Translations under genes and position numbers: made by a program
Origin: Macrocystis pyrifera
Lineage: Eukaryota > Sar > Phaeophyceae > Laminariales > Laminariaceae
Direction: 5' to 3'
Assembly (NCBI GenBank): GCA_031763025.1
Contig: JASSKH010000026.1
Coordinates: 1,736,001-1,800,000, forward strand
Length of the DNA: 64,000 bases
Part shown: positions 1 to 64,000 of the stretch, piece by piece
Layout of the letters: the number at the start of each line of letters is the position of its first letter
Position numbering within the stretch: position 1 is the first letter of the stretch
The notes under the pieces: generated by a model
Seen by the model: the letters and a program-made list of their open reading frames with translations, nothing else
Databases searched by the model: none
Told to the model about the DNA's origin: nothing

Positions 1-419
1 CGTGTGCAGTACAGTGCCGACAGCTTGAATCCATGTATTGCTATCGACTACTCTCATGTGAAGATCCTTTAAAACAGCGAGGTCACGTTACCGACTCGGC
101 AGGTGGGGACAAAACACTTGGCATTTGAGTCAAATATAAGTACATGTACAGTGCAGTACTAAAAGGGTTAAAACAACATTTGGTGCACTATAGAAGGAAT
201 TTCACGCGAGTTTGTATTGAAAAAAAAAAACAATACCAGGGACATATGTACGTGCTTGGTGTCGGGTACTGTATTCTGTGCCTGCGGTATACTTGGTACA
301 TAAGACAACGTACTCACGGTGCGTCCATCGGACCAACTGGATAATGTGTCTGTGGCAACGACACGTATCCCGCTCTTCAATAGCAGTTATACAATCCGCC
401 CTTACCACCAAAAATGTAC
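1..419. other. Presumed intron of the polymerase delta gene
   Basis: No exon is recognisable here. On the minus strand this stretch directly follows the splice donor of the exon ending at 420, so it is most simply the 5' part of an intron that runs off the left edge. It holds a 10-base A run near 221-230 and short GTAC-type repeats. Confidence 0.45.
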
Positions 420-1196
420 CTCGAAATTGGGCGGGCAAGGTATGTAGAAGTAGGGGACGAAGCCGTGTACGTGAGTGAAGACACTGTGCCCCTCCTGAGT
501 GACGCCGTACAAGCGGATGACGGGGACAATCTCCTCTGGAGATTGCTGCTTGGGCGCCTTGCCAGTGGCTGGGTCAACCTTTACGGGCTCGCCCGCGGTC
601 ATGTCCAAGTCGACCCACTATTAATAATGTCGAAGGTGAGGTCGAAAGTAAGGAAGGTAAGGAACGGAGAAATTAAAGACAAAGGGCTGATATGAGGGCA
701 ATAGAAGTCATGTCCCGAGTCCCGAATTTATAATTAATAGTTATCAAAGCTAATCGTACCGGCATCCCCTTGGCGGCAGGTTAGAAGATGCTCGCACTCG
801 AGGGCACGAGAAAACCACCTTATTATATCCTCAAAATAGCAGTACAGCAGTTATTAATAGTACGAGTGCCAGATCTTCGCATACACCAGGACTAAAACGC
901 CTGTGTAGCAGAGTTACTACCAGCCATCTCGACAGCAAGCAGGGGGGCGGCATGGTCCGAGAGAGGGAGATAGCGTCTTCGGGCGTGTCATGGGCACCGA
1001 CTTAAGCTTGGATTGCGCTGGCTGGTGTATATACCTGGAAAGTGATGGTCTTTTCCTTTGGGTCGAAGCGTTCAAGCGCAGGCCTGGCCCACTTAACGGC
1101 GTGTGTTTCATTGGCAGTCACGACACTTTCTGCTTCAGCGATGCCCAGCGCATCCTCGTCAACTATGGACTCGTCGTTCCTCATCTCGTCCTCTTC
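420..1196 (-). CDS. POLD1: DNA polymerase delta catalytic subunit, N-terminal part (two exons, incomplete)
   Basis: This is the N-terminal region of the B-family replicative polymerase that synthesises the lagging strand in the nucleus. Two minus-strand exons are seen. The first (1196 to 1035) follows an acceptor AATAG and encodes an acidic stretch and then [19 protein letters not shown], the conserved lead-in of Pol delta. It ends CAG before a GTATAT donor, in phase 0. The second (617 to 420) follows an acceptor AATAG and encodes [10 protein letters not shown], then [15 protein letters not shown] and [17 protein letters not shown], the family signature before the 3'-5' exonuclease domain. 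It ends GAG before GTACAT. Both exons are multiples of three and join in frame. The initiating exon is not identified to the right of 1196, and the exonuclease and polymerase domains lie off the left edge. A related B-family polymerase (zeta) fits the HGF-PYFY motif less well. Confidence 0.78.
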
Positions 1197-2099
1197 CTAT
1201 TACAAGAAAAATAGCAAAACATGGCTTCAGACGTCAGGTTTGTTTCGTACCATATCGAGAACAGGTGAGGCTGATGGAGTTGAGCGCACGGCGAAGCTGG
1301 CAAGATGCTCCGAACGAGTAGGCGGTCGGTACAATGCACACTCACACATAGCCAGTTAGTTACCGGTATCATACTTGTATAACAGGTACATTAGAGTACC
1401 AGGTATACCAGGTATGTTGCTTTTTGTTCTTCTCACATTACCTCATCGTCACAATGCAATGCATTCTGTGGTCGCAGGACAGGCTCCGATAACTCTGGAG
1501 TGGAAGAATATCTCGGTAGAAATGAAAAACAAGCAAAGAATAATACACATGATACTCTAAGTACATCTACTGTACACCTTGGGCAAAAATAAGAAAGTGA
1601 GGTCCGCGCACGTACGTATCAGGTATATGTGGTAGTACGCTGTACAAGTCGCCATAGAAACCGACAAGACCGCATACTACCCAGGGAGGAAAAGAAAGGA
1701 TGAAAAAAGCAACTCGACGTCGAAAAATTGAAAGCGAAGTCGAAAAAATAAAAAATAAAAAATGGAGGAAAAGCAATCAACTCAAGCAAGAAAGCAAGAA
1801 AGGAAACACACTAGAAAGTGCGCAGATTTTCGCAGATTGAACGTTCGCAAGCTACGCGAGGGGTGTAGAACAGCGAGATAAGAACCAACAACACAAACAT
1901 ACTTATTCCCCTATTAAGAACACCAGAGAAACGAAAAGGAAACCAATACTTGTAGACAAAGAACGAAAAGGAAGACGACGACCAACCAAAAAAAGGAAAA
2001 GCAGATACCTGTACCAAAAAGCAAAAAGGAAGATACAGACAGAGACACAAAGTGGGGCAAACTGGGAAAAAAAAGGAAAGAGGAGAATAAAGCAAAGAG
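1197..2099. other. Upstream and spacer DNA without recognised gene
   Basis: I see no convincing exon. The first Pol delta exon should lie here or further right but is too short to place. TACCAGGTA-type motifs occur near 1397-1413, and from about 1685 to 2095 the plus strand is strongly purine-rich (AAG/GAAA), which produces spurious open frames on the other strand. Confidence 0.5.
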
Positions 2100-2102
2100 T
2101 AA

Positions 2103-2884
2103 GGCCGTTTCCTATGCGGTTCGATTTTTGAGCTTCAGATTTTGACCCAATGGCATTTTCAGATATGAGCTTGACAAATCGAAAGGGCCCTCCTATGCGG
2201 AAAAATCAGATTTATTGTGCGTGTAGAGATTCGAGCAAACGCCGAGACCAACTGCTGTTTTTGTGATTTGGCGCCGCGAAGAGACGCGCTGGGTGCCCTG
2301 CCCAGCGCGTAGGACCCAAGCGTCCGAGCCCACGCTGACTGCCTCTAGTCTGGTGGCGAAGAGATGTGGCGAGTGCGCTAGAGTCAACCTGTCTTGGTAT
2401 TTTGTGTTTCATTTTGTGACTTGACTGCTGCTGCTGCTGTACAGCTGCGGTGTAGTCTACGAGTAAGTATCCACGGAGAGGCGCGTGCCGAGTGCTCTTC
2501 TCTTGGTCTCTAGGCCCGAGCCCGCGTCAGCCGGCTCTAGTCTGACCACGGAGGGACGCGCCGTCCGCGCGTCGGGCGCGAAGCAACGTCGCTATACAGC
2601 TGTATCACCATCCAACTCATCGATCGTTCCGCTGCTATTTGCTGTCGTGGATAATATCTTGAATTTAGAGAGCATGCCATTTTTCGATTTGAAAATCTGG
2701 TGACCCAGGTCGTCGAATTTTGGGCCAAAATCCGACGACTTTTGGGCCAAAATCCGACGACCTGGGTCATCGGATCTCACATCGAGAATTTTCCGGTCGG
2801 ATTTTGCATAATCGGACTGCATAAGTAGGGTCATTCGATTTTGAGATCGAAAAATACAAATCTGAAGCTCGAAAGGAAACGGCC
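2103..2884. mobile_element. PIF/Harbinger-like non-autonomous TIR element, copy 1
   Basis: Terminal inverted repeats begin GGCCGTTTCC at the left and end GGAAACGGCC at the right. Sub-terminal inverted homology also includes GAGCTTCAGATTT. The element is flanked by TAA at 2100-2102 and 2885-2887, the TWA target duplication typical of PIF/Harbinger. The interior (782 bp) has no transposase and contains a CTGCTGCTG tract and a GCGCTGGGT/CCCAGCGC palindrome. A second copy lies at 6827-7511. Superfamily assignment rests on TSD and TIR only. Confidence 0.72.
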
Positions 2885-3080
2885 TAAAAAAAAATAAAGA
2901 AAAGGGACAAAAAGGGGGCGGGGGGGACAGATAATACGAAAGACAGGGACTGGTGCATACAGACACGCAAAGTTGCCCGGGTGGCACCATGCTAATTACT
3001 TGGGTCCCACAGAAGGGAGCGCATCATGATAATTATGGCCATACCCAGGCGTCAGTCTGTTGGGCAGACCGCCTCCCCCG

Positions 3081-3141
<61 letters not shown>
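3081..3141 (+). repeat. Uninterrupted 61-base C homopolymer
   Basis: Sixty-one consecutive C residues, bordered by further C-rich sequence to about 3172. On the minus strand this is a G run lying just downstream of the retroelement remnant. Its true length may differ because of replication slippage or assembly. Confidence 0.9.
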
Positions 3142-3144
<3 letters not shown>

Positions 3145-3164
3145 CCCCCCTATCGCCCCCCCCT

Positions 3165-3535
3165 GCCGTTCTGCGCACGTGCATTGCCGTCAACGGTTGT
3201 AGTCGCGGTTGCAGCCATCCTGTGCCATTCTGCCGATGCCTCCTTCTCATCCTTGTGCCATTTCCGCATGAACACCTCCCCCCCCTTCCTCGACCCGTCG
3301 GAATCATCTGCGGGCTTTCTGTGCTGCCTCGCGCCACCCTTCGAGCTTTATGTCAAACTGCTTGAGGTCCTCCTCAAGGTACCTGTCCTCCTCAAGGTAC
3401 CTCCTCAAGGTACCTCATCCAGTCCCACTCCTGTCCTCCGGAGTAGCCCTTACCCCCGACCATCTCCCCAAACATCACCCTCTTCGGCAGACGCTCCTCT
3501 CCCATGCGTGCCACAAAGCCCGCGAAAACAATAGT
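3165..3535 (-). pseudogene. Remnant of a non-LTR retroelement ORF, C-terminal region
   Basis: Minus-strand translation gives FAGFVARMGEERLPKRVMFG and then GGKGYSGGQEWDWMRYLEE, the arrangement R-LPK-V-FGE--GGK--GGQ--DW that follows the reverse transcriptase in many LINE-type ORFs and their domesticated fragments. The frame is then broken by a short repeated GGTACCTTGAGGAG block, resumes as DLKQFDIKLEGWREAAQKAR, meets a TGA where tryptophan is usual, and shifts again in a G run before VFMRKWHKDEKEASAEWHRM. Three lesions in about 370 bp mark it as dead. No reverse transcriptase core is visible on either side. Confidence 0.55.
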
Positions 3536-3899
3536 CTACGCCTGCGTACCGTCGTCTCGACGCTCTTGGAGTTTGTGCTGAGAAGCGCGTTGGCGTAAGA
3601 TAGAGTGTGGTCTTCGCGCGTTCGTTTTCGCCAGCCGAGGCATCGTATTTAATCAGGTAGAACACACCACAGGTATGATACCAGGTACCAGGTACTTACG
3701 GGTGAGGGGTTTCCTCTCGCTCTCCGCTATAAAAAAAAAAAGGTTCGTACATACGGGTATATGGGTGCTTCTGGTTGTGATAGGCTTGGGGGTCGGTCAG
3801 AAGTCAGAATTCAAATTCAGACGTGCATGACACATGATATGATGGTGACACGAACGCGTACCAGGTACATACCAGGATACTGAACCTTTCAACACCGGA
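3536..3899. other. Spacer without recognised gene
   Basis: Contains an 11-base A run near 3731 and several TACCAGGTA/GTACCAGG motifs (about 3683-3700 and 3857-3872). Nothing coding is supported. Confidence 0.5.
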
Positions 3900-4091
3900 G
3901 ATCCCTGCCGATCTACATTTTGTTTGGTCTCGCGGGGTGGGTATCGCCCACGTAAGGCCGAGGTTATCAATGCGCTAGTCAACGAGTCTCAGAACGACAC
4001 TGATGTCTCGCTGCTCGGCCAGCTTCGAGGTTGGTGGGCATCAGAGGTCATGGGTGACTCCCAAACGGAGTCTCTGCATTTGACTTTATGA
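3900..4091 (+). pseudogene. Short coding remnant with a SAP-like helix
   Basis: One plus-strand frame stays open from about 3900 to a TGA ending at 4091 and reads SRGGYRPRKAEVINALVNE followed by SLLGQLRGWWASEVMGD. The pattern RG----KAEVINALV resembles the second helix of a SAP DNA-binding motif. There is no start codon, and flanking splice sites are weak, so this may be an isolated exon or a transposon-derived fragment. The functional call is weak. Confidence 0.25.
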
Positions 4092-4680
4092 TCGAAGCCG
4101 CAAAATCATATTATGGCATCCCTGGTATGGCGTACTTGATTCGAACTGCTTTCGTACTCGTACATTACAGGCGCCCGATACTCGAAACTCGAATGGTCAC
4201 TCGCCTCAAGAGATCGCATCAGATCATCATCATTAACGGCTGGGGATTGAGCGTCGTCCTCGTCCGATTCGTTGCTCTTCGGTCGCTTTCCCTCCTCAGA
4301 GTTGCCCCCGCCGATTCCCCTCTTCTGGACCATTCTGGCGTGTGCCACACGTCCACAACAATGCAATGGACGCAATTCAAGCCGCACTCTTCAGATGCTA
4401 GGTGGGTCAGGAACGCGCACAGCGGGGAGCGGATGCGAACTAAAGAAACCAGCGAATCTGTGCGTACTCCTGGGCTGTGAGGTGTACCCGCGGTTGGCAG
4501 ATTGGTCGAGGTGGGGCCATGATGGCGCCATGATCCAAAATTCAAAAATATGTTTATCCCCAGACCCCAGATCGAAGAACATGGGAACGCCTTAGTATAA
4601 TATGGAAACCTACAGACAACCCGAAATGCACGCGTGCACGCTTTGCTAGGACTACAACATTTTCTCGTACCTCTTAGAGT
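4092..4680. other. Spacer upstream of a hypothetical gene
   Basis: Short overlapping open frames occur on both strands (4106-4545) but none shows a recognisable domain or clear splice boundary. A promoter for the gene at 4681 would lie here, but no TATA or initiator element is convincing. Confidence 0.4.
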
Positions 4681-5606
4681 ATGCCCAGCCCATTAAGCTC
4701 TGCTCTTGAAAATCATCTTCAGCAGTATGACTCATCTAGTGATGTTGACTACGATGGCGCCAGTGGCGCATCTGGAAGAGGGAGGGGGGTCAGCTATAAC
4801 CATCCTGAAAGGCAACGTCGTTCCGTTGACAACTTGACGAGTCACGAACCCTCGTTCTGGAGCCTTGTTTTTACGGAGACCTCGCCTGGCCGCGGCGCTT
4901 CCACCATCAAGGTGCGTTTTAGACCCTCATGGGTGTGGAAAATGTATGCATTTGCCAGCTTTAGGTGGTTAGGCTCAGTGGTTCTCTTTGTTTGAACTCT
5001 GTGCATGCCTTGTTGGCTCGGCCCCGCTCGTGCGTGCACCGCTACGAGGGCGCTTCCGTAGATTCTGTCGTTGAACCTGCCTCCTTCCGCGCTGGCACAC
5101 ACGTATACCGCGGCGTCCCCATCTCCTTTCGCCAGGCTGTGGCCAGGTGGTGGCGACAACAACATCCCATCATCGTACGGTTCATCCGCGAGCATGGGGC
5201 CGTCCTGGGTAGCTATTTGGCCCCGCTCACGCCACGTGCTGCGCGTCGAGCTGGGTATCGCTGCGCGTCTTATGAGCTTCTTCGGTCTCTCGACCGGCTT
5301 GAAGCGGACCTGCCGGGGGGAAAACGCAGCTGCGTTTCTCGATGTCGGAGCCGTTCTTGGGAGCAGTGGCGAGAGCGATCTATCTGCGGAGGGCCTGTCT
5401 CAGTTTACAGGGCAGTGAACAGTGTCGGTGTGATGGCAGTTGCTGTCGTATTCGCTGCAGGTGCGTTGGGATCAGGTACTCGTACACCGTGCGTACGTAC
5501 GCATACCTCATCTATTAGCTCGTGGGAGCGCTTAGACTCTAGAGTCGATGAAGCCACGTGTGTACGTAGCAGTCTGGGTACGCAAGCAGCTGCGGTGGCG
5601 CGGTAG
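4681..5606 (+). CDS. Hypothetical protein, probable two-exon model
   Basis: I do not recognise this protein. An ATG at 4681 opens a 77-codon exon with a serine/aspartate-rich start (SSSDVDYDGASG) ending SPGRGASTIK at 4911, followed by a good donor GTGCGT. A possible acceptor TTTAG at 4960-4964 leads in phase 0 into a long frame to 5606 with a tryptophan- and arginine-rich segment (ISFRQAVARWWRQQHP, then FIREHGAVLGSYLAPL). The implied 53-bp intron is shorter than others in this window. Another frame at 5071-5418 and a minus-strand frame at 4842-5195 also stay open, so strand and frame are uncertain. No domain, signal peptide or membrane segment is evident. Confidence 0.3.
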
Positions 5607-6300
5607 CTTACCATTAATAGTAGAGAGGTACATGAGGCAAAACGGCGTCATACTTGCAGCAGGCAGCAGGCCGTGTGCGTTCGAAGAAAATAAAACCAAA
5701 CAAAAAACACGAAATCCTGCCGCACTTTCAATACCGCCAAAACCACGAAAACAACAGCAGCTCGACGAAACACGTCCCACGTGTCAGCCAATACCCGCTT
5801 GGTTCTATAGATCTCGGGTTTGTGGAAATCGGCCCCGTACAGCTCTCGCGATCAACGACAATGCGAAAAAAACGCAAACAGAAAGTGCACAGAGGACCAA
5901 CAAGCAGATAGGCTGTTAAATAATGGAATCCTGTACGTACGCACCCCGGTATGAAAAGTTTTTTTCAGACTTGAAGCCAAAAAATGGCCTCATTACCAGG
6001 TAGAGAAGTGAATGAGGCAAGCCGGCCTCATACTTGCAGTAGGCCGTGTGCGTTCGAAGAAAAGAAATGAAAAAAGAAGAAATCCCGCTGCAATCCAAAT
6101 GCACCACCCGTACCACAGTAACCCGGCGACCGCGACAACTTCGAGACGGCGCCACGAAACTAGTTCCACGCTTTAGCCATACGTTAGATCGCCCGCTTCT
6201 AAAGATCCCGGGTTTGTAGACGTCGGCTTCTTACATATCTCGCAATCAACGATAATGCCAAACATGCAGACAGGCACTACACAACAGACAGACTACATGA
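5607..6300. repeat. Two related ~310-bp units in tandem, plus a linker
   Basis: Units at about 5610-5920 and 5995-6290 share the order GAGGCAA, CCTCATACTTGCAG, GGCCGTGTGCGTTCGAAGAAAA, then a purine-rich middle, GATC-CGGGTTTGT, and TCGCAATCAACGA. The linker (5925-5990) containing GTACGCACCCCGGTATGAAAAG recurs at about 8055-8110, which places a third partial copy beyond the minisatellite. No coding capacity is supported. Confidence 0.6.
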
Positions 6301-6328
6301 GTCAAGGCTTCCCACAGTGACTGACAAT

Positions 6329-6690
6329 CGAGACGGGACGGGACGGGACGGTAAAATGACGACAAAACTAGTTGACGGAACGGGACGGGACGGGACAGTG
6401 GGTACACAATTTCTCAACGGGACGGAATAGTAAAATTCGTCGCCGTGGGGGAGATGTTCGCGACGGGACGGGACGGTACAGTACAATAGATTTTGTTTTT
6501 CGCGACAAGACGGGACGGTAAAACACAACGGGATTTGTTCCACGACAGGACGGGACGGTAAGTATAACTTTTTTAATTTACACGGCGGGACGGGACAGTT
6601 TTTTAATTTTCACGACGGGACGGGACAGTAATTACGCTTTTTCACGATGGGACGGGACTGTAAAATAAAACGGGATTTCGGTGTCGTTGC
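6329..6690 (+). repeat. GGGACGG minisatellite, left part
   Basis: Degenerate repetition of ACGGGACGGGACGGTAAAA with interspersed AT-rich segments. The G-rich strand is the plus strand. The array resumes at about 7690-8000 beyond a MITE insertion. Confidence 0.75.
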
Positions 6691-6826
6691 TGTGGAGGTA
6701 TTTGGTGTGTGATGTGGTCTGTGTTGGTGTGGTGGGTGGGGCAGCTGTTGGTGGGTGTTTATGTTGCCGCTGGAAGTATGAGGATTCATAGAGATTCATT
6801 ATTCATTTTTTGGTTGTTAGTTATTG

Positions 6827-7511
6827 GGCCGTTTCCTATGCGGTTCGATTTTTGGGCTTCAGAATTTGACCCGATCGCATTTTCAGATGTGAACTTGGCA
6901 AATCGAAACAGTCTTCCTATGCGGAAAATCAGATTTATTGTGCCTGCAGAGATTCGAGCAAACGCCGAGACTACCTGCCGTTGTTGTGGTTTGGCGCCGC
7001 GAAGAGACACGCTGGGTGCGCTGCCCTGCGCGTAGGACCCAAGCATCCGAGCCAAGGCTGCCTGCCCCTGGTCTAGCGGCGAAGAGACGTGCCGAGTGCG
7101 CTAGAGTCAACCTGTTTTGGTATTTTGTGTTTCATTTTTGTGACTGATTGCTGCTGCTGCTGTACAGCGGTCAGTGTAGTCTACGAGTTACGAGTACGTA
7201 TCCATGGAGAGGTCCGCCCGCCGACCGCGCGTCGGGCGCGAAGCAACGTCGCTATACAGCTGTGTCACCATCCAACTCATCGATCGTTCTGCTGCCGTTT
7301 GCTGTCGTGGATAACATCTTACATTCAGAGAGCATGCCTTTTTTGGATCTGAGAATCTGATGACCCATCCGACGACTTGGGTCATCGGATTCTCAAATCG
7401 AAAAAAATCCGGTCGGATTTTGCATATTTGGACTGCATAAGCAGGGTCATTCATTTTCGAGATCGAAAATACATGTCTGAAGCTCGAAATCGAACCGCAT
7501 AGGAAACAGCC
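6827..7511. mobile_element. PIF/Harbinger-like non-autonomous TIR element, copy 2
   Basis: The left end GGCCGTTTCCTATGCGG and right end CCGCATAGGAAACAGCC are inverted repeats, matching the element at 2103-2884. It is flanked on the right by TTA and on the left by TTG, consistent with a TWA duplication with one change. The interior keeps the CGAAGAGAC, CTGCTGCTGCTGTACAGC and CATCCAACTCATCGATCG blocks of copy 1 but is about 100 bp shorter. It lies inside the GGGACGG minisatellite region. Confidence 0.68.
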
Positions 7512-7689
7512 TTAGTTTTTAATCTTTCAGTATTTCAAAGTGTTCATATTGTCGTAATTTCGTCAGTTCGTATTATCAAAATCACGTAACTACCAGCATG
7601 TCTGCTGTAAAAATAGAAATATAACGGATTCTTGTATAGAAAATATTTCAAAGTTATGAAATTCGGTATTTCGTCATTGGTGGGAATGG

Positions 7690-8000
7690 ACGGGAAGAAA
7701 CAACGGGCAGGAGTGAATCTTGGACAAGTTTTGTCGGCGGGAGTGCAGGTTTGGATTTGACCGGACGGTAGATAACGATATCTCGACGCGACGGGACGGA
7801 AATGGACAGCGGAAGTTATTTTACCAACGGGACGGAACGGTATCGTACAACGGGAGAGATTTTCTCGACGGGACGGGACAGTAAAGTTCAAGGGGGCAAA
7901 CTTTCGTCGGGACGGGACGGTAAGTGACGACAGTTGAAAGAATTTGTAGACGGGACGGGACGGCAGGACCAGTTTTGACGACGGTTTTACCGTCCCATCC
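7690..8000 (+). repeat. GGGACGG minisatellite, right part
   Basis: Continuation of the GACGGGACGG array seen at 6329-6690, ending in an inverted stretch CCGTCCCATCCCGC at about 7990. The interval 7512-7689 between the MITE and this array is AT-rich and unassigned. Confidence 0.7.
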
Positions 8001-8384
8001 CGCTTTTTTACCGTCGCTCCGGTCTCGTCAATATGCCGTGATCAACTTTGAACTAACTAATGGAAGCCTGTACGCACCCCGGCATGAAAAGGCTTTTTTC
8101 CTTACTGGCAAGAACGGTCTATCAGGTAGATAGCTTCGCTCCCTCAGCCTCGCCTCATTATATTACACCAGGACAGTGATATTAATAATACACACCTGTA
8201 TAATTTAAGTCCGTAGAGCTACACCGAATTCCTGTTCGATCATACACAGACTCGTGTTGAGTAAACGTACACGTCTTTCTCGTATCCTTATATATAAAAT
8301 CACACCCTGGACAGTTACTATTTCAATAGTCTATTGTGTCTACAGTTGATTCAGGAGGATGGGTGTTATTTGGATTTGTCTTGT
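8001..8384. other. Spacer with partial copy of the 5.9-kb linker
   Basis: At 8055-8110 the block CCTGTACGCACCCCGGCATGAAAAG repeats the linker at about 5930-5965. The remainder is AT-rich, with TTATATATAAAATCACACC near 8288. No gene is seen. Confidence 0.5.
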
Positions 8385-8890
8385 CTTGTTTTTGGTGACT
8401 GTCTATTAATTGAAATTTTCCATACAATTGATTTCGGCGATTGCCCATTAATTGAAATTGGGCAGACAATTGTTTTCGGTGGTTGTCTATGAATTGGAAT
8501 TGTCCAGGCAATTGATTTCGAATACCATCTACTAATTAGAATTGTGTCAGCAATAGGTTTCGAGTGTTGTCTATGCATTGGAATTGTCCAAACAATTGGT
8601 TGCGGAGACTGCTGATTGATAGGAATTATTCAGCAAATTGATTTCGGGTGCTGATCCAATAATTGGAATTGTCCAGACAATTTATTTCGGGTGTTGTCCA
8701 CTATTTGAAACTGTTCAAACAAGTGATTTCGGGAGCTGTCTATGAATTGGATTTGTGTGAACATTTGATTTCGGCTGCTGCCTATTAACTGAAATTGTCC
8801 GCACAATTGATTTCGGGTGCTGTCGGTTAAATGGAATTGTCCAGTAGTTGGAACTGTCCGCACAATTCATTTCAGATGCCGCGCAAGAAG
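8385..8890 (-). repeat. 42-43-bp palindrome-bearing minisatellite, array 1
   Basis: About twelve degenerate units of 42-43 bp. Each contains a dyad centred on AATTGTCC-GGACAATT followed by GATTTCGG and a spacer. Read on the minus strand the unit stays open as a 14-residue repeat of the type KSIVRTIPINRQPP. The multiple-of-three period explains the long open frames; no start codon context or expression evidence is visible. Confidence 0.7.
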
Positions 8891-9138
8891 TCAATTGCTC
8901 GATAAATGTCATGGCCGTGTACCTACAGTATTTATTGTATACTCCCCATTAAATTGATACTACTCGTAGTATGGCACAACAAAGGACCTTGCAAATGATT
9001 GCGTATAGAGGGAAGTTCCCGATCCTGTTGTAGAGGCAATACTAGCATGGTGGTACTGTTGTGTACTGACCAAATCAAATGTAACTCTACAAGTAGCTGC
9101 CAGCTTTCAAATAACAGAGCCCTCTGAAACTCGATAGT

Positions 9139-9640
9139 CATGACAATTCCAATTTGTAGATCGCTTCCGAAACCCATTGTCCGGACAATTCCAATTAATG
9201 GACGGTCTCTCAAAGCAGTTGCCCCGACAAGTCCAATTCGTGTAAATCGCCCGAAATCAATTGTCCGAGCAATTCCAATTAATAGACAGCCTGTGAAATC
9301 ATTTGCCAGCACAATTTCAATCGATAGGCAGTCTCCGAGCTCATTGGTCTGGACAATTCCAATTATTGAAAAGCACCAAACATCAATTGTTCGGACAATT
9401 CAAATTAATCGACAGCCTCTGAAATCAATTGTCAGGGCAACTTCAATTGATAAGAGTCTCCAAAATTATTTGTCCAGACAGTTCCAATTATTAGGCAGTA
9501 CCCGATATCAATTATCCGAATAAATCCAGTTATTAGACAGTATCCAAGATCAATTGTCTAAACAATTTCAATTGCTAGACAGTCTATGACATCACTTGTC
9601 CGGACAATTCAAATTAATAGACAACTTCGTGACTCTGCTG
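9139..9640 (+). repeat. 42-bp palindrome-bearing minisatellite, array 2 (inverted)
   Basis: The same unit as at 8385-8890 but in opposite orientation. Centres of the AATTGTCCGGACAATT dyad fall every 41-43 bp from about 9176 to 9600. The translated 14-residue repeat is now open on the plus strand (9140-9523). It is separated from array 1 by about 250 bp of unrelated DNA. Confidence 0.7.
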
Positions 9641-9839
9641 TAGGGGCAATAGTGTATTGATAGGCCTATTGTCCAAGGCATTGGCAGAAAAGGGCGGGAC
9701 GCCTCAACTTTAGCTTTGTATTTTCATGTCCGCACGTAGGAAGTTTTGATACCGCCTAGCCCATGTGCTCACATGTAAATCATCAAGAAAGGTTTCACGA
9801 AACAAAATAATCCGTATGCGCTGTTATTTTGAAATGTAC

Positions 9840-10330
9840 GGGCAGTTGATTTAGGAGACTGCCCACCAATGGCATTGTCTGATTTAGTTTTGGAGATTTT
9901 GTATTAGTCGAAATTGTCGGGGTAATTGATTTTGTACACCGTCTATTAATCGGAATTGCCCGGACAATTGATTCAGAAAGCAGTCTGCTAATTGAAACGG
10001 ACAATTGATTTTGGAGACTGTGTATAAATTGGAATTGTCGGGCCAATTGATCTGGGAGACAGTCTATTAATTGGAGTTGTCGAGACTAATAACTTCGGCG
10101 TCAGTCTACTATTTGAAATTGTCTGGACAACTATTTCGGGGGGCCGACTATCAATTGGAATTGTCGGGACAATTGGTTCAGTAGACAGTCTGTCAAATGG
10201 AATTGGCCGGCCAAATTGTTCAGGAGAGGGTCCATTAATTGGAATTGTCCGGACCATTGATTACGGAGACTGCCTATAAAGTGAAATTGTCTGGACAATA
10301 GGGCCAGTTAGGGGTCACTTAATATAAATT
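9840..10330 (-). repeat. 42-bp palindrome-bearing minisatellite, array 3
   Basis: A third block of the unit, again in the orientation of array 1, with dyads such as TTGTCCGGACCATTGAT near 10243. The interval 9641-9839 contains non-repetitive sequence. Units decay toward 10400, where GGGACCACAATAGACAATC is the last trace. Confidence 0.68.
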
Positions 10331-10451
10331 GTCTGGATAGTGGAGCTCGACGCCTTTCAATTAACTGGAATTAGGGACCACAATAGACAATCAATTGCAA
10401 TAGGAAGCTATTAATGGACTATTGGATCATTGTCTATTGCCCTAATTATAT

Positions 10452-11600
10452 ATAGAACTACTTACTTAGATCTCACTCTCTGAGCGTGCTCGGTTGGTAC
10501 ATCCCTCGCCTCTCAGAGCTCCCACTTGGAAATCGCCTCCTTTTATTACTTGCCGGACCTTTCCAGCGGGTCTTTGTTTTCTCCATTTCTCTTCGTACTT
10601 TCGGTCCTTCTTTCCTTTTTTCTTCTATCGTTTCGTGTGCGTGCGTGTACTCCGAGCACGGTCCCGCGGGCGAACCCGGCACCGTCGCGGGTGTCAGCGG
10701 GTGCTGGCGGGTAGAGGGGGAGTTGCAAGGAGCGCGGTCGCCGCTATCGTGCCTAGGCGTCGCGTGTGCTTCGAGACACGAGGGATGCATCAATAGGCTC
10801 TGTCTGGCCTTCATTTGTGCCTTTTGATAAGAGTATGTACGAGTATTTAAGGGTCGTTTGGGATTGTAAGATAATATTCAAGCGGTGCTTATTTTTGCGA
10901 CCGGGCTGAAAATCACAAGAGGGAGGTACCCAGTCTGAGCGCCAACATTGTCGAGCTGGCGAACGAGGTCCACGGTGAGCACCGGGCTTCACGCGAGGCG
11001 GGCGACGGGGTTCACTGTGGAAGAGAAGGAGGAAAGCTTTACCCGGACCGGATCGGTGGCGAGATGGTCGCGAGAGGGGCGGGCGGCGTATGAGGCTGAG
11101 AGAGAAGCTCTGCTGTTTGATTCCGTTTTTCTTTTTTTCTTTTTGACCGGTGTAAGGTGTTCCAATCAGGAAGTAATTTATTACACGAAAGGGGACGGGC
11201 ATTTTTTTTTTTCTTTCCGAAAATTTCGGTTTCGTTGTCATTGTTTTTGCTGTGTTGCTGTGCCATGCTATGCTTTATCTTTCGTACATATGAGTACACA
11301 CACAGAGCATATCGAAAGAAGAAAATAAGTACCCTACCTGGGGTATGTACGTACGTACTACATGTGAGCGAGCGTAGCGAAAACCGCCCGCGACGCGAAG
11401 CGTATGTGGCGTCCGAGCTGTTTTCTCCTGAAGCATGGCGGCGGGACTCTTGGCATTATCAAGTCGCCAGTTTGCAACTACAGTGTTGAAAAAAAAAATA
11501 AATCATGGACCTCTGTCCGCTTCGCATAATTTGGATGTACTTTTCCTTCCTGAACGAGCGTAGCCGGCGGCGTAGGCCGCCCACGGATCGAAGCGCGTTG
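10452..11600 (+). repeat. 1.1-kb dispersed repeat, copy A
   Basis: Begins ATAGAACTACTTACTTAGAT and ends with a GC-rich hairpin region (GGCGGCGTAGGCCGCC) near 11567-11583. Six copies (A-F) occur in this window in both orientations. The unit includes CTGAGCGTGCTCGGTTGG, an internal CACCGGGCTTCACGCGAGG block, pyrimidine tracts, GTACGTACGTAC and a GAGCGAGCGTAGC block. The ends are neither LTR-like (no TG..CA) nor clear TIRs, and no protein family is encoded, so its class is unknown. Short open frames inside it are not conserved between copies. Confidence 0.7.
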
Positions 11601-11640
11601 TTTTCTTCCTGAGTGAGAGCACGAAATCCAGGCTTGTGGT

Positions 11641-12837
11641 TAGAGGTTGGATGGACCCTGCGGGCCCCGCGAAAAACGGGTACCCGCCAAATTTTTGGAG
11701 CCAGGACCCTACCCTACCCGCCAGGCAATGTCTTTTTGACATTTTTTTGCCGGGTACCCGGCCATATTTTTGAAGTTTTTTCTCCATATTTCAGTGCCAC
11801 AAAGAATGACATTCAAGTGGAGGATAGTGTGCAGTACTGTATTCTATGCCGAAACGACGAGTACGAACATTTTCTATGATTGATTCGATACATGAGCCGC
11901 CTAAACTTGCCGTGTCGTGTATTACTTCATTGCGCTGGCGTGATATTATTGGTTTGAATGCACGGAAAATGTGAAAATATGTACGATGGGGGCGATGGTT
12001 GACGGTCTCCCGCTTATAAGACTGCTGTGAACATTTTTCGACCCAAGACGTGGCAAATATCGGAAAGTAGTATGATCAACACTGAATTACAATTCGTTGT
12101 AGCATAGTAATGCGGAACTACCGTCGATAACATATCAGCAACCGCCTGTGCTCGAAAATCGAAGGAATCGTGGACGGATAGAAAAAAAAACAAGCATGAA
12201 AGAAACGAGTACATGGTTGCCCGCAAATAAGCGGCTACCCACACCTACACCCCTGAACTCAGCAGGGGCCAGGGGTCAGCATCACAAAAGCACACTCTGA
12301 TACGACTCTCCACTGCTGCTGCTGTCAGAGCCGGGGCCTGCAGAGTCGTCACTGTCGTCGCTGCTGCTGTCTGTATCGCTTTCGAGGGTGCTTTGCACAG
12401 GCGAATTGGATTTTTCGGCAGGATTCTCAGAAAGATCGCCCCCCGGCGGCAATTCAGTTTCCTGAGAGACCGCGTCAGGATCGCTCGCCCCTTGGCTCAT
12501 TGTGCCCAGCTGGTGCCGCGTGACGATACTGCCGTGTGCCGTGGGCGTCCCCTTGAACGTTGAAAGCAGCTAGTTGATGGTTTGTATGCTTGGCTTGTGT
12601 GAGTGCGTGTTTTGAAAGGGTTTCCTGAAGAAATTGTACAGGCATAATGAGCCTTGAATACCTATTACCCACGGGTACCCGAGAACCCGCGGGTACCCGG
12701 TACCTGACGACCCAATTACCCTTCAGGCTCCGATTACCCGCGGGTAATGAGCTCGGACCCTACCCGTCAAACGGGTAGGACCCTGACGGGTATACCCGCC
12801 GGGTACCCGGGTAATTGAAATCAGGGTCCTACCTCTA
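11641..12837. mobile_element. hAT-type non-autonomous transposon
   Basis: TIRs start TAGAGGTTGG at the left and, read inward, TAGAGGTAGG at the right, fitting the hAT YARNG terminal consensus. The element is flanked by 8-bp duplications CTTGTGGT (11633-11640) and CTTGTGGG (12838-12845). Both sub-terminal zones are packed with GGGTACCCG-type palindromes, candidate transposase sites. A serine/aspartate-rich frame at 12282-12500 (minus strand, SDTDSSSDDSDDSAG) lies inside but has no transposase features. No DDE or RNase H-like domain is seen. Confidence 0.78.
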
Positions 12838-13013
12838 CTTGTGGGCACGCACGGTTGCGTACTTTTTGTTGTAGAAATCTTATGTAGTATCTACAGTACA
12901 TCAGCAAACGTGCAAGGACGCGTCGTAGTTCCCGTTTTTACCATGCCGACCGACGGTTGTGGTAGTGCTGGCAATAGAAGCGAGGTACCGGCAACCGCTG
13001 ACGCTAACTGTTC

Positions 13014-15102
13014 TTGCTGTTCCCTTCTGCATTTGTTTCAATCATCGTCCCCGTCGATCATTCAGTATCATCGTATTGCAGTTGGCGACGTTCCTCACCG
13101 AGTTGGTCAGGCCTTCTCGTGGAAGTGGCATTCGGATCAGCTGGGGCGGCCTATTATCTCGCACGGCAAGACGGCCACGAAGAAGCGAAGCATCTCGAGG
13201 CCAACCTCACAGCCCTCGAACGCTCCCTTGGTCCATTTTTCCGCGCCGTTCAAGCCTGTTTGCGCATGGTTAGGTGTTCGCAAACCCTTTCTTTTGGCCT
13301 CCGGCTGTCCGTGCCCATGCCCCCCGTGGCAAGGATGGAGGGCCGGCTCAGCGGTAGCGGGCCAGTAGGGGAAGAAGTGGCGCTTCGAGAGCTGAGATCC
13401 GTTATATTGGACGTTCTGGAAGGGGGCACAGAGCTGGTCAACAGTTTCCAATCTGAGACAACCGGGGTTGGCGGTGACACTCGTGACCTCGCTGAGGGCG
13501 AGGTCCAAGCTTCTAATTTGACAGGAAACTGTCAGACCGCACAGCTGCTAGGTGGCCTGGCTCGTGCGGAAAAACAACTTATCGGCGATCTCCGTAGATT
13601 TTTGGCGAAATATGCTACAAGGATTGACGAGGCCATGAACGAACCTGAATTGTGGGGTTTATGGTGGGAAAGCCAAGTTACAGACTTGTCGGAGGCCGTG
13701 ATGAAGATGGCGACGTACTTCGAAGCAGGGGCTAAGAGGTGAACCATATTTTGTGCTGTTCATATGTCGTTCCAGACGAATAGTATCCCGTTCTGTATTA
13801 TTTCGTCTCGGTTTGAAATACCGCCGCTTTGCGGCAACCAACCCCGTCTTTGAATGTGCCATCATTCACGTTGCAGATGGATTGACATCATCTCTACCCT
13901 ATGACTTGGAAATCTTCGTCGCTAGCGCCATGCCAGTCCGTAAGACGAATTTACGCTAGCGGCTGGCTCAAACGCGGACCTCCGTTTCGGGTGTTTTCTT
14001 GCTCTGCGACAGATTGGAACTGGCGATTGGATCCGGTGGCCAACCGTTCCCGACGTCTGGCGAGCCAAGCACGAGTGGCGAAATCCCATCAGCCGCTCAA
14101 GCGCTATCTGCGCTGCGCCTACATTACGAGGAGACCGTTGTGCGGCTGTACTCGTGCCAATGTAGCGCAAGCACCATGCTACGGGACCCAGCAACCAGCA
14201 AGGCGGACGCGTGGAAAGTCATCCACCACGAACTAGTCGATGCGAAACTGTCTACGGAATCTGTCAATTGCAGTAGCGAGCTATGGCGGAAGGCGGAGGA
14301 GCTTGTGGGATCTCTCGCCCAAGAGGATGGTGAAGACCGGGCTGACTTGGGTCTGGGCGCGTCGCCGGGCTCGGAACACCCTTCAGGTACGATAGGAGCT
14401 GATGTTCGGGTTGCGTGTTTTCGCTTTGCTCGCGATTGTGAAAAACGCTTCCTTGACGTACCTTGCGTATCCGCCCCTTGCAATAATTCGCAGGCCCTTA
14501 TCGTCACTTGGAAGCAGGAGCGGGTTGGGTCTCTTTGGCGACCCCAAGGGAAGAAGACCCTCGCGTCTTCGAGGGTGGTAGCGGCGACGAGGGACTCGAG
14601 GACAAACCCCGGACGCCACCTGATACGGGAATCACAAACGTTTTGATCGGTACATCCCCTTCTCCGGGCCGTAGCCGACGTGTTGAAGATCAAAGGTGCG
14701 CTTCGCGGGCTGCCCCTGCAGAAGTTGTGGATGAGCGGTCTCGCGCTTTGCTTGTCGGCGAACTTGACTCAGTTCTCCGAGCGAGGCCGCTCCCGCCTAC
14801 CTGCGAAAAAACACCTTCCGTTTGAGGGCAGGAAGCTTCTTGAAGGAGAAGGTGGCGAGATAAGCGGCAGGCAAAACGCCGAGCCGTATCTTCACGTGCC
14901 CGCTCCCTCGATGACGCCGACGATTCCGATCGCCGAAAACGCGTTCAGTCAAGACCTCGTGTCTGAACTTCGAGCGCAGCTGTCCATGGCGGCAAACGAG
15001 GAAATATTTTCGTCGCACCGGCGCCAACCCACTCTTTCGAGCGACGACGGAGAGGACAGTATGCTGGTGGGGAATACAGAAGAGCAACACGACCGAGCCT
15101 GA
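13014..15102 (+). CDS. Multi-exon gene, possibly vezatin-like; start unresolved
   Basis: A long frame runs from about 13014 to a donor GTGAAC at 13739, encoding ARQDGHEEAKHLEANLTALE and then CLRMVRCSQTLSFGLRLSVP followed by MPPVARMEG. This helix, helix, PLPP-R-E arrangement recalls the central domain of vezatin/myosin-binding proteins, but the match is by eye. A 274-bp intron (13739-14012) and a 107-bp intron (14387-14493) have GT..AG ends and preserve frame (phases 2 and 1). Exon 3 continues through acidic, low-complexity sequence, and a further frame change around 14650-14830 must be bridged by another intron to reach the final segment FSQDLVSELRAQLSMAANEE, stop at 15102. No ATG begins the first frame, so an upstream exon, perhaps the hydrophobic frame at 12959-13137, is missing. 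That the region is a gene is fairly sure; the family is tentative. Confidence 0.5.
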
Positions 15103-16584
15103 TCAGATGTGGCGCGTGACATGGGATAACATAGCTTTCCCTTCTCTTGAGATCGCGGACTGAGTCGGTATTGTCGTGTGCCTTTGATATGAATAGTCTA
15201 CGTATATGTATATATTTTGTGTGTTGCAGGTAGAGGTCACTACCACGGTTTTCGCGGAGCGATCTATTTAACACCAACACAGGTTCACAGCAAGGAGTAT
15301 TGGTTGCCCTAGAGTGCAGTGGTTGGGACACACGTTAATTCGAAGTAAGAGCGGGGACGGCGTGTGTGTTCCATGCCAATATATATTTCTGGACAGTCTC
15401 TTTTTTATCTCCGCCACGAGCGGGTCGCGCAACAATAGTTTGCATCTTGATGACGATGAGCGTTTCAAACATACTTCGACATTTCGCGCCCGCAGTCTTT
15501 TGAGTGGCCAATTGTTTAGGTTGGAATTTTTATTGATGCAATAACTCTAGATGCTGAATAATGTAATGTCCAACAGTGCAAGTCGTGCGGTAGCATGCAG
15601 GCACTTGAATAAATAGAGTAGTATCCGCATCGCGGGTCGGAACCTATTGCTCACAAAGCAATCCGGTCTACTCTTTTTGCTACCTACTATCAACACCGCC
15701 GAAAGAGTTGTTTCAAAGGCGCAGCTGTTGTCTCGAGGCGTTCCTTAGCTGCCGGAGCTCGCAACATTCAAGAGGGGGGTGCAGTAGATGTCTGCTGTTT
15801 TGATAGGTGAAAGGCGGGCGGATACGAATGAGCATAATGACTGCATTGTTCATGTTCGCACGAAACGAACTTATGGAAACCTCACGCTCCACGTTTTCAT
15901 CGCGTTATCGCCTGTGTGACATGAGCCGTGCGCGCGTGCCCGTGCCGAAGGGAAAGCTACGTATAATATATATATATACCAGTTACGAGGTTGCAAGCCA
16001 CCCGCGACTGCTAGTTTCGTCCACGTCCTCATCGCGGTTTCTGGCACAAGTATTTTCGCATCATAACCGTACGGGTTAAGGGCGGTGGTGGGAGACTGTT
16101 GATCTTGTTACGACCTCGCACGGTCGTTCTCCTCTGCATACAGTCCATGTGTCGACTGGTTGTCCAAAATCAGCTGCACCTTGTATCGCGGAAATGGAAC
16201 AGGAGATAGGAGGCGATTGATCGCTTCCACAAGTTTTTATCCCAGCTGTACTCGTAGAGGGAGGGAATTAACCAAGCAAATTACGTCAGGATATGGGTTG
16301 AACGTCTATCATTGTGCCCCCTACACGAGACGGGACCATTACACGGGAATGTATGTCCGGACATTCCGCGGATTTCTGAACGACTTGAAGGCGAGGCAAC
16401 GAGTGTGTCTCCTCGATGTGTCTCTGTCTCAAGTAGGCCGCCATGATACTTGCAAATTACATTACTGGTACATTATTGTGCACCACTTACGATGCACCGT
16501 GATGGTGGATTGGGCCTATTAAATCGGGCAGGTGAGATAACTCGAGAGAGTATATGTGCATTACGTAAAGATACTCGCATACAA
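15103..16584. other. Intergenic DNA
   Basis: No convincing exon. Features are a TATATATA tract near 15965-15975 and short open frames (15807-16079, 16160-16522) lacking domains. Possible 3' UTR of the preceding gene occupies the first few hundred bases. Confidence 0.45.
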
Positions 16585-16864
16585 AACTGAGTCTCAGTTT
16601 CGTTCTATGCGAATGTGTCTGTCTGTCTGTCCGCATGTCTTATGTTTTCGAACACGTTCGATGATCGATATATATATGAGGTCGTTACAGATGATATTCG
16701 TACGACGTGTTCGACTCTTACGGACCTTATATAGTGGAACATATACCATACCACCGGGTAATGTTTAGCCATATAATACATCCACCACACGGTGCCATCA
16801 TACCATACCACAAACGTACCATATCACATACCAGGTACCACCAAAGAGACCGTACCATCATACC
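16585..16864 (+). repeat. Dispersed repeat X, copy 1
   Basis: The order CTGAGTCTCAGTTT, TGTCTGTCTGTC, TTCGAACACGTTCGA, GAGGTCGTTACAGATGATAT, CGACTCTTACGGACCTTATA and a CATACCA-rich tail recurs in reverse complement at about 57800-58235. The tail is a degenerate ACCATACCA microsatellite that abuts copy B of the 1.1-kb repeat. Confidence 0.6.
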
Positions 16865-17972
16865 ATAGAACTACTTACTTAGATCTCGATCTCTGAGCGT
16901 GCTCGGTTGGTACATCCCTGGCCTCTCAGAGCTCCCACTTGGGAATCGCCTCCTTGTATTACTTGCCGTACCTTTCCAGTGAGTCTTTGTTTTCTCCACT
17001 TCTCTTTGCACTTTCAGTCCTTCTTTCGTTTGGTGTGTGCGCGCGTGTACTCCGAGCACGGTTCCGCGGGCGAGCACGGCACGGTCGCAGGTGTCAGCGG
17101 GTGCTGGCGGGTAGAGGGGAGGTTGCAAGGAGCGCGGTCGCCGTTTTCGCGGCTAGGCGTGACGTGTGCCTCGAGACACGAGGGAAGCATGAATGGGCTC
17201 TGTCTGGCCTCCTGGTGTGGTTTCGGTTATTCTGTGTATGAGTATATAAGGGTCGTTTTGATGAGCAAAATGAAATTCAAGTGGTGCTTATTTTTGCGAC
17301 GAAACTAAAAATAACAGTGAGAGTGGGGCACTCAGAGCACCAACATTGTCGAGCTGGCGGACGAGGTCACGGTGAGCACCGGGCTTCACGCGAGGCGGGC
17401 GACGGGGCTCACTGTGGAAGAGAGGGAGCGAAGCTTTACCCGGACTGAATCGGTGGCGAGATGGTCGCGAGAGGGGCGGGCGGCGTACGAGGCTGAGAGA
17501 GAAGCTCTGCTGTAAAGATTTTTTTTTTTTCATTTTTTTCTTTTTTTGACTGGTGTAAGGTGTTCCACTCAGGTAGTAAATTGTTACACGAAAGGGGACG
17601 GGGATTTTTTTCTTTTAGAATTTTTCGGTTTCATTTTCGTTGTTTTTGCTGTGTTGTTGTGCCGTTCTGTGCTTTATCTTTCGTACATACGAGTACACAG
17701 ACACAGAGCATACCGAAAGAAGAAAATAAGTACCCTACCTGGGGTATGTACGTATGTACGACGTGTGAGCGAGCGTAGCGGAAAACCGCCCGCGACGCGG
17801 AGCAGATGTGGCGTCCGAGCTGTTTTCTCCTGAAGCATGGCGGCAAGACTCTTGGCAATATCAAGTCGCCAGTTTGCAGCTAACTACAGGGGCCATAAAA
17901 AAAACAATATTCAATCATGGACCTCTGTCCGCTTCACATTTGATGTTTCCTTCCTGAGCGAAGCGCCTTGTA
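16865..17972 (+). repeat. 1.1-kb dispersed repeat, copy B
   Basis: Full-length copy starting ATAGAACTACTTACTTAGAT and ending GAGCGAAGCGCCTTGTA. It matches copy A throughout with scattered differences and lacks the GC hairpin block near the 3' end. It is followed by a short CGAGCGATGGC-containing repeat (17975-18100) also seen near 51880-51960. Confidence 0.7.
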
Positions 17973-18154
17973 TGTCATACTGCTGTACCAACACAAGTAC
18001 GCAAGAGCATGCCATCGCTCGTTAGATATCATAATGCTGTACCAACACCACAAGTAAAAATGAGCATACGAGCGCGAGACGAGCGATGGCAGAGCGTCAA
18101 GTGCACAAGAAGTTATGCTTTCAGGGCTATATTTTTATGTTGCGATCCTCTGCG

Positions 18155-18432
18155 TGGTTATGATACTGCCTTGACTGAGGTTGAAAGCCCGGTAATTACC
18201 TAGGTTCAGGTACTGGAATCGTACTTGTAATACTTGGAAGGCGTATGTTAGGTGGAAAATCAGGGGTTTTCAGAGGGGCATGAGCTTGGTCTCAGTCTCC
18301 GCGTGCACGAAAGAAATAAAACTGCTCTTCTTCTATCTCTAAGCAAGCATCACACGTGAGTACCAACGAGTACCGACTTGATAGGCAAACCTGTCCAGGG
18401 ATACAAAGTGTCCCGCCCGCAAGATCTTAACA
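18155..18432 (+). repeat. 5' LTR of the NADAR retrotransposon
   Basis: It starts TGGTTATGATACTGCC (relatives show TGTTATGATAC) and ends AGATCTTAACA, giving TG..CA termini with a short TGTTA/TAACA inverted repeat. AATAAA at 18315-18320 is a likely polyadenylation signal marking the R region. Length 278 bp, the same as the inverted copy at 28205-28482. Confidence 0.82.
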
Positions 18433-18434
18433 AG

Positions 18435-18452
18435 TGGCGTCGACGGCTCAGG
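18435..18452 (+). promoter_or_regulatory. Primer-binding site
   Basis: Begins TGGCGTCGACGG two bases after the LTR. TGG is the complement of a tRNA CCA 3' end. The next bases would pair with a tRNA acceptor and T-stem; the isoacceptor cannot be named without a tRNA list. Confidence 0.6.
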
Positions 18453-18549
18453 ACTTTTTCGCCTTTTAGCCGGTTCGAGTTTTTGTCACAGTTATTTTTT
18501 TGTTTGCTTTCCTGGTCTAGAGTCAGTTTTTCTCTCCGCACACTGCACG

Positions 18550-20322
18550 ATGGAGACTCATGAGGTTGGACGTCGGAGAAACCGAGGCAAGGGGAAGGAG
18601 AGCTCGAGTGACGGCCGCTACGGCCCACGGGGAAACTCTTCTCGAGCAAGTTCTCCCAGTTCCTCCTCGGACGGCAACAAACGAGCCCCCGTCCCCGAGG
18701 TTACGGGCGCTACCAGCAAGAGGCAAGTGGTTCCCTCGCTGACTGATGTTGGTTCTTCCGCTACGCTTCTCGGTCGTTCGACCATGTTCGATGACCGCGC
18801 CATGCCCATGTCATCTAACCTTGCTCACGCCCGAACATCGGCGATCGACTCCGCCGCCACTGCCGCCGCGAAAAAGCACACCGCCGACGTTCAACGGGCG
18901 TACAAAAACCTTGGAATTTCGCGCATCTCTGTCCTACCTTTTCTCTCTTCGATCAACCCTTCCGATGCCGCGCAACAACCCACTCGTTCGGCCAAGGCCT
19001 CCGCCTCTGATATTATCATGATGTGCAACGATGGCAGCCATGAAGGCCTTAGTTCTACTTATTGGATCCCCGGTTGGGAGTACCCCCTCAAGAAATCCTT
19101 CGCGCGCGCCATCGCGCCTGACAAGCCTACGACCGCCCCTCTCACTACCTTGATGGATGATTTTTTTTTACAGGTGTCGCGCGCCCTCGCAGCCGGATCG
19201 ACGGGACCGGAGGCGTTCACACTCCTCCTGAGGTTGTTGAGCAACCACTTCGACCGCACCGACACGGGGGCCAACTACACCAAGTTGCATAATTTGACGT
19301 GCCCAACGGGACCCCCTTTTGCCATTTTAGCGGTGCATTTCCAGGGGTGGTGTCGGCAGCGACGGGGACTGAGCGTGTTTTGGCACCGGGGGTGGAAGTA
19401 GTTCGGATGGCAGTGAACGAGCAGTACCCCAGCTTGATGCCCACGCTGTACCCGGGAGTTTTGGCTACGATATCGAGGCCGTTCGGCACTTTGGGCGCCA
19501 TGTGGTTGGCTTCCGAGACTCTCGCGAATAATAAGACACCTGCCATCAACGTCGAAAAATATTTTTCTTTGCCTGCTTCTTCGACGGGTGCGCGGTCATC
19601 CGCCCCGTCGGGGCCCCGGCCCGCCAATATTGGTCGCGGTCAGGGCCGGACGCTTCCCCAGTCGCCTTCTTGGTAGACGGGATCGCGCAATAATCCGCTT
19701 GTGATGAATGTCAACAAATCCATCCCTGACTGCCTCGACCCGTGGCTTGACACCTCTTCCAACTGCTGGCCCCTAGAAGACCACCACTATGCTGAAGTTC
19801 ACGCCGTTTGCATGTCCGTCCAGACCCTCTCCCCTCTGGAGCGGCCTACTTTCATCGTCCGCTCGCGCAACCGCCCTCAGCGAAAACTTCCACGAAGACA
19901 CACACTCTCTCCGACAGTGTAGACACCCCTTTCTAAACCATAGTGGTATCCTAAACCCCGACCTCGGAACGCTCGGGGACGACGGCGAGGCGTTCCGTCG
20001 TTGGCAAGAGCACATGATCAGACACCGCCGCGAGAACAATTCACGACCGAACAAACACAACCAGAAGAAACATAGGCGTCGTCCCGGCCACTCGCGCGGG
20101 CAACATCACGGCCAGGGTCAGCAGAACAGACAAGGTGACGGCTACAACACACGCGCGGAACGAGAAAACCAGCAATCTAACTCCGGCCATCACGGTGATG
20201 GTTCGACCGCTCCTGCCTCTTCCGCCCCAGCTCCCGTCTCGGGGGTTCGCTACGGTGCCTCGCATAACTCGGGCGGAAATCCGAACGGACGCCAGCCAGT
20301 CATTGTCCGCGCCGGTATCTGA
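18550..20322 (+). pseudogene. Gag-like region of the retrotransposon (frameshifted)
   Basis: An ATG at 18550 opens a basic, low-complexity N-terminus (RRRNRGKGKESSSDGRYG) that continues for about 250 residues. Near 19285 the frame shifts, after which FPGVVSAATGTERVLAPG and RPFGTLGAMWLASETL are read to a stop at 19676. A further frame at 19789-20322 encodes a highly basic histidine/asparagine/glutamine-rich tail (HRRENNSRPNKHNQKKHRRR) that may bind nucleic acid. No CCHC zinc knuckle is present. Gag would form the particle that packages element RNA; this copy cannot make it whole. Confidence 0.6.
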
Positions 20323-21195
20323 CAGGTCGACGGCGGTTCGGCTCCTCTTGCCCGCCCACCGCCGGCATCGCTGAGAAAAAAAACATTGATTTCACAAGAT
20401 GATCGCGTCCCAGGCTCGCTCAGCACTCAGCACCGACCTGCTCCGCTCCCGACCCGCGCGTTACTCCGTACTTCGGACCGACGTAACGACTCAGCTCCAC
20501 TGCTTTTACCGAGGAGCCTCCGGGCGCCTTCCCCGACGTCGGGAGCCCGCGCCTCAAACGCCGCTCCCCTCAACCTAGGCACGAGAACAAGTGCGATAAA
20601 CGCCGCTCTCCCGAACCACGCACCGCGCAGCACGACGAGTGTCGCGCCGTCGCGTCGTTTTTTCAGCGAGGGTGTCCCCCTTCTACACCTCCTGGCCATG
20701 CGGTGGTGGTCGGTTTGAGGTGCGGGAAGGCAAACACCGAAAACCCGAGATCCCGGTTGAAGCTCGACTCGGCATTTCCTCGCAATCACGGTGGCCGCTC
20801 CACGCTTTTTCCTATCAGGCAGGAGTCGACAAGATTAGCTACCTCGTCCCCCTTCCCCACCAGGTCTACAGGGCGGAAGCCCTCTCCGGTGGACCCTTTG
20901 TTGCCCCCCACCCGAGCACCGTTGTTGAAGACGTCTACAGGGTCTGCAGGCCTTCTTTCGTCTTCGTGCACGCCACTCCACGTGCGCAGCGCTCCTTTGG
21001 CTCCAGTGGAACAGCAGAAACTTGGCCCTTTCCGTCGAGCCAATGGTGACTCCACGTCCTCCGGTCAGATCAAACGGACAGCACACCCGTTAAATTCGGA
21101 AGAGTCGCAGCTCTCGTCAAGCAGAACGGGCTCAGAGCCCCCTGCCCCCTTTGGTCCAGGACAGAGATCATCGGGCGTAGTAATCTGGTGTTTTT
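20323..21195 (+). other. Linker between Gag and NADAR
   Basis: Proline- and serine-rich open segments in several frames (20386-20718, 20639-21049, 20703-21215) without a recognised domain. Probably part of the ancestral polyprotein, now shifted out of frame. Confidence 0.4.
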
Positions 21196-22023
21196 TTGTC
21201 TACGAGCAATGGTGACACAGAGCCAGTATACGTGGAACCGGACTCGTCTCGTGCACCAGGGGCTCAGTGTTCTCAGAGAAGCACACTCCCCTCCCGACAC
21301 GCCGCAACTGCGGCCACCGACGACTCGGCACCGTCGGTCTTTGATCCTACTCTCGAGTATTCAACGGAGCGGGTGGTACTGTTCTGGCAGCCCCCCTCCT
21401 ATTTTTCGCAGTGGTCCCCCTCGTCTTTTATCATCGACGATGTGTCATGTTCCTGCGCGGAGCAGTGTATGATGGCTGAAAAGGCTCGCCTTTTTCAGGA
21501 CTATGACACAGCGGAGTGGATTATGGCCTCGCCAGACCCACGCGAGCACAAACGCCTCGGTCGAGGCGTGCATAACCTCGACTGCGCTATCTGGTACCCC
21601 GTTCGGGAAGACGCCGTCCTTGCTGGTACTTTTGCTGAATTATCGCAGAACCCGGCCATGAAGAAGCACCTATTGAGCACTGGCACGCAACGTCTCGCTG
21701 AAGCCAGCCCTTTTGACCCCGTGTGGGGCATCGGTCACCGGGCAGACGACCCCGAGGCTCAAGACCCCTCCCGGTGGCGAGGGAAAAAAAATCTCGGGAA
21801 AGCTCTTTCCGCCGTTCGCGATACCCTCCACTCAAGTGAGGCCGGGTTGGCACACCCCGCCTCCTCTCACCAATTCTGCACTCCGACCACGACTGACAAA
21901 ATTCATGAGATTTCTCCAGCGCCGCCCCGCCCTTTGGCCGTGGGCCGCGCTTGCCCAGGTCCTCCCTTGGAGTTTTCGACCTATTTTTTTGACGCGCCGG
22001 CTGATCACAGCCCCGAGGTTTAG
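21196..22023 (+). CDS. NADAR (YbiA/DUF1768) domain in retrotransposon polyprotein
   Basis: The 275-codon frame contains a NADAR domain at about residues 58-212 (nt 21367-21831). Visible family motifs in order are FSQWSP (70-75), CAEQCMMAEKARLF with the conserved glutamate at 89, LGRGV (121-125), LLSTG (159-163), LAEASPFDPVWGIG (167-180) and NLGKALSAVRDTL (199-211). The family includes the riboflavin-pathway N-glycosidase YbiA and NADAR proteins that remove ADP-ribose from guanine in nucleic acid. The frame begins with TTG, not ATG, and lies between Gag and protease, so it was presumably translated as part of the polyprotein. It is the one domain of the element read through without a stop or frameshift. 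Family assignment is confident; the substrate is unknown. Confidence 0.82.
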   Translation: MSTSNGDTEPVYVEPDSSRAPGAQCSQRSTLPSRHAATAATDDSAPSVFDPTLEYSTERVVLFWQPPSYFSQWSPSSFIIDDVSCSCAEQCMMAEKARLFQDYDTAEWIMASPDPREHKRLGRGVHNLDCAIWYPVREDAVLAGTFAELSQNPAMKKHLLSTGTQRLAEASPFDPVWGIGHRADDPEAQDPSRWRGKKNLGKALSAVRDTLHSSEAGLAHPASSHQFCTPTTTDKIHEISPAPPRPLAVGRACPGPPLEFSTYFFDAPADHSPEV

Positions 22024-22039
22024 GCTGTCGCCCCTCGCC

Positions 22040-22480
22040 CCTCGTGTCGACCCCTCCCTCGCGCTGCCAGAACACGGCCCCTGCCTCGTCGGGGGCATCA
22101 TTACCCTCGATGACGCCTTTTTTACAACGAAAATCGCGATTCACAGCGGAGCTGGCGTTCTTGCACCTTTTGGGTGCGTGGTACTCCTTGACACTGGCTC
22201 CCCATAGACTTTCATCCGACGAGATGTTTTGGATCGCATGCACTCGGTTGGTGCGGCATCCATCGCTTGCGAGCAGAAATGCGCCCCTCGTTCTTGGGGG
22301 GGGGTTGGCGAATCGGCCCCCCTGAAGACTTCGACGCGTGTACGCCTGAGCGTCCAATTTTTTCGAGAAAATGAGCCTACGTGCTCCCTCGTAGTTTGGG
22401 TCTGCGCGATTCCCCCCTCAGTGATGCAGCATGCAGTACTGCTGGGACGTGACAGCTGGATGCGTTTCAATAGCCGCTCC
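22040..22480 (+). pseudogene. Retrotransposon aspartic protease (in-frame stop)
   Basis: The retropepsin motif LLDTGSP is read in one frame and interrupted directly by TAG at 22205-22207. The same frame continues with TFIRRDVLDRM and later MQHAVLLGRDSWMRF, the hydrophobic-hydrophobic-G-R-D/N-W motif near the protease C-terminus. The enzyme would cleave the polyprotein into Gag, NADAR, RT and integrase units. The stop next to the catalytic aspartate makes this copy inactive unless read through. Confidence 0.72.
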
Positions 22481-22658
22481 TACCGCTCTCCGCCACCTCG
22501 GCCGTCTGATCAACGCGATTTGGGCGAGCTGGAGTTAGTTCACCACGCCCCGACAGGCATGTCCGTGTACGCCATCGGCGGGTGGAGGCTTCCATCTACG
22601 CTACGAGGGCGCGGCATGCGTCACCCTGTCCGACGATCCTCAACTGCTTGCTGTTGAA

Positions 22659-24480
22659 TTGGTTCGAAGCGATGGCTCCCCGGCCCTCACTGGACACTAC
22701 TTGGTCGACATGATGCCCCAGCCTGACCTACCCTCGGTTGAGGAGCACTTCGTCGCCTCCGGGAAACAGCTTCTTCCCCTCGTTGTAGTGGCGCCTCTTG
22801 AACGGGGGGATATCCTCGGCATCGCCTACGTCCCACTGCTGAGCGTCCCGCTGGACGTTTTGCAGCAGGGCAACCGAGCCCCCAGCCCCCCCTGCGGACT
22901 ATCTGAGGTGTCTCCGGTCTCAGCAGAACCTGCTTCCCCCCTCGCAGCTCCAGCCTCGCCCTCGCCTGCACTCGCTGCACTGCTTGAGCGTTTGAGCCCA
23001 GACCAGCGCGCTTCGTTCCTGTGCGTCTGGGCACGCTTGCCGTCACACCTGCGGGAGGTGGCTTTTGACCTTCACGGCACGGACTGGATCTCTGAGGCCA
23101 TCGAACAGCTGGGGGGCGTTATCTGCGAATTTCCTGACGTTTTCTCGAAGTCCAAGTCGGGTTTTGGTTCCTGCTCGTCGATGCCTGTCGTGATCTCGGT
23201 CCCGGGAGGAAGCGCCCCTGTCACGTCCAGGCCGCACCGCATCAATCCCATCCTGGCCAAGGAAATGGAGGCCACCTTGGATCAGTACCTAGCTGCAGGC
23301 CTGATCCAGCACTCGACCTCTCCGTACTCGAGCCCGCTGATGGTCATCCCGAAGAAGTCTGAAGGCGTGCGGATCACCGTGAACTACAAAAAACTCAACT
23401 AGATCAGCAACCTCAGCCAGCTGCCTATTCCTCGCGTGGACCAAGACCTCGACTCCCTGGGGAAGGGGCGGGTGTTTTACCTCTTCGATTTGGTCTCCTC
23501 GTTCCACCAGATTACCGCGCACAAGGATACCGTCCCTCTCACGGCGTTTGGCATTCCCACGGGCCTCTACGAGTGACTCGCCATGCCCCAAGGCAACAAT
23601 GCTTGGCCCGGCTGGTTCGTCAAAGTGATTAACGAAGTCATTAAAGGTCTGGCACAGGTGGCGGCCTACCTCGATGATGTGATCGTTTTCGACTCTGATC
23701 CGACGGCCCACGTCACGATGATACGAGCCCTCTTCGAACGCCTGCGCAAACACAACTTCAAGCTCTCCCCCTCGAAGGCTCGCCTCGACGCCACGGACGC
23801 CAACTTTCTGGCTCACTCCGTTTCACCCGCGGGTATAAGCCCAAATGTGGAAAAAGTTTCGGCTTTGATGGAAATGCCCATGCCCCAGAACCTCAAGCAG
23901 GTCCGCGCCCTGATGGGCGGCGTGAGATATTATCGTAAATTCCTGCCCGACCTGTCTAAACGGATACGTCCTCGTCCTCTCACTGCCCTTCTACGGAAGA
24001 GGGTCAAGTACGTCTCTACGCCGGCTATGGAAGTTATCGTCCGCTAGATCCTCGCCGAGCTCGCTGCCCCACCGATTTTGGTCTTCCCTGACTGGGACGC
24101 CGTAGCCAACGGCTCCCACCCCTTCCACGTGTACTGCGACGCCTGAATCGACGATTTTGGTGCCGCGCTAGAACAAGCACAACCGGACGGCTCGGTACGG
24201 CCCATTGCTTATATCAGCCGCGCTACGCTTGATTCCGAGAGGCACTGGACACCGTCGGACCTGGAAGCTGGCAGCATTGTCTGGGCCATCAAACGACTCC
24301 GAGGCTACCTGTGGGGCACGAAGTTTCGAATATGTTCGGACCACAAAACACTTGAGAGCATCCGCAAAATAGGGGACCACAATACGCGCGTCCAGCGGTG
24401 GCTCGAGTTATACCCTCGAGTACCGCAAGGGCAGCGCCAACGGAAATGCTGATTTTCTCTCCCGTTTGCTGGAGCCCGCC
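22659..24480 (+). pseudogene. Reverse transcriptase and RNase H (multiple stops)
   Basis: One frame runs through a proline/serine-rich lead, then GLIQHSTSPYSSPLMVIPKK and GVRITVNYKKLN (RT motifs 1-2), VFYLFDLVSSFHQI (catalytic aspartate), AAYLDDVIVFD (YxDD) and VRALMGGVRYYRKFLPDLSK. RNase H follows with HVYCDA, DLEAGSIVWAIKRLRGYLWG and ICSDHKTLE. In-frame stops are at 23400-23402 (TAG), 23574-23576 (TGA), 24045-24047 (TAG) and 24144-24146 (TGA). Near 24405 the frame shifts through a small deletion before YTLEYRKGSANGNADFLSR. The order and motifs are diagnostic of Ty3/gypsy. Confidence 0.82.
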
Positions 24481-25433
24481 ACAGAACACGATCGCAGTGG
24501 GTCTAGCTGCCTTAACCCCGTCGAGGACGGTGGTATCTTCCTCATCCGAGCCTGCGGGCTTCGCACTCGCTCTTCGCCGACCCCTGGTGTCGGTTTGGAT
24601 GGGCTGGTGCCCCGCAGTGAAAGTGCAGTCTTGGGTGGACTGCCTTTCACTTCTTCGGATTTTCGCGATCTTCGCGCACATGGGCCACGTATGAGGATTA
24701 ACGACCTCTCTGCTCCTTCGGGGAGATTCGTCGCTCGTGTATCTGCTCCCGTCGCCACCGTCGATCGCCGTCCTGGCTTGAGGGTTTTTTCCCCCCCCGC
24801 CAACTCCGCTTTCGCTTCGGTTTTTGTCGTACCCTCCGGGGGCGACTAGGGCTCTGCAGAAGTCCCCGCTGCAGCGACGATTGTCGCCCAGCGCGCTCCT
24901 CTCCCGACGAGCACTCTACAAGAAGAAGATTCCGCCGTGATCACTGATCCGGCCGCGTCTCCCCCTTTGCCGCCTGGCAACCCGGCGCCTCATTACATCT
25001 TGCCGCCTTCAGGCCGCATCTCCAATCGGACGCGCCGACGAACAGTCGTTGCCGCTGGCACCGCGCCGCCTGCTGTTGATTCTGGCTTCGGGCCCGGCGG
25101 GGCCCCTAGACCACCCGCCCGGCGTGCTGTCAAACCGCCGCGAGCCCCACGGCCGCGACCGCCCGACCCCGTCGTTATCGCCCCGGCTCCTGCCGCCTCG
25201 CCGATCCCGACGATACCCATTCCGTGTGTCCGCGACCACGCCGAGCCCGTGGGGACTCCTCTTTTATGGCTTCCGCTGCCGAGTGACGCACCGCCCGTCA
25301 CCACGACCGATTTGGACGCTCTCGGCGGCCGAATTTCAGTTCGTTGATTCCGCAGCGCGCTATTCGCACTCCGACTGGGCTCGGGAACAACAGGCCGAGC
25401 CCGCGTGCAACGCCGCCATGCGCTACATAGCCC
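24481..25433 (+). pseudogene. Proline-rich linker between RNase H and integrase
   Basis: Several open frames of proline/arginine/alanine-rich composition (for example RRAVKPPRAPRPRPPDPVV near 25120-25180), with a TAG at about 24847. No domain is recognised. This length of linker before the integrase zinc finger is within the range seen in Ty3/gypsy polyproteins. Confidence 0.5.
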
Positions 25434-26390
25434 TTGGCCGCCCGGAAGTTTTGCCAGTCGACTTTTTGTCGTGTTCCCCTTCCCACCAGCGCCCTCCCTT
25501 TCCGGACGTTCAGGAGCTGGCTAACAAAGGTCGCTTGCACACCACCGATGCGGGCATCGTGTTACTCGTCCGACAGCCGTCCCCCCCCCCCTGCGTCGGA
25601 TACGCGACGCCCGGTGGGTCGTACGGCCTGTTTATTGAACGCCGAGCCTATTCACATTTATGCTCCGCTGCTCATGCGCCCATGGGTCATGCAGGCTTGC
25701 CATTCCACGGCTTTCGGCCACCTAGGAACCGCGCGCACCCTACGTATGCTCGAGTGTTTCTATTGGTGGATCGGCATGAGCATCTACACACGGTGGTGGT
25801 TACGCAACTGCTTAAAGTGCCAAGCACGGAAAACGTCGCGGCAGACGGTCCGGTGGCCCACCATCACGTTGCCCTTGCCAGAAGGGCCCGGCATGCCGTC
25901 AGCATCGACTATTTCGGCCCTCTCCAGATGACGCCTCGAAGTAGTACCTACATCTTGCTTTTTACTGATCGTTTCAGTCGCCGAGCCGACATGTACGCCG
26001 TCACAGCGGCAGAGTTCACCGCTGAGGACACGGCTAAGATTCTCATCAACCGGTATATCCCCCTTTTGGGGGTGCCCGCGCAGCACCCTCTCGGACAACG
26101 GCCTCCAGTTCTGCTCCAAGCTTTCGCACGCCGTATATCAGCTTCTCGGGGTTCGAAAAATTACCACCAGCTCCTACCACCCAGACGGCAACGGTAGGGT
26201 GGAACGTGTAAACCACACGACGGCCCAGATGCTAGCATTGGCCGTCAACGAGCTCCAAAACAACTTGGATGAACAGCTCCCTCACGTCGAATTTGCATAC
26301 AACAATTTCGTCAGCACCACCACGGATTTGGCTCCCAACGAGGTACATATGGGTCGGCTGCCACGCCTCCCGTTGCCTTACCGTTCATAG
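25434..26390 (+). pseudogene. Integrase (frameshifted)
   Basis: The zinc-binding region is read at about 25660-25830 with HSTAFGHLGTARTLRML and CLKCQARK (H-H and C-C ligands). The frame then shifts and the core reads AVSIDYFGPLQMTP (first catalytic Asp). It shifts again near 26085 to show SDNGLQFCSKL (second Asp) and SYHPDGNGRVERVNHTTAQM (Glu), ending at a stop by 26390. All three catalytic residues are present but in different frames. No chromodomain is evident. Confidence 0.75.
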
Positions 26391-26503
26391 GGGTGGGAAT
26401 GGGCTTTGAGGAGCCGCATCTTCGACTCATGTTCTAGTTCGTGGAATCGGGGTTTCCATGAATTTCCATAACTCTGCGTATACGGCTGATCAGAGTGGGC
26501 CAG
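26391..26503 (+). promoter_or_regulatory. 3' untranslated region and polypurine tract zone
   Basis: Non-coding tail between integrase and 3' LTR, conserved in the two inverted copies (27518-27742 and 28483-28690). AGAGTGGGCCAG just before the LTR is the best candidate for the plus-strand primer. Confidence 0.5.
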
Positions 26504-26772
26504 TGTGATGATACTGCTTTGCATGAGGTTGAAAGCCCGGTAATTACCTGAGTTCAGGCACTGGGATCGTATTTACAATACTTGGAAGGCGTATCTTAGG
26601 TGGAAAACCAGGGGTTTTCCAGAGGGGCACGAGCTTGGTCTCAGTCTCCGCGTGCACGAAAGGAATAAAGCTGCTCTTCTTCTATCTCTAAACCACCAAG
26701 ACACGTGAGTACCAACGAGTAGCGGTAAACCTGTCCAGGGATACAAAGTGTCCCGCCCGCATGATCTTAACA
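26504..26772 (+). repeat. 3' LTR of the NADAR retrotransposon
   Basis: Starts TGTGATGATACTGC, ends TGATCTTAACA, with AATAAA at 26664-26669. Aligns end to end with 18155-18432 apart from scattered substitutions and a small deletion near the 3' end. Confidence 0.82.
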
Positions 26773-26797
26773 TTCGCATGCGTATCGTCCGCTCGAT

Positions 26798-27517
26798 GTT
26801 AAGAGGTCGGGACACTTTGTATCCCTGGACAGGTTTGCCTATTAAGTCGGTATTCGTGGGTACTCAGGTGTGTTGTTTGCTTAGAGATAGAAGAAGAGTA
26901 GATTTATTATTTTCGCGCACGCGGAGACTGGGAGCCAAGCTCGTGCCACGCTGGGAAAGCCCTGGTTTTCCATCTAAGATACGCCTCCCAAGTACTACAA
27001 ATACGACCCCGATACTGTGGTGGAAATCGAGTTTGTAAGCTTAAACTCATGTAGCGTTTGTCGTAACATTTTTAGTCTACATTTCCCTACCATAGCGTCG
27101 CAGGCAGGGCGTGAGATTATGAAGAACGAGGTCCGTGGTTCGATTCTCGCCTTCATCCCCCGAAACAAGGAAAAAAACGGGGATCATCTCATGCTCAAGA
27201 ACCTGTAAAACTCACTCACTTAGAGAACACCTAGGAAGGAACGATGAGAGCAACGCGATAATTGCATACTGTGAGTCCAGTACCGAAAAATCGGAGGTAA
27301 AACTTGGATACTAAGAGTCTCATCGGGGTTCCTGACTTACTCGCAAGAAGAGATAAGTCAGGTTTAGTGAGGGAGAATGTGGTGGAAATCGAGTTTGTAA
27401 GGCTTAAATTCATGTAGCGTTTGTTACGTAACGTTATTTTTAGTCTATATTTCCCAACAATACTTGAACCCAAGTAATTACCGGACTTTGAGTCTCATTC
27501 AAGGCAGTATCATAACA
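26798..27517 (-). repeat. Inverted LTR of the same family, interrupted by a TRIM-like element
   Basis: On the minus strand the termini are TGTTATGATACTGCC and CTTAACA. The LTR sequence is split at 27015/27460 by a 444-bp insertion. It lies only 25 bp from the plus-oriented 3' LTR, forming an inverted pair. The adjoining 27518-27742 is the matching internal 3' tail of the element. Confidence 0.78.
27016..27459 (+). mobile_element. TRIM-like mini-retrotransposon nested in an LTR
   Basis: Direct repeats at 27016-27092 and 27378-27459 start TGTGGTGGAAATCGAG and end CTACCA or CCAACA. They are flanked by ATAC at 27012-27015 and 27460-27463, a 4-bp target duplication confirmed by comparison with the uninterrupted LTR. 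Inside, TAGCGTCGCAGGC directly follows the left repeat and resembles the gypsy primer-binding site, and GTGAGGGAGAA directly precedes the right repeat as a polypurine tract. The 285-bp interior has no coding capacity but contains a tRNA T-arm-like GTGGTTCGATTC near 27136. Confidence 0.75.
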
Positions 27518-27742
27518 CTAGCCCACTCTGATGAGTCGTATTTGCATAATTATGGGAAAATCATGGGAACCCCGATTCCACGCAGACTAGAACATATCAG
27601 TCGAAGATGCGGCTCCTCAAAACCCACTCCCGCACCTCTAAACGGCGAGGCAATGAAGCCGACAAGGTACATAAAAAAAGGAAGGCCTAGCCTTAAGGGG
27701 CAGGAACAAATCGCGGACAAGATGTGGAGTTTTATTTTTTAA
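27518..27742 (-). repeat. Internal 3' tail of an inverted gypsy fragment
   Basis: Reverse complement of the region before the 3' LTR (26390-26503), including CTAGCCCACTCTGATGAG and AGATGCGGCTCCTC, and matching 28483-28690. Truncated at about 27742, so no pol domains are retained. Confidence 0.65.
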
Positions 27743-28204
27743 ATGGAGCAGTGTGGCCAAAATCGGGTGCCTTTCTATTTCAGTGACCGCGAAGGCCCCA
27801 GGACGCCATCATCTCATTAATTGGTCAACGCCGGCCACCACCGGGTACCCGATGCTGGCCACTTTTGCGCCGGGTAGACCCGATTTTTGCCCCTTATCCC
27901 CCCCCCCCCCCCCCTGTTGGGTTGGTGTCGGTTGGCAACGACACTGTAAAACATGCCGCTCACTAGGTGAGCTGGACATCCAGGGTACCGTTTTTTTTTT
28001 TTTTTTTTTTTTTGGCGGTCGCCCACAGCTGGTCGTGGAGTTAGATCGTTTGTGCGAGGTAAAGAACCTTTCCTCTGCACAAGGGAGTTGATCGTATCAC
28101 GTGTGTTCAAGGTAAGGCACCCAGGAGGCACTTACATTGTACTCCCATTGCTGTCTCTGGAAGTGGCTACACCGGAAATTAAACTAACTCATTGAAGCTG
28201 TCAT
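27743..28204. other. Spacer with C16 and T23 homopolymers
   Basis: Contains CCAAAATCGGGTGCC and CGGGTACCCGATG motifs, a run of 16 C (27899-27914) and a run of 23 T (27991-28013). The last 55 bases (28150-28204, TCTGGAAGTGGCTACACCGG onward) are repeated at about 32104-32160. Confidence 0.6.
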
Positions 28205-28482
28205 CTGTTAAGATCAACGGTTGCCGGACACTTTGTATCCCTGGATAGGTCTGCCTTTTAAGTCGGTAAACATTGTACCCACATGTGTTGTTTGCTTAGC
28301 TATAGAAAAAAGCAGTTTTATTCCTTTCGTGCACGCGCAGACCGAGACCAAGCTCGTGCTCCTCTGGAAAACCCCTGGTTTTCCATCTAAGATACGCCTT
28401 CCAAGTACTACAACTACGTTCCCAGTGACTGAACCCAGGTAGTTACCGGGCTTTCAATCTCATACAAGACAATATCTCAACA
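28205..28482 (-). repeat. Inverted LTR of the NADAR retrotransposon family
   Basis: Uninterrupted 278-bp LTR in reverse orientation, from TGTTAAGATC at the left to CTCAACA at the right. It is followed by internal 3' tail sequence (28483-28690), so it is the 3' end of a truncated inverted copy rather than a clean solo LTR. Confidence 0.78.
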
Positions 28483-28690
28483 CTAGCCCACTCTGATGAG
28501 CCGTATTTGCAGAATTATGGGAAATTCGTGGAAACCCCGATTCCACGAACTAGAACATGAGTCGAAGATGCGGCTCCTCAAAACCCACTCCCACACCTCT
28601 GAACGGCGAGGCAACGAAGCCGTCAATGTACGTAAAAAAAAATAAAGGGAAGACCTAGCCTTAAGGAGCAGGAAGAAATCGTCGAACAAA
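28483..28690 (-). repeat. Internal 3' tail of a second inverted gypsy fragment
   Basis: Matches 27518-27742 closely (CTAGCCCACTCTGATGAGCC, then GAAGATGCGGCTCCTC, then GCCTAGCCTTAAGGAGCAGG). No coding domain remains. Confidence 0.65.
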
Positions 28691-29250
28691 GCCATCGCCA
28701 TGCCGCCCGCACGGAGGGGGAAGCGAGGAAGATGCACGGAAAAGCGAATAGTGCGTACGGGAACGAAAAGAAAAATAACACGGAAAACGGCAAGAACCAC
28801 CTAAACCCAGTCCACCACTCTGAAAGCGCGTCCTGGGCCGCAATTGAGCGGCCGAGTGCCCAGACCAGTCCCAACACTGAGCGGGGGGGGTAGGCAGGAC
28901 AGAATACGCAAAAACACATCCCCAACCCAGTCCAAAAAAAAGAAAACACACCAGAAACATATCGGGCAGACAAAAAGTCATCCCCCAAGGTTCAGGAAGA
29001 CGACAAAAATAAATAAATAACTAAATAACGAGTGCAGTCGAAGCGAAAATCAGCTATCCACGGCGGCACCTCGAGATTCATCTACGTTACGCTGGACCCC
29101 CCGTGTAAACGCGCTAGCCAAGTGAATTTGCAGACACCAAGAACCTCGTACAGCTCTCGTCGAAGTCGTGTAGCGCGCCGGAGAAAGAGGAAGCTTGATT
29201 GGTCCCGGGTCGTCCAAAAAAAAAAAAACGGCTAGTCGTCGGCAATGAAG
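28691..29250. other. Spacer without recognised gene
   Basis: Purine-rich sequence with an 8-base G run near 28881. It may include further degraded element sequence, but I find no match within this window. Confidence 0.4.
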
Positions 29251-29815
29251 CTAGTACGCGGCCGGTCTCGGCCATTGGACGGTGGTGGAAGATGCGTCAT
29301 GGGCCTTCCGAAGGCTCACCACCAGAGCCATTGTGTAGGCCTGGCGCTGTTGGGCCGCCCAGGAATCGTCCGACATTTCCAGCCAAGCGTGGTGGACCGA
29401 GAGGCCTTCGGCCGGCAGCTCGCGTCGGAGGCGGCGAGCTGCAGAGACCACCAGAGCCGCCACCTCGGGGGGGAAGCACGGGTTTAGCTCAGCCGCCATG
29501 CGGGCGACACTCCCCTGCAAAAAGTCCAGATCCCCGGGACGCTTGGTACGGGCGTCGATCGCGATGGCAGCGGGGGAACACGGATCCGTGGGGCCAAGGC
29601 CGGGGGCTGGAGCGGCCTTTGTTGTGGAAGAGGCGAGTGGAAGGTTCTCCGCTGGGGCCCTCGTCTCGGCGGCCCGTCTGGTCGTAGAGGAAGCAGCAGC
29701 CCGGGCAGCCCGCAGCGCTTCACTGGCCCGAGATATGGAGTCTCGCGCACAAGAGGCGGAGCGAGCGGCTTCCTCGGAAGCCGTGGCGGCGGCCGTGGCG
29801 ATATATATATCTCTG
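29251..29815 (-). CDS. Hypothetical GC-rich exon
   Basis: Unrecognised. A minus-strand frame, GC-rich relative to its AT-rich surroundings, begins after a possible acceptor TTCAG at about 29820 and runs to a stop at 29251. The first part is alanine/serine/arginine-rich and likely helical (ASEEAARSASCARDSISRAS). The second part is less biased (PGDLDFLQGSVARMAAELNP, then HHAWLEMSDDSWAAQQRQAY). Upstream the frame continues to 30153 through sequence that does not look coding, so the start is unknown. The local composition change supports a real exon; no family is apparent. Confidence 0.35.
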
Positions 29816-32800
29816 AACGTTCCAGAGCGTACGTACTTCAGTACAGCAGTACTACTCTGTAGTACTCGACAACAACGAGTTTCATCGGGAGAGCAGGTAG
29901 TACGACGGTAATAAGTCGTAAGGAGATTGCGCTCTGGCGCACTCGTCAACATGCGAAGGATACTATATTTTTCCATCGGGAAGGAGCCTACTGGCTGTAT
30001 GTACGTACATCGCATACAGCAGTAGCAGTAGTGTACATGTACCTGGTACAATAATACGTAGGCGCGGCTACTCTCTACCTTACCTGGAGCTAAGACAGCA
30101 CCGTGCAGGTTCATAAATAAATGCGGAAGTGCAGATTGAGAGGACAAACACAACAGTGGTCATACGAGTATATAGTCTGGCACCGATAGCTTTGTTTTTC
30201 GTTGTAACGCGTAAACTTGAAGTTTACAGTAGTAGTATGCATAATTTAGCTACCTGATATTATTTTGTTAATGTTGTATCACACCAATCACGACACACGA
30301 GCCTTATGCCACCGTAAATATTGCCGGTGGTGAAAGCAACGCACATATATGCATATTCAAGCTTTATACTGGTTGTATGGCAGCCTGGATGATCTGACTC
30401 TCTAGGTTCCCTATTTGCCACAAAAGAGGCAACCTACTTCTTGGTCTGCTTTACAGCCTTAAGCATGTATTTATATCAACCACAACGATGCGGCACCGGT
30501 GCCGAAGAGATGGATTGCGATTTGGCAAAAGGGTTCTGCAGTAGATCCACTGTTGATTATCAATAGGCCGCGAATGGAATCGGCATTCCGTTTCCTCTTC
30601 GGTAACGACGCCCCGCCAACAATTCCCCCTCTCACACAAATACTGCCACCATCATCGCCTTCCCCGCCCGTCACATCACCCTCCTCCCCCCCTAACATCA
30701 AAATCCCATATCATGCTCGTCAGCCTCCTCCGCCTCTGCGCTGTGTCCAGCGCGAAAAAAGATACATAGCAATGGACTAGCTTGAGCAGCTTCTGAAGCG
30801 GGGACTCTCGGGAATAGGGTGCCCTCACTGAAAGCCAACCCGAAACTAGCCGGTCAGCCATCATCATTCGCTTAGCCAGCTTCTTGCAACATCGGTTTTT
30901 GCACGTGCTCTGCCGCCTCGCCTGGGCAAGTGACCAACTCTGGACTTCTCCGTTGGCTTGGCGGTTGGGAAGGGACGGATTCCTGTCTGACTGCCTGCAA
31001 ACGGCGCGAACGAATCCGATCACAGTGAGGACGCAAGGGATGATGATACCAGAACTCAACACGATCGCCGCAAAAGAAAATGGCACAGAGGTAGAGTACG
31101 TGCAAGCATGCAGTTTATAGAGAGTCGCAAAACTGGCGCAGACGTAGCGTCAGTAATCCATACCCAGTTAATTAATGGTGTTCGTGCCTGTCGTACAGAC
31201 ACGAACGAACGCAGCACATTATCGAGAAGTTGGTGCTCGACCGTCCACAGTTCCTATATTCGGCGCTCCGGCCTCTTCACAGTCTACTGCGTCAGTGTGC
31301 TCGTCCCTGCAACCTCAAACTTACGATAGCGTACACGTTTTACAGTATCCAACCTCATACCAGGTATTAGTCTAGCTGACATTTCGCGCGGTAACTAGCC
31401 ATGCATGAAAACACGGTACAAATCTGGGTTATCCTTGAAACCCACCCTGTAAATATAGGGTGGAACCACCCGGGCGTAGCTTCCTGCATATCGTCTATTG
31501 GTCATTGTGCGTACAACCCTATTAAGAACAACTTTGGGCCTATGCCCCTGCGTTTTCCCAGAAAATTCATGGGAAAATCAGGATCGACCACGACCCTTAC
31601 GAGGACTCGCTCGAACCAGAGCTTACTACCTGCTGGGGCGAATAGCGAACGTCTGCGAATGAAGTACGAGCGAAAGCGACCTATACGACGATGGTGCTGC
31701 TTACTTGGGTATATTGCAATGCTCACCTGTGTCTAGCATCCCCCCCCTTTCGACAATACCAGTACGGGTTACAAGACGTTACGACAAAATACCCAATAAA
31801 CCGTGCACACAAAACATTTTGACGATAGTAAATGCGCGGAGGGGAGTTTAAGGGGGTGTAATTCATTGGTGATATCCAGGAAACGAAACCGATATATCCA
31901 ACTCGTGTTTCTATATTGACGTATGCTTTCACTAAGTGATGCTTGCGTACTACGGTCGTGAGAGATATATGTTAATAGTCGCTTTGGTCGAGCCTTGTGT
32001 GGTGCCGCACACACACATTACCGCTAACTGCGAGATAATCGAGCCATCATATCTACCATGTTTCCTCGTGTTAGCTATTGATAGCCCAATAGCCCCCCTC
32101 CACTGGCAAGAGTCTCTGGAAGTGGCTACACCGGAAATTTAATTAACTCATTCAAGCTGTCATCTATGTGCAACTCCACGACACAAGCGGTTCTTAGTAG
32201 GATGTAGCTCACCCTTCATGCGACTCATCGGACACCTCACGGCGCTTCGCGCTTGGTGCAAGTAATCTCTGCCTGGTCGGTGAAAACCCGAAATGCTCCG
32301 TCCCGGCATTGTAGGGATGCGAGGGCCTATGGTCATATGACTACGGCCATGCATGAGATCAAGTACATCTCTCCTATCCAGTACACCCCCCCCACTGGCA
32401 AGATTGTGTCCAGCCTCATCTTGATAGGATAATATTCAAGGTCGGACACAGCTGGCCAGGGCCTTCCGCATCCGGCTTGACCGCGTCCTTGGCTCCAACT
32501 GAGACATATCGCTTCGGGTGCCGGAAATAGAGACGGTACAAAAAATTAACGGGGTAGGCGATAAGCAGCAAGGCGATTTTGCCGACAACTGGCCAGAGTG
32601 TAGAAGGTCGCCAATCGTCTGTATCCCAATATACAGGCAAATAATAGAACTATGGGCTCGGTCTCAAAGTAAAAAACGCGTCTGAGGCACGACCTGATTG
32701 CACTCGCACACGGTATGCACTCCATGGAAATCCTGTCACCTCTACTTCTAGTAGGCTCTTTCATCTAGTGAAACTCATCCTCCGTACGATGTGCCACACG

Positions 32801-33109
32801 CTGGAGAGAACGTTGTTGCCTGAAGACATGCTAGTACAACCCAACGGATCGCCGTGCTTGCGAAGACAGCACGCTTGCACTACTTCTCGTTGTAAATCGG
32901 CCCAACGGATGCCTTCTCATTGGCTCACTTTCTCGCCAAGCATACCCTCAAAAGTAGAAATTCATTAAGTGGCCAGGGCGGTCTGCTCATCTGCGAACTT
33001 GTACGGGGGGACGAAAAAGGGCCCAACGATAGAAAATGACCTACGTACTGCAGTAGCTAGACGGCCATCACATGGGCAGGGCGCATGGGATTTTTCATGT
33101 ACCACTCAC
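29816..33109. other. Largely non-coding stretch with a few weak minus-strand frames
   Basis: GTAC-rich repeats lie at 29810-30070. Two minus-strand frames deserve mention. The frame at 30676-31086 has a hydrophobic start (IVLSSGIIIPCVLTVIGFV) but no ATG. The frame at 32416-32640 contains one probable membrane helix (IALLLIAYPVNFLYRLYF) followed by a basic tail. A TCTGGAAGTGGCTACACCGG block at 32104-32160 repeats 28150-28204. Nothing else is supported. Confidence 0.4.
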
Positions 33110-33195
33110 CGCATCGCTTTCCCGTGGAAGCATGAGAGATGACCTTCGCCGATGTTGTCCGCCACGACCTTGACCCCCGGGATGCGCACGAGAGC
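33110..33195 (-). CDS. Exon-like segment of unknown minus-strand gene
   Basis: An 86-bp minus-strand segment bounded by AGCAG at its 5' side and a strong donor GTGAGT at its 3' side encodes ALVRIPGVKVVADNIGEG followed by HLSCFHGKAMR. Both splice signals and the composition suggest a real exon. A second candidate lies upstream at about 33540-33640, where the minus strand reads AMDGIYNAVVPAGNFAVVKN after a possible acceptor GGTCAG. I could not join these to the membrane-helix frame at 32416-32640 in phase, so the gene model is open. An ATG-initiated plus-strand frame (33139-33360) overlaps and is the alternative. Confidence 0.3.
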
Positions 33196-33769
33196 CTGCT
33201 CTATGTATGTAGCAATATTTCGGTCTACTGCACAGCACCGTGCGGTAGTGGCAAGGAACAACGGCAGCAGATCGCACGAAAGCGGGTGGAGAACTTGTTG
33301 GTGTCATTGCGCCAACTTGTAGCTACGGGCGACCAGAAGGGCGAAGGACATACGACGTGAGACAGAGAGTTTCAAGAGCTACCCTACCAGCCTAATTTGA
33401 CACGCATCGCATCTGTTCCAGAGATACACCGCTCGAAATCCAACGAGCCAATAACGAACCATCAGTTCATGCCATCTGCCCAACCGTCAATCAACCTCAC
33501 CTTGATGTGGTGGCATTCTTCCCGATGATCTATGTTTCTCCGTAAGAGTGCGCTATTATTGTAAAACCGTAGTTTTTCACAACTGCAAAGTTCCCGGCGG
33601 GCACTACGGCGTTGTAGATCCCATCCATCGCTGACCCAGGCAAGCGGCCATTGTTCAAAGCATGACGCACGAGCGGAGAGAGGAAAAGGCGTCATGTAAA
33701 GGTACTATTGTACTGCCTGCTATCTTGGATGACACCTACAAGCAGGATCTGTACATGGCGACATGATGG
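33196..33769. other. Unassigned stretch with a possible minus-strand exon
   Basis: Apart from the candidate exon at 33540-33640, nothing is recognised. Confidence 0.3.
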
Positions 33770-34330
33770 CTGTTGTCCGGTAATACGAACAGTAGAACAC
33801 CGTTTACAGCAGCATCAGCCCCAGCAGCTATCGAAACTGACACAGCTACTGATGTGCAGCAGCAACCCCAGCAAAGCCCCAGCCATTGCTGGTGCTTCGA
33901 GATAGCGTCGTCGTACTCAACACCGCGCTGTCAAAAAAAGTACCGCCTATACATGTACGGGGTAACGAGGTGTGGGAAAGCCGCGGACAGCAGTGGGCGG
34001 CAGCAGCAGCGACAACAGCAGGGGCCTGAACCAATCGATTATCAATGTACAGCAGCAACCCTACAGGTAGCTGTCGCTGCTACGTACGCCTTGCTGTTGC
34101 TGTCACTTTTTCCGCGGCTGTCCTGTAGATGACGTGATCACTAACGGTACTGCTGTCAACAAAACCTACACTAGTAGGACATCAACAGCCGCAGCCTATG
34201 CAGCCAAAGCAACCAGCACACCTCCTGCTACCTTCAGCAGTATCCGCAGTTGTGCTGTTGTTGTTGCTGCTGCTGTTGCTGCCTCATCATGGTAGCGGTG
34301 TTGTAGCCGCTCCTATCGACGTGGCTGCAA
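33770..34330. repeat. Interrupted CAG/CTG trinucleotide region
   Basis: CAGCAGCAACCCCAGC, CGGCAGCAGCAGCGACAACAGC and a pure TGTTG/CTGCTG stretch at about 34255-34285 give low-complexity open frames on both strands (33773-34132, 34198-34428). They have no domain content, so I do not call genes. Confidence 0.55.
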
Positions 34331-35556
34331 CACGACTGGTAGCTGTACTACGGTTGGTCTTGATGTTATCGTCAAAACGCGTGCTCGCAAGACATTCCCA
34401 CTGCCCAGACTTGATGAGAACGCGGTGAAACGACAACTACGAGACAGCGACACCTAACCCCGCCAGGCAATGAAAGCACCCACATAAGCCTCACAGCCGA
34501 ACTCACGTTGTTGCAACATGCCGGGCGCCTTGCAGTCGCGTGTGTTGTAAGGAAAACGGACTTGGCCGTTCAGGTCGAGGCCAGTGTCTGTGTGTGCTTC
34601 CGGCGTCATGGTTGTCAAAGCACGAGGCCTTCCACACCACAGCGCTTGGCTCACAGGAGCCCAAGGGAGAGCGTAGAATGTACCCCAACTCAGAGAGTCC
34701 AGGGGTGTGTGCAGAGTGAAATCCAAGTGTGCGAAATGCCGGGTGTGTGCTGTGTGAGCGCGTGCCTTTCGGCGCGATGCCAAGCAAGTGCGGCGCGATG
34801 TTCTAAGCAAACTGGGTCTCCTGATTGGTCAATGCTAAGCAAAAGAGGGTTTTCATACAATGGGTGCGTTGCGATGCGAAGCAAATGGAGCGATATGATT
34901 GGATAATGCCATGCAGATCTGGTCCGGTATACGAGAGACTTAAGAGTTGAAAAAAGAACGTGTGCCATCCGGGTCATAAGAAACCCGACTTCAAAAATGG
35001 CAGAAAAGCAGAACGGAGAGACAAACCAGTGCACACCCGTACGAGAAAGAAAGGCGTCGTCTGTCTTGCCCTCAATCACAAGCGGTTCCGGGAAATACAT
35101 AGGAGTGGGCTGAAGTACGTGGCCTTCGAGGGCACGACGACAGATACAGCGCAGGTGAGGTCGCTGAGAGGAATGAAGCGCTTGAGACCCCTCTAGTGTA
35201 TGTATGCCTTGTATATCCGGTACGCAATATCAGGAAAAGTACATACCAGATCGAAGGTACTGCTGCTGTAGTAGCCTATCCAAAGAAACTTGGCTGTATT
35301 ACTCGACTGCCTACAGCAGTATTAATAGTAGTACTATAGATCAGACCACTCGAAGCGAACAACGGCAGCCAGCAATATAAAGCTGAATCCTTTGGTAACG
35401 GTACAGTCGTACGCCACGCTACTACGCTATTAATAGCACGTTTTTTTCTGCCGTGTGTGTGGTGTGAACTTAGAAGAACCGACGACATTTGACCTGTGGT
35501 TGCAATGCCATCGTTTTAATACCAGGTACCAGGTATTATTAATAGTATATACCTGG
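34331..35556. other. Intergenic DNA with short local repeats
   Basis: Short degenerate ATGCCAAGCAAG/TTCTAAGCAAAC/ATGCGAAGCAAA repeats and two GATTGG motifs occur at 34780-34905. The block GCCATCCGGGTCAT then ATGGCAGAAAAGCAGA at 34963-35015 recurs at 42288-42341. GTAC-rich microsatellite DNA fills 35520-35556. Confidence 0.45.
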
Positions 35557-36367
35557 TACAAGGCGCTTCGCTCCGCTGGCGGCCTACGCCGCCCGCTACG
35601 CTCGCTCAGGAAGGAAAATTACATCAAATTATGCGAAGCGGACAGAGGTCCATGATTGAATATTGTTTTTTTCATGATTGATTGTATTAGTAGAGTGTCT
35701 GCGCATAATATTTTTGTTTATCAAGGATTTCCGTCGGAAATGTAATCATAATCGAAAGCCGTTCGGCATGCGCATAATCGTAGACGAAAAACAGCTAAAT
35801 ATTGGATTCTTATGTTTGAAAAAAAAACACTTGCGGCAGCGGCAGCACTTTTTTTGTACCAAACGAGCCGAACACAAGAAGTCGTGCAAGCAGCAGCAGT
35901 ACCTACCTGCAGCAGCAGCAGTAGTACCTACCTGCAGCAGCAGCAGCAGCAGCTGCTGCTGCAGGAGCAGTAAGCAGCAGCAAGCACTAACAGGCAGAAG
36001 TGCGATCTATCTTGCGTTCCTCGACACTCGCTGTGCAAGCAACGCCGCCACAACGAGAAGATCGCCCTCCTTCTTCGTCGTCCTCCCTGGCCGAAAAGGG
36101 GTCGAAGCGGCGAAGATCAGGGGCGTGGCGGCAAGGGTGCACGTGCTTGCAGCACCAGCAGCGCCTGCGACAGCTCTTGCAGCAGCGCTTGCTGGAGGCA
36201 GCTCTCTCGCTTCCAGCAGCGCTTGCTTGCACCAGCGCTTGCTTGCAGCAGACCTTGCTTGTGTGCAGCAGCGCTCGCTTGCAGCAGCGCTTTTGTTTGC
36301 AGCAGCGCCTGCTTGGCGCAGTGCTTGCTTATTGCCGCAGTGCTTCCAGCAACAACAGCACTTACTT

Positions 36368-36400
<33 letters not shown>

Positions 36401-37808
36401 CACTACATGCAGTAGTAGGAGTAGTCGGTGACGTACAGCAGCAGCAGCAGCAGCAGCTGCAGCAGCACCTACCTAATAGTATCTGCTGCAAAGGCATGCA
36501 GCATCAGCGGCAGCAATTCTTCTCCGCCGGTAGCAGACACATGGCCCGAGGGTCCGAGGCCACTCTCGGGGCAAGCTTGGCGAATCCAAAGCGTCCGGAG
36601 AGTTTTCGGCCAACAGAATGCAGCGGTCGAATCTCATATCACACAAATATGGCTCTAGTATAATATGCTATCCAAAAATGCATAACTTCGTCATTTTTAT
36701 GCAAATTTGATTAGGATATTTGATTAGTCGTCGGTAACGGGGGAATAGATAATCAAAAGTCGTAATATATTTTATTTTGCGCAGACACTCTAGTAGTTGC
36801 AAACTGGCGACTTGACAATGCCAAGAGTCACGCCGCCATGCTTCAGGAGAAAACAGCTCGGACGCCACATACATACGCGTCGCGTCACGGGCGGTTTTCC
36901 GCTACGCTCGCTCACATTTCGTACGTACGTACATACCTCAGGTAGGGTACTTATTTTCTTTTTTCGATTTGCTCTATGTCTGTACTCGTATGTGCGAAAG
37001 ATCAAGCACAGCACGCCATAGCAGCATCGCAAAAACAACGAAAATGAAACCGAAAATTTCGCAAAGAAAAAAAATCCCCGTCCCCTCTCGGGTAATAATT
37101 TCCTACCTGATTGGAACACCTTACATCGGTCAAAAAGAAGAAAAAAATCAAACAGCAGAGCTTCTCTCTCAGCCTCGTACGCCGCCCGCCCCTCTCCTCG
37201 CCACCAATTCGGTCCGGGCAAAGCTTCCCTCACTCTCTGCTCTCTGCCACAGTGAGCCCCGTCGTCCGCCTCGTGTGAAGCCCGGTGATCACCATGGCCG
37301 TCGTTCGCCAGCTCGACCATGTTGGTGCACAGATTGCGTACCTCTCTTTGAGCTTCAAGCCCGGTAGCAAAAATAAGCAACCGCTTGAATCTTACCTTGC
37401 AACCCCGAAACGACCCTTATAAACTCGTAGATACTCTATCAGAAACCACAAATGGAGGCCAGACAGAGCCCATTCATGCTTCCCTCGTGTCTCGAGGCAC
37501 ACGCAACGCCTAGCCACGAAACCGGCAACCGCGCTCCTTGCGACCCCGTCTCTACCGGCCACCATCCTCCGACACCCACGACGGCGCCGGGTTCGCCCGC
37601 GAAACCGTGCTCCGAGTACACGCATGCACACGAAACGAAAGAAGAAAAAGGAAAGGACTGGAAGTGCCAAGCAAGAGAATAGAGAAAACAAAAAACCGCT
37701 GGAAAGGTTCGGCAATAAAGGAGGCGATTTCCAAGCGGGAGCTCTGAGAGGCGAGGGATGCACCAACCGAGCACACTCAGAGAGTGATATCTAACTTAGT
37801 GGTTCTAT
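35557..37808 (-). repeat. 1.1-kb dispersed repeat, copy C (interrupted)
   Basis: Reverse-oriented copy from TACAAGGCGCTTCGC to TAGTGGTTCTAT, split by the TIR element at 35693-36790. The break lies between the CATGATTGAAT block and GTTGCAAACTGGCGACTTG, which are adjacent in the uninterrupted copies. Confidence 0.72.
35693..36790. mobile_element. TA-flanked TIR element carrying a CAG-rich array
   Basis: Termini GAGTGTCTGCGCA and TGCGCAGACACTC are perfect 13-bp inverted repeats. Flanks are TA on both sides, extendable to TAGTA (35688-35692 and 36791-36795), which fits either a Tc1/mariner-type TA or a 5-bp duplication. The interior contains imperfect GCAGCAGCGCTTGCTT units from about 36120 to 36310 and near-pure CAG blocks at 36375-36402 and 36437-36460. 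Long glutamine/alanine/serine-rich frames arise from these repeats, not from a transposase. Confidence 0.7.
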
Positions 37809-38273
37809 ATAGTACACAGCAGTACACAGCAAGTCCTGCATATATATATATCGATATTCCCTGCGTTGTACCGGAGGTGCCAATCTATTACATACCGACG
37901 GATCCTGTACGAACATAAGTTCATACCTGGTGTTGCTGTACTAAAGCAGTCGTACGAGTACATGTGTACTGCTGCTGCACCATCTACTTTTGGTACTTAA
38001 TTATAGATGTCAAGTGCGCACTATCACCCACAACAGTACCTCGTACCACGACCCTACTGTACCAGGTACCTGGTAGGCTCTAAGGTTTGAGCTCTCTTTT
38101 CACGCAGCGCAGTGCCCTGTACGATACATACTCTGTACAAGGTTCCCCCCCGGGAGGTGCTTACCTGATATTAATAGGCGAGTGGCGCAAGAACGAAATA
38201 ATACTCGTATGAAATACCTGCACACCCTTTTTTTTTTTTTTTTTCATCACTTTTATTTCCAGCCTAGGACCTA
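37809..38273. other. Spacer
   Basis: TATATATATAT near 37840, TACCAGGTACCTGGTA near 38060, and a 17-base T run near 38228. No gene is seen. Confidence 0.5.
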
Positions 38274-39085
38274 TGCCAATGGAAACGCAAAGTTCCCATA
38301 AAAAGTTTAAATTCCAAAGATACCCGCCAAAATTTTGTAGAACACGCTTCCTATGGGCACGTTTAGAAAAAAAAATTCCAAACTTTTGAAAAAGCGCGAA
38401 AAAAGCAAATCTGGGGCCGATATTGGGCCAAGATCGGCTTCAGAAAACTCAGGCGGATGTTTGGTTCGAAGAGGCGAAATTCCAAGTCCTCGGCAGACAT
38501 CGATCGACAAAACCAAGGATTGCGTCATGAATTCTGAACGGAGTGCGCTCGTTAGGGACTCCGACCCACCCTTGGGTCACCGTCTTCACACAATGGCCAG
38601 TGACGTGTGGCGGGCGCTGGCCAGGCATGCGATGAAAAAACAATTAGCCGCTGGTGTGTACAAAACAGAAAACAAAATTTCTCGATCCGTCTCGAATGGC
38701 AAAAAACAGACTTTTTTTCAGGTTTAAGAGGATACCGCAGAACGCTGCCGGCAAGCTCTCCCCCTAGAGCATGTATCCACTTTCTATCTTCGATGCCGTC
38801 ATGTATACTCGTTGGCCTTGCCTGACACCAAGCGGGTTGGCCGTGGGCTGAGTCAATATCGAGATCGAGCGTCTATCGTCGCACGAGCTGATTTTTATCA
38901 GCGTGTTGACAATTCGCAACGAGAGTAACCAAATTTCGCCGCCTGCAGCCGTTAGAAAAAAAAGAAGAAAAAATCAAACATTTTTTTCTTTTGTTCCGAC
39001 AGCAGCGGCACGAGGATATTTTCGGCTGTTTTTTTGAAGCACTATTTTTGAAAGAAAACTTTTTGACTTCGCGTTTCCATTGGCA
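38274..39085. mobile_element. TA-flanked TIR element (mariner-like MITE)
   Basis: Fifteen-base inverted ends TGCCAATGGAAACGC and GCGTTTCCATTGGCA, each bordered by TA (38272-38273 and 39086-39087). Inner similarity extends through AAAGTTT/AAACTTT-rich sequence. The 812-bp interior has AT-rich tracts and short frames (38353-38727) without transposase motifs. Confidence 0.65.
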
Positions 39086-39129
39086 TAAGTCTAACTCGTA
39101 GGAGGTTTTCACCCTCATGGGTCTTCTTC

Positions 39130-39395
39130 TGGACAAGCCGTTGTCACAGGGGTCGTCCCTTCTTCCCCTCGGTACGAGCCTTCATTTTTATCGCGCATAG
39201 GGTTCAGCATTCCCACTGCTCGTCGATTTTCATCGAATCTAGCTAACTCACGCTCTCGCGCTTTCCGCTATTATTCAATTTTTATGCATGAAAAAGTCTC
39301 TACGAGCATGCACTCGGTGAGACTCGAACCCACGAAATTGATCTTGATAGTCACGCGGACCACCTGACCTACACGCACCAAGCCACCGGGGACGC
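39130..39395 (-). mobile_element. tRNA-headed SINE-like repeat, copy 1
   Basis: On the minus strand a tRNA-like head (about 39395 to 39308) has an A-box-like TAGGTCAGGTGG and a well-formed T-arm, GTGGGTTCGAGTCTCAC (39317-39333). A body follows with CGACGAGCAGTGGGAATG, CGCGATAAAAATGAAG and GTGACAACGGCTTG. The body recurs at 60440-60590 next to another T-arm. Cloverleaf folding is imperfect, so this is a tRNA-derived repeat rather than a functional tRNA gene. Confidence 0.55.
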
Positions 39396-39499
39396 CTGTT
39401 TAGAACTAACTGCATCCACCCATCATCAATGTGAAGAACACACACACCTATTTTTGAGGACAGACTACGTATATACTGCTGTTTGTGGAAATAGTGTGG

Positions 39500-40480
39500 G
39501 ATCATTACTACTGCAATAATATAACAGAGGGTACCGGTGTGTGGATATTGATCCTGAACAAATGACTCGCGGCGATCAATTCAAGGCTTGCGGCGTAAAC
39601 GTACGTCGTACGTAAGTACAAAAAATTGCTTGAGGTCGAGGTTGCAGCATTATAGTTTGTGACCGGCTGAGTAAAATCAAGCACATACAAAACACTTTCC
39701 CGCAAAATAAATGTTTCTTGGCGCTCAGGGTAAAACGAAGGTTTCATAGATACAACTGCTGTAATAGGTGCTCGAAAACAATTCGTAATCCAAGTACTGA
39801 GAGTATTGGAGAACTGGCGGCGAAAATATTGCGAGTACTGAGAAGGCCCAACTGCTGAGAGTGCTGGGAATATGAGCTGTACGGAACCTCGAGAGCACAG
39901 GCAACTATGTACTCGCAGTATCGAAATATAAAATACTTGGAGTACAGGCAATATCCGCAGTACAGAACCTCGAGATACTGAGAGTACTCGCAGTACATGT
40001 TCCCGAATTACTGCCAGTGCTCTAAGTACTCGAGTTGTCCACAGCGAAAGTATTTTGCTCCAACTAACACTGGTGGGAACATTAATGAGTTTTTTGTGCC
40101 GAACAGTAGGCCTGAGAATTGTCGACACGGTGCACAGACGGTCGAAGTATACATCATACTCCAAGTATACTGCGAATATGAGAGTATATCGGTACTGCGA
40201 GTACTCGCAGTATGAACACCACCAACGGACGAAATACTGATAGTGCTTGCAATACCAACAGTAGTACGGAACCCCGAGATACTTGAAACACAACAGGGAG
40301 TATCGACGGCAGCAGCAGCAGCGAATCCCGAATTAGTGCGAGATCGAAAGTATCCGCGAAGTAGTATCTGCGGTAGTACAGAACCTCGAAATACTGCGAG
40401 AACTCGCAGTATTTGCTGCAGTACAAACCCGAAATACGGCGAGTGCACGAAGTACCTACGGTAGTATTTTCTGGAACATA
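39500..40480. repeat. AGTACT-type degenerate satellite
   Basis: From about 39780 to 40480 the sequence repeats motifs such as GAGTACTCGCAGTA, GAACCTCGAGATACTG and AATACTGCGAGTACTCG at irregular 15-45-bp spacing. Long minus-strand frames here (for example 39508-40293) are tyrosine/serine-rich by-products of the repeat. Confidence 0.6.
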
Positions 40481-41258
40481 CTTTGCTTTACTCCCAAGTA
40501 TTGGCAGCAACTGCTGTGAAGGTTGAGGTATGAACGAACGCCACACGTTAGCGCGCCCAAACTCCGTGGCCTTGTGTGAAAACACACATCTTGTATTGTA
40601 TCATATGTATAAATAGAAGGTCAGGAAAAAACAACCTGGATGTACTGGTATAAAATATATCAAAAGTTGAAATTAAAAAAAAATCGAGAATCGTGCAAGT
40701 CGAACCGCGGTAACGAAAATATTATCAAGCGCAGATTTTGTCATCTACTCTACAGCAGTACTCATATAACTGGCGCGTTGCGTTTTTCACGCAATCCAAA
40801 AGGCATTGCAGGATCTCTTAGAGCTTTTACAAGTACACTGCATGTAGCAGTACTGCTGTAAAATGCCATGTGGTATGATCGACAGACGCGTACTGCGGCA
40901 AAGGAACGTGTGTGTACTGGCTCTGGGATCTATCGATCAGCAATGTAGGACGCACAGCAGTCAGAAACTGCAAGTATGTTTTTGTAGGAATGCTGCTGTA
41001 CACGGTGCTCGTACGAACGAATTGTTGTACTAGATTCGACGAACGTACACGATCCGGGGATGATCTGTACGGAGCAAAAAAACACCGGTCGCACACTCCG
41101 GCAGGTACGTGCATAGGCCAATGCCGATGACAACAACAAACACTACTGCTGTAGTACTGAGAGTACAGCGCGGGTCTGCCACATGCGCATAGTTCGCTGC
41201 CTGCTGCTGCTGTTGGCGCACTGTGCTGAGCACAGCTGCAGCAGTGGCATTGTTGGGT
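40481..41258. other. Spacer
   Basis: AT-rich and GTAC-rich DNA with short CAG tracts. No supported gene. Confidence 0.45.
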
Positions 41259-41488
41259 CACACACAGCAACACGCAGAAGAAGCAGCAGGGAGAGAGATG
41301 ATGATACAGATACTTCAGCCTGGGTACGTACGTCAAGTGTACGTATGAAAAAAATATATTGTACCTGGTAAGGCACACACAGCAACACGCAGAAGAAGCA
41401 GCAGGGAGAGAGATGATGATACAGATACTTCAGCCGGGGTACGTACGTCAAGTGTACGTATGAAAAAAATATTTGTACCCGGTAAGGC
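41259..41488 (+). repeat. 115-bp tandem duplication
   Basis: Two nearly identical units begin CACACACAGCAACACGCAG at 41259 and 41374 and run through GAGAGAGATGATGATACAG and ACGTACGTCAAGTGTACGTA to TACCTGGTAAGG or TACCCGGTAAGG. Confidence 0.85.
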
Positions 41489-43760
41489 AGACGGTGGAAT
41501 ACGGACGGCAGGTCCGATAAACACAACTAGCCACAGCAATACTGCGCATATGGGTGTATCGCACACGCACGGCGGCTGGGCGGCAGCGTTGTAACGATAG
41601 GATCTGTGCTCATGTTGTCTGTTGTGTACCTGGTATATGTCTGGACTGTGTGCGCACAGCTCATGAGAGCTTAGGGAAGAAAATAGACAACATTATACCG
41701 GTACGTACGTACATAACAAGGCCTCTCGTACTGAAACCAGGGAAATCGTCTTATCCACTCCCGCCGAAAAAAAACTATGAGGGCCCGCCACGCGCTCCAG
41801 AGTGCACGGATCGCACCGAGACCTCGACCAGTGTGTTCGGCCGGGCATCCCGTATCCGAGTACTTCGCGTTTTGCCAAAAAGTGCTCGTACGAAGAGAAC
41901 AGTTGGCAAAAGTAGGAAAAAATGGCAAACATACGTATACATATATAGTACCAGTACGGAGCACTACTTGTAGTGTATACAACGCCCAAAGCGAGAATAT
42001 TTGTTCTTACGACGTCCGCGTTTTGTACGTATAGTATACCTGGCACTACTGCTGCTGCTGTACATGATACCATGCACGCACATGAAATGGTTATCAGTAC
42101 GTACAAACACGTAGTAGACACTACGATGTTACGGCCTCCAGCGAAATGGCATCGACGATCGGCAATCCTCGGGAGGAATTCGGTGGAAAGTCCGATTCTG
42201 CAGACGACGATTTGGACCTTCATCGGTTTTGGCCAGAGGTTCCATCTTCGGATTTTTCCAAAACAAAATATTAAGAAAAAAAAAATGTTTGCCATCCGGG
42301 TCATCTCGAAACCCGACTAAAAAAATGGCAGAAAAGCAGAGAGCACACCTACGAGTACATACCAGGGGACTATGACAGTGAAAAAAAAAAAACTGTCATA
42401 GCCCATAGGAGCACGCCGGTCCATCATGATGATGATCTCTCACATCAGATCACTTCCCCGCAATCCTGTCTGTGGTCGCGAAACATGCCGTAACAAAAAT
42501 GCATCTCGATGGGAGAAAACAAACAAGAATCAAGCAATAGTGCACACAGCAGTATCATACGAGTCCACAAGGGAAACGGTACTAACGAGCTGTGGTACAC
42601 CATCCCTTATCACTTGCAACCAAACAACACCAAGAACATGTCCATGGTATTATATGCGCCCTCAAAAAAAAAGAAAGGAAAGGAAGAAGAACGAAAAAAA
42701 AGAAGAAAAACACGAACAGGGAACAGGGAACAGAGAGAAAGCAAGGAAAAAAATATAAGGAACCAAAACGAAATAAACATACACTCTGGGCACAGGCCGA
42801 GTCCCAAGGACAAGGCTGCTGTCTGCTGATATGATATATCCAGCTGATGGACCAACATGAGGACGTCACAAGAAAACCAGACGAAAGGCAAGAAGACAGG
42901 AAGAGGGTCGAGACAAAAAGCTATCAACAAACAACACAACAGGCAGTCGTACTGTATGTCCAGTTGTTGCGAAAAGGACGAGACAGCCGACACAAAGAGG
43001 ACATAGACGGACCAAGGGGAGGCTAAAAAAACAAAACGTGCAACAAAACCCCCGAAGAAAAGGGAAAATAGCAAAGGGTCACACACAAATATAACAATAA
43101 GGTGACGCAGCCGACGCAGAATGACGGGGGGGGGGTACCATCGACTTGAAAGCGGAAATGTAACACAGCATCAGGCAGTAGTCACTGGGCGTCTCAACTC
43201 GAAAGACGGCCAGTGCCAAGTTTCTTGGGTTGTCTTCACTTTTTTGACCGGCCTAGCTGCTGTTGCTACACCTCCTTCAACGCGGCGCCTCCAAAAGATG
43301 ATATTTTCGTAGTGATCGCAGCCCTCTTGTTTGTCTTTCTTTCTGGCCTCTGGGGGTATTAAGTGTCGTTTTTCCTTTTTAATTTCTCTCGGGTTTGAGC
43401 CTTTTTTGTGCTTTCGTGGTCTTCTTTTTGTATCTGTATACAGAACGACAGACGTGGCATGTTCAACTACAGTAGTTGAGGCAATACCTGGTATCTCCCT
43501 CCGAATTCCCGCAAGAACAAATGTCACTACTCGTGGTATTATTTTTTTTCCGATGCCGTACGTATTTCTTGCAATGAACCAATCGCCTTGCAGGTGTGTG
43601 CGGTTATCCGTGATATCTGAGGAGGTTAGTTCTCGGACACTGCCTGCAACCGGACCATCTGAGTGGACGCGACCTGTGGGTTCGAAGCTATCAGTAGCAA
43701 ACCCGACTTCAGTCACCGATATAAGCAACGAGTATCGCGGCAGACGTCCGGACAGGGGAA
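41489..43760. other. Long upstream stretch of the sulfotransferase gene
   Basis: Contains a hairpin-forming ACTATGACAGT/ACTGTCATAG pair separated by an A run (42366-42402), the GCCATCCGGGTCAT block at 42288, and purine-rich DNA from about 42660 to 43080. Frames at 43171-43860 on both strands overlap and show no domain. The promoter of the gene at 43761 must lie in or near the right end, but no core element is obvious. Confidence 0.45.
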
Positions 43761-46222
43761 ATGCGACCGCATGCAGCACGCAGCCGGGCTTCAGCATTGA
43801 CTCGTTTGGCGCTTTCGTTGCTGGTGTTGGCGGTCGCTGCTGTTGGACAAAAGAGTGACCTGGAAGGAACGCTCATGTTTCTTCATGTTTGGAAATGCGG
43901 CGGGACTTCGCTGCGGAAGCTGGTCTGTGACTGGGCCGACAGAGAAGGCTTGCCATGCGCGACGGTGGCAAGCTGCCGCAATCTTGCTCTCAAGGTAATG
44001 CATTCGCTAATGCTTCCGCTAATGCATCCGCTAAAAAACGGATTCGTATTTTGTTCGTGCACCCCTGGCAGCTGAGTACAGCACGGTATTGCACAGAAGA
44101 AGCATTTGCTCGCTTGTGATCAGCTATGGCGGTCAATACCTCAACCTGGCTTTCGGCCAGCAGTAAATTTCTCTCTTCATGCGGTACCCGAATGTGCCTG
44201 CGGTTGATTGTCAATCACTTGAGCCACATGACATTATGCCGGCGACGCGGGTAGAGCACCTCTGACGTCGGCCTTTTTCCTGTCCAAGTGCAAATATCAA
44301 AGAGCGGTGCAGCCGTGCATTGCTGTTAATAGTCATTTTTGGCACGCGCACAAACAAGCACTGGCAAGTTTGGTGTTGTGATAGCTTCGACTTTCGAAGA
44401 CGTCCGTTGTATTGCCAACCGATTTTTGGTACTAAATTTGTATGTTTGTCGCCGTGATCCTCGCGTGGTTTATACTTGTGTAAGAAGCACTTTAGTAGCT
44501 TTTTGGATTACTACGTACAACCAGCTTGTGCACGCGGGACATGTAGTCGTCTTGTTGACAACCTGGCGTGTTTGGGGTCAATGGCCGATTCGCACTTTGT
44601 TCGCGAATCCGAAGTGTGACCCGTGTATGTTTTATCGAGTTGTGCGCGTGCTCATACTCTACAGCGTTCATGCCCCACTAAGCATGTTGTCTCCGACTTT
44701 TCCCTTGCATGGTGTGTGCACCCCAACAGGAACGAAAAATTTGCCTGGTGAACCATAAAATTATTTTCCCGGAGATTCAGGCGGAGTTCATCGCCAAGCA
44801 AAGGGTGCTCGCAGGACACTTTCAGTGGGGTAAGCTTCCCGATCAAAGTATCAGAAGATACTTGAAGCACTAACAGGATATAAGCATCGAGTCGCTCTGT
44901 CGCATTCGCTCGGCGTGATGCAGCATGCAGCGTACCGGTAAACGACGGTTTGTTTCACTTAGGCCAAGGTTAATGAGAGTTGCGAGCAGGCGCCTGAGGC
45001 AGAGGAATCCGCGATTGCTGTTATACGTGGGCGCACCAGAACAATATAGGCGTGAGGGCCGAGGGCTGTTCAGTATTTACCTTTATTTATCTGCGAAGCC
45101 GGCACAGATGAGTTCGAGCCCTAAGACGCTTCGGGCTACTACTGCTGCTTACGCTACCACAGCTTGATCAAGTTCCAGTAGTTTCCGCCGCCCCAAACTT
45201 GGCCCTGTTTTGTACCAGCGTTCACTTCGGGCGTCCAAACAGGAGGCCTCCACAAGTGCAGTAGTGGTCCCTCTTTGGTGCCGGTTAAGTATGATAGTGC
45301 CGGCTGCCCGCTACAGTGCCAGTGATATCGCTTGGCACAGGTGGGATTGACCAGTGTGGCACTGTGCGGAGTAATGCAGATTGCCGCTATATACAGTGCC
45401 CGTAGTGTTGGCTGGCGCATGTCGGCACTATGAGGGTCATTTATTGCTGTGCCCACATTTGTTTACGTGGGGCGGTTTCTTCAAGGAGTCTGGTATGGTC
45501 ACAACTGTCAGTATATCACCCGCCTATATGCAACCTGAAAAATATCGGTGGTTCCAAAACGCTCGTTTTCTCTGCTAATACCCCTCACCCTCGGCTAATA
45601 CCCCTCACCCAACCGTGTGTACGACTTATCAGGCTTCCAAGCGTATGCCGTGGAGCCGCACTTGCTGATGACGACACTTCGAAATCCGCTCGAGCTGTAC
45701 GTTTCTGGCGAGCAGTATCTCAATCGGCAAGCCACGTCGAAGCTTCCAGCCGCGACGGCGTACATCACGAGGGCCATGCGCAAATCGCTGGTACGTGGGG
45801 AAGCACCCGGATTCTTGCATCGGTTTGTCGGACGCAGCGTGATGACCCCGACGGATATTCGCGACGCAACGGTGGAAGGGGCGTACAACCTCAGATCGTT
45901 CTGGTTGGTTGGGGTGGTGGAGCAGTACACCGGATTTATCACTGTGATGCAAGCGCTGCTGGACCCTTGGAATGCCCATGCGGAGATGTGGAACGCTCAC
46001 GTGGAGCAAAAACTGAACGTATCTCCCGTCCAGTCCACCTTCGTGTTGGCAGCAATAGATCCACAGCTGGTGGAACAATTCAACGCCACTCTGAGCTACC
46101 AGTGGCTGGTCTACGGCCACGCGGTGCGCCTGTTTCAGGACAAATGTATGGAGGTGTTGCCGGATTATGCACACGGCGGGCTTTGTCACGTGCCGAGTCC
46201 CCCCGCTGCGTATTCCTCGTGA
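43761..46222 (+). CDS. Membrane-anchored carbohydrate sulfotransferase, three exons
   Basis: Predicted PAPS-dependent sulfotransferase of the Golgi type II membrane class, which adds sulfate to glycans. Exon 1 (43761-43994) starts at ATG and encodes a hydrophobic signal anchor (LALSLLVLAVAAVG, about residues 16-29) and the 5'-phosphosulfate loop FLHVWKCGGTSLRKL (40-54). It ends AAG before GTAATG. Exon 2 (44730-44829) follows CCCCAACAG and encodes ICLVNHKIIFPEIQAEF then RVLAGHFQWG; the AGHF motif is typical of this class. Exon 3 (45633-46222) follows CTTATCAG and contains the 3'-phosphate motif TLRNPLELYVSGEQYL, ending at a TGA. The phases (0, 1) close exactly, giving 307 residues, short but complete. 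Introns are 735 and 803 bp. The donor substrate class is sure; the acceptor glycan is not, though such genes are plausible for sulfated cell-wall polysaccharides. Confidence 0.8.
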
Positions 46223-47514
46223 TGGCTTGCAAGTGGCGTTGCTTTTGTCGTCCTCCAGCATTTTGTATTATGCGTGGAATATATGAGGGGCGCCCGAGCT
46301 CAAAACTTTCGTGTTCGATCGTAGTGCGAGCAGTTGCCCTGTCTCGCGCGACTCTCGTCGGGCGCTCGTTGTCTTCTTTACGCAATCCGATTTAGGGTTG
46401 GCTGAAACTTACACATGTCGGTTGTGTGTTGCAAATGACCTGGGGGTTGTGACGTGCATGTCTACTGCTACTGTATACGTAGTACTTCGTATTGTATGTG
46501 TTTTGTTTCTATGTTGATCACGTGTTCGATTTTGATGTCCCAGCTACTTGTACATGTTTAGTGCGTGCAACAGCAGGGGCCAAGGCCGGTACACGGCCGA
46601 GAAGTGTTTTAAGTTATAGCAATATGTTCTTCAGTCTGTCTGCACCAGGAGCGAAAATGGATGTAGTTTGCAGGTGTTTGGACTATTTTTGCGAAATTCA
46701 CAGACGTCGAGACCCCGCGCGTGGATAGCGCGTACGGATTTTTTTTATCGCGGCTGCTGGTTTCGGAGAGGGGCCGCATTCCTTACGAGTATTTCTCATA
46801 CATGGGAGCCATGCGTGTCGTGACGTAAGTCGGCGGTTGCAACGTAAGAGAGACGTAATGGTGTAAAATATTGAATTATCCGAGGGACGCCCCTTGGAGT
46901 TCTCGCGGGCGAGTTGATGTTGCTTGTATAGCAAACGCGTTGAGTGTGCTACGTTAACCGTATGCACCAGATGCCAAGCGTACCGTTGCCTTGACGGCGG
47001 TTGCAAAACAAATATAGTGCAGGTTTTCGTGTTGAAGACTGACTTCGGGGTATTTACGTACTGTAGCTCCTACTGTAGGTGCAAACACGCCGTGCTGCTC
47101 TATGTTCAATTCAGGCTATGGTCTGGTACCAGGTACATGATAAGCCGGTTCCCCCCTTTGGTTGAATTATATACACTGTGATTGCTATAATATGAATTGA
47201 GCTAATGTGGGGCGGAGCCCCGGGCAGGTGCTCTCTTGTGTGGTTGAGGTGTGGAAGATGGTATCCACACACAGCCCTTTTAGAACTGCACCCAGGTTTT
47301 AGGGGACAAACTCTTTGGATTTGGTGTGGGTTCATTTTTGCATACAGCTGGAAATGGGTTAATACATCTCTGCAAACGGTAGGTCGCGAGTTCGGTTTCT
47401 GGTATGTACCCATGACCCGTGCTATTAATAGCTTTTGCTTTCGTTGGTAACGACGTGAATTAGCGCAAATGGGCGTTGAATTAGAAAGAGAACAGAGCCC
47501 TGCGGGATCTACAT
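46223..47514. other. 3' region of the sulfotransferase gene and spacer
   Basis: The first few hundred bases are probably 3' UTR. Short frames (46311-46728, 47205-47450) have no domain. TGGTACCAGGTAC occurs near 47124. Confidence 0.45.
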
Positions 47515-48466
47515 CGAGCCGTACGAAGGACGAGAATTAGAGCCAACTGCTAGTGTGCTCGTCTAGCAGTGTTGGGATATAATAGGATAATCATAAGTGA
47601 AAGAAAAGATATCCGCTCGTGGCCTAAAGGTGCGGTTAGAAGAAGGTCTCATATTGTGCGCGTCCGTAGCTCCCAATAATAAGTAAAACTGCTGGTACCA
47701 AGTGTGTACCTGGTATACTCTAAGCTAATACCAGGGTGTTGCATTGTACCTGGTGTGCTTGTACGTTTATTCAAATGACTTCTGGGACATTGCAAGGGAC
47801 CTCTTGATATCGTTATCAAAACAAGGAAGAAAGCGGCGCCGTTACTTGTAATAATTAGCTCGATAGTATACCTGGTATTCTTATTGCGAAGTTTTAGTAC
47901 AAATACAAGTAAGAGGCTGTCACCAGGTATTGCGCAAGAGGCTTCCGGGATACTTATTTCTGATTGTTATTGCCCTCGATGAAATGCATTCGAGCCGTAC
48001 GAAGGACGAGAATTAGAGCCAACTGCTAGTGTGCTCGTCTAGCAGTGTTGGGATATAATAGGATAATCATAAGTGAAAGAAAAGATATCCGCTCGTGGCC
48101 TAAAGGTGCGGTTAGAAGAAGGTCTCATATTGTGCGCGTCCGTAGCTCCCAATAATAAGTAAAACTGCTGGTACCAAGTGTGTACCTGGTATACTCTAAG
48201 CTAATACCAGGGTGTTGCATTGTACCTGGTGTGCTTGTACGTTTATTCAAATGACTTCTGGGACATTGCAAGGGACCTCTTGATATCGTTATCAAAACAA
48301 GGAAGAAAGCGGCGCCGTTACTTGTAATAATTTGCTCGATATTATACCTGGTATTCTTATTGCGAAGTTTTAGTACAAATACAAGTAAGAGGCTGTCACC
48401 AGGTATTGCGCAAGAGGCTTCCGGGATGCTTATTTCTGATTGTTATTGCCCTCGATGAAATGCATT
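47515..48466 (+). repeat. 476-bp tandem duplication, two copies
   Basis: Unit 1 (47515-47990) and unit 2 (47991-48466) start CGAGCCGTACGAAGGACGAG and are almost identical; I see only a handful of substitutions (for example AATTAGCTCGATAGTATACC versus AATTTGCTCGATATTATACC). No conserved ORF or RNA gene is recognised inside. Confidence 0.88.
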
Positions 48467-48992
48467 CGAGCGCTGTTCTCAGTTTGCTTGTCTTTTTTTG
48501 TAAAGTCACAGTTGGAGTTGGTGCGAGTGTCGAGAGAGACCAGTCGGCACCGGCACAGACGCCACCCCAGCAGGCGGGGTTTGGTTCAGACTGAACGTCT
48601 GCTTTTTTTCCTTGGAAAACCAAGATAAAAAGGCTCGTGCTTGCGCGCCTTATTGCTAAAGCCAAACGGTTACTACATTACGGGACAGAGTGGTATGCCA
48701 GTACAGCAGTACGATAGCACGGCGGGAGCAGGACGCCCCGCCCCCCAACAGCCACCAATAGGTTGTGGATTGCTTGGTCCATACGGCGGTAGTGTATACG
48801 GGAAACGACGTCTGACGATATCTTTGTATCGCAGAATGTCTCCCCTCGCCTCTAAGAAGAGCCCACGGCTCCGGTTCCGAGCGACGATGGAAGCCGGAAG
48901 CCTACCCGTCCCTACGTACGGAAAGACACTCTCCTTTTACGAAGCATGCTATCATAACGTCATGTAGAGTCCAGACGGTGGTGGATCAGTAG
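48467..48992 (+). other. Spacer with an unassigned 108-codon frame
   Basis: A plus-strand frame at 48641-48967 encodes a moderately basic protein with QSGMPVQQYDSTAG and PQQPPIGCGLLGPYGGSVYG. It lies between repeats, shows no domain, and lacks upstream or downstream gene signals, so I do not call it. Confidence 0.3.
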
Positions 48993-50898
48993 GTTCTTTG
49001 TTTTTTTCTCCATTTTAATTTTTCTCTTGGCACTTTCGGTTCTTTCTTCCTTTTTTTTTCTTTCGCTTCGTGTGCGTGCGTGTGCTCGGAGCACGGCACC
49101 GCGGGTGAGCCTGGCGCCATCGCGGATGTCAGCGGATGCTGGTGGGTAGAGAGGGGGTTGGAAGGAGCGCGGTCGCCGTTTTCGTGCCTAGGCGTCGTGT
49201 GTGCCTCGAGACACGAGGGAAGCATGAATGGGCTTCGTCTGGCCTCCATTTGCCTAATTCGATTGTGTATGTACGAGTCTATAAGGGTTGTTCAGGATTG
49301 CAAGGTGATATTCAAGCGGTGCTTATTTTGGCGGCTGGACTGAAGTTGACAGAGAGAGTTACTCAGTCTGAGCACCAAAATTGTCGAGCTGGCGAACGAG
49401 GGCGACGGTGAGCACCGGGCTTCACGGAAGGCGGGCGACGGAGATCACTGTGGCAGAGAGGGGGGAAAGCTTTACCCGGATCGAATCGGTGACGAGGTAG
49501 TCGCGAGAGGGGCGGGCGGCATACGAGGCTAAGAGAGAAGCTCTGATGTTTGATTATTTTCTTTTTTTGCTTTTTGACAGGTGCAAGGTGTTCCAATCGG
49601 GCAGAAACTTACTTTATGAGAGGGGACGGGGATTTTTTTTTTGGGTTTTTGCCAAAATCAGGTATACCTGGCCACTTTAGTGCCAAAAACAGTTACATAT
49701 TGAAATCAAGTACCAAACACACGCCAGGAGCCCTGCTATTGGCACATTGTAACTGATTTTGGCACGAAAAGGCCAAGGTACACCTGATTTTTTCTACTCT
49801 GACCAGCTTTCAACCGATTTTGGCCAACTTTGAACCAATCAGAGAGGTCATACGTACACTGTGTTTTCTCTCCGTATGTGATGTATGCGTCTGTCCTCCC
49901 TCGGTTGATATTCTTCTGTATTGACGTATAAACTCTGTACTCGTACGTCGTACGTAAAAACACGTATATACATGCATACATGCGTACGCTGGTTTCACTT
50001 TTTCTCGGGTGTGCGACGTGCTTCAGTTAGTTGTTGTGTGTACTCTGTTGTTTTCCATGTTCACAGCATGCAGTCTTTACAGCACCACGGACACTCGGCG
50101 TTTCGTCTGCACCACCCCGCGTCGAGGTGGTCTCAGGTTTGGTACGGCAAGACAATTTCGTGCCGAGCAGGCGGTTCCGCGAGGACGGTCTGGAAGCTTT
50201 AAAGCTGTCAACGGGGGGGAGGCGCCAGACAGAGTAAATACTCTTGGCGCTCCCGCCGTGGCGAAACTAACGAAGCATATTAATAGTGACTCTGTGCAGA
50301 TCCAAGCGGAGCCCGTGGTACCTACACCCTGAAGAAAACAGAACAATTCAGATTTTGGAGGTCATGTGGCACGCTTAATGCTTTAGGCGCATTCTTTCTT
50401 TTCCGACATAACACCGCTCGTGGCGCGTTTTTTACTTGGTTTTAGCATGTACCTGATTTTGGCTCAAATGGATCAGGTATACCTGATTTTGGCATTTGCC
50501 CGATTTTTTTTCTTTCCGAAATTAACGGTTTCATTTTCGTTGTTTTCGCGGTGCTGCTGACTGTGCCGTGCTGTGCTTTCTATTTCGTACACAACACAGC
50601 GTATCAAAAGAAGAACATAATTATCCTACCTGGGGTATTTTACGTACGTACGGCAGTGCAGCGGGCGAAACCACCCGCGGCGCGAAGCGTATGTGGCGTC
50701 CGAGCTGTAATCTCCTGAAACATGGCGGCGGAACTCTTGGCATTATCAAGTCGCCACTTTGCAACTACAATTCAATTTTAGTTTTTTATAAAAACTATAA
50801 TAAATACATTCAATCATGGACCTCTATCCGCTTCGCATAATTTGATGCACTTTTCCTTCCGGAGAGGGCGTAGCGGGCGCGGAGCGAAGCGCCTTGTA
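48993..50898 (+). repeat. 1.1-kb dispersed repeat, copy D (5'-truncated, interrupted)
   Basis: Starts inside the unit at TCTTTGTTTTTTTCTCC and ends GAGCGAAGCGCCTTGTA. It is split in its T-rich tract by the element at 49643-50502; sequence on the two sides (GGGGACGGGGATTTTT and TTTCTTTCCGAAATTAACGG) is adjacent in copies A and B. Confidence 0.7.
49643..50502. mobile_element. TIR element nested in copy D
   Basis: Both ends carry a perfect inverted 21-bp match beginning TGCCAAAATCAGG (49650-49670 and 50474-50494), and related GATTTTGGC motifs recur just inside (49755-49830, 50450-50465). A 107-codon frame at 50009-50332 starts with GTG, has a hydrophobic lead (LVVVCTLLFSMFTACSL) and a basic tail; whether it is expressed is unknown. 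The target duplication cannot be resolved in the T run. Confidence 0.6.
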
Positions 50899-51619
50899 TA
50901 ACACTATGTGATAGCAAGCTTTTCTGGGCATTTTATTTTCGTGATGTAGCACATCGTGCAGCACACAGCCAGCTCTGCCGCAGCATGCAGCAGGTCTTGG
51001 AGCAGAGCCACAGCTCTGCAGCAACAACGCACATAAAGCACGGCCACACGATCCAAACCCCCAAACCAAGTACAACCCGCTTCTCGGTGTAGTACGAACT
51101 CGCAGCTATCACCCTGCAACAGCAGCAATGTCGGCGGCGTGGAGGGGCACCCGATCCAGCACGCGTGACTCAACGGACAGCCTCTCGTCGTAACTGTAAA
51201 TGATCGACCACAACATTTCCCCGACTATATCGAGCACACGCAGCACAACAAACACCACACACTGCTGTACAGTACAACCCGGCACACTGGCCGTAATTCC
51301 AACGGCCAACCCAACTGAAGATCAACTGGCGGGTAGTAAGCGCTCACACGATGGTAATCCGCCCGGTGAACTCTGCGGCCCAAGACCGCGAAATATAATG
51401 AGAGATCCCCAACAAGCGGTCAGAGAGCTGACGACGCTCTGTTGGCCAATGAAAAACATGTCGGTTGTTTACACAAACGACAGATTGACATGTATGTATA
51501 TGGCGCGGTTATTTACGAGAGTACCGAAACATATGACGAGGACCGTAAAATGAAGGCGATGTACAAAGTAATCGACTGTAAAGTTATTATTTTTTCTAGC
51601 TCCTCCTGCTCTGTCGAAC
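50899..51619. other. Spacer
   Basis: Contains AGAGATCCCCAACAAGCG near 51400, repeated at 51790. No supported gene. Confidence 0.4.
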
Positions 51620-52360
51620 TCAAGGAATGCTCTTGTTGTGTACTTCTGGTGTTGCTCGTCGCGTGCTCGCATGCTCTTGTGTACTTGTCGTGTTGGCACA
51701 GCAGTATGGTATCTATACTCGTTCCTGCTCTGTCGCCCTGAAGGCATAATATGCTCTTTCTTGTACACTTAAGCTCAGCCATCGCTCGTCATATAAGAGA
51801 TCCCCAACAAGCGTTTGGGTACAGCAGTATCTATCCTAGTTCCTGCTCTGTCGCCCTGAAGGTATATGCTCTTGTGCACTTGACGCTCTGTCATCGCTCG
51901 CCATATAAGAGATCTGCAACAAGCGTTTTGGTACAGCAGTATGATCTCTAACGAGCGATGGCATGCTTTTGTGCACTTGGTCCTGCTGCTGCTGTTGTTC
52001 TTCGGGGCGATCGTCGCAAGCGCTTAGCGGACCCACTTGGTCTGCTGCTGCTGTTGCAAACGTGCTGCTGCTGCTGCTCCCTGGTGTCATCGCTCTCCCT
52101 TTGCGCTTCACTTCCTCATATATCATCTCATTACCTTGTACCTTCAACATATGCTCTTGTGGTCCTGCTGTTACTGTTGCAGACGTGGCCCTTGGGGCTG
52201 CTGTTGCCGTTGCGGCTGCTGCTGCTCCCTGGTGCCATCGCTCTCCCTTTGCGCCTTCACCTCATATATCACCTCACCACCTTGCACGTCCACCTCACTT
52301 CTTATCACCTCATCACCTTGCACCTTCAACGTACCAGGGTATGCTCTTCTTGTGTACTTG
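51620..52360 (+). repeat. Complex tandem repeats with CTG tracts
   Basis: Units containing TCCTGCTCTGTCGCCCTGAAGG, CATCGCTCG, ATATAAGAGATC and ACAGCAGTAT repeat about every 100 bp from 51600 to 51960. Then units with CTGCTGCTGCTGCTCCCTGG, ATCGCTCTCCCTTTGCGC and CTCATATATCA repeat two to three times to 52340. Leucine/cysteine-rich open frames here are repeat artefacts. Confidence 0.65.
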
Positions 52361-52489
52361 ATGTGATATTGCATGTTATGATAGTACTACTGTTTTCCCT
52401 AGGTTTAGCTAGGGTTATCTAAAAGCAAAATTAATTCCCTGCCCTAACGGACAAAAGGACAAAAAACTGTACACCAGCTCTTTTTTGCC

Positions 52490-52790
52490 ATTTTACGGTA
52501 CAAAAAACTCAAACCAGGCGATCAGGGTACACCAAACCCAAGTTAGATGATATTTTCTGTCAAGGTATACCGTTTATGGCGAAACATCCATGTCCGTCCG
52601 TCTCACTTTTGAAAAAGCCTAAAAACGGTACACGATCGTATTTTTTCCAGTTTATGGTACGAAAAAGTAAAACAAAAGGTATCAGGGCACACCAAACTCA
52701 AGTTATATGACGTTTTCTGTCAAGGTATACCGTTTTCTGGTAAAAATCAATGTCCTTGTACACCTTATATTTTCGAACAAAAACCGCGTT
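52490..52790 (+). repeat. 160-bp tandem duplication (two diverged units)
   Basis: CAAGGTATACCGTTT at 52561 and 52721, preceded in both units by CAGGG-ACACCAAAC-CAAGTTA-ATGA--TTTTCTGT. The sequence is otherwise AT-rich. Confidence 0.65.
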
Positions 52791-52823
52791 CGTTAACAGA
52801 AGCGCCTTCTTGTACTCGTGTTC

Positions 52824-53028
52824 ATAGAACTACTCACTTAGATCTCACACTCTCTGAGCGTGCTCGGTTGGTACATCCCTGACCTCTCAGAGCTCCCACT
52901 TGGGAATCGTCTCCTTTTATTACTCGCCGGACCTTTCCAGCGGGTCTTTGGCTTCTCCGTTGCTCTTGCTTCGTACTTGAAATTCTTTTTTTCTTTTTTT
53001 CTTCCTTCGTTTCGTGTGCGCGCGTGTG
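52824..53028 (+). repeat. 1.1-kb dispersed repeat, copy E (5' end only)
   Basis: ATAGAACTACTCACTTAGATC through TTCGTTTCGTGTGCGCGCG, then the homology stops. The remainder of the unit is replaced by the element starting near 53048, and the next repeat sequence is copy F in opposite orientation. Confidence 0.68.
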
Positions 53029-53047
53029 TTCTTTACTATTATTAATA

Positions 53048-53278
53048 GAACAAAAGAAGTCCGGGGTTCGAATCCCGCCAGACGTCGTATTTCCGCTTTT
53101 TCTGCCGTGGGTAGAAAAAGGGAAATCAAGTGGAGTAAACCACTTTGTTAAAAGAACGCACGACTAGGGAGGGGGACAATAGGAAGGAAAAGACCAGGCG
53201 CTGATTACGGGCTTGATCAACCCCGGAAGATGCTATCGGCGGGAGGCCGTATCGAGCCCAAAGGTACTTCTTTTGTTC
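53048..53278. mobile_element. 231-bp inverted-repeat element with a tRNA T-arm motif
   Basis: Perfect 13-bp inverted ends GAACAAAAGAAGT (53048-53060) and ACTTCTTTTGTTC (53266-53278). Just inside the left end CGGGGTTCGAATCCCG (53062-53077) forms a T-arm/B-box, and near the right end GGGCTCGATACGG, read on the minus strand, is a weaker counterpart. No ORF. It could be a tRNA-derived foldback element or part of a non-coding RNA; I cannot fold a complete tRNA. Confidence 0.5.
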
Positions 53279-53284
53279 GTTTAT

Positions 53285-53346
53285 AAAGGATAAACCACTG
53301 AGCTACTTAGTCAGCGCTAACTGAGTAGCTCAGTGGCCTATCCTTT
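53285..53346. repeat. 62-nt near-perfect hairpin containing an A-box on both strands
   Basis: AAAGGATA-CCACTGAGCTACT pairs with AGTAGCTCAGTGG-TATCCTTT around the short loop TAGTCAGCGCTAACT. TAGCTCAGTGG is a good RNA polymerase III A-box and appears on each strand. It lies seven bases from the preceding inverted-repeat element. Confidence 0.65.
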
Positions 53347-53401
53347 ACATTTCGAACATCTACGTGCTCAAGTACCTGTCTTACAGGATGTGTATAAGTT
53401 T

Positions 53402-55550
53402 TACAAGGCGCTTCGCTCCGCGGGCGGCCTACGCCGCCCGCTATGCTCGCTCAGGATGAAAAAGTACATCAAATTATGCGAAGCGGACAGAAGTTCATGA
53501 TTGAATGTTATAGTTTTTTTAATGGTTTTATTAATTTTGTTTTTTTTAATGATTGTAGTTTTTTTTTTTAATTAATTTTGAAATGCGTCAGGTGTGAGTT
53601 CGACTGATTAAATAGTTGTTACTCAACTTTTTGCAAGCTGCGTAATACGTCTCGTCTCCATTTTTTACCGAATTTTACAAGTATTGTGATAAACCGAACG
53701 CGCATATTCTATACGTAATTCCTTGTCAAAGATATAGGCCAGCGGCTCCCCTGGATGCTGCCCGGGTCAACAAGACAATTTTAAATAATCATTCTGCGCA
53801 CTGGAGCCATCCCACAGTAGGGGTGCTCCCGACATTCCTGAGCCCCTCACATTAGGAACTCAATATCTCACCCGATACAATACTTGGAAGAAATTCGTTC
53901 GGGCCATCCGACCGGCACTTGTAGTATGCACTAGTCCTAAAACGAATATACGAGTAAAATTTTCATCCTAACTGGTAGTTCCTCACTTAAGGAACTCAAT
54001 TTGATCAGAAACCTTTCACCCAAAAAGTGCAACCCCTACCATGGGGTGACTCACTGATACTATATAACCCGAACAAGGGATAATGATACGATGTTGCAAC
54101 ATATTATTATTATTCTTGCCTTCTGACAAAATAGCGTATATGCCGTTCCTATATAAACCAAATATCCTTCCTTAAATCAGTAGTATCCCTCATACACTTC
54201 TCTTCCTGTCGTTTCCAAATTCCCATTCCCCACAACATTTCATTTTAGCTACCAGTACAATATATTGAAACCTTTTCATTTTTTTTTTATAAATTTTGAA
54301 ATACGTCAGCTGTGAGTTCGACTGATTAAATAGTTGATACTCAACTTTGCAAGCTGCGTAATACGTCTCGTCTATATTCCATTTTTACCGAATTTTACAA
54401 GTACTGTGATAAACCGAACGCGCGTATTCTATATGTGATTCCTTGTCAAAGATAAATTTTGAGCAAACTGGCGACTTGATGATGCCAAGAGTCCCGCCGC
54501 CATGCTTCACAGGAGAAAACTGCTCGGACGCGACATAAGCTTCACGTCGCGGGTGGATGTCGTACGTACGTACATGAGCTTCGCGTCGCGGGCGGTTTTC
54601 CGCTATACGCTCGCTCACATGTCGTACGTACGTACATACCCCAGGTAGGGTACTTATTTTCTTCAAACAATATACTCTGTGTCTGTACTCGTATGTACGA
54701 AAGATAAAGCACAGCACGGCACAGCAACACAGCAAAAACAATAAAAATGAAACCGAAAATTTCTGAGTGAAATAAAATCCCCGTCCCCTTTCGTGTAATA
54801 ATTTACTACCTGATTGGAACACCGTACACCGGTCCAAAGGTAAAAAAGTAAAAAATAAAAAAGTGAACAAGAAAAAATCGAACAGCAGAGCTTCTCTCTC
54901 AGCCTCGTACGCCGCCCGCCCCTCTCGCGACCATCACGCCACCGATTCAGTCCGGGTAAAGCTTTCCTCACTCTCTTCCACAGTGAGCCCCGTCGCTCGC
55001 CTCGCGTGAAGCCCGGTGCTCACCGTGGACCTCGACGCAAGCTCGACAATGTTGAAGCTCATTCGGGGTACCTCCCTCTCTTGTGACTTTCAGCCCGGTC
55101 TCAAAAATAAGCGCCGATTGAATATTATCTTACAATCCTGAACGCCCCTTAAATACTCGTACGTACTCTATCAAAACTCACAAATGGAGACCAGACAGAG
55201 CCTATTGATGCATCCCTTGTGTCTCGAGGCACACGCGACGCCTAGGCACGAAAGCAGCGACCGCGCTCCTTGCAACTCCCCCTCTACCCGCCAGCATCCG
55301 CTGACACCCGCGACGGTGCCGGGTTCGCCCGCGCAACCGTGCTCGGAGTACACGCACGCACACGAAACGCAAGAAGAAAAAAGGAAAGAAGGACTTCAAA
55401 TACGAAGCAAGAGCAATGGAGAAAACAAACACCCGCTGGAAAGGTCCGGCAAGTAATATAAGGAGGCGATTCCCAAGTGGGAGCTCTGAGAGGCCAGGGA
55501 TGTACCAACCGAGCACGCTCAGAGATCGAGATCTAAGTAAGTAGTTCTAT
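53402..55550 (-). repeat. 1.1-kb dispersed repeat, copy F (interrupted)
   Basis: Reverse copy from TACAAGGCGCTTCGC to AAGTAGTTCTAT, interrupted at about 53520-54460 by AT-rich DNA carrying the direct repeats described separately. An extra CGTCGCGGGCGG block at 54545-54600 is duplicated within it. Confidence 0.7.
53574..54454. mobile_element. Insertion bounded by ~160-bp direct repeats
   Basis: Direct repeats at 53574-53734 and 54292-54454 begin AATTTTGAAAT-CGTCAG and end CCTTGTCAAAGATA. The 557-bp interior has no pol genes. It may be a small LTR-type (TRIM/LARD) element, since TGAAAT...TTGTCA termini are possible, but the ends and target duplication are ambiguous in AT-rich DNA. A tandem duplication with an insertion is the alternative. 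Confidence 0.45.
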
Positions 55551-55551
55551 A

Positions 55552-56960
55552 TACGTGCAGTGCTGTATTTTGTGTCTAAACGATATCCGACGATGTGCGG
55601 CATGAAGGAAGAGTTTCGTCGTCCATCGCTCATAAAAATCCCCGGCAGGACAGAGGGAGAATGTCTATCCGAATGTTCTACGTGCACAAGTACCTGTATT
55701 ACATACAGTGTGTGCATGTTTTATACGTGCAGTGCTCTTTTGTGTCGAGACGATATCCGACAATGTGCGGCATGAAGGAAGAGTTTCGTCGTCCATCGCT
55801 CATAAAAATGCCCAGCAGGTCAGAGGAAAAAGAAGCTGCAGGGAAAAAAATCATTTCCAACTATTAGTTCGAAGAAAAAAACAAGGTCGACCGCGACAAG
55901 AGTTAGCGTCCCACGACAACAACAATCGGCAAGAAAAACGCGAAAAATGTACAACTCGCGGTGCCTCCTATTTGTAGTGCATACGAAGAAAATGACAAAA
56001 TACGTGCTTCCTACGTACTTTTCTTGAGACTTGCATAAGGCAGGACGATAACGACCCACGTCAACAACGGCCTACAACTGACTCCATACCTACACCCTAC
56101 GGTACCCACCATTTCTAGCGCCAAAACCAAATTTTATAGTACCAAGACCAAAAGAAAAAGCGGAAATTCTATGGTACGAATACGTGCTTCCTACGTACTT
56201 TTCTTGATACTTACACTATAGGACGATATACAGCAATTATAAAAAAAAAATATATATATATACAGCAATTTCGTGCCCACATTGAGGTCAGCGTCCCACG
56301 ACAACAACATCCGACGACAACAGTCTACAACAACAAAGGACGAGACAGACAACTTACCCTTCTAACACCCTACACAGCTGGTCGAAACAAGACAGCAGTG
56401 ATACTGACTTCTCCGTGCCTACAACCTACGGTACCCACTAGTTACAGTGCCAAAACCAAATTCTATGGTACCAAACCAAAAGAAATAAAGCAGAAATTCG
56501 ATGGTACCTATACGTACTTCCTGCATAATTTTCTCGATACCTACATTAGGACGATAACGGCCCACGTCAACAACGGCCTAGAACTACAAAGAATGACAAA
56601 CAACCTATCCTTCAAACATACTACACAGGTCGAAACCATACAGGGTGCCTCCTAGTTCATACGGACAATGACAAAAACAGGATAACGTCCCACGACAACA
56701 ACGTCCGACAACAACAAAGGACGACAGACAACCTACCCTTCTAACACCCTACACAGCTGGTCGAAACAAGACTGCAGTGATACTGACATCTCGATACCTA
56801 CAACCTTCAGTACCCACTATTTAAAGTACCAAACCAAAAATTTATAGTACCAATACCACACAAGAAAAAGCGGAAATTCTATGGTACGAATACGTGCTTC
56901 CTACGTACTTTTCTTGACAGTTACTGTACATTAGGACGACAACGGCCCACGTCAACAACG
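55552..56960 (+). repeat. Tandem repeat cluster (172-bp and larger units)
   Basis: ATACGTGCAGTGCT...GACGATGTGCGGCATGAAGG appears at 55551 and 55723. From about 55900 to 56960 a longer unit recurs, marked by CCTACGGTACCCAC, GCGGAAATTCTATGGTACG, TACGTGCTTCCTACGTACTT and GGCCCACGTCAACAACGG, at about 56090, 56420 and 56800 with a partial first copy at 55980. No gene is seen. Confidence 0.7.
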
Positions 56961-57130
56961 GTGCTGCCGCTCAGCGGCCAGGGTCTCGATGGGACCCTCT
57001 CTGTGGTCCCATCTACTCGACGTGCTGGCGCTTAGCGGACGGGGTCTCGATGGGACCCCCTCTGTGGTCTCATCTACTCGACATGCTGGCGCTTAGCGGA
57101 CGGGGTCTCGATCGGACCCTCTCTGTGGTC
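56961..57130 (+). repeat. 61-bp tandem repeat, about three units
   Basis: Units start at 56961, 57022 and 57083: GTGCTGGCGCTTAGCGGACG then GGTCTCGAT-GGACC then CTCTGTGGTC. GGTCTCGATGGGACC gives each unit a small hairpin. Confidence 0.85.
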
Positions 57131-57779
57131 CACAGATTTGTTTTTGTCCTTCGGTTTCCCCTTGCGGGTCTGGGCCGGACTTGTTTTTTGCGGCGTACGG
57201 GAGCTCTGGGCCGTTTCCGCCCCCTGCGGCGACTGCGCCTTCTGCATGGGTTCCAGCATATGTATGTCTACCTTCGAAAGTCTATTACCTTGCCTGTTCC
57301 CCAGGCACAAACGACAGCATACCGTAGTGCTAGCTACCATGAGCGCGCAAGCCAAGAACGCTCGGAGATAATCGAGGCAACTAGACAAGGACCGATCATT
57401 ATTTCCTTCTTTTCTTGCTAGAACGCATTTGGCAGAAATGTTGCACGGCGCGTCCAGCCCTTCGAGTTCTGCGCAGCTACATTTGTATTATCTGTTTGGT
57501 CGACAGAGTTTTGTTTTCGGGGTGCATGTACGTAACGATCATCGGCGAAAAGTCTGTTTGTATGCCTTTTGTCATCTTGGATTTTACTGCGGCGTTTTAT
57601 TTGGTATGGGTGTGTTCGCGACACGTCGAGGTCATCGCAAATCTGCGCGATGCGACTGTGATATCATGTCTTGTTGGTGTTTTGCTTCGAAATAGCGGCA
57701 ACAGCAGCATCTTCAAACAAGTAATATTCTACGTAGCAGGTATCTACGTCGTGAGAGAATTTCCATACCTCCGTCCAAC
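57131..57779. other. Stretch with an unassigned minus-strand frame
   Basis: A minus-strand frame at 57074-57388 encodes a hydrophobic lead (AFLACALMVASTTVCC) and a lysine-rich tail running into the 61-bp repeat. It starts with TTG after a possible acceptor TTGTCTAG, so it could be an exon of a secreted protein, but nothing confirms this. The rest is unremarkable. Confidence 0.3.
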
Positions 57780-58250
57780 CTTGTAATATATGGTAACACG
57801 TAGGGAACAGCAGGGCAACCCTTGCCCTGCTCGACAATGATATACCCTATGGAGAAAACGCGGTATGTGATATGGTATATGTTGGTGGTATGGTATGATG
57901 GTACGGTTTGACATACTATATGCACAAAACACGGGACGTGACATGGTATGATGGTATGGTATATGGGAAAAACACGGTATGTGGTATGGTATGTTGGTGG
58001 TATGGTATGATGGTACGTTGTCGTGAATGTATTATATGGCTAAATTTGCCTGGTGGCATGATGTGTTTCAGTATATAAGGTCCGTAAGGGTCGAATACGT
58101 CGTACCAATATCATCTGTAACGACCTTATACATCGACCACTGGAAAGAGTTCGAAAACCTAAGCCGTACGGACACACATACAGACAAATTTGCAATTACC
58201 GCAGCTGAGACTCAGTTTTACAAACTGAGAATTCCTGTTGGACCTGGATA
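57780..58250 (-). repeat. Dispersed repeat X, copy 2 (inverted, with GGTATGGTAT microsatellite)
   Basis: Reverse complement of 16585-16864: ATAAGGTCCGTAAGGGTCGA, ATATCATCTGTAACGACCTT, GAGTTCGAAAACC and GCTGAGACTCAGTTTTAC. The preceding 57840-58020 is a TGGTATGGTATGATGGTA microsatellite, longer than in copy 1. Confidence 0.6.
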
Positions 58251-58899
58251 ATATATCCTGTGAGCTCCTGCGGAGTACTGATGCACCTACCTTGTGGGTG
58301 GGAGCAGGGTGTTAAATGGGAAAAGGGTGGGGGCGGTGAAAAAAACGTGCAAATCTACAGCAGTAAATAACCTCTCCGCCGCTGTGTGAAATAGCTTCAT
58401 GGATACCGCATCTTCCCTTTTTGACAACATAATGTTTTACTTGCGGGCTACCATGTTGCAAACATACAACCATATATTGCACGTCTTCCGCAGACTAGTA
58501 ACCGAACGGTTAGTCTCTCAACAGTGCTTTACCGCACTGTTCAGGGCAAAAATATCGCCAAAAAAGCTCAGTTGACTGGAACAGCATGGCCTCTCGCGCC
58601 ATCATTCGGAGGGTATCACGTCCCGACTGCATTAGTTCGTCACTCTGCGATCCGTTGAGTGTGTTGGATTGAGCCATTAAAGCCAGGCCCTGGGTTTAAC
58701 GAAGCGTCAAACATGAATGAAATTCAACCAACCGCACTTAAACTAATAAAGCCATAACTGCAAGAATAAATCGATGGGTCCCGAACGCAAAAACTTATGA
58801 GTGGGGACATTTTCAAGGACTCAGGGTAGTGGTAGCCAGGAAAAAGGTTGAACAAAATGACTGGACGTTCTATTGCCACTACAGGCAAGGCAAATTTCC
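58251..58899. other. Spacer and probable 3' region of the acyl-activating gene
   Basis: No coding potential recognised. On the minus strand this follows the stop codon of the gene ending at 58900, so its right part is likely 3' UTR. Confidence 0.45.
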
Positions 58900-60060
58900 T
58901 CACAAAGAAGCTCGCAGTCTATGCCTCAACACTTTCCCTGCGCTATTTCTTGGAAGCGCCGGGACAACGTCTATTCGGCGCGGTCGCTTGTAGTGGCTGA
59001 GATGCAGCCCGCAAAACTTATCCAACACTGTCTTGGCTCGATCACAAGTGATCGCCCCCGCCGGGTCCTGCGCGGCGTCTTTCAACACTACGCTCGCCGC
59101 GACCTTCTCTCCCAATCGTTCGTCGCTGACACCGTAAACTGCTGCCTCGGCAACCCAGTCGTGCCTCAACAAAACGTCCTCGACTTCGCTGGCGTGCACG
59201 TTCTCCCCCCCCGTTTTGATGATGTCCTTCACTCGTCCAACGACAACCAATCGGCCTGTTTCCTCGTCAAGACGACCGAGATCGCCCGTTCGCAGCCAGC
59301 CGTCGGGGCGCAAGGCTTTGGCGGTGAGGTCTGGCCTCCCCCAGTAGCCCTCCATTACGTGGGGGCCGCGAGTTTCCACTTCTCCGATAGTTCCATTAGG
59401 GGCGAGGCAGGCATGGCGATCGTCGGTCGGTCGACGTTCGACAACTCTGATTTCGACGTGCTCCGCCGTAATACCTCCTGCAGCCCTCACCGCTGGGTCG
59501 TTTTCTCTCGCTGTGTTTTGAACGCGAAGCGTTTCGGTCGAGCCGTGCGCCAGGTCAGCCGGCGACACCTCTCCAACTCCGCCACGGGCGAGAGGCGGCG
59601 AGACAGCGAACGTCATCGTGGAACCCGCCTCGGTGCAGGCGTAGGTCTGGACGAACCTAGCGCGGGGCATGCGGTCTCGCGCCAGACGCTCGAGGCAGCG
59701 AGACATCACCTGTCCGCCAACGACCACGACGAGTACGCCTGCCAGAGGCGACACGCCCGCCCCCACGGACGCCGCCACACTCTCCGACACCGACGATCTG
59801 CTGTTGGTGTCGTTGATCGGTTCGCTGATGAGCATGTGTAGCATAGTAGGGACCGCTACAAGGTAGTTGACCCGTCCTGTTTGCACTGCGGCTCTGCCAG
59901 TGGCCGGGGAGAAGCGAGGGACGAAGACGTGGCAACCAGCGACCATGGTGACGGCAAGGGATGCGCTTAAGCCGCCTACGTGGAAGAGGGGCATCACGTT
60001 GAGAAATGTGGTCGAAGACGAGAGGCCAATGTGGACGCACTTGGCAGCCGCTTGCAAAAC
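58900..60060 (-). CDS. AMP-binding acyl-CoA synthetase, last exon (2-succinylbenzoate-CoA ligase-like)
   Basis: C-terminal two-thirds of an ANL-superfamily adenylating enzyme that makes acyl-CoA from acid, ATP and CoA. The exon begins at 60060 after an acceptor TTATCGACAG and reads VLQAAAKCVHIG, then MPLFHVGGLSASLAVTMVAG, VQTYACTEAGSTMTF (motif A5), EVETRGPHVMEGYWG, WLRTGDLGRLDEETGRL (A7, catalytic Asp), VVVGRVKDIIKTGGENVHAS (A8) and ALPRNSAGKVLRHRL (A10 lysine). The PLFHVGGLS..AG--VF-P-F segment is closest in feel to plant AAE14/MenE, which activates 2-succinylbenzoate for phylloquinone synthesis; other small acyl-activating enzymes remain possible. The ATP-binding P-loop (motif A3) must lie in upstream exons, which I cannot find in the 4 kb to the right. 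Either the intron is long or the locus is truncated. Confidence 0.75.
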   Translation of the reverse strand, partial: VLQAAAKCVHIGLSSSTTFLNVMPLFHVGGLSASLAVTMVAGCHVFVPRFSPATGRAAVQTGRVNYLVAVPTMLHMLISEPINDTNSRSSVSESVAASVGAGVSPLAGVLVVVVGGQVMSRCLERLARDRMPRARFVQTYACTEAGSTMTFAVSPPLARGGVGEVSPADLAHGSTETLRVQNTARENDPAVRAAGGITAEHVEIRVVERRPTDDRHACLAPNGTIGEVETRGPHVMEGYWGRPDLTAKALRPDGWLRTGDLGRLDEETGRLVVVGRVKDIIKTGGENVHASEVEDVLLRHDWVAEAAVYGVSDERLGEKVAASVVLKDAAQDPAGAITCDRAKTVLDKFCGLHLSHYKRPRRIDVVPALPRNSAGKVLRHRLRASL

Positions 60061-60439
60061 CTGTCGATAAAGTCGATACGCAAGGCTGGGTGAGTTTATT
60101 TAACACTTCATCGATGTTATCACGTCTACTATCACAGCTGTAGCGAAGAGAGAGGCAAATATTTTATCTAGAAAAGCCAACTTGGTGTGATCGTGCTAAT
60201 TGTGGTGTACGTAAGAAAACAAACGCGAGGCAATCGCACAATTGAACCAACGACACAAATATGCGCTGATGGCCCAACAAATAATTAAATAAAACCCCCT
60301 CGCAGGGCCAACAGAAGTTGTACCTGGTATACTGTAGACTATAGCTATGCCTATGTACTGCTGTAGACTAATATTACGAGCTGTCCATTTTTCAATTTTA
60401 CTTCACAAGTTATCTCGCACTAAATTGAACGCTGAGCAA
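60061..60439. other. Intron or spacer upstream of the acyl-activating exon
   Basis: On the minus strand this precedes the acceptor at 60061-60070. It has AATAAATTAAAT-type sequence near 60280 and TACCTGGTA at 60321. No further exon is recognised. Confidence 0.45.
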
Positions 60440-60715
60440 CTTCTGGATAAAAGCCGTTGTCACGCCTTTCTTCCCTTCGCCCCTCCGGCACATGCTTCGA
60501 TTTTATCGCGCATACATTTCCATAGGGCCTCATTCAACACTCACTGCTCGTCAATTATTATCGAACTTTGTTAAAGTTACACTCTGGCTCTTCCGACGAC
60601 GGAACAAGATATTTGCACCAGAGGGTTCGAACCTTCGTAGTTCCGACCACAGGGGCAACAGGTAACGCCAGTATCAAGATAGCAGTCCATCAGTTAAGAC
60701 TCCCCAACCCCCAAT
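60440..60715 (-). mobile_element. tRNA-headed SINE-like repeat, copy 2
   Basis: Shares with 39130-39395 the body blocks CCGTTGTCACG, TTTTATCGCGCATA, CACTGCTCGTCAATT and TTATCGAA, followed by a T-arm-like AGGGTTCGAACCT (60622-60634) and, further right, an A-box-like AGTCTTAACTGATGG on the minus strand. The head is more diverged than in copy 1. Confidence 0.5.
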
Positions 60716-61454
60716 TTACGTGTGTATCGTGGGATGGACCCGATATATACTGATACACTACTTTCGTACAGTATCATGTCTGCACACTGCACACGTGTGG
60801 AAAAAACGTGCGCACGAACAATTTACAAGGGGCTGCGCTTACGACGAGAATACGAACGAACGTGAATGAAGGGGACAAAGAGGTCTATGACTTTATTATT
60901 ATATTAGTAGGTGCGACCTGAAGGTTGGTAAATAAATGCCGAGAGCTCCATGCTCCAGGGAAACAACCCGGATACTCCGACGCTGCACGCTGTACGAAAT
61001 AGACAGGACAGAGAAAGAGTGCAGCAGAAGCGTTGTATCTTATTAATAGGGAGGTTGAAAAAGCAGGCAAAACCAAACCTTCGCCCATAGCATCAGCTGC
61101 TTGTAAGCGATTGTACATTTTCGTGCACCGGGCAGATTTCAATTTCTTCGTTCGCGTTGAGAACACAGCGAGCTGCAAATGCTCGACGACATGCTGGCTC
61201 TCACCAACTCTATCTGCATGCTTGTGTGGTCGCGCTCTGATCAGCACGTACTTGATTTGCTGCTTGGTGATAAGCTGATTGTGCTCCGCTGCTGCGTGCT
61301 TGAGGTAGATGCTTCATGACAGCATGAATTGCCATATGGAAACCCGACAAGCAGCTCTTGACTGGTGTTTGTTGAGTGTAGAGTGGTGTTAAGACACTAC
61401 TGCTACTGCAGCACGATTCACATGAAAAATTATAAGCGTGGGTCATGAGCCATG
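60716..61454. other. Spacer
   Basis: Short frames on both strands (60885-61278) have no domain. Nothing else is recognised. Confidence 0.4.
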
Positions 61455-61720
61455 AGCCGAATCCATTCGCAACAGGGCAGGAATGATAAAGAGTGTATCA
61501 TCATGCGCTTCTCGTGGGACACATAGAAGGGGGCATATTTCGAATGCTATTCCCCGTATTGAATATATTTCTCCTCCCGGGCTACTACTGAGCGTTGACA
61601 AGCACGGCATGATACCATGCGCTTCTCGTAGGACAAATAGCAAGGGGTACTTCTTGAACAATGTTCCCCGTATTGAATATCTTCCTCGCCCCCGCTACAA
61701 GGCGTTAACAAGCATGGCAT
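61455..61720 (+). repeat. 114-bp tandem duplication
   Basis: CATGCGCTTCTCGTGGGACA at 61502 and CATGCGCTTCTCGTAGGACA at 61616, each followed by ATAG-AAGGGG and TTCCCCGTATTGAATAT, and by GTTGACAAGCACGGCATGATA or GTTAACAAGCATGGCATGATA. Confidence 0.75.
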
Positions 61721-62964
61721 GATAAAACTACTATACGGCGATAATATCAATGCTGGACTTGTTACGAAAACCGAAGGAAAACTGTCGAGGTGGACAAGGG
61801 CTTCTGGTAACAAGCCAACCACACGGTACACCAGAAGAACCCCTGCTGGCCCCAAAAATTACTAAAACAATATCAGAGGCTGTAGATACGATGTCGAGCG
61901 GCAAAGGCTCTTCGACCGACAGACCGACAGGCAGGCCAGCCGGTTCGACTCGCTACGACTGGTCTCGTGTCTCATCAGCTACTCGGGGTGTGTGGTGTGT
62001 GGCCAGTTGAGAAAGGTCTCACATATGTCTCATGTTGAGGTGGGTACGCTTTAAAAAATCATACATGTGTATCTTTGTGATATATTATATTTTTAATGCG
62101 GTGAAATCCCTGCCTTAGCCGTGACTGGTTATTCATATTCATAGCACCATTTTGGAATTAGAAAAATAGAACTTCAGCACTGTTTACAGTCTCTATATCA
62201 TCAATATACAAGCGCTTCCGGCTACGGCGGCTAACGCGGTTAACCGGTGTAATCGGTTTAATCGCCCGTTACACCGGTGATCAATATTGACCGGTACAAC
62301 CGGGACAAAACACCTGCGGGTATCAAAATAGATAACCGCCACTCGCGGATGCCTGATGGGTTTCCAGTAATCGCCGGCGAACCGGCAATTTTCCAAACGG
62401 TGCCCAGCTGCATAACAACAGTTAGCTATTCTCCCCCTACTACGGTAAGTGCCTTGCACTTTTACTATATTCTCTCCCGAAACCAAATAAACAAGGCCTA
62501 ACCATCAATCTCCCTCCTATGCCCATGATAGTCGTAGCTCAGATCCGGGGTCACATGTACAGCAGCTGTAGGCAGAGTCGAAGCATTCGTTGGCAATCGC
62601 CCTGATCGCCGTCCCATCGATACTGAGAGTAGTACGTATACTATGGTAATACTGATTAATACTGAAAATTGCGCAACCTACAGGAGTTTATATTTTTCTT
62701 GTCACTGCTGTCGTAGTCATTATTTTTGCTTTTCTCTTGTGCGGTCCAATGGTTATCCCTCCTAGTCCTAACTCAGACCCCGGGTTACATACTGGTAGTA
62801 GGCTATTCTCGATCCCTCCACCTCTCTTCGGGTTGAAGCGATATTATCTCCCTCCTCCGAGAGCGAGGCAGAGCAGAGACCAAACACCTCACTGCATTAC
62901 AATGTACCTGGTAACGTCTCTCCGTGTTGTAGTTTTGTGGCCAGAGCTTGTGCATATCTTGCAT
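61721..62964. other. Spacer with CCGGT palindromes
   Basis: At 62230-62310 ACCGGTGTAATCGG, ACACCGGTGATC and GACCGGTACAACCGG form a small cluster of AccGGT palindromes. No gene is recognised. Confidence 0.4.
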
Positions 62965-62993
62965 GAAGAATCAGCACGGAAACTGGGTGTTTT

Positions 62994-63029
<36 letters not shown>

Positions 63030-63096
63030 TCTTCACATTAAACCGTTCTTTCTACCCGTCGACATCCAGCACAACCAGTGTCCGTGTCGATTCTTC
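62965..63096. mobile_element. Foldback MITE, copy 1
   Basis: Ends GAAGAATCAGCACGG and, inverted, CCGTGTCGATTCTTC, with inner arms AACTGGGTGT/ACAACCAGTG. The centre holds a (TTG)n run of about 35 bases (62996-63030) and GACATCCAG. No coding capacity. Confidence 0.6.
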
Positions 63097-63844
63097 AATC
63101 CTAGAGAGATACAAGTTCTGTGGTCACAAAGCTGCGCCACATACATAAGAGATACTACGTTGCCACGTATGCAATGCAATGCCATATCATACTGCATACG
63201 ACAGGCACGACATACACAACCCATGACCTAGAGAAACGAAACGAAACAAAGAGAGGAAAAAAACAAAAAAACAAGGAAGACAATTCGAAAGAGAAAAATA
63301 AACAAGAAATAAACATAAGAAACAAACCATCGTGCCCCCCCCGCAGGGGATCTGGCAGACACTTGAAAAGAAGGAGCTGGAAAAAAAAGGAAAAAGAAGA
63401 AAACGCCACTATCATACCTGGTCGTCGTCAACAGAGCACGATTAAGAACCAAGGGAAAATAACAGGCAAACCAACGCACAAAGCATCCTCCAGGTAGCGG
63501 CAGCAGTTTATGGTACGGGTAGCACAGCCAGGGTCTCCCTGCTAGTCCGCCTGGTACCTTGCTACCCTGTCTGCCGCCTCCGTTCAGCGTTCGTCAACTA
63601 TGCCCGGCCCCTCGGCGTCAGACAATACGAAACAAGCAAAGCAGGCTCGTCATCCACCCACGCCACACGACTCCTTCAATAAGGTTTATCAATCGGAGAT
63701 AGAAAGAGTACTGGATGTCGACTGGTAGAAAGAACGACCAAGGGTGGAGAACACACACATGGCAAAGCATTGCCTACCTCTCCTTACAGCATTACAATGT
63801 GGAATCTCTGTGTCGTAACTTCTGATCTCTCCATTAACAGGATA
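63097..63844. other. Spacer
   Basis: Purine-rich from 63235 to 63400. ACTGGATGTCGACTGGTAGAAAG at 63711-63733 is an isolated arm of the foldback family. No gene is seen. Confidence 0.4.
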
Positions 63845-64000
63845 AAGAATCAGCACGGACAATGCGTGTGCTACAGCAGTAGATGTCGACGGGTACCAAG
63901 AACGAAAGAACGGTACGGGTATAGTGTGTGTTATTCACATTGAACCTTTCTTCTACCCGTCGACATCCAGTACACCCAGTGTCCGTGCTGGTTCTTCATC
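63845..64000. mobile_element. Foldback MITE, copy 2, at the right edge
   Basis: Ends AGAATCAGCACGGAC and, inverted, GTCCGTGCTGGTTCTTC, with internal GATGTCGACGGGTA and TACCCGTCGACATC arms. Similar to 62965-63096 but with a different centre. The element stops just short of the window end. Confidence 0.58.

What the first reader, a model, noticed from the sequence alone, without database searches (positions are those of the whole stretch)
21196..22023. NADAR (YbiA/DUF1768) domain embedded in a Ty3/gypsy polyprotein between Gag and protease
Seen: all main NADAR motifs (FSQWSP, CAEQCMMAEKARLF, LGRGV, SPFDPVWGIG, NLGKALSAVRDTL) in a 275-codon frame inside an element with LTRs, PBS, protease, RT, RNase H and integrase. 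Known: NADAR/YbiA proteins cleave N-glycosidic bonds in riboflavin intermediates or remove ADP-ribose from guanine, and occur near ADP-ribosylation defence systems in bacteria. Inference: the element carried its own enzyme to reverse host ADP-ribosylation of its nucleic acid, or to tune NAD/ADP-ribose metabolism during replication. I am not sure whether NADAR-bearing retrotransposons have already been described.
Basis: partly seen in the sequence, partly recalled or inferred. Interest (0 to 1): 0.9.

Follow-up and report, generated by a model that had tools for sequence, protein, structure and literature searches.

The report
NADAR enzyme inside gypsy retrotransposon polyprotein
A broken copy of a gypsy-type jumping gene, probably from a brown alga, carries a NADAR enzyme domain between its coat and protease parts; such elements were reported in the brown alga Ectocarpus in 2025, and the domain here still has the main active-site residues of an enzyme that strips ADP-ribose from nucleic acid.

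Summary
Window 21382-21828 encodes a NADAR domain (Pfam PF08719, 139.6 bits, E 1.5e-40); its AlphaFold model (pLDDT 96.4) matches the oomycete NADAR-ADP-ribose structure 8bau. It lies in a decayed Ty3/gypsy element: LTRs 87.7% identical, RT nearest Ty3, RNase H and integrase pieces. It is no chance insertion: 22 of 259 NADAR-bearing relatives have LLDTGSP-type protease motifs downstream in the same frame, collinear with the window. NADAR and protease are about equally conserved in four relatives; their linker is not.

Most likely it is an active N-glycosidase clearing ADP-ribose from the element's nucleic acid; that is inference. Host species was not identified; 13 own-genome requests did not complete.

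The parts
18157..18432 (+). 5' LTR (aligned stretch; TG...CA ends at 18161-18432)
   Evidence: 87.7% identical to 26505-26772 over 277 columns; ends read
18550..20322 (+). Gag region by position, broken into several frames; basic end, no CCHC zinc knuckle found
   Evidence: position only; frames 18385-19401 and 19777-20322 have no Pfam hit above cut-off; zinc-knuckle pattern absent in three frames of 18401-22000, though broken frames could hide one
20386..21366 (+). Pro/Ser-rich linker upstream of NADAR (end set by me at the NADAR match)
   Evidence: 20386-21182 collinear with relatives P0012 and P0003 at 65-78% identity, in two frames
21184..22023 (+). open frame that carries the NADAR domain (279 codons, stop to stop)
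21382..21828 (+). NADAR (YbiA family) domain
   Evidence: Pfam PF08719 139.6 bits, E 1.5e-40; AlphaFold pLDDT 96.4, Foldseek 8bau E 4.0e-12, TMq 0.88
22064..22537 (+). aspartyl protease region (broken), DTGSP motif
   Evidence: collinear with P0126, P0127, P0128, P0132 at 45-56% identity; only sub-threshold Pfam aspartyl-protease hits in relatives
22539..24047 (+). post-protease region and reverse transcriptase, in pieces
   Evidence: Pfam RVT_1 E 6.7e-10 for 23577-24044; Ty3 RT 4ol8 E 1.2e-18; N-terminal RT end to 4ol8 only E 0.073; 22587-22964 collinear with relatives at 46-51%
24147..24452 (+). RNase H
   Evidence: Pfam RT_RNaseH E 1.1e-23
25431..26390 (+). integrase: zinc-binding part and part of the core; C-terminal end not found
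   Evidence: Pfam Integrase_H2C2 E 3.6e-14 for 25431-25928; 25932-26387 to Ty3 Gag-Pol 7q5b E 1.5e-08, Pfam rve only E 0.005, below cut-off
26505..26772 (+). 3' LTR (aligned stretch; TG...CA ends at 26509-26772)

Best explanation
This is a decayed copy of a Ty3/gypsy LTR retrotransposon family, probably of a brown alga, whose polyprotein region carries a YbiA-family NADAR domain between Gag and protease (shown, except the host). Its relatives have kept that domain and most of its ADP-ribose pocket across several deep lineages (shown at protein level). Most likely the domain is made as part of the Gag-Pol precursor, so it is packed into the particle; the element's protease frees it or leaves it on a mature product, and it hydrolyses N-glycosidic ADP-ribose adducts, most probably on guanine, from the element's RNA or its cDNA so that reverse transcription and integration are not blocked (precursor, packing, release and substrate are all inferred). 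The window copy itself is broken and presumably makes no working polyprotein.
For: Domain. Element. Fusion kept in relatives: P0126, P0127, P0128, P0131, P0132 and P0134 (519 to 815 aa) each read NADAR, then LLDTGSPQS, in one frame. P0126, P0127, P0128 and P0132 are collinear with window 21334-22964. Of 259 relatives with a NADAR match, 22 have an LLDTGSP-type motif after it, 10 of them with a nearly whole NADAR; a looser motif gives 28; the rest include bacterial, free-standing and cut-short proteins. Constraint: among P0126, P0127, P0128 and P0131 the five between-lineage pairs share 49-55% in NADAR, 51-62% in protease and 22-28% in the linker. Active site: E43, K50, R79, W89, R93, E125, D130 and W133 (numbering of PMC11543638) are all present in the window; mean between-lineage identity is 0.866 at these eight against 0.529 over all 150 columns, permutation p 6e-4. 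Published activity: an oomycete NADAR (PMC11543638), four E. coli or phage subtypes and a myxobacterial YbiA (PMC11125620) remove guanine-linked ADP-ribose in vitro. RNA-virus precedent: NADAR in polyproteins with the RNA polymerase, proposed to counter host ADP-ribosylation (PMC9503650).
Against: No substrate, expression or packaging evidence exists here. Y84 and D86 of the oomycete enzyme, which hold the adenine and its ribose, are L and C in the window and mostly F and variable in relatives, so the ligand may differ. R93 is not general: four of seven group-D rows have G, C, C, S, and six of seven Nannocystis-type rows have C. Among the 22 retroelement rows E43, K50, R79, D130 and W133 are each replaced in one (W133 also gapped in one) and E125 in two. 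YbiA also cleaves riboflavin intermediates (stated in PMC11543638), so a metabolic role is possible. In-vitro guanine de-ADP-ribosylation did not predict protection in cells for YbiA and phage NADARs (PMC11125620). Conservation was measured on proteins only: no DNA of relatives was available for dN/dS.
Confidence: 0.45

Rival explanations
1. The domain is kept for binding, not catalysis: it holds NAD-, ADP-ribose- or cap-like ends of the element's RNA and serves packaging or RNA processing. PMC12477816 suggests processing of RNA intermediates, without saying whether by binding or catalysis.
For: PMC12477816 proposes RNA processing (passages); at least two of the three NADAR domains of nematode SNA-3 are needed for its function in trans-splicing, with no known substrate (PMC9303266, passages).
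Against: E43 and K50 are kept in 21 and E125 in 20 of 22 retroelement rows. [quoted passage not shown]
Confidence: 0.2
2. The domain acts on small molecules, such as riboflavin intermediates, free ADP-ribose or cyclic ADP-ribose signals, to blunt a host stress or NAD-depletion response.
For: YbiA acts on riboflavin intermediates (as stated in PMC11543638); PMC9503650 argues that phage NADARs mostly target small ADP-ribose derivatives (passages).
Against: An enzyme for the cytosol need not be fused into a Gag-Pol precursor (inference); PMC9503650 argues that eukaryotic RNA-virus versions primarily target macromolecules.
Confidence: 0.2
3. Passive hitch-hiker: a NADAR gene captured and kept without benefit.
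For: The window copy is decayed, with 12% LTR divergence.
Against: NADAR is about as conserved as the protease while the linker is not; pocket residues are conserved beyond the rest of the domain.
Confidence: 0.05
4. NADAR is a chance insertion in this copy alone.
For: None found.
Against: Diverged relatives share the same order.
Confidence: 0.01

Closest known systems
Ectocarpus Gypsy lineage with NADAR (e.g. Gypsy-12_Ec32), PMC12477816
   Different: The window copy is broken, and no chromodomain or integrase C-terminus was found in it. A NADAR from Ectocarpus sp. CCAP 1310/34 (P0189) groups with retroelement P0126, not with the window's own branch.
NADAR domains in Tx1 LINE ORF1 of Crassostrea gigas (reported in PMC12477816)
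   Same: NADAR carried by a retrotransposon.
   Different: Non-LTR element, divergent domain, animal host; not examined here.
Free-standing NADAR proteins of brown algae (P0044 Pylaiella, P0061 and P0069 Ectocarpus, P0063 Scytosiphon; P0055, an unnamed EukProt entry, groups with them)
   Same: Same NADAR clade as the retroelement domains (97/96; 98/85).
   Different: 209-252 aa; four of the five have a Cys/His-rich N-terminal segment (read by eye); no protease or other Pol part in the proteins. Their genomic surroundings were not seen.
Phytophthora nicotianae NADAR, PDB 8bau
   Same: Fold (TMq 0.88) and most of the ADP-ribose pocket; active on guanine-ADP-ribose (PMC11543638).
   Different: Not part of a retroelement polyprotein as far as the paper passages say; 28% identical in the structural alignment; adenine-stacking Y84 not kept in the window.
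NADAR in polyproteins of nidoviruses and other positive-strand RNA viruses (PMC9503650, passages)
   Same: NADAR fused to the replicative polyprotein of a genomic parasite.
   Different: RNA viruses of animals, no reverse transcription; relation to the window's domain not tested.

Membership tests
NADAR superfamily (PF08719) | Score above Pfam cut-off over the whole domain | tested here: met
   139.6 bits against 35.1, profile positions 2-162 of 163
NADAR superfamily (PF08719) | YbiA-like fold | tested here: met
   8bau E 4.0e-12, 2b3w E 6.8e-08, the only two hits under 0.001
YbiA subfamily of NADAR | Glutamate at the E125 position (aspartate in BC4488/DarT1-type, histidine in phage; PMC11543638) | tested here: met
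   E in the window; E in 103 of 121 aligned rows of the first search, 6 gaps, 12 other letters
DarT1-associated (BC4488) NADAR antitoxin | Aspartate at that position | tested here: not met
   E, not D
NADAR guanine-ADP-ribose hydrolase | Enzymatic removal of ADP-ribose from guanine | not testable with these tools
   Needs an assay; residues E43, K50 and E125 present
Ty3/gypsy (Metaviridae) LTR retrotransposon | Two LTRs flanking the internal region | tested here: met
   87.7% identity
Ty3/gypsy (Metaviridae) LTR retrotransposon | Order RT, RNase H, integrase, with RT nearest Ty3 | tested here: met
   (nearest among solved structures; no RT tree made)
Ty3/gypsy (Metaviridae) LTR retrotransposon | Primer-binding site, polypurine tract and target-site duplication | tested here: inconclusive
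   Flanks read; no clear TSD, no host tRNA to compare, polypurine tract not examined
[quoted passage not shown]
   Order NADAR then protease in relatives and window
Ectocarpus NADAR-Gypsy lineage | RT phylogeny within that lineage | not tested
   Gypsy-12_Ec32 sequence not available; no RT tree made
Ectocarpus NADAR-Gypsy lineage | Putative chromodomain after integrase (described for Gypsy-12_Ec32) | tested here: inconclusive
   No Pfam chromodomain hit in the integrase pieces scanned; 26390-26505 was not scanned and the C-terminal part looks missing from this copy

The most novel reading that the evidence does not exclude
The NADAR is a counter-defence: brown algae (or a wider stramenopile group) restrict retroelements by ADP-ribosylating their nucleic acid, and a gypsy lineage has long carried, inside its particle, the enzyme that removes the mark. 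Brown-algal free-standing NADARs and retroelement NADARs form one clade, so the domain may have passed between host and element in one direction or the other, possibly as a domesticated retroelement enzyme now in host use.
Probability: 0.2. Interest if true: 0.8.

Novelty: new member of a known kind. Interest (0 to 1): 0.4.

Why it matters
If the domain is catalytic in the particle, nucleic-acid ADP-ribosylation would become a candidate host defence against retroelements in algae. So far it is best known from bacterial toxin-antitoxin systems and proposed for RNA viruses. The clade shared by free-standing and retroelement NADARs also gives a testable case of gene exchange between a genome and its retrotransposons.

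Tried and rejected
Direct bacterial origin of the retroelement domain (transfer was raised in PMC12477816): a tree that groups 22 retroelement rows with seven Nannocystis-type rows to the exclusion of the brown-algal proteins was rejected, p-AU 0.010 (the test was chosen after seeing the tree). A more ancient bacterial source for the whole clade remains possible: Nannocystis-type rows lie in the neighbouring part (94/95).

Giant-virus or phage origin: viral contigs gave no relative for the single sequence. 11 of those 80 went into a tree and none fell in the retroelement clade. The rest were not placed.

One capture or several: a single retroelement clade is not rejected (p-AU 0.422), but its position relative to the brown-algal proteins differs between trees (87/29; 81/75). 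Direction of transfer is open.

ART-toxin neighbours beside Nannocystis-type NADAR: five of the 80 loci were read by ORF list only and I recognised no ART by eye; no domain search was done there. Rfam on the window: nothing at gathering score. Host identity: not settled; the brown-alga reading rests on named relatives. Own-genome search, wanted for copy number and dN/dS: not completed.

Mended on re-checking: the protease-motif count was redone with a stricter motif, because one of the 28 loose matches (P0020) may be chance.

Full report
Observation. The frame 21184-22023 is open for 279 codons. Pfam finds NADAR at residues 67-215, 139.6 bits, E 1.5e-40, so the domain lies at 21382-21828. A phmmer search of the PDB finds the oomycete NADAR 8bau at E 1.9e-10 and YbiA 2b3w at only 0.091. 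The AlphaFold model of 21337-21840 on 52 sequences has mean pLDDT 96.4 and pTM 0.89. Foldseek gives 8bau (E 4.0e-12, TMq 0.88) and 2b3w (E 6.8e-08) as the only matches under 0.001. This is far beyond chance.

The element. The LTR alignment 18157-18432 with 26505-26772 is 87.7% identical, with TG...CA ends at 18161-18432 and 26509-26772. Between them lie pieces of RT (nearest Ty3 among solved structures, 4ol8 E 1.2e-18), RNase H (E 1.1e-23), an integrase zinc-binding domain (E 3.6e-14) and integrase core (Ty3 7q5b E 1.5e-08; Pfam rve only E 0.005). The Gag region has no domain hit above cut-off in the two frames scanned and no CCHC knuckle pattern. The protease is seen by motif and by collinear relatives. 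Pfam matches in five relatives' pieces are below cut-off (best E 0.041), though all four families named are aspartyl proteases, and a PDB profile search found nothing. The frames are broken, so this copy is a fossil. The primer-binding site and target-site duplication were not established.

Relatives. The first protein search gave 227 hits, 120 listed; a search with the 480-aa relative P0006 gave 35; a search with the Ectocarpus free-standing protein P0069 gave 628, 120 listed. All three queries carry NADAR, so NADAR-less kin would be missed. Six relatives of 519 to 815 aa read NADAR, then LLDTGSPQS, in one frame. By tblastn, P0126, P0127, P0128 and P0132 are collinear with window 21334-22964, where the window uses three frames. 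Of 259 relatives with a NADAR match, 22 have an LLDTGSP-type motif after it, 10 with nearly whole NADAR; a looser motif gives 28. One further protein, P0130, has the motif without NADAR but starts just after the NADAR position, so it looks cut short. No relative seen holds RT together with NADAR; the order to RT rests on the window.

Constraint. Among four relatives open over this stretch, the five between-lineage pairs share 49-55% in NADAR, 51-62% in protease and 22-28% in the linker between them; the sixth pair is within one lineage (78, 82 and 62%). P0006 was compared too; its protease piece is short and gives 26-31% while its NADAR gives 47-53%. The oomycete contact and catalytic residues listed in PMC11543638 (section 12 read) map onto chain 8bau with a constant offset of two, all 13 checked. 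The window has E43, K50, K75, G78, R79, V81, W89, R93, E125, D130 and W133; it has L for Y84 and C for D86. I tested eight (E43, K50, R79, W89, R93, E125, D130, W133) and left out K75, G78, V81, Y84 and D86: mean between-lineage identity 0.866 against 0.529 over 150 columns, permutation p 6e-4. The 22 retroelement rows were hand-chosen; of the 21 besides the window, 9 show a protease motif and the other 12 were assigned by flanks or by place in the first tree. Losses: E43, K50, R79, D130 and W133 in one row each, one gap at W133, E125 in two rows, R93 in four group-D rows and replaced by K in five group-A rows.

Origin. A quick tree of 174 rows puts the window, the protease-bearing rows and the brown-algal rows on one side, support 94, not starred. 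A careful tree of 61 of those rows gives 97/96 for the branch that holds all 22 retroelement and 7 brown-algal rows. A second tree of 58 rows with 11 viral and 11 bacterial loci gives 98/85 for 22 such rows (16 retroelement, 6 brown-algal; P0172 left out). Four named free-standing proteins (Ectocarpus twice, Scytosiphon, Pylaiella) and one unnamed EukProt entry form one group. Grouping the retroelements with Nannocystis-type bacteria without those proteins is rejected (p-AU 0.010), and a single retroelement clade is not (p 0.422). Which way the domain moved between host and element is open: P0126 and P0189 fall outside the brown-algal proteins, with weak support, and inside the retroelement group. 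P0189 is an annotated Ectocarpus protein that I labelled brown and retroelement because of its place beside P0126. A stress-induced Ectocarpus NADAR protein, Esi0017_0056, is described in PMC7922944 (passages read); its authors judged lateral transfer likely.

Prior art. [quoted passage not shown] Searches of the held library for NADAR with retrotransposon, NADAR domain, DUF1768, YbiA with transpos, and NADAR with Gypsy and LTR showed no other report that I recognised from the rows listed; one search listed 20 of 104 papers, the others all of theirs. Most of those papers were seen only as listings. The finding is therefore a new member of a known kind.

Mechanism. Shown: domain, predicted fold, pocket, position before the protease, protein-level constraint. 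Known from papers: NADARs of several subfamilies remove ADP-ribose from guanine in vitro (PMC11543638, passages and section 12; PMC11125620, abstract and the first of two parts of the results), and RNA viruses carry NADAR in replicase polyproteins, with a proposed role against host ADP-ribosylation (PMC9503650, passages). Inferred: that the retroelement enzyme is packed with Gag-Pol and clears ADP-ribose from element RNA or cDNA. RNA processing or binding and small-molecule substrates remain live rivals.

Limits. No DNA of relatives and no own-genome search were available. Rows for trees and tests were hand-chosen from three searches biased to NADAR.

Noticed in passing
window 26371-28689: A cluster of further LTR-related copies in both orientations (26805-27010, 27465-27720, 28206-28616) sits just downstream of the element. 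The copy at 28206-28616 also matches about 130 bases upstream of the 3' LTR, and the element's own integrase departs near there; I infer an internal deletion that removed the integrase C-terminus.
   Followed up: partly
window 58903-60099, - strand: A probable host gene piece for an acyl-CoA synthetase-type enzyme (AMP-binding E 2.1e-24, AMP-binding_C E 4.6e-17).
   Followed up: no
L081 3343-3786: In Nannocystis pusilla an open frame that by eye resembles YbiA (SNFAPFSIKLGGKRWPTSEHYFQAQKF) lies directly upstream of the NADAR gene at 4001-4528, suggesting two NADAR-type genes in tandem.
   Followed up: no
protein P0158 (Ectocarpus sp. CCAP 1310/34): A 301-aa annotated protein falls among the retroelement NADARs in both careful trees, with weak support, but shows no protease; it may be a retroelement piece or a domesticated copy.
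   Followed up: no
proteins P0145-P0148 and P0150: A separate group of 519-576 aa proteins from unnamed contigs (grouped). The two whose sequence I read, P0145 and P0148, begin with NADAR and continue with a long unidentified C-terminal part.
   Followed up: no
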